Assembly: GCA_026988735.1 (NCBI GenBank)
Contig: JALSKR010000058.1
Coordinates: forward strand, 1 to 18,997
Length of the DNA: 18,997 bases
Source of the DNA: Sulfurimonas sp.
GTDB taxonomy: Bacteria > Campylobacterota > Campylobacteria > Campylobacterales > Sulfurimonadaceae
Reading direction: 5' to 3'
Shown here: positions 1-18,997 of the stretch, piece after piece
How the letters are laid out: the number at the start of each line of letters is the position of its first letter
Position numbering within the stretch: position 1 is the stretch's first letter
Notes under the pieces: model-generated
The model's database searches: none
Seen by the model: only the letters and a program-made list of their open reading frames with translations
What the model was told of the DNA's origin: nothing
Made by a program: the position numbers and the translations under genes

Positions 1-633
1 TATGCAAAACACGGTCCTCAGGACTGGGGACACTTCAGTAAAACCTGCAAGCAGGGCAAAGAACAGTCTCCCATCAATATAGAAACAGAAAAGACACAAC
101 AATTAGATGATAGTTATACAATTAAACTCTCTGAAGATTACAAAGGTGTTTCCACTGTTGTGGACAACGGACACTCTCTTAAGGTCACTCCGGTAGACGC
201 AGGCTATATTTCACTGCACGGAAAAGACTACAAATTAAAACAGTTTCATTTTCACGGTATGAGTGAGCATACAATTGACGGCAGAAGATACAATGCTGTT
301 GCACACTTTGTTCATATGGCAAAAGACGGTTCGGTTGCTGTTGTTGCTGTAATGTTTGAAGTAGGAGAAGAAAATCCTGCACTGGAAAAAATTCTCAACG
401 CAGAAAATAAAGTAACTGTAAACCCCAATGATCTGCTGCCTGAAGACACAAAACATTACTACCATTACAAAGGCTCTTTTACAACACCGCCTTGTACAGA
501 AGGTGTAGAGTGGTATATTTTTAAAGATACTGTAAATATTTCAAAATCTCAGCTTGATGCTTTAAGAAAGTATTACAGAAACAATGAAAGGCCGACTCAG
601 CCTCTGAACCACAGAGTTGTACAGACAAAATAA
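1..633 (+). CDS. Alpha-carbonic anhydrase, 5' end outside the window
   Basis: The reading frame is open from base 1, so the signal peptide and start lie upstream; the GTG at 160 is internal. Alpha-carbonic anhydrases hydrate CO2 to bicarbonate with a His3-bound zinc and act in the periplasm in Gram-negative bacteria. The family landmarks appear in order: the GPQDWGHF and QSPINI segments, NGHSL with the likely proton-shuttle His, QFHFHGMSEH with two zinc His, AHFVH with the third, and TTPPCTEGVEW with the gatekeeper Thr. Two Cys (in KTCKQG and PPCTEG) can form the usual disulfide, which fits export. One oddity is that the position before AHFVH that normally holds Glu (E117 in human CA II) is Val here. 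The next gene starts 3 bases after the stop. Confidence 0.93.
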   Translation, partial: YAKHGPQDWGHFSKTCKQGKEQSPINIETEKTQQLDDSYTIKLSEDYKGVSTVVDNGHSLKVTPVDAGYISLHGKDYKLKQFHFHGMSEHTIDGRRYNAVAHFVHMAKDGSVAVVAVMFEVGEENPALEKILNAENKVTVNPNDLLPEDTKHYYHYKGSFTTPPCTEGVEWYIFKDTVNISKSQLDALRKYYRNNERPTQPLNHRVVQTK

Positions 634-636
634 TCC

Positions 637-849
637 ATGCAGATAACTATAAACGACTACAATTTACAAAATCTGGAAACATTTACACAGATACTCAAAA
701 AAGATCAAAGTACACTCATAAACGAAGCCCTTGAACTCTATTTTGAAGAACAACAAAAGAGACTGCTTGAAAAAAACCTTGCAGATGAAAATGCACTCAC
801 CAATCTCAATTATGATGAATTTTGGGAGGGTGTGGATATTGACTCATAA
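637..849 (+). CDS. Small ribbon-helix-helix (CopG/antitoxin-like) protein
   Basis: This 70-residue protein has the layout of a ribbon-helix-helix DNA-binding protein: an N-terminal strand (MQITINDY), a first helix, a turn around KKDQST, and a second helix (LINEALELYFEEQQKRLLE). The acidic tail ending in DEFWEGVDID resembles the toxin-binding tail of CopG-type antitoxins. No toxin gene lies next to it: the neighbours are carbonic anhydrase 3 bases upstream and a CobT-like gene 9 bases downstream. There is no clear Shine-Dalgarno sequence, so translation probably depends on coupling to the upstream gene. It may be an orphan antitoxin or a small repressor; the fold assignment is by pattern only. 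Confidence 0.72.
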   Translation: MQITINDYNLQNLETFTQILKKDQSTLINEALELYFEEQQKRLLEKNLADENALTNLNYDEFWEGVDIDS

Positions 850-858
850 AGGATATTT

Positions 859-1914
859 ATGCAAACATATAACATACTAACAAACCATACAGACACGCTT
901 CCTCAAGGCAAAGCAGACTTTTTACTCGCAGCCAGTGTTACAAAAACATGTGAAATAGAAGGTATCACCCAAGCAGGTATTCCCGGAATGATTCCACTAA
1001 CACCAACACTTGATGCAGAGTTTATCACGAATGAAAAGGTTTTTTCTCTTGGCGAACTTGCTGAGACGCCTACGGGTGTGCCGACTCCTGCACTGATTAC
1101 TCGTGCGGTGCATAATCTGACTCCTTTTAGCACGGTTGATATTTTAGATCTTGGTCTGAGTAAACAGCCACAAAACTGCATAATGCACCATTTTAATATG
1201 CAACCCTCTGATGCTATTGACACCGGGGCAAATATTGACGCAAAAGAGGTGTTTTTAAAAGGTATGGAATTTGGAAAATCTTATGAGCTCAAAGGCAACT
1301 ATCTTATCCTAGGAGAAAGCACTCCTGCCGGAACGACTACAGCGACGGCTTCTGTTTTGGCACTTGGTTATGACTGCGCAGATGATTTTTCCTCCAGCTT
1401 CTTACATGTACCCAACAACATCAAAACACAGACAGTAAACAAAGCACTCAGCCTGATAAATGAAGATATGACAAACTTTGAAAAGCTTGGTATTGTGAGT
1501 GACAATATGCTTATTTTTTGTGCCGGTTTTTTACTCGAAGCTTCCAAACGCTTTCACATTGTGCTAGCGGGAGGAACACAGATGGCAGCCTGTTTGCTCA
1601 TAGCCGACAAACTCAGAGAAGATGTTTTGATGCGTATCAAACATGACAACATAACCTTGGCAACAACCCAATGGGTAGCGCAGGATGACAAATCAAACAT
1701 TGCCCATATACTCCAGCAGTTGAGCTACAGACCTCATGCGGTTTATACAACATTCACCTTTAAAAACACGCAAATACCAATACTCAAAAAATATGATGAA
1801 GGTGAAGCCAAAGAAGGCGTTGGTGCAGGTGCTGCGCTTGCTTACGCAGTGCAAAACAAAATACAAAATCAGGAACTTTTAGAGCAGATTGAGTATTTAC
1901 TATACAGCATTTAG
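859..1914 (+). CDS. CobT-like nicotinate-nucleotide phosphoribosyltransferase family protein
   Basis: The 351-residue protein matches the archaeal/cyanobacterial-type CobT family (TIGR00303/UPF0284), not the enterobacterial form. CobT transfers phosphoribose from nicotinate mononucleotide to a base such as dimethylbenzimidazole to build the lower-ligand nucleotide of cobalamin, in the cytoplasm. Visible family segments are PTGVPTPALITRA (about 71-83), GESTPAGTTTATA (152-164), VLAGGTQMAA (235-244) and a late KEGVGAGAALAYA (318-330) whose Glu is a candidate catalytic base. The length is normal and the start has AAAGGA about 7 bases upstream. No other cobalamin genes are in the window. The substrate base cannot be told from the sequence. 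Confidence 0.82.
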   Translation: MQTYNILTNHTDTLPQGKADFLLAASVTKTCEIEGITQAGIPGMIPLTPTLDAEFITNEKVFSLGELAETPTGVPTPALITRAVHNLTPFSTVDILDLGLSKQPQNCIMHHFNMQPSDAIDTGANIDAKEVFLKGMEFGKSYELKGNYLILGESTPAGTTTATASVLALGYDCADDFSSSFLHVPNNIKTQTVNKALSLINEDMTNFEKLGIVSDNMLIFCAGFLLEASKRFHIVLAGGTQMAACLLIADKLREDVLMRIKHDNITLATTQWVAQDDKSNIAHILQQLSYRPHAVYTTFTFKNTQIPILKKYDEGEAKEGVGAGAALAYAVQNKIQNQELLEQIEYLLYSI

Positions 1915-1930
1915 GACAAATAAGAATTTC

Positions 1931-1942
1931 TTTTGCTATAAT
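1931..1942 (+). promoter_or_regulatory. Extended -10 promoter for the chemoreceptor gene
   Basis: TTTTGCTATAAT has a T-rich lead, TGC and a perfect TATAAT (1937-1942), the usual Campylobacterota housekeeping promoter form. The predicted transcript start is near 1949, leaving about 26 bases of leader with a purine-rich ribosome site (CAGGGGA, 1963-1969) before the ATG at 1975. It also rules out the TTG at 1942 as a start, since that codon overlaps the -10 box. Confidence 0.75.
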
Positions 1943-1974
1943 TGTTTACAAAATTTTATATGCAGGGGATTTTT

Positions 1975-3564
1975 ATGCTCACATCGGTAAAATCAAAAGT
2001 CATTTTTTCCATTGTCACGCTCAGTATACTCGGGCTCATCGGAATGTCTTATTATCTCTCTTCAACACTCCATTCCCTCTCCAACACTGCAACAAAAAAA
2101 TCTTTAAAGATGCTGAGTGAATCCATCTTTCAGACGATGACAACAAGTATGATGATGGGTGATTCTGATGTTGTGCAAACCGCTTTTGAAAGTGCAAAAA
2201 AAATTGACGGAATTGATGACCTTAAAATTATAAAATCAAAAGCTGTTATCGCTACTTATGCTCCGGATGAAAAATACACTACAGATACTCTTCATCACGA
2301 AGCCTTGCATAATAAACGAACAAAGATTATCGAAAAAAATGAAAACGGACACCATATTATTCGTATGATAAAACCAATGGTTGCAGAAAAAAGATGTTTG
2401 CAGTGTCACTACAATGCACAAGAAGGTTATGTGCTTGGAGCAATGGATTTAACACTCTCTCTTGATAAAAATGATGAAGAGATTGCACAAACAAACACAA
2501 CACTCATCATCTCTTTGATTATCGGAGGTATCGCTTTTAGTATCGTTGCTCTCATTTTTTTCAGCCGTGAAATTTTTACGCCACTGAACAATCTCAAAGA
2601 GAGAATTGCAGACCTTGTCCGAGGAGACAAAGACCTGACAAAACGCCTCGCATACAAAAAAGGCAATGAGTTTGGTGAAACTGCCAACGAGGTCAACCGC
2701 TTTATAGAGATGATTCAGTCAACCATCAATGAAGTAAAAGCACTAGGCAATCAAAACAACGAAATTGCTTCTGAGATAGCAGACGCCTCTCATGTCATCC
2801 GAAAAGCCCTGCAACAAGAAAAAGAGATAGTCACACAAACAAGTCAAAAGAGTGAAGAGATTCAGCATATCCTAGACCAAACCATGGAGGCGGCAACAAC
2901 AACCCAAAAAACTATTGCCGAAGCAGAAACAGAGCTTGATAAAGTACACACCTCTTTAGAAAACCTCAATGCGGAAGTAGCAACTTTTGTTGCAAGTGAA
3001 AATGAACTCTCTCATGAACTTTTAGTGCTAAAAGATGATGCCAATCAAGTCAAAGATGTACTCAATGTCATTAAAGAGATTGCAGAACAGACAAACCTTT
3101 TAGCACTCAACGCTGCCATTGAAGCTGCTCGTGCTGGAGAACATGGGCGTGGTTTTGCTGTTGTTGCTGATGAAGTGAGAAAACTTGCCGAACGCACGCA
3201 AAAGAGCTTAGGAGAAATAGATATCAGTGTAAGCACCATAGTACAAGCCATCAATGATGTCAGTGACAAAATCACAACAAATGCACAAAATATAGAAGCA
3301 CTTGCGAGCATATCGGATGATGTTGCGGAGAAAATTTCCCTTACAGCAAATGCTATGCAAACATCCACACAGATGGCAAAAAAATCTAAAGATGATAGTC
3401 AAGAGATGTCTCAAAATATTCAAGAAATCATCAAATACATTAAGAAAATAGAAACACTCTCAACAGCAAATGGAACAAGTGTTATGAGCATTGAAGGTGA
3501 TCTTGAAAAACTTGTACAGGTTGCCTCTTCTTTACAAAGAACAATTGATGAGTTTAAAAGCTAA
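1975..3564 (+). CDS. Methyl-accepting chemotaxis protein with periplasmic c-type haem motif
   Basis: A 529-residue transmembrane chemoreceptor. Residues about 9-29 form the first membrane helix, followed by a periplasmic sensor of about 145 residues carrying C141-L-Q-C144-H145, a covalent haem c attachment motif. The second membrane helix (about 176-198) is followed by a HAMP domain and a cytoplasmic coiled coil. The hairpin tip is well kept ([18 protein letters not shown], about 377-394), so it should couple to CheA/CheW. No C-terminal CheR-docking pentapeptide is seen. The sensor resembles the haem-containing PAS/Cache-like (DUF3365/Tll0287-type) domains of chemoreceptors that respond to redox state or small gases. 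The ATG at 1975 is chosen because upstream starts fall in the promoter or leader. The response regulator follows after 6 bases, so the two are probably co-transcribed. Confidence 0.92.
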
Positions 3565-3570
3565 CCGATA

Positions 3571-4239
3571 ATGAATATTTTAATCGTAGAAGATTATGTA
3601 GTAGTTGCAAAACAACTTGCAAAATTTCTCAAAGTGGAAGGGTATAACTGTGATCTTGCTTTTGGCTACAAAGAAGCACAGCAGTTGATTGATGCAAACC
3701 ATTATGCACTGATTCTTCTTGATTGGAATCTTGGTGACGGTGATGGTTTGATACTTTTAAGAGAGATACGTGACATGGGCATTAAGACACCTGTTTTTAT
3801 GCTCTCGGCAAATTCTGAAGTGGATGACAGAGTTGCAGTTTTAGACAGTGGCGCAGATGATTATTTATGCAAACCATACTCCACAGTGGAACTTTTGGCA
3901 AGAATTCGTGCTTTACTGCGTCGTGAAAACAGTATCAAAAAAACTGAAATTACTATTGGCAGTGTTACTCTGTTCGAAAGCAGCAGAGAAGTATTTATCG
4001 GAAAAGAAAAAATAGAATTAACTACCGCGGAATTTGATCTTTTAGAGTTAATGATGAAAAATCCAAATCAGGTGTTAACACGCTATCAATTAAGTGAGCA
4101 TATCAACAAAAGCAATTATTCTGTCAAACACAGTAATCTTGTTGATGTACATGTAAAAAATATTCGAAAAAAGCTTCAAAATAAAGAATTTATAAAAAGT
4201 ATCCGTGGTGTGGGATACAAAATCGAAAAATCTTCATAA
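3571..4239 (+). CDS. OmpR/PhoB-family response regulator
   Basis: A 222-residue two-domain transcription factor. The receiver domain has the acidic pocket E7-D8, phospho-acceptor D51 (in LLDWNLGDG), S79 and K101 (in CKPYS). The winged-helix DNA-binding domain covers about residues 125-220 and ends in the typical SIRGVGYKIE hairpin. No histidine kinase is adjacent; the upstream partner is the haem chemoreceptor 6 bases away, and the nearest kinase is at 13511. Directly downstream is a tandem 11-bp-spaced repeat ahead of the haem lipoprotein gene, and the same repeat precedes the 7785 operon. I infer that this protein binds both, as OmpR-family dimers bind direct repeats one helical turn apart. 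The ribosome site is weak, suggesting coupling to the upstream gene. Confidence 0.92.
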   Translation: MNILIVEDYVVVAKQLAKFLKVEGYNCDLAFGYKEAQQLIDANHYALILLDWNLGDGDGLILLREIRDMGIKTPVFMLSANSEVDDRVAVLDSGADDYLCKPYSTVELLARIRALLRRENSIKKTEITIGSVTLFESSREVFIGKEKIELTTAEFDLLELMMKNPNQVLTRYQLSEHINKSNYSVKHSNLVDVHVKNIRKKLQNKEFIKSIRGVGYKIEKSS

Positions 4240-4248
4240 TAATCTTCC

Positions 4249-4284
4249 AATCTTCATTTTATTTTCATAAAACTGTTTTAAAGT
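4249..4284 (+). promoter_or_regulatory. Candidate activator site and promoter upstream of the tri-haem lipoprotein
   Basis: AATCTTCAT, 4 variable bases and TTTTCATAA place two TTCAT half-sites at 4253-4257 and 4264-4268, 11 bp apart. A weak -10-like TAAAGT (4279-4284) starts 11 bases after the second half-site ends. Another TCTTCAT overlaps the end of the regulator gene (4231-4237) and a related TCTTCCA lies at 4243-4249. The arrangement is repeated without gaps at 7728-7763. A strong ribosome site (AAAGGGG, 4302-4308) precedes the ATG at 4315. Site function is inferred. Confidence 0.6.
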
Positions 4285-4314
4285 AGCACTATCAAAACTT
4301 TAAAGGGGTTTATT

Positions 4315-5973
4315 ATGAAAAACATTTCAATTCTTAGCATTGCAGCAGCAATGGCAATATTAAGTGGTTGTGGAAGTTCTACAGACACAACAGCAACAGA
4401 CACAGTACAGCAGGTTGCAACTGCAACAACAATTACTGTTGAGAGAGGACCGATTATTGGTGCGGATGTAATAGATGCCTCAGGACAAGTCGCAACTGAG
4501 CTGGCAAACGGAAAGTACAGTTTTGCTACACAACCGACCTACCCTATAATTGCAAGCAAGGGTGTGATTGACCTTGACAGAGACGGACAAGTAAGCCTTG
4601 GTGATGTCGTCAATGATATGAATTTAACTGCAATAAAAGGAGATGTGATAACACTTCTTACAACACTTGAGACAAATCCGCAGACACAAACAGCATTAGA
4701 TGCAATGTTAAATGATTTGAATCTGACACAAGCTGATGTATTTGAGAAAACTCCAAGTGAGTCTTTGGAAGTGGAAGCCATTTCAAATGCACTTTATAAA
4801 TATGTAAAAACTGCAAATATTAATGATTTTAACGAATTAAACGCAACGGCCCTAATACGAGATGTTGATGTTCAACAAGAATATGATAAATATATACAAG
4901 AAAATGTCCATGACACAGAACAAGAAGAAAGAGAGCTTATTGATTCTTTATTAGCAGAAAATCTTTCAATACACAAAATTGAAAATGAAGCAGAACTTGC
5001 AGATATAGAAACAGAACTTGAAAATGAAACTGATAGCGATGAACTAGAACATTTAATAACTTATCTTTTAGGTTTAAAATATGATTATGAACTTGAAGAT
5101 GGAGATATTGATTATGAAGATGAGGGAGATGATACTCAACATAATCAAGGAAAAAGTTGTGCACAATGTCATAGTGTTACAGGAACTATTGCCATAAGTG
5201 ATGATGATAGTGATGATGATGAAAATGATGATGATGGGGAGTATGTCTTTAGTTCAGGTGCCACTATCTATACACTATTACATGGTGAAGATTTAAATGC
5301 AGCACAAACCGCCAGTGGCTACAGCTTACGATTAATACTCCAAAGCGGTGCAACCGAAACTTATCAATTAGCCCGAGGAACAGGAAATGTATATGCAAAT
5401 GTAAATGCAGGATTAGGAAATTATACAGTTGAAGTTTTAGACAGAGCAGGAAATGTAGTAAATCGCTCAGCCGCAAACTCACACAATGACTCTCGACTGG
5501 ATTGTAACAGTTGTCACTCTGTCAACGGAGCAAATGGCGCACCTGGCAGAATCGTATCGTTTATGTACCAGCCCCCTGTTACAGTAGATGCAAATACTAC
5601 AGTTGTAACGCTTCCGGTGGATACAAATACAACAGTGCCTGCAGATACAAACACAACAACAACACCTGTAGATACAAATACTACAACTACACCATCATTG
5701 CCGGCGATCTCTTTTTCCAATGATGTGTTACCAATATTAAATACCAAATGTGCTTCATGTCATGGAAACAGTGGTAATTTTTCCATAACAAACAGCACGA
5801 CTCCATATGCAGGGGTAATTCCTTTTGTTGATACCGCAAACCCTACAAACTCTTCTCTTTTGCAAAAAGGAAGCGGAAGCACAGGACACGGAGGCGGTAT
5901 CATTATCAGCACTGATTCTGTAGAATATGCTACGGTTCGTGACTGGATTGCTGCCGGTGCACTTGACAATTAG
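4315..5973 (+). CDS. Tri-haem c-type cytochrome lipoprotein with Ca-binding-like loop
   Basis: A 552-residue lipoprotein: the signal sequence ends in a lipobox with C19 (LSGC). Residues 86-97 (D-L-D-R-D-G with S94 and D97) form a loop like EF-hand or dockerin calcium sites. An acidic helical region (about 190-280) leads to C282-A-Q-C285-H286, then an Asp-rich stretch, a likely beta-sandwich, and C397-N-S-C400-H401. A Thr/Asn-rich linker joins a C-terminal cytochrome domain with C479-A-S-C482-H483 and a final ATVRDWIAAGAL helix, as in PSCyt1-type cytochrome domains. Three haems are expected. The haem-sandwich-haem part is related to the 7785 protein, including a shared Ser-His (H390 here) that might be a distal ligand. 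dsbD starts 8 bases downstream. It is probably an envelope electron carrier; its partners are unknown. Confidence 0.85.
   Translation: MKNISILSIAAAMAILSGCGSSTDTTATDTVQQVATATTITVERGPIIGADVIDASGQVATELANGKYSFATQPTYPIIASKGVIDLDRDGQVSLGDVVNDMNLTAIKGDVITLLTTLETNPQTQTALDAMLNDLNLTQADVFEKTPSESLEVEAISNALYKYVKTANINDFNELNATALIRDVDVQQEYDKYIQENVHDTEQEERELIDSLLAENLSIHKIENEAELADIETELENETDSDELEHLITYLLGLKYDYELEDGDIDYEDEGDDTQHNQGKSCAQCHSVTGTIAISDDDSDDDENDDDGEYVFSSGATIYTLLHGEDLNAAQTASGYSLRLILQSGATETYQLARGTGNVYANVNAGLGNYTVEVLDRAGNVVNRSAANSHNDSRLDCNSCHSVNGANGAPGRIVSFMYQPPVTVDANTTVVTLPVDTNTTVPADTNTTTTPVDTNTTTTPSLPAISFSNDVLPILNTKCASCHGNSGNFSITNSTTPYAGVIPFVDTANPTNSSLLQKGSGSTGHGGGIIISTDSVEYATVRDWIAAGALDN
5200..5238 (+). 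repeat. In-frame GAT-rich repeat
   Basis: A run dominated by GATGATGAT blocks encodes the acidic Ser/Asp/Glu/Asn stretch between the first haem motif and the beta-sandwich of the 4315 protein. Since the unit is 3 bases, slippage would change the length of an acidic linker without shifting the frame. Confidence 0.6.
5584..5694 (+). repeat. VDTNTT-type linker repeats
   Basis: Four imperfect units begin at 5584, 5617, 5641 and 5668, encoding V/A-D-T/A-N-T-T followed by variable Thr, Val and Pro. They form a low-complexity tether between the haem-sandwich-haem part and the C-terminal cytochrome domain of the 4315 lipoprotein. Confidence 0.8.
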
Positions 5974-5981
5974 GACAGAAA

Positions 5982-7721
5982 ATGAAATATCTCTTATTTG
6001 TAGCCTTTTTTGTGCACACTCTTTTTGGTACCACAGATTTTGTGATGCCAAAGGAGGCCTTTAAACCAAGTGTTATACTGCAAGGAAAGCAACTAAAAGC
6101 CAAAATAGCACTTGCCCCTGAAATTTATCTTTATAAAAAGAGCATAAAACTTTCACTCAAAGACTCAGGTGTTCTTTTAAAAAATATAACTTTTTCTCCA
6201 AAACCGGTTGACCATGCCGGCTCTTTAGTTTTTACAAAAGATGTAACTATCAGTGCAGATATTGTAAAAACTCAAAAGTCACTGAACAAAACCACTCTTT
6301 TACTTAGCTATCAGGGATGCTCAAGCAAAGGGCTTTGCTATGAGCCACAGACTAAACAGTTTTCTTTAAATATCGCCAATATCCCAGTACAAAAGAATGC
6401 CAAAAAGACGCAAAACCATCTACGCTCAAAAGAAAATTTTGACAATGATGTAATTGCCAAAACTTTTAAAGATGGTAATATTGTCCTGATTTTATTAAGT
6501 TTTTTTGGATTTGGCTTATTACTGGCACTGACACCCTGTGTATTTCCTATGATCCCTATTCTTTCATCTATCATTATTTCCCAAGGTGAGGGAATGAATG
6601 CAAAAAGAGGCTTTATTCTCTCTTTGGTCTATATTCTGGCAATGAGTTTGACCTATACGCTTGCCGGGGTTTTTGCAGGAATTTTTGGTGAAAACATACA
6701 GGCATCTTTGCAAAACGAATGGGTTTTAACTGCTTTTTCAGCAGTGTTTGTAGTTCTTGCATTTTCCATGTTTGGATTTTTTGAGATAGGTTTGCCGTCA
6801 TCCTGGCAGAGTAAGCTCTCTCATGCATCATCAAAAGCGGAAAGTAAAGGCGGTTTTCTTGGTGTAGCCGTCATGGGATTTTTATCTGCTTTAATAGTTG
6901 GTCCCTGTATGGCACCTCCACTTACCGGAGCTTTGGTTTATATTGGTCAAACAGGCGATGCACTCCTTGGAGGTATGGCACTGTTTGTCTTAAGTCTTGG
7001 AATGGGAATGCCATTATTGCTGATTGGAATTGGTGCTGGCAAATTTATGCCAAAACCTGGTGGATGGATGAGCATAGTCTCCAAAGTGTTTGGCGTTATT
7101 ATGCTTATGACAGCAATCTGGATGCTTTCTCGAATACTTCCAGCTGCAGTGATTATGCTACTCTGGGCACTTCTTTTCATGATAACATCAATCTATCTTG
7201 GTGCCTTTGAACCGCTAGAGAGTACAAAACGCTCATGGAATGCTCTTTTTAAAGGCTTTGGCATTGTGATGTTTGTATTTGGCATTACTCTACTCATTGG
7301 GTTTATAAGTGGTGCAACAAATTTACTCAATCCTTTAGAAAAATTTACAACGACAAGCGAGAAAAAGAATCAAGATTTGATGTTTATCCAAGTAGGTTCT
7401 TTAGAGGAATTACAAAAAGTTTTTGACCAGAACAAGGGAAGAAAAATTATGGTGGATTTCTATGCCAACTGGTGTGTATCCTGCAAGGAACTTGAACACA
7501 ATACTTTTACAAATCAAGCAATACAAAAAGCACTGCAACCATTTGTTTTGGTTCAAGTTGATATAACCAAAAACTCAAAAGCACAAAAAGAGATACTCAG
7601 AAAATACAATCTTTTTGGACCTCCGGCTATTTTGTTTTTCAACGAGGATGCACAGGAGCAAAAGAAGCATAGAATAATTGGCTACAAGCCACCAGAAGAA
7701 TTTTTAAAATATTTACCATAG
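5982..7721 (+). CDS. dsbD: Thiol:disulfide interchange protein DsbD
   Basis: A full-length 579-residue DsbD, which carries electrons from cytoplasmic thioredoxin across the inner membrane to periplasmic thiol proteins. All three modules and their Cys pairs are present. After the signal peptide comes the N-terminal domain with C113 and C119 (YQGCSSKGLCYE). The multi-helix membrane domain has C186 (TPCVFPM) and C309 (GPCMAPP). The C-terminal thioredoxin-like domain has C498-V-S-C501. Placement 8 bases after a tri-haem cytochrome and upstream of a TlpA-like gene fits a role in keeping apocytochrome CxxCH cysteines reduced for haem attachment. It may also recycle the TlpA-like protein encoded at 8378. 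An AGGACA ribosome site precedes the ATG. Confidence 0.95.
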   Translation: MKYLLFVAFFVHTLFGTTDFVMPKEAFKPSVILQGKQLKAKIALAPEIYLYKKSIKLSLKDSGVLLKNITFSPKPVDHAGSLVFTKDVTISADIVKTQKSLNKTTLLLSYQGCSSKGLCYEPQTKQFSLNIANIPVQKNAKKTQNHLRSKENFDNDVIAKTFKDGNIVLILLSFFGFGLLLALTPCVFPMIPILSSIIISQGEGMNAKRGFILSLVYILAMSLTYTLAGVFAGIFGENIQASLQNEWVLTAFSAVFVVLAFSMFGFFEIGLPSSWQSKLSHASSKAESKGGFLGVAVMGFLSALIVGPCMAPPLTGALVYIGQTGDALLGGMALFVLSLGMGMPLLLIGIGAGKFMPKPGGWMSIVSKVFGVIMLMTAIWMLSRILPAAVIMLLWALLFMITSIYLGAFEPLESTKRSWNALFKGFGIVMFVFGITLLIGFISGATNLLNPLEKFTTTSEKKNQDLMFIQVGSLEELQKVFDQNKGRKIMVDFYANWCVSCKELEHNTFTNQAIQKALQPFVLVQVDITKNSKAQKEILRKYNLFGPPAILFFNEDAQEQKKHRIIGYKPPEEFLKYLP

Positions 7722-7727
7722 AGACGA

Positions 7728-7763
7728 AATCTTCATCAATTTTTCATAATTGATGCATAAAAT
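7728..7763 (+). promoter_or_regulatory. Candidate activator site and promoter for the nine-gene operon
   Basis: The layout matches 4249-4284 base for base in spacing: AATCTTCAT, 4 variable bases, TTTTCATAA, 8 variable bases and a -10-like TAAAAT (7758-7763). The half-sites TTCAT are at 7732-7736 and 7743-7747. By my count 22-23 of 36 bases agree, all in the half-sites and the -10, with none in the two spacers. The predicted start near 7770 leaves a short leader with AGGAGG (7775-7780). Regulator binding is inferred. Confidence 0.6.
7734..7755. repeat. 7-bp inverted repeat within the promoter
   Basis: CATCAAT (7734-7740) and ATTGATG (7749-7755) are perfect inverted copies around 8 bases. There is no following T-run, so it is not a convincing terminator. 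It overlaps the second TTCAT half-site and is absent from the sister promoter, so it could be a separate operator for a dimeric regulator or chance. Confidence 0.45.
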
Positions 7764-7784
7764 AACAAAAACAAAGGAGGCTTG

Positions 7785-8366
7785 ATGAGATACTGGATTA
7801 TGGCAGTAATAATCCCTGTAGCACTGTTCTTAAACGGATGCGGTGAAGATGACGGGGGAGAAGAAAATACAACCACTGCAAGCGGTTGGCATTTTCAGGG
7901 GCGCGACTGTTTGGCGTGTCACAATGTTGATCTTGGGATAGACAAACATCTTGTTTTTGGAGGAACACTTTTTAAAAGTTACAATACCACCGATACAGAT
8001 GACCTCAACCAGGTATGTGATGCAGATTTGGCTGTAGAATTTTTGGATAACAGCTGGAATGTTGTCTATTCTACAAACAGCTATTATGATGAAAATTCAA
8101 AAGGAAACAATGGAAGAGGTAATATTTTTTTGCTTGACAGACTTTTTAATGCTACGCTCAACGGTTCCTATACAGTAAGGATAATTGAAAGAGTATCCGG
8201 ACGCACAATGGCACAGTCACGACAGGCGTCACATAGTTTTAGTGGCGGAGAATATTCTATCGATAATCCACAGAATTTTTCAAATCGTTTATCGTGTAAT
8301 GCCTGCCACAATGGAAAGACAACCGATTTTTTGAATGCATCAATCAATGCTGATTTATGTAAATAA
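7785..8366 (+). CDS. Di-haem c-type lipoprotein
   Basis: A 193-residue lipoprotein (lipobox LNGC) with two haem attachment motifs, C42-L-A-C45-H46 and C171-N-A-C174-H175, flanking about 125 residues of probable beta-sandwich. The segment GSYTVRIIERVSG...SRQASH aligns with GNYTVEVLDRAGN...SAANSH of the 4315 lipoprotein, and both end in Ser-His (H150 here), so the two are likely paralogues. ATG 7785 is preferred over the TTG at 7782 because AGGAGG ends at 7780, leaving a workable 4-base gap. It is the first gene of the nine-gene operon and is followed after 11 bases by a TlpA-like thioredoxin. It probably carries electrons at a lipid-anchored site in the envelope; no specific family name is recognised. 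Confidence 0.82.
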   Translation: MRYWIMAVIIPVALFLNGCGEDDGGEENTTTASGWHFQGRDCLACHNVDLGIDKHLVFGGTLFKSYNTTDTDDLNQVCDADLAVEFLDNSWNVVYSTNSYYDENSKGNNGRGNIFLLDRLFNATLNGSYTVRIIERVSGRTMAQSRQASHSFSGGEYSIDNPQNFSNRLSCNACHNGKTTDFLNASINADLCK

Positions 8367-8377
8367 GGAGAGAAATA

Positions 8378-8872
8378 ATGAAAAAAATAATATTAACAGC
8401 AATAATATGCCTCACGCTTTTTGCCGCACCCAGAGAGGGCGACAAACAGGTAGCCTATACACTGCCAATGCTTTACAACCCTGCAAAAGTACTCAGTGAC
8501 AGTAATACGAGGGGCAAGGTGGTACTGCTCAATCTTTGGGCAAGCTGGTGCAGTGGATGTCAAGAGGAGATGCCTCTTTTTGTTTCTTTGCAAAAACGGC
8601 ACAACAAAAAAGATTTTATAGTTGTTGCTGCAAGCATAGACAGTGTAGATGAAAATGCAAAAGAGTTTTTAGACAGAGTTGATCCGGACAAAGATCTCAT
8701 TGCCCTGTATGATGTAAAAAAGAGTTTGCCAAAGGCGTACAGATGTCCGGGGCTTCCGTCTTCATTTCTGATTGACAAAGAAGGAAAAATTGCGGCAGTG
8801 TACATAGGCAGTCTTGATAAAGAGATGATAAAGAATTTGGAGAAAAAGATAGCTGAGTTGGAAAGGAAATAG
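8378..8872 (+). CDS. TlpA/ResA-like periplasmic thioredoxin
   Basis: A 164-residue exported thioredoxin-fold protein: signal peptide (MKKIILTAIICLTLFA) and a redox site WASWC58-S-G-C61 ahead of helix 1. The later GLPSSFLID segment carries the expected cis-Pro loop. The CSGC site lacks the Pro of the common CxPC form. An extra Cys occurs just before the cis-Pro loop (YRCPGLP). TlpA/ResA/CcmG-type proteins reduce disulfides in the periplasm, often in apocytochromes, and are recharged by DsbD or CcdA; a full DsbD is encoded at 5982. Its operon neighbours are a di-haem lipoprotein upstream and a Cys-containing DUF4266 lipoprotein 2 bases downstream, both plausible clients. AAGGAG precedes the start. 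Confidence 0.9.
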   Translation: MKKIILTAIICLTLFAAPREGDKQVAYTLPMLYNPAKVLSDSNTRGKVVLLNLWASWCSGCQEEMPLFVSLQKRHNKKDFIVVAASIDSVDENAKEFLDRVDPDKDLIALYDVKKSLPKAYRCPGLPSSFLIDKEGKIAAVYIGSLDKEMIKNLEKKIAELERK

Positions 8873-8874
8873 AG

Positions 8875-9093
8875 ATGAAGATACTTTTTCTAGTGCTTTT
8901 ATTGCTATTTATAACAGGCTGCAGTGAAAAACTTGTCCGGGTTATGCCGTATGAAAAAGAGTTTTTTGCGCAAGACAAGATGAGCCTTTCTCCGATTGCC
9001 GAACGTGCCGAGCAGGAGGGACATATTTTTCTTATCCGTGAAGCGAGCGCCGGAGGAGAGAGTAGTTTTCAAGGGGGTTGCGGATGTCGTTAA
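8875..9093 (+). CDS. Small DUF4266-type lipoprotein
   Basis: A 72-residue protein with a lipoprotein signal (LLFITGC, lipid-anchored C16), leaving about 57 mature residues. The short body with MPYEKEFFAQDKM, an HIFLIREASAGGE segment and the terminal GGCGCR matches what I know of DUF4266 (PF14086), whose members end in a Gly/Cys motif. The function is unknown. C69 and C71 at the very end could bind a metal, form a disulfide or be a TlpA client. It starts 2 bases after the thioredoxin gene and overlaps the DUF3570 gene by 10 bases; DUF4266 and DUF3570 genes commonly travel together. Confidence 0.8.
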   Translation: MKILFLVLLLLFITGCSEKLVRVMPYEKEFFAQDKMSLSPIAERAEQEGHIFLIREASAGGESSFQGGCGCR

Positions 9094-10202
9094 AATATTT
9101 CATATGGATGATGATTTCTCTTGTTGCACTTGAGATAAGTTCCTTGGCATCGAGCCTGAAAGACAGTATGAGTTTTGGGATAAACAGCTACAGTGACAAT
9201 GCAGATGTACAGGTTTATTCACCGACATTTTCTTTGTTTAAAAAAGTATCGCATCAGTGGATGCTTGGATTTAAAATGAGAATTGACACGATTACGGCAG
9301 CAAGTATCAGTAACGGTGCCAATTCACAAAGGGTGGATGCAGTTACAGGCGCATCACGGGCAGAAGGGACACTCTTTGATGATGTCCGCTATGCACCGAC
9401 TCTTATGGCTACATATGATGACGGAAAGAATATGCTAAGCTTTGGCGCGTATTACTCAAAAGAGGCAGATTATACCGGCAGAGCAGTCTTTGCAAACTAT
9501 GTACGTCAACTCAATGAGCAAAATACTGCACTTGGAATCGGTATTTCACAATCGTCTGACTACTGGTATCCTGTATTTGACAGAGAGTTGCCTCGCGATG
9601 ACAGGAAAGAGGGGAAAATTGACTTCTCTATCAATCAGCTCATTACACCGGGATTTTCTCTTCAGGGGGTTTTCTCTTACATGTACAGTGAAGGTTTTTT
9701 ATCTTCCCCGTATCATTATGTGTTGCAAGATGGTTTTGCAAGGTTTGAAAACTATCCTCAGACACGAACAGGAAAAGCATTTGCAATCAAGGGAGTCTAT
9801 CTCCTTAATCCAGACAATGCAATGAACTTTTCTTATCGGTATTATACAGATGACTGGGATATAAAATCACATACAGTCAATATAGAAGAGTTGCACGATT
9901 TTAGTTCACATTTTACATCCGGCCTTAGATTGCGCTATTATACGCAGACAAAGTCCAATTTTGTCAAAGATATCAACAGCTACAGTGTCAATGACCCTTA
10001 CTTTGCCATAGACTACCGTATGAGTGCCTTTGACTCCTATACAATTGGAATACCATTGATTTATAAAACAAGTAAAGGCGACAAGGTGACTGCAAGCATT
10101 GACTATTATCAAACCACGACAAATGATTATATCAAAAACTGGTATGGCGTGAACAGCATAAAGGCTGTTTTTACCACGCTCACCTATGAGTTTGAGTATT
10201 AA
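9084..10202 (+). CDS. DUF3570 outer-membrane beta-barrel protein with ApbE-like flavinylation motif
   Basis: A 372-residue protein with a signal peptide (about 1-24) and long runs of alternating polar/hydrophobic, aromatic-rich strands ending in LTYEFEY, as expected of an outer-membrane barrel. The RIDTITAAS segment and overall layout match DUF3570 (PF12094), which has no established function. Residues 85-91 read D-A-V-T-G-A-S, close to the D-x-x-(S/T)-G-A-(T/S) target of ApbE flavin transferases. The apbE-like gene overlaps its 3' end. ATG 9084 is chosen over TTG 9078 because AAGGGGG ends at 9077 directly ahead of it. Flavinylation would be unusual for a barrel and is inferred, not shown. 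Confidence 0.8.
   Translation: MSLKYFIWMMISLVALEISSLASSLKDSMSFGINSYSDNADVQVYSPTFSLFKKVSHQWMLGFKMRIDTITAASISNGANSQRVDAVTGASRAEGTLFDDVRYAPTLMATYDDGKNMLSFGAYYSKEADYTGRAVFANYVRQLNEQNTALGIGISQSSDYWYPVFDRELPRDDRKEGKIDFSINQLITPGFSLQGVFSYMYSEGFLSSPYHYVLQDGFARFENYPQTRTGKAFAIKGVYLLNPDNAMNFSYRYYTDDWDIKSHTVNIEELHDFSSHFTSGLRLRYYTQTKSNFVKDINSYSVNDPYFAIDYRMSAFDSYTIGIPLIYKTSKGDKVTASIDYYQTTTNDYIKNWYGVNSIKAVFTTLTYEFEY
9336..9356 (+). other. Candidate FMN-attachment motif DAVTGAS
   Basis: These seven codons (residues 85-91 of the DUF3570 protein) resemble the FMN-acceptor sequence of RnfG/NqrC-like and other ApbE substrates, in which FMN is phosphoester-linked to the final Thr or Ser. Ser91 (9354-9356) would be the acceptor. 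Confidence 0.5.
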
Positions 10203-11124
10203 AATGGGTTTTTTAAGAAGAGGACTCAAAGCCAAAGTGATGAGCACAGAGCTCATCATGGAGGCCAATGTTTCTCGCAAAATTCTCTTTGAAGCGCTTG
10301 ATACTGTCAAGCGTTTTGAAGAGAGATTTTCTGCCTACAATGAGGATTCCCTTGTTTCTCTCATCAATAAAAACGCAGGGATTGAAGCAGTTACATGTAA
10401 CCAAGAGGAGTGTGAACTTTTTTCAGAAGCACTCAAAATCGCACAACGCTCAAAAGGAAAATTTGATCCCACAATTGGTGTTTTAACACAGGGACTTTAC
10501 GGTTTTGGAAAAACAAACAAGAAGATACCTGCAAAACAAGAGCTCCAAAAAACAAAACATCTTGTCGATTACCGACAGTTACATGTAGAAGCAAACAAGG
10601 TATTTCTTGCAAAAAAAGGAATGCGTCTGGATCTTGGAGGGATAGGCAAAGGGTATATTGCTCAAAAAGTATTTTTATTTTTACAAAGCAAAGGAGCGAC
10701 AAAAATCCTTGTCAATGCAGGGGGTGAGATACTTACACAGGGAAAAAATTACCGGGTTGCCATTACCAACCCTTTTGACATACAAAAATATCTTGGTGTC
10801 ATAGAAACAAAAAACACTCCTTTTAGTATCTCTACAAGTGGAGACTATGAACGCTATATCGGTTCGAAAAAAAATCATCATATATTAGATAATCAGACTG
10901 CTACACAAAACCATTACTACAGTAGTCTGACAGTTTTAAAAAACGGTATAACGGCAACACTTTTGGATGCGGTTGCCACTATAGCTTTCAACACCCCTGC
11001 AGATGAATTGAAAAACTTGTCAAAAGAGTATGATGTTGCTATAATTGCCGTAACGGATGAAGGGGAGCTTTTATTTGAAAATTTTAAAAATTTAGATATA
11101 AAAGCATGTGAAATTTTTCCATAA
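10186..11124 (+). CDS. apbE: ApbE-family FAD:protein FMN transferase without signal peptide
   Basis: ApbE moves FMN from FAD to a Thr/Ser in target proteins, with Mg. The family segments are present in 312 residues: FSAYNEDSLVSLIN (48-61), FDPTIG (93-98), LDLGGIGKGY (148-157), VNAGGE (176-181), STSGDYER (216-223) and LLDAVATIA (259-267, D261 and T265 as likely metal ligands). The usual HxIDPxTG is altered to HHILDNQTAT. No signal peptide or lipobox is visible, and an in-frame stop at 10159 prevents a longer N-terminus, so the enzyme may be cytoplasmic. ATG 10186 overlaps the DUF3570 gene; ATG 10204, one base after that stop, is an alternative giving 306 residues. The adjacent barrel with DAVTGAS is the obvious candidate substrate. 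Confidence 0.88.
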   Translation: MSLSIKMGFLRRGLKAKVMSTELIMEANVSRKILFEALDTVKRFEERFSAYNEDSLVSLINKNAGIEAVTCNQEECELFSEALKIAQRSKGKFDPTIGVLTQGLYGFGKTNKKIPAKQELQKTKHLVDYRQLHVEANKVFLAKKGMRLDLGGIGKGYIAQKVFLFLQSKGATKILVNAGGEILTQGKNYRVAITNPFDIQKYLGVIETKNTPFSISTSGDYERYIGSKKNHHILDNQTATQNHYYSSLTVLKNGITATLLDAVATIAFNTPADELKNLSKEYDVAIIAVTDEGELLFENFKNLDIKACEIFP

Positions 11125-11132
11125 GGATTCTC

Positions 11133-12140
11133 TTGAAAATATTTCTTTTATTTATATGTCTCTTTGCTGCCTTACTTGCGCAAGATTCCCAAACCGAGAA
11201 GAATGAATATACTCTGGGAGAGGGTGTGCAAGTCGGCACACTCCCTTTGTACCTTGGTGGGTACTTCTCTGTTGACTATACAAAAAAACAAAATAGTGAA
11301 CGCTATAGAATTGATGATATCGCTTTTCTTGCCTATGGAGACTATAACAAATTTTCTTATCTCTTAGAAATGGAATATAAAGAGTTTTATACCTATACAA
11401 ATTTTAATACAACGCATACTATTGAAAGGGATACACGATTACATACAGAACGGCTTTATATTGACTATACTGTTAATGAAAATTTTATGCTTCGCGGTGG
11501 AAAATATTACTCACCTATAGGTTTTTGGAACTTACTACCAATCAATGTTCTTCGTGATACAACTTCTTACCCTGTAAGTACAAGAATTCTTTTCCCAAAA
11601 TTTACTACAGGATTGTATGCTTCATATAATCAATACAGTGATAATGAATTGCAGATAGATATTATATTACAGCACAATAACGACATCGATGCAAATTACA
11701 ACAACTATATAACTGATGAACATTACGGAGCAGGTGTATCATATGCTCACAATGATCTTAAGTTAAAACTCAATATTGGAATGTTTGACAATGTCGTCTC
11801 AGATACACTCTCCACACATTTGTATTATGCAGTTGCATCGTTGCAGTACGATACGGAGCACTACAAAATAACAAGTGAATTTGGCACACAAAGGAATAGT
11901 AAGGGATTCACGACAAAATATGCAGCATATCTGCAAGGAGGGTATCGCTTTAGTGACAAGCATCTGGGAATTGTCCGCTTAGAGTCATACAGTCAAACAG
12001 ATACAAATCGCAAAGACAATATAGCCATTGTCGGTTATACATACAGACCGCTTTATCCGGTGGCATTCAAGGCGGAGTATCAGTTCCATTCATTGCATGA
12101 TGAAAATCAGTTTTTATTTTCATGGTCGGTGTTGTTTTGA
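11133..12140 (+). CDS. Outer-membrane porin, phosphate-selective-porin-like
   Basis: A 335-residue exported barrel: signal peptide (MKIFLLFICLFAALLA), then strands rich in Tyr/Phe throughout, and a C-terminal FLFSWSVLF ending in Phe, the signal read by the outer-membrane assembly machinery. The GGYFSVDY opening and the RGGKYYSPIGFWN segment resemble the OprP/OprO-type porin family, but the solute is not determined. The start is TTG with AAGGA 5 bases upstream. It sits 8 bases after the ApbE gene and overlaps a short phosphate-binding-protein-like gene, a pairing that suggests uptake or sensing of an anion. Confidence 0.78.
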   Translation: MKIFLLFICLFAALLAQDSQTEKNEYTLGEGVQVGTLPLYLGGYFSVDYTKKQNSERYRIDDIAFLAYGDYNKFSYLLEMEYKEFYTYTNFNTTHTIERDTRLHTERLYIDYTVNENFMLRGGKYYSPIGFWNLLPINVLRDTTSYPVSTRILFPKFTTGLYASYNQYSDNELQIDIILQHNNDIDANYNNYITDEHYGAGVSYAHNDLKLKLNIGMFDNVVSDTLSTHLYYAVASLQYDTEHYKITSEFGTQRNSKGFTTKYAAYLQGGYRFSDKHLGIVRLESYSQTDTNRKDNIAIVGYTYRPLYPVAFKAEYQFHSLHDENQFLFSWSVLF

Positions 12141-12544
12141 AAAAAAGATATCTATTCCTCATCATTTTTATCATTGCAACTGTAAACGCAAAAGAGTATG
12201 CCGTAGTGGTACAAAAAGGGTTTGCAAATATCTCTGTTGGAAAAATAAAAGCGATATATCTCAAAAAACTCAAGTACCTTGGTGATACAAAACTGGTGCC
12301 CATTAATCTTGGTGCACAAAATTCTGTGCGGAGAAGTTTTGAAAAAAAAGTATTAAAAATCAACCATTCACGCTTAAAATCCTACTGGATTAAGCAACAC
12401 TATCTTGGACAGAGACCGCCAATAACTCTTAAATCCCAAGCCGCCGTAAATGCTTTTGTGAAAAAAGTTTTTGGGGCAATCGGGTATCTTGAAGCGTCAA
12501 AAGCTGATAAAGATTTAAAAATTATTTACAGATGGAGTGACTGA
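12122..12544 (+). CDS. Short periplasmic PstS-like substrate-binding protein
   Basis: A 140-residue exported protein (hydrophobic signal, likely cleaved after VNA) resembling the phosphate ABC transporter substrate-binding fold. The VGKIKAIYLKK...PINL segment, RRSFEKKVL, YWIKQHYLGQRPP and FGAIGYLEA all match family positions. At about 120 mature residues it is roughly half a normal binding protein, as in short stand-alone members found beside sensor kinases. No ABC transporter genes are nearby, so a sensory role feeding the kinase at 13511 is more likely than transport. Start choice is open: ATG 12122 inside the porin gene, or TTG 12137 overlapping its TGA. The second gives a cleaner MKKRYLF signal; neither has a clear ribosome site. 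Confidence 0.75.
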   Translation: MVGVVLKKRYLFLIIFIIATVNAKEYAVVVQKGFANISVGKIKAIYLKKLKYLGDTKLVPINLGAQNSVRRSFEKKVLKINHSRLKSYWIKQHYLGQRPPITLKSQAAVNAFVKKVFGAIGYLEASKADKDLKIIYRWSD

Positions 12545-13518
12545 TGGCAAAAGTATTATTGTGTGATGATGAATTGATGAACAGAAAAGTCGCTTCCAAA
12601 ATTCTTAAAAAAGAGGGTTTTGAAGTTATAGAAGCACAAAACGGACAAGAAGCACTCGATATTATACAAACAGAGACAGTCGACTTAGTGCTTTTAGATT
12701 TGATGATGCCTGTTATGGATGGCTATACAGCACTTAAAATCATGAAAGAAGATGAAAAGATTTCCCATATTCCGGTGATTATTATCTCGGCACTCTCAGA
12801 CAGAGAGGCAATAACCAAGGGTTTGAAAATTGGTGCAAATGAGTATATTACAAAGCCATTTGACATTACAGAATTTATTTTGCGTGTAAAAAATGCTGTC
12901 AAGATGAGCGAACTGCAAAATAAGAAAAATGAAAAAGAGATTATTCATATTTTGGCAAAAGCGGCAGAGTATCGTGATAATGAAACCTCTATGCATACAA
13001 TACGTGTTGGGGAAATATCTGCCTATTTGGCAAAAAAAACCGGCTGGAATCAAGAAAAGGTGGAGTTAATGCGTCTTGCTGCACCCATGCACGATATGGG
13101 AAAAGTCGGTATCCCAGATAATATCCTGCTAAAACCGGGAAAATTAAATGATGATGAGTTTGAAATAATGAAAACGCATGCACAGATAGGGCATGACATC
13201 CTCTCCCAAAAGAGTACACCCCTTTTGGTACTTGCGGCTGAAATTGCTCTGACTCATCACGAAAAATACAACGGAACTGGGTATCCGAAAAAACTACAGG
13301 GAGATGCAATCCCCTTAAGTGGAGCGATTGTAGCTGTTGTAGATGTATTTGATGCACTTTTGAGCAAAAGACCCTACAAAGAGCCTTTTAGCATAGAAAA
13401 GACTCTTGAAATCATCAAAGAGGGAAGTGGTGTGCATTTTCATCCTGAAATAGTGCACCTGTTTTTAGAAAATCTTGAAGATATTTTACACATAAGAGAA
13501 TCTTTACTCGATGATTAA
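12544..13518 (+). CDS. Response regulator with HD-GYP c-di-GMP phosphodiesterase domain
   Basis: A 324-residue receiver plus output protein. The receiver (1-120) has D8-D9, phospho-acceptor D52 (LLDLMMP) and K104 (TKPF). The HD-GYP domain (about 130-320) keeps the metal and signature residues: H183-D184-M-G-K187, H238-H239-E240 and GTGYP (244-248). It should hydrolyse cyclic di-GMP, lowering the signal for sessile growth when phosphorylated. The start codon overlaps the upstream TGA (TGATG), and its end overlaps the histidine kinase gene by 8 bases, so the kinase is the natural partner. It may connect envelope sensing to motility or attachment. Confidence 0.94.
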   Translation: MAKVLLCDDELMNRKVASKILKKEGFEVIEAQNGQEALDIIQTETVDLVLLDLMMPVMDGYTALKIMKEDEKISHIPVIIISALSDREAITKGLKIGANEYITKPFDITEFILRVKNAVKMSELQNKKNEKEIIHILAKAAEYRDNETSMHTIRVGEISAYLAKKTGWNQEKVELMRLAAPMHDMGKVGIPDNILLKPGKLNDDEFEIMKTHAQIGHDILSQKSTPLLVLAAEIALTHHEKYNGTGYPKKLQGDAIPLSGAIVAVVDVFDALLSKRPYKEPFSIEKTLEIIKEGSGVHFHPEIVHLFLENLEDILHIRESLLDD

Positions 13519-15535
13519 TTTTTTTAAAAAATCCTTACGCAACAAACTGCTTGTCAGTTTTTTGTTTGTCGGTTTGCTTCCTTTTGCAATCTTGCTTGTA
13601 TATACCATATTTTTAAGCCAGACAAAAATTGTCAACCAAACGATTAAAGAGCAGTTTTACAGGGCAAATGATGTAAAAGGCTTAATTAAACACCATATTA
13701 CCAATCTCAAGAAAGAGATTGAATTTATTGCCTCTTTGGATTTAATGGACGATATTATTACAGATGATATTGACAAACGTATTTCTATTCTTTTAAGCAA
13801 AAAAGCAACAGATTTCAGTCTTGATTTGTCACTTTTTGTAGTAAACAACAATGGAACTATTATTGCAAGTTCACATAATGAACTTCTTCTAAGCTCTTTT
13901 GAAAAATATAAACAACTCACTCAAAACAGTTTTATTGAAGGAGAATATCTTTATATCAGCTCTCAGATTCTCTCATCATTTGACAGAACAAAGAAACTTG
14001 GCTATCTGGTCTTGAAGTATAACCTGCAAAATCTCACAAGATATCTTTCTCATCAGGAAAATATACACTCCTATATCATTGACAGCAAAACCGGTATTAT
14101 TATAGGTGGCACGCAGGCTTTACAAGTAGATTTAAAAAAAGACAAAGAGAGTATTATTACAGACAAACATGTGATTGTGTATGAACGGTTCGACGGTGTC
14201 TTAAAAAACAGTTATCTTGTTTATGGAGTAGACAAAGCAGAAGCATTAAAGTTTTTATATGAATTTGTCCGCTTTATGCTGCTCATTTCTCTCTTTATTA
14301 CAATTTTTGTCGTTGTCATAGCCTTACGATACTCTAAAAGCATTGTATCACCAATTGAAAACCTGACAAAAGCAACACAGAAAATTACTCAAGAGCAAGA
14401 CTATACTGCATCTTTACCTATTGAATCCGAGGATGAGATAGCAACGCTTACTGCTTCATTTAATGAAATGGTACAAACAACAGCTAACGCACTCAAAAAC
14501 CTCGAAGAAGAGAACAAACTGCGCCTCAAGCGTTTTATACAGCTTATTGAAGTCTTTAATAAAATTATTCAAACGCAGAGTGAAGATGAGTGTATTGCGG
14601 TTTCAATAAAGCTGATTCAACAAATCACCAAGAGGGATGACCTTGTTTTCTCAAAAGTGCATACAGACAACTCTATAGATTTATATGTAACAGATTTTGA
14701 ACATAACAAGAAAATCTATTTTGGCTCTATCACTTTGGCTCTTGAGAGTTTTTCGGATGAAAATGAAAAGCGTTTTTACAACTCCATCGCAACAATGATA
14801 GCATTGCAACTCGACAGAATACGCCTTATCCGCAGAACAATGGCCGCATCACAGGCAAAATCTGCTTTTATCTCAAATATGTCCCATGAACTCCGAACAC
14901 CGTTGAATGCGATTATAGGTTTTTCCCAGTTTTTAATTGCCTATGAGGAGCTGACAAAAGATCAACAGGAGACAGTAGGAAATATAGAATCTTCAGCACA
15001 TTATCTCCTTGGAATGATAAACGATATTTTAGATATTGCCAAGATTGAAGCTGGGAAGATGGAAGCACATATTGAGGATGTTGCCCTCAAAAGTGTTGTA
15101 CAAAGCAGTTATGAGATGCTAAAACCGCTTGCAGATGAGAAAAATTTGGAATTTATCCTTGATATGCAGGAGTATACCCTGCAAACGGTGCGTACCGACC
15201 CGAAAATGTTTCAGCAGATTATTACCAATCTTCTCTCCAATGCTATTAAATTTACACAAAAGGGTTTTGTCAAAATAAAACTTTACAATACCAAAGAAAA
15301 GGTCTGTGTATATGTACAAGACAGCGGCATAGGGATAGACAAAGATGATTTGGAACAACTCTTCAGTGACTTTACACAGGTTGAAAATGTGATGCAAAAA
15401 ACACACAAGGGGACAGGACTCGGGCTCTCTTTAAGCAAAAAGATGGCACAGATTCTGGGCGGTGATGTAACCCTTCGCAGTGAGGGAAAAGGCAAAGGGA
15501 GTCAGGCAGAATTTTGTTTGAAACTAGAGCCTTAG
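13511..15535 (+). CDS. Membrane sensor histidine kinase (Cache-HAMP-HisKA-HATPase)
   Basis: A 674-residue kinase with a membrane helix near residues 13-35, a large periplasmic Cache-like sensor (about 36-255) and a second membrane helix (about 256-277). A HAMP domain follows, then a coiled linker with a weak GAF-like region (about 340-440). The dimerisation/phosphotransfer domain has H459 (SHELRTP), and the ATPase domain has the N box (NLLSNAIKF), DSGIGI and GTGLGLS. There is no receiver or Hpt module. It overlaps the HD-GYP regulator gene by 8 bases, its likely partner. The PstS-like protein two genes upstream may present a ligand to the sensor. Its stop overlaps the convergent helicase stop by 4 bases, leaving no intergenic terminator. 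Confidence 0.93.
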   Translation: MINFFKKSLRNKLLVSFLFVGLLPFAILLVYTIFLSQTKIVNQTIKEQFYRANDVKGLIKHHITNLKKEIEFIASLDLMDDIITDDIDKRISILLSKKATDFSLDLSLFVVNNNGTIIASSHNELLLSSFEKYKQLTQNSFIEGEYLYISSQILSSFDRTKKLGYLVLKYNLQNLTRYLSHQENIHSYIIDSKTGIIIGGTQALQVDLKKDKESIITDKHVIVYERFDGVLKNSYLVYGVDKAEALKFLYEFVRFMLLISLFITIFVVVIALRYSKSIVSPIENLTKATQKITQEQDYTASLPIESEDEIATLTASFNEMVQTTANALKNLEEENKLRLKRFIQLIEVFNKIIQTQSEDECIAVSIKLIQQITKRDDLVFSKVHTDNSIDLYVTDFEHNKKIYFGSITLALESFSDENEKRFYNSIATMIALQLDRIRLIRRTMAASQAKSAFISNMSHELRTPLNAIIGFSQFLIAYEELTKDQQETVGNIESSAHYLLGMINDILDIAKIEAGKMEAHIEDVALKSVVQSSYEMLKPLADEKNLEFILDMQEYTLQTVRTDPKMFQQIITNLLSNAIKFTQKGFVKIKLYNTKEKVCVYVQDSGIGIDKDDLEQLFSDFTQVENVMQKTHKGTGLGLSLSKKMAQILGGDVTLRSEGKGKGSQAEFCLKLEP

Positions 15536-18327
15536 CGTGGTAAACGCCGATGCCCTCTTTTATGCACATAGTTCTTTTTAAAGCACTTCTGGCAGATACT
15601 GTATTTTGAATTGACTGGTAGAGGCGCGCTGCAAAGCTTACATGTCTGTGTGAGTGCAGTCTGTCTGAGTGTCTCTTCTATATATTTGTTTAAAACACCT
15701 CTGTAGGCTCTTGCCTTGTTTTCATCGACAAAGTAGTCATTAAAACGATAGCTCAGCCACAGATACAGCGAAATCTCTTTGACCATATCTTCTGCACGCA
15801 ACAACTCTTCGGAGGTTTGCGCATACGAGCCTGTCAGTTTCGGTGCATGATAATAGACAGGCTCTTTTTTCTCCAAAGCATTGATGTAGCGCTCATAGGC
15901 ACTGATAATATAGGCAGATTTAAGTGTCAATGGCGCACAGGCAAGATGATACTTTGTCGCAATGTCCAGATCATAACTGTCCACAATGCGTGAAGCTTCG
16001 AGCATATCATCTAAGGATGCCGCATAAAAAGGACCGTCAAAAACCATATTTTTTATAAAAAAGCGTAAAATCTCTTCCAAAGAATTCTCTTCCAAAATCG
16101 TGCTGACAAGTTTTATATGTTCCAAATTTGCCATCACTTTAAAAGGTACTTTTATCTCTTTTGCCTGCTTGGTAAAATTCTTTTTGACTACATGTAAAGC
16201 ATCCCCGTGCAAAGCCCCCACATAACCGTTTTCATGCAGACCGTAACGCCCTGCCCGTCCGGCAATTTGGTGCACCTCTGAGGGGAAAAGATTTCGCTGT
16301 ATGATGCCGTCAAACTTCTCGGCTTTAGAAAACAGAACGGTTTTTATCGGCAGATTCATCCCCATGGCTATCGCATCAGTGGCAACAAGAATCTGAGTTT
16401 CTCCCTCACGAAAACGCCTTGCCTCTTCCCGTCTGACTTCGGGAGAGAGGTTGCCATAGACAACACTCACTTCAAAATCTTTTGAAAAATTCTGCTTGAG
16501 ACGCAGAACATCTTTTCTGCTAAAAGCGATGATTGCCGTTGCCGCTTCTACATCTTTTGGATGTGTCGGTTTTTCCAGAAGTTCCAACGGATTTTTTCTC
16601 TCAAACTCCCGTATCTCAAGCTCCTCACCCAGATACTCTGCAAGTGCAATAATCGCATCTTTAACATTGGGTGAACCTGTCATTATCACCTCTTTTGCTG
16701 GCGCACCGATGATGGCATTTGCCCATGCCCAGCCGCGGTCACGGTCATCTATCATCTGTACCTCATCTATGACACAGACATCCACATCCACATCATAATT
16801 CATCATCTCTATTGTTGAACTGATATGTGTTGCCTCATCATCAAGTATCTGCTCTTCTCCTGTTATGAGTGAGCTCTCTATTCCCTCCGCTTTGAGTGTT
16901 TCGTACCCTTCAAGTGCCAAAAGACGCAAAGGTGCAAGATAATACCCTGTGTCTGCCTCTTTGAGTTTTTGCATCGCCTCATAGGTCTTTCCACTGTTTG
17001 TAGGTCCGATATGTAAAATAAGCTTTCTTTGCATACTCCTCGCAATCGGAAAAAGATTTTTAAAATCACGGATTGTTCGTGCAAGCAGTGCTTCACGCTG
17101 TTTTTTAATCAGTTCATCATGTATGGAGTGCAAAAAGCGTCGTGTTATTTTTCTGTGAATTTTTGGCGTTATACTCAGGGTTTGACCAAGTAGTTCAAAA
17201 AGATACTCATAGACTCTCGCATGCAGTTCTTCTTGAGTAAAATGTAAAAGCTGGGCATACTCTTCACACTCTTTTACCAAAGCATCGAGTGTAAGTAAAA
17301 ATTCATCCTCCTGCTCTTTTTTCACTTCTGCCAAAACAGCATCAAAATTAAACCGTTTTGAGTGCCATATCTCTTCTAAAAGACCTTCGAGTTCTACATG
17401 TAACTCCAGTTTGTAAGCAAATCTTTTCTCACTGTAGGGCAACAAAACCTCTTCATTAATACGGATGAGAACCTCTTCATCATGAAGTGCAATGCCCTCG
17501 GCATCTATCTTTGACTTAATAATATTTTTTAAAACTCTGTGCGATATAAGCGGATAACTTACTTTGGATTTTGGAGGGGATGCACGTAGAGAATCCAAAA
17601 TCTCTTTTGTACTCAAATAGGCATGCGGATATTTCAAAGAGTGCAAAAAATTCTCAATACTCTGCTGTTTTTGCGCAACTACTGCAAGCTTATCTTCTCC
17701 TATTCTTTGCACTATCTCTTCAAACGGTGCTGTTTCAAGATACTCATAATCATACGGCTTGGTAACAAGTGTCAAAATCTTATGAAAACTCTGCTCATAA
17801 AGTTCATACTTGAGTGATGCATTAAATTCAAAACGATCATCCAAATCAAAAAACCCTTCAAGTTCACGCTCAAGTTTCTCTTTTTTCATCTCAAAACGAA
17901 TATGACGCAGAGATGATTCCATCTTCTCTATCGTTATTTTTTTGCTTCTTACATGTAAATAGGCCTCGCGCAGACGCACTGCCTCTTCTTGAGTAGCGTC
18001 AAGCTCTTCTAAAAGTGCATTGATTTTGTCTTCTCTGTCAAAAACCACTTCTTTTTTTGGTCTCTCAGACTTATACACCCGCCCATCACTCTCAAAAAAG
18101 TTCAAAATATCCTGACGCATACTACTTTCGGCTTCACTCCAAATCATACGAAGTGTTTTTACCATCAAAGTTTTATCATGGTTTATATCATATATGCCCA
18201 GTGTTGCAAAAAGTTCACTGAGTGTTTTACTCTCTACGCGTTCTATCCCCACATCAAAGGGGTCATCGTCAAAATATTTTCTAATTCTTTGGTTAATTTT
18301 ACTGTTTTTTTTATTTTTTCTTGCCAT
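15532..18327 (-). CDS. Suv3-like superfamily 2 RNA helicase with C-terminal zinc ribbon
   Basis: A 931-residue protein. The helicase core carries GPTNSGKT (441-448, Walker A), D521-E-V-Q-M (motif II), MTGSP, a GNLSPEVRREEARRF segment, ILVATDAIAMGMNLP and HQIAGRAGRYG (from H686). These match the Suv3 helicase family (mitochondrial RNA-degradosome subunit and bacterial relatives) better than DEAD-box proteins. About 430 N-terminal residues, charged and largely helical, match no domain I can name. The C-terminus has a C896-x2-C899-x12-C912-x2-C915 zinc-ribbon-like motif and a basic tail. A role in RNA unwinding or turnover is inferred. The ATG at 18327 is preferred to the TTG at 18354, which lies upstream of the -10 box and has no ribosome site. 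This ATG also has no ribosome site and lies 6 bases after the -10. Confidence 0.88.
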   Translation of the reverse strand: MARKNKKNSKINQRIRKYFDDDPFDVGIERVESKTLSELFATLGIYDINHDKTLMVKTLRMIWSEAESSMRQDILNFFESDGRVYKSERPKKEVVFDREDKINALLEELDATQEEAVRLREAYLHVRSKKITIEKMESSLRHIRFEMKKEKLERELEGFFDLDDRFEFNASLKYELYEQSFHKILTLVTKPYDYEYLETAPFEEIVQRIGEDKLAVVAQKQQSIENFLHSLKYPHAYLSTKEILDSLRASPPKSKVSYPLISHRVLKNIIKSKIDAEGIALHDEEVLIRINEEVLLPYSEKRFAYKLELHVELEGLLEEIWHSKRFNFDAVLAEVKKEQEDEFLLTLDALVKECEEYAQLLHFTQEELHARVYEYLFELLGQTLSITPKIHRKITRRFLHSIHDELIKKQREALLARTIRDFKNLFPIARSMQRKLILHIGPTNSGKTYEAMQKLKEADTGYYLAPLRLLALEGYETLKAEGIESSLITGEEQILDDEATHISSTIEMMNYDVDVDVCVIDEVQMIDDRDRGWAWANAIIGAPAKEVIMTGSPNVKDAIIALAEYLGEELEIREFERKNPLELLEKPTHPKDVEAATAIIAFSRKDVLRLKQNFSKDFEVSVVYGNLSPEVRREEARRFREGETQILVATDAIAMGMNLPIKTVLFSKAEKFDGIIQRNLFPSEVHQIAGRAGRYGLHENGYVGALHGDALHVVKKNFTKQAKEIKVPFKVMANLEHIKLVSTILEENSLEEILRFFIKNMVFDGPFYAASLDDMLEASRIVDSYDLDIATKYHLACAPLTLKSAYIISAYERYINALEKKEPVYYHAPKLTGSYAQTSEELLRAEDMVKEISLYLWLSYRFNDYFVDENKARAYRGVLNKYIEETLRQTALTQTCKLCSAPLPVNSKYSICQKCFKKNYVHKRGHRRLPR

Positions 18328-18333
18328 AAAAAG

Positions 18334-18342
18334 ATTATAACA
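18334..18342 (-). promoter_or_regulatory. Extended -10 of the helicase gene, implying a leaderless mRNA
   Basis: Read on the minus strand this is TGTTATAAT, a TGn plus perfect TATAAT. Six bases (CTTTTT) then separate it from the ATG at 18327, so transcription would begin at or next to the start codon. No ribosome-binding site is present. Confidence 0.65.
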
Positions 18343-18386
18343 CAAGCTTAACAATACAACTTCAACAAAGTATAAAAGAGCTGGTA

Positions 18387-18392
18387 TATAAT
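18387..18392 (+). promoter_or_regulatory. -10 box of the rhodanese-like gene, implying a leaderless mRNA
   Basis: A perfect TATAAT is followed by 6 bases (GCTCTT) and the ATG at 18399, mirroring the divergent helicase promoter. The upstream sequence is TGGTA, and no Shine-Dalgarno sequence sits at a useful distance. Confidence 0.65.
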
Positions 18393-18398
18393 GCTCTT

Positions 18399-18719
18399 AT
18401 GAATTTTCCAAACGAATGGACGCAAAAAGAGTTTTTGCAAAATAAAAAAAAGTTAGAACAAGAGGGAGTGGAGGTTGTCCTTGTGGACACTATCCTCTCT
18501 CCCATAGAAAAAGCAGATACAATTACCTACAACCCTTATGAGCTCAAACAGTACCCGGAGGGAAGTGTCTTTGTTTTTTACTGCGATTCCGGCAAGGCAA
18601 CACTTGACCGGCTCAAAGAGTACAAAGAAAAATTTCCCAACCACCACTGTATTTCCCTCAAAGGCGGTCGCGGATACTGGAGAAAAAATATGATGCTACT
18701 GGATGAGAACAATGCATAA
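18399..18719 (+). CDS. Single-domain rhodanese-like protein
   Basis: A 106-residue cytoplasmic protein with the rhodanese layout: a strand (EVVLVDT), an NPYELKQYPEGS region, and FVFYC62DSGKAT, where Cys62 is the likely sulfur-carrying residue in the active-site loop. The helix LDRLKEYKEKF and strand HHCISLKGGRGYWR complete the fold. Rhodaneses carry persulfide sulfur between donors and acceptors, but the loop (CDSGKA) is not diagnostic of a substrate. The only usable start is ATG 18399; an in-frame stop lies at 18327 and no other ATG/GTG/TTG intervenes. It overlaps the DUF309 gene by 8 bases, so the two are probably co-transcribed. Confidence 0.82.
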   Translation: MNFPNEWTQKEFLQNKKKLEQEGVEVVLVDTILSPIEKADTITYNPYELKQYPEGSVFVFYCDSGKATLDRLKEYKEKFPNHHCISLKGGRGYWRKNMMLLDENNA

Positions 18720-18997
18720 ACATATCAACGAATTTATAAAATGCCTCAAAGAAGAGCGCTATTATGATGCCCACGAAGCACTTGAAGAGGCTTGGTTTCC
18801 CCGCCGTTTTGAAAAAGACAAAGAGGTAAAACTGCTCAAAGGCTTTATCAATGCCTCTGTAAGTTTTGAGCTTATCAAACGAGGACGCAAAGAGCAGAGC
18901 AAAAAAGTCTGGGCGAATTATCTCAAATACAGACCTTTTCTTTTTGAAATAGACTCTCCCTATCAGAACCGTTATTATCAGCTTTCAAGACTTATAG
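18712..18997 (+). CDS. DUF309 family protein, 3' end outside the window
   Basis: The frame is open to the window edge, giving 95 residues. The opening FIKCLKEERYYDAHEALEEAW with a His-Glu pair in a helix, followed by LLKGFINASVSFEL, matches DUF309 (PF03745), a small helical family of unknown function. It overlaps the rhodanese-like gene by 8 bases. ATG 18712 follows a GGATGAG stretch at a suitable distance; an in-frame ATG at 18703 is the alternative. Confidence 0.8.
   Translation, partial: MHKHINEFIKCLKEERYYDAHEALEEAWFPRRFEKDKEVKLLKGFINASVSFELIKRGRKEQSKKVWANYLKYRPFLFEIDSPYQNRYYQLSRLI

Follow-up and report, generated by a model that had tools for sequence, protein, structure and literature searches.

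The closest described system is that of Chlorobium luteolum, whose DUF3570 protein became flavinylated in E. coli when produced there together with its own ApbE (Méheust et al. 2021, eLife, PMC8238504). According to the parts of that report that deal with DUF3570, loss of the flavin signal required changing the serines at both sites. The pellet contained most of the protein, which was denatured before being purified, and the constructs followed a strategy similar to that of signal-truncated ones. The same article already described clusters encoding DsbD, thioredoxin, DUF4266, DUF3570 and ApbE, and it is the only open-licence full text in PubMed Central in which DUF3570 and DUF4266 were found. 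The core idea of a flavinylated DUF3570 protein is not new, having been published there in 2021. In the portions of the ApbE literature consulted, exported ApbEs go with exported substrates and cytosolic ApbEs with cytosolic ones. Cytosolic ApbEs with cytosolic substrates are documented in one article, which also reports flavinylation of about 50% after a G-to-A change in the motif of another substrate (PMC12052999, as excerpted).

Apparently new are the placement of the acceptor sites on the surface side, the presence of a third site in one paralogue, and an ApbE partner that lacks a signal peptide, none of which was found in print. DUF3570 is absent from a 2024 structural paper (PMC11334425). 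Among titles and abstract openings in open-licence PubMed Central, nothing related was found on a flavinylated beta-barrel elsewhere, and no open-licence paper there was found for ApbE with Sulfurimonas.

Gene order around the DUF3570 gene

The window, meaning the whole stretch of 18,997 nucleotides of Sulfurimonas sp. DNA that was analysed, comes from an assembly in 291 contigs that is 80% complete (GCA_026988735.1). From 4315 to 11124 its genes all run in one direction, on the plus strand, and are spaced by at most 60 bases or overlap. The series starts with a cytochrome lipoprotein carrying three CxxCH motifs at residues 282, 397 and 479 (4315..5973; weak cytochrome c matches, lipobox by eye), followed by DsbD, a thiol electron carrier that crosses the inner membrane (5982..7721; PF02683, 306 bits, with DsbD_N and thioredoxin domains). 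A second cytochrome lipoprotein has CxxCH motifs at residues 43 and 172 (7782..8366; weak Cytochrome_C7 match, lipobox by eye), and next to it lies an exported TlpA/ResA-like thioredoxin with a CSGC motif (8378..8872; Redoxin and AhpC-TSA matches, CxxC at 58). Between the thioredoxin and DUF3570 genes sits a gene overlooked in the original prediction, which encodes a small DUF4266 lipoprotein ending in GGCGCR (8875..9093; PF14086, 51 bits). A C-terminal CXC is found in DUF4266 at 79 of 80 loci, the exception being L062. The DUF3570 gene (9084..10202) encodes 372 residues and scores 172.2 bits against PF12094, for which the cut-off is 25 bits; PF12094 is the sole family matched at E values up to 0.01, with no match to PF04205. 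Among the matches listed, its best relative is from Sulfurimonas sediminis, at 96% identity; a further protein search that used an alignment gave largely the same set. The last gene of the series encodes an ApbE FMN transferase that lacks a signal peptide (10186..11124; PF02424, 210.7 bits), and its reading frame shares 17 bases with that of DUF3570, in agreement with the original report of an overlapping ApbE gene. By Pfam, DUF4266, thioredoxin, DsbD and apbE are all present in the cluster around DUF3570.

Several other genes of the window deserve mention in their own right. A methyl-accepting chemotaxis protein (1942-3564) matches Mcp40H-20_sensor, with a weak Tll0287-like match, and has a CLQCH haem motif in its sensor region; the gene is followed by an OmpR-type regulator, and the protein might sense redox state on behalf of the cluster. 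Within 11133-12544 are encoded a 335-residue protein resembling a second outer-membrane barrel and a 140-residue exported protein that by eye is similar to phosphate-binding proteins. Pfam gave no match to either, and their homologues lie downstream of DUF3570 and ApbE in some Sulfurimonas loci but apart from them in others. The minus strand encodes a 940-residue helicase with SUV3-type domains (15532-18354); helicases of this type are best known from mitochondria.

Candidate acceptor sites and the barrel model

The original prediction had flagged D85-A-V-T-G-A-S91 (site 2; 9336..9356, plus strand) as an FMN acceptor and had noticed no other candidate. The motif is present, and its TGAS (88-91) is the one strict [ST]GA[ST] in the protein. 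The claim that it stands alone failed, since D68-T-I-T-A-A-S74 (site 1; 9285..9305, plus strand) lies 17 residues upstream in the same protein and is more conserved. Site 1 is a G-to-A form of the motif, reading TAAS at the conserved place. Conservation was assessed in an alignment of 210 DUF3570 sequences. The window type supplied 164 of them (34 loci, 129 database proteins and the window protein), 11 represented a second type from Campylobacterota, and 35 belonged to neither; duplicates and fragments (L001, L002, L039, L040, L042, L087, L089-L091) were excluded from the site counts. Every window-type sequence has D68 and a serine or threonine at position 74 (164/164 for each), and position 72 is A in 155, S in nine and G in none. 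The strict pattern D..[ST][GAS]A[ST] fits site 1 in 123/164; the remainder mostly read DAIAAAS, the fourth position not always being S or T. In the 46 sequences of other types, D68 is again invariant, and S/T74 is kept in 44, with L077 and L080 as exceptions. A second D..[STA][GAS]A[ST] within 60 residues past site 1 occurs in 120/164 window-type sequences, and in 75 a second motif has the form [ST]GA[ST]. The original prediction named lack of conservation as its refuting condition; by that measure the flagged motif fails, being missing in 44 of the 164, whereas S74 passes. Judged from the alignment, site 1 (S74) is the predicted main FMN site and S91 an optional one. In the window protein, S91 probably carries covalent FMN besides S74.

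Shuffling the DUF3570 sequence 20,000 times produced one or more strict D..[ST]GA[ST] in 0.3% of the versions and multiple D..[ST][GAS]A[ST] (at least two) in 0.005%. Together with the conservation in the alignment, these frequencies make a chance origin of the motifs very improbable. No strict D..[ST][GS]A[ST] was found in the 17 other window reading frames scanned. The looser [ST]GA[ST] occurred twice in the 552-residue cytochrome and once in DsbD; those of the cytochrome were considered as extra sites and set aside, being at best patchy among the first 60 homologues listed.

An AlphaFold2 model of the window protein, built with 113 aligned sequences (mean pLDDT 89.3, pTM 0.82), has 16 strands, which are joined by loops of 4, 29, 2, 11, 22, 4, 27 and 15 residues on one side of the predicted barrel and by turns of 4, 3, 4, 2, 4, 4 and 5 residues on the opposite side. 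Searches of the model with Foldseek and VIA-align returned generic outer-membrane barrels, which is uninformative on function. MtrB was not among the matches listed, which has no bearing either way. The even strand number, short turns confined to one side, signal peptide and C-terminal aromatic residue are those of outer-membrane beta-barrels, and with the model and the fold matches they bear out the outer-membrane barrel originally proposed. In outer-membrane barrels generally, both termini are periplasmic, so the long loops of the model would be extracellular. Both S74 and S91 fall within the 29-residue loop 2 (residues 71-99; 9294..9380, plus strand), flanked by strands 59-70 and 100-112. 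As to the placement of residue 91, which the original prediction had singled out for modelling, the model puts it in this extracellular loop, in the low-confidence middle portion where pLDDT is below 50 (residues 77-94).

With sidedness taken from strand topology and not from coordinates, the top 40 positions by conservation include 37 in extracellular loops or extracellular strand halves, the three others being N147, Q185 and the last residue. The conserved set includes D68, R102, E127, D129, R228, Y251, R252, Y254, D256, W258, H263, R284 and F293. The surface loops of porins, in contrast, are usually their most variable part, and the conserved extracellular side therefore suggests that the modelled barrel has its working site at the outer mouth. 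From the model and the conservation, the acceptor sites would lie at the outer mouth as well.

Three motifs are present in a paralogue encoded at eleven loci of the Campylobacterota type (L050, L054, L058-L061, L070, L082, L084-L086), where the third lies roughly 90 to 115 residues past the second. A model of the L060 protein (pLDDT 83.4) places the third site between strands 155-171 and 189-208, in predicted extracellular loop 4. L046 also has three motifs in a different arrangement. As a separate observation, the gene directly after DUF3570 in three loci (L056:6963-7838, L074:6964-7842 and L053:5053-6297) specifies a protein rich in Gly and Asp that has a flavinylation-like motif; among these motifs are DTVSGAS and DSVSSAS, with TGAS in L053, and Pfam gave no match to the proteins of L056 and L074.

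ApbE partners without a signal peptide

Signal peptides of ApbE were called by hydropathy scoring of the possible start codons upstream of the ApbE domain and not with SignalP. In the window ApbE, 18 residues lie between the ATG and the conserved MST, and no possible start yields a hydrophobic stretch. The protein keeps the usual active-site blocks, and solved ApbEs match it at up to 92 bits. Among 30 DUF3570-linked ApbEs of Campylobacterota (phylum as named in the records, window included), 28 have no signal-like stretch, and in 19 the open frame ahead of the domain is 20 residues or shorter; in L008 and L013 a signal is possible if translation starts inside DUF3570. All six Aquificota partners lack a signal, as do five ApbEs outside the 30 whose records name no phylum (L011, L019, L025, L084, L085). 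A signal-like stretch was found in 7/7 partners from Bacteroidota (two), Latescibacterota (one), Chlorobiota (one), Calditrichota (one) and Ignavibacteriota (two), and in 5/10 from Pseudomonadota; cytosolic loading therefore cannot be general. Partners with unclear starts (four from Acidobacteriota, L049 and L068) were counted on neither side. In one Chlorobium locus that also has a DUF3570 match (L157), the ApbE apparently has no signal, by eye. By a similar hydropathy measure, 78 of 90 DUF3570 reading frames have a signal-like stretch.

In a quick tree of 67 ApbE rows, the signal-less forms make up two separate groups of 16 and 31 rows, which requires at least two changes. L008 and L013 were set by hand to "no signal" for this tree, and it omits duplicates of loci already included, L014, L039 and L113, as well as the unclear starts L064, L068, L076, L079 and L083. 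The second signal-less clade has KE in place of KG and frequently G where D is usual, and its ApbE activity is less sure because of these unusual active-site letters. ApbE is found in the flank of 64/84 DUF3570 loci, and at most loci containing both genes a signal-less apbE overlaps or abuts DUF3570. For the 20 loci with no ApbE in the flank, 18 genomes were searched (L040 and L042 were excluded) and 16 contained one.

Additional evidence came from the ApbE complement of whole genomes. FMN_bind was found in seven of 20 genomes with DUF3570, and DUF2271 in none. Five of those seven have an ApbE at a distance of about 1 kb from FMN_bind. Where ApbEs near FMN_bind had their sequence read (L100, L112, L114, L116), all four have a signal peptide, and the FMN_bind proteins of these genomes have hydrophobic N-termini, by eye. 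In another seven of the 20 (G044, G304, G307, G310-G313), a lone, signal-less ApbE is present with neither FMN_bind nor DUF2271; G044 is 99% complete, the other six carry no completeness figure, and in G313 the ApbE and DUF3570 lie on different contigs. Among 298 Campylobacterota genomes, DUF3570 scored above the cut-off in five and below it in one, and ApbE was found in 31. All five with DUF3570 above the cut-off have a signal-less ApbE, although in G249 the two are on separate contigs, with DUF3570 at a contig end. For 25 Campylobacterota genomes free of DUF3570 (G272 excluded), the ApbE has a signal in 21, is signal-less in three and is ambiguous in one (L139); the signals of L122, L130 and L138 were judged by eye, and that of L130 resembles a twin-arginine signal. 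A Fisher test across the genomes gave p 0.0007, to be taken as a guide only since the genomes are not independent; in it, G272, its sequence unread, was coded as signal-less and L122, L138, L130 and L139 as with signal. The three signal-less cases (L144-L146) come from one genus. In these genomes the ApbE gene adjoins one for an EF-hand-like Ser/Gly-rich protein, with SGAS in L144 and SSAS in L145, which may be chance in low-complexity sequence. In the genome of the window itself, contig C50 encodes a second, exported ApbE (L003:1417-2352), which adjoins a multihaem cytochrome on the other strand. FMN_bind and DUF2271, considered as the true ApbE substrates, were not found in this genome, the assembly of which is 80% complete.

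Proposed loading route, alternatives and related systems

Taken together, the analysis lends good support to a flavin-loaded DUF3570 barrel at this locus, as originally suggested, with the flagged S91 as the second, less conserved site, and FMN would be transferred to the protein by ApbE. Given that the neighbouring ApbE is signal-less, we infer that the DUF3570 precursor is flavinylated in the cytosol. This ApbE would attach FMN to the unfolded precursor, and the FMN-bearing chain would then cross SecYEG and fold into the outer membrane. Bonardi and colleagues are said to have observed, in 2011, preproteins with sizable conjugates passing SecYEG. By the most likely route, electrons would pass from DsbD to the thioredoxin, then to the CXC tail of DUF4266 and on to the surface flavin; judging from the gene neighbourhood, the haem lipoproteins perhaps take part, and transfer from the flavin to an external acceptor would be the least certain step. 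On balance, we favour by a little a 16-strand barrel with a surface flavin on S74, loaded in the cytosol before Sec export and serving as the outer element of the DsbD/thioredoxin/DUF4266/DUF3570/ApbE system. The broader proposal that such cytosol-flavinylated, Sec-exported barrels carry up to three loop FMNs as a thiol-fed outlet, with compartment-specific ApbEs for different substrates, is more tentative, falling a little short of even. Against the favoured explanation, site 1 carries A for the consensus G, the genome also has an exported ApbE, and one three-genome genus has a signal-less ApbE with no DUF3570 match. If the explanation is correct, a bulky redox cofactor would be attached ahead of Sec export, and flavins on extracellular loops would offer Gram-negative bacteria a path for electrons to the surface that needs no multihaem cytochrome within the barrel.

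It is very improbable that the window DUF3570 carries no flavin and that the motifs are chance or structural. The departure of site 1 from the consensus G and the 44/164 close relatives with no second D..[STA][GAS]A[ST] would fit such an explanation, but D68 and S/T74 are universal in the window type and S/T74 persists in 44/46 more distant relatives, the motifs are rare in shuffles, the adjacent ApbE has the usual active-site blocks, and flavinylation of a family member is reported in print (PMC8238504, in part). Periplasmic loading by an exported ApbE from another locus of the genome, with the neighbouring signal-less ApbE serving a cytosolic substrate or another role, is unlikely. While the exported ApbE on contig C50, the exported DUF3570 partners in several phyla and the known cytosolic ApbE-substrate pairs (PMC12052999, as excerpted) are consistent with such loading, it sits poorly with the seven of 20 genomes whose lone ApbE is signal-less and which have neither FMN_bind nor DUF2271. 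The exported ApbEs read beside FMN_bind have an exported partner of their own, and the overlap or abutment of signal-less apbE with DUF3570 at most loci with both also argues against periplasmic loading.

The direction of electron flow is a separate matter. Surface flavins might draw electrons from outside, with reduced sulfur or iron as examples of a donor, or might reduce ferric iron so that it can be taken up, instead of serving outward respiration; this reading is doubtful, but has something in its favour. Many DUF3570 hosts are named Sulfurimonas, Sulfurovum, Thiogranum or Chlorobium, which are sulfur-oxidising genera, and VIT1 iron transporters occur in 25 clusters according to the published survey, the relevant sections of which nonetheless describe DsbD and thioredoxin as normally feeding electrons to the periplasm (PMC8238504). 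Moreover, there is no iron transporter among the Pfam matches of the window.

The cytosol-loaded surface flavin favoured here can be set against several known systems. The C. luteolum system resembles this one in Pfam family, neighbours, acceptor-serine region and cognate ApbE; the differences are that site 1 here reads TAAS and not [ST]GA[ST] and that the present cluster contains two haem lipoproteins. The C. luteolum report describes two sites, and an extracellular-loop location, a third site and a cytosolic ApbE were not met in the sections consulted (PMC8238504). The cytosolic ApbE of Klebsiella pneumoniae also lacks a signal peptide, and the genome encodes an exported ApbE as well, but the substrate of the cytosolic enzyme, as described in the excerpted text, is a soluble fumarate reductase that stays in the cytosol, whereas the presumed substrate here is an exported outer-membrane protein (PMC12052999). 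The FMN_bind proteins NqrC and RnfG (PF04205) likewise have a Ser/Thr acceptor in a D-x-x-[ST]-G-A-[ST]-like motif and an ApbE partner, but the folds are unrelated and DUF3570 has no PF04205 domain. Porin-cytochrome conduits of the MtrCAB type also combine redox cofactors with an outer-membrane barrel. In MtrCAB a larger barrel encloses a multihaem cytochrome, whereas here the flavins would be carried on a loop of the barrel itself.
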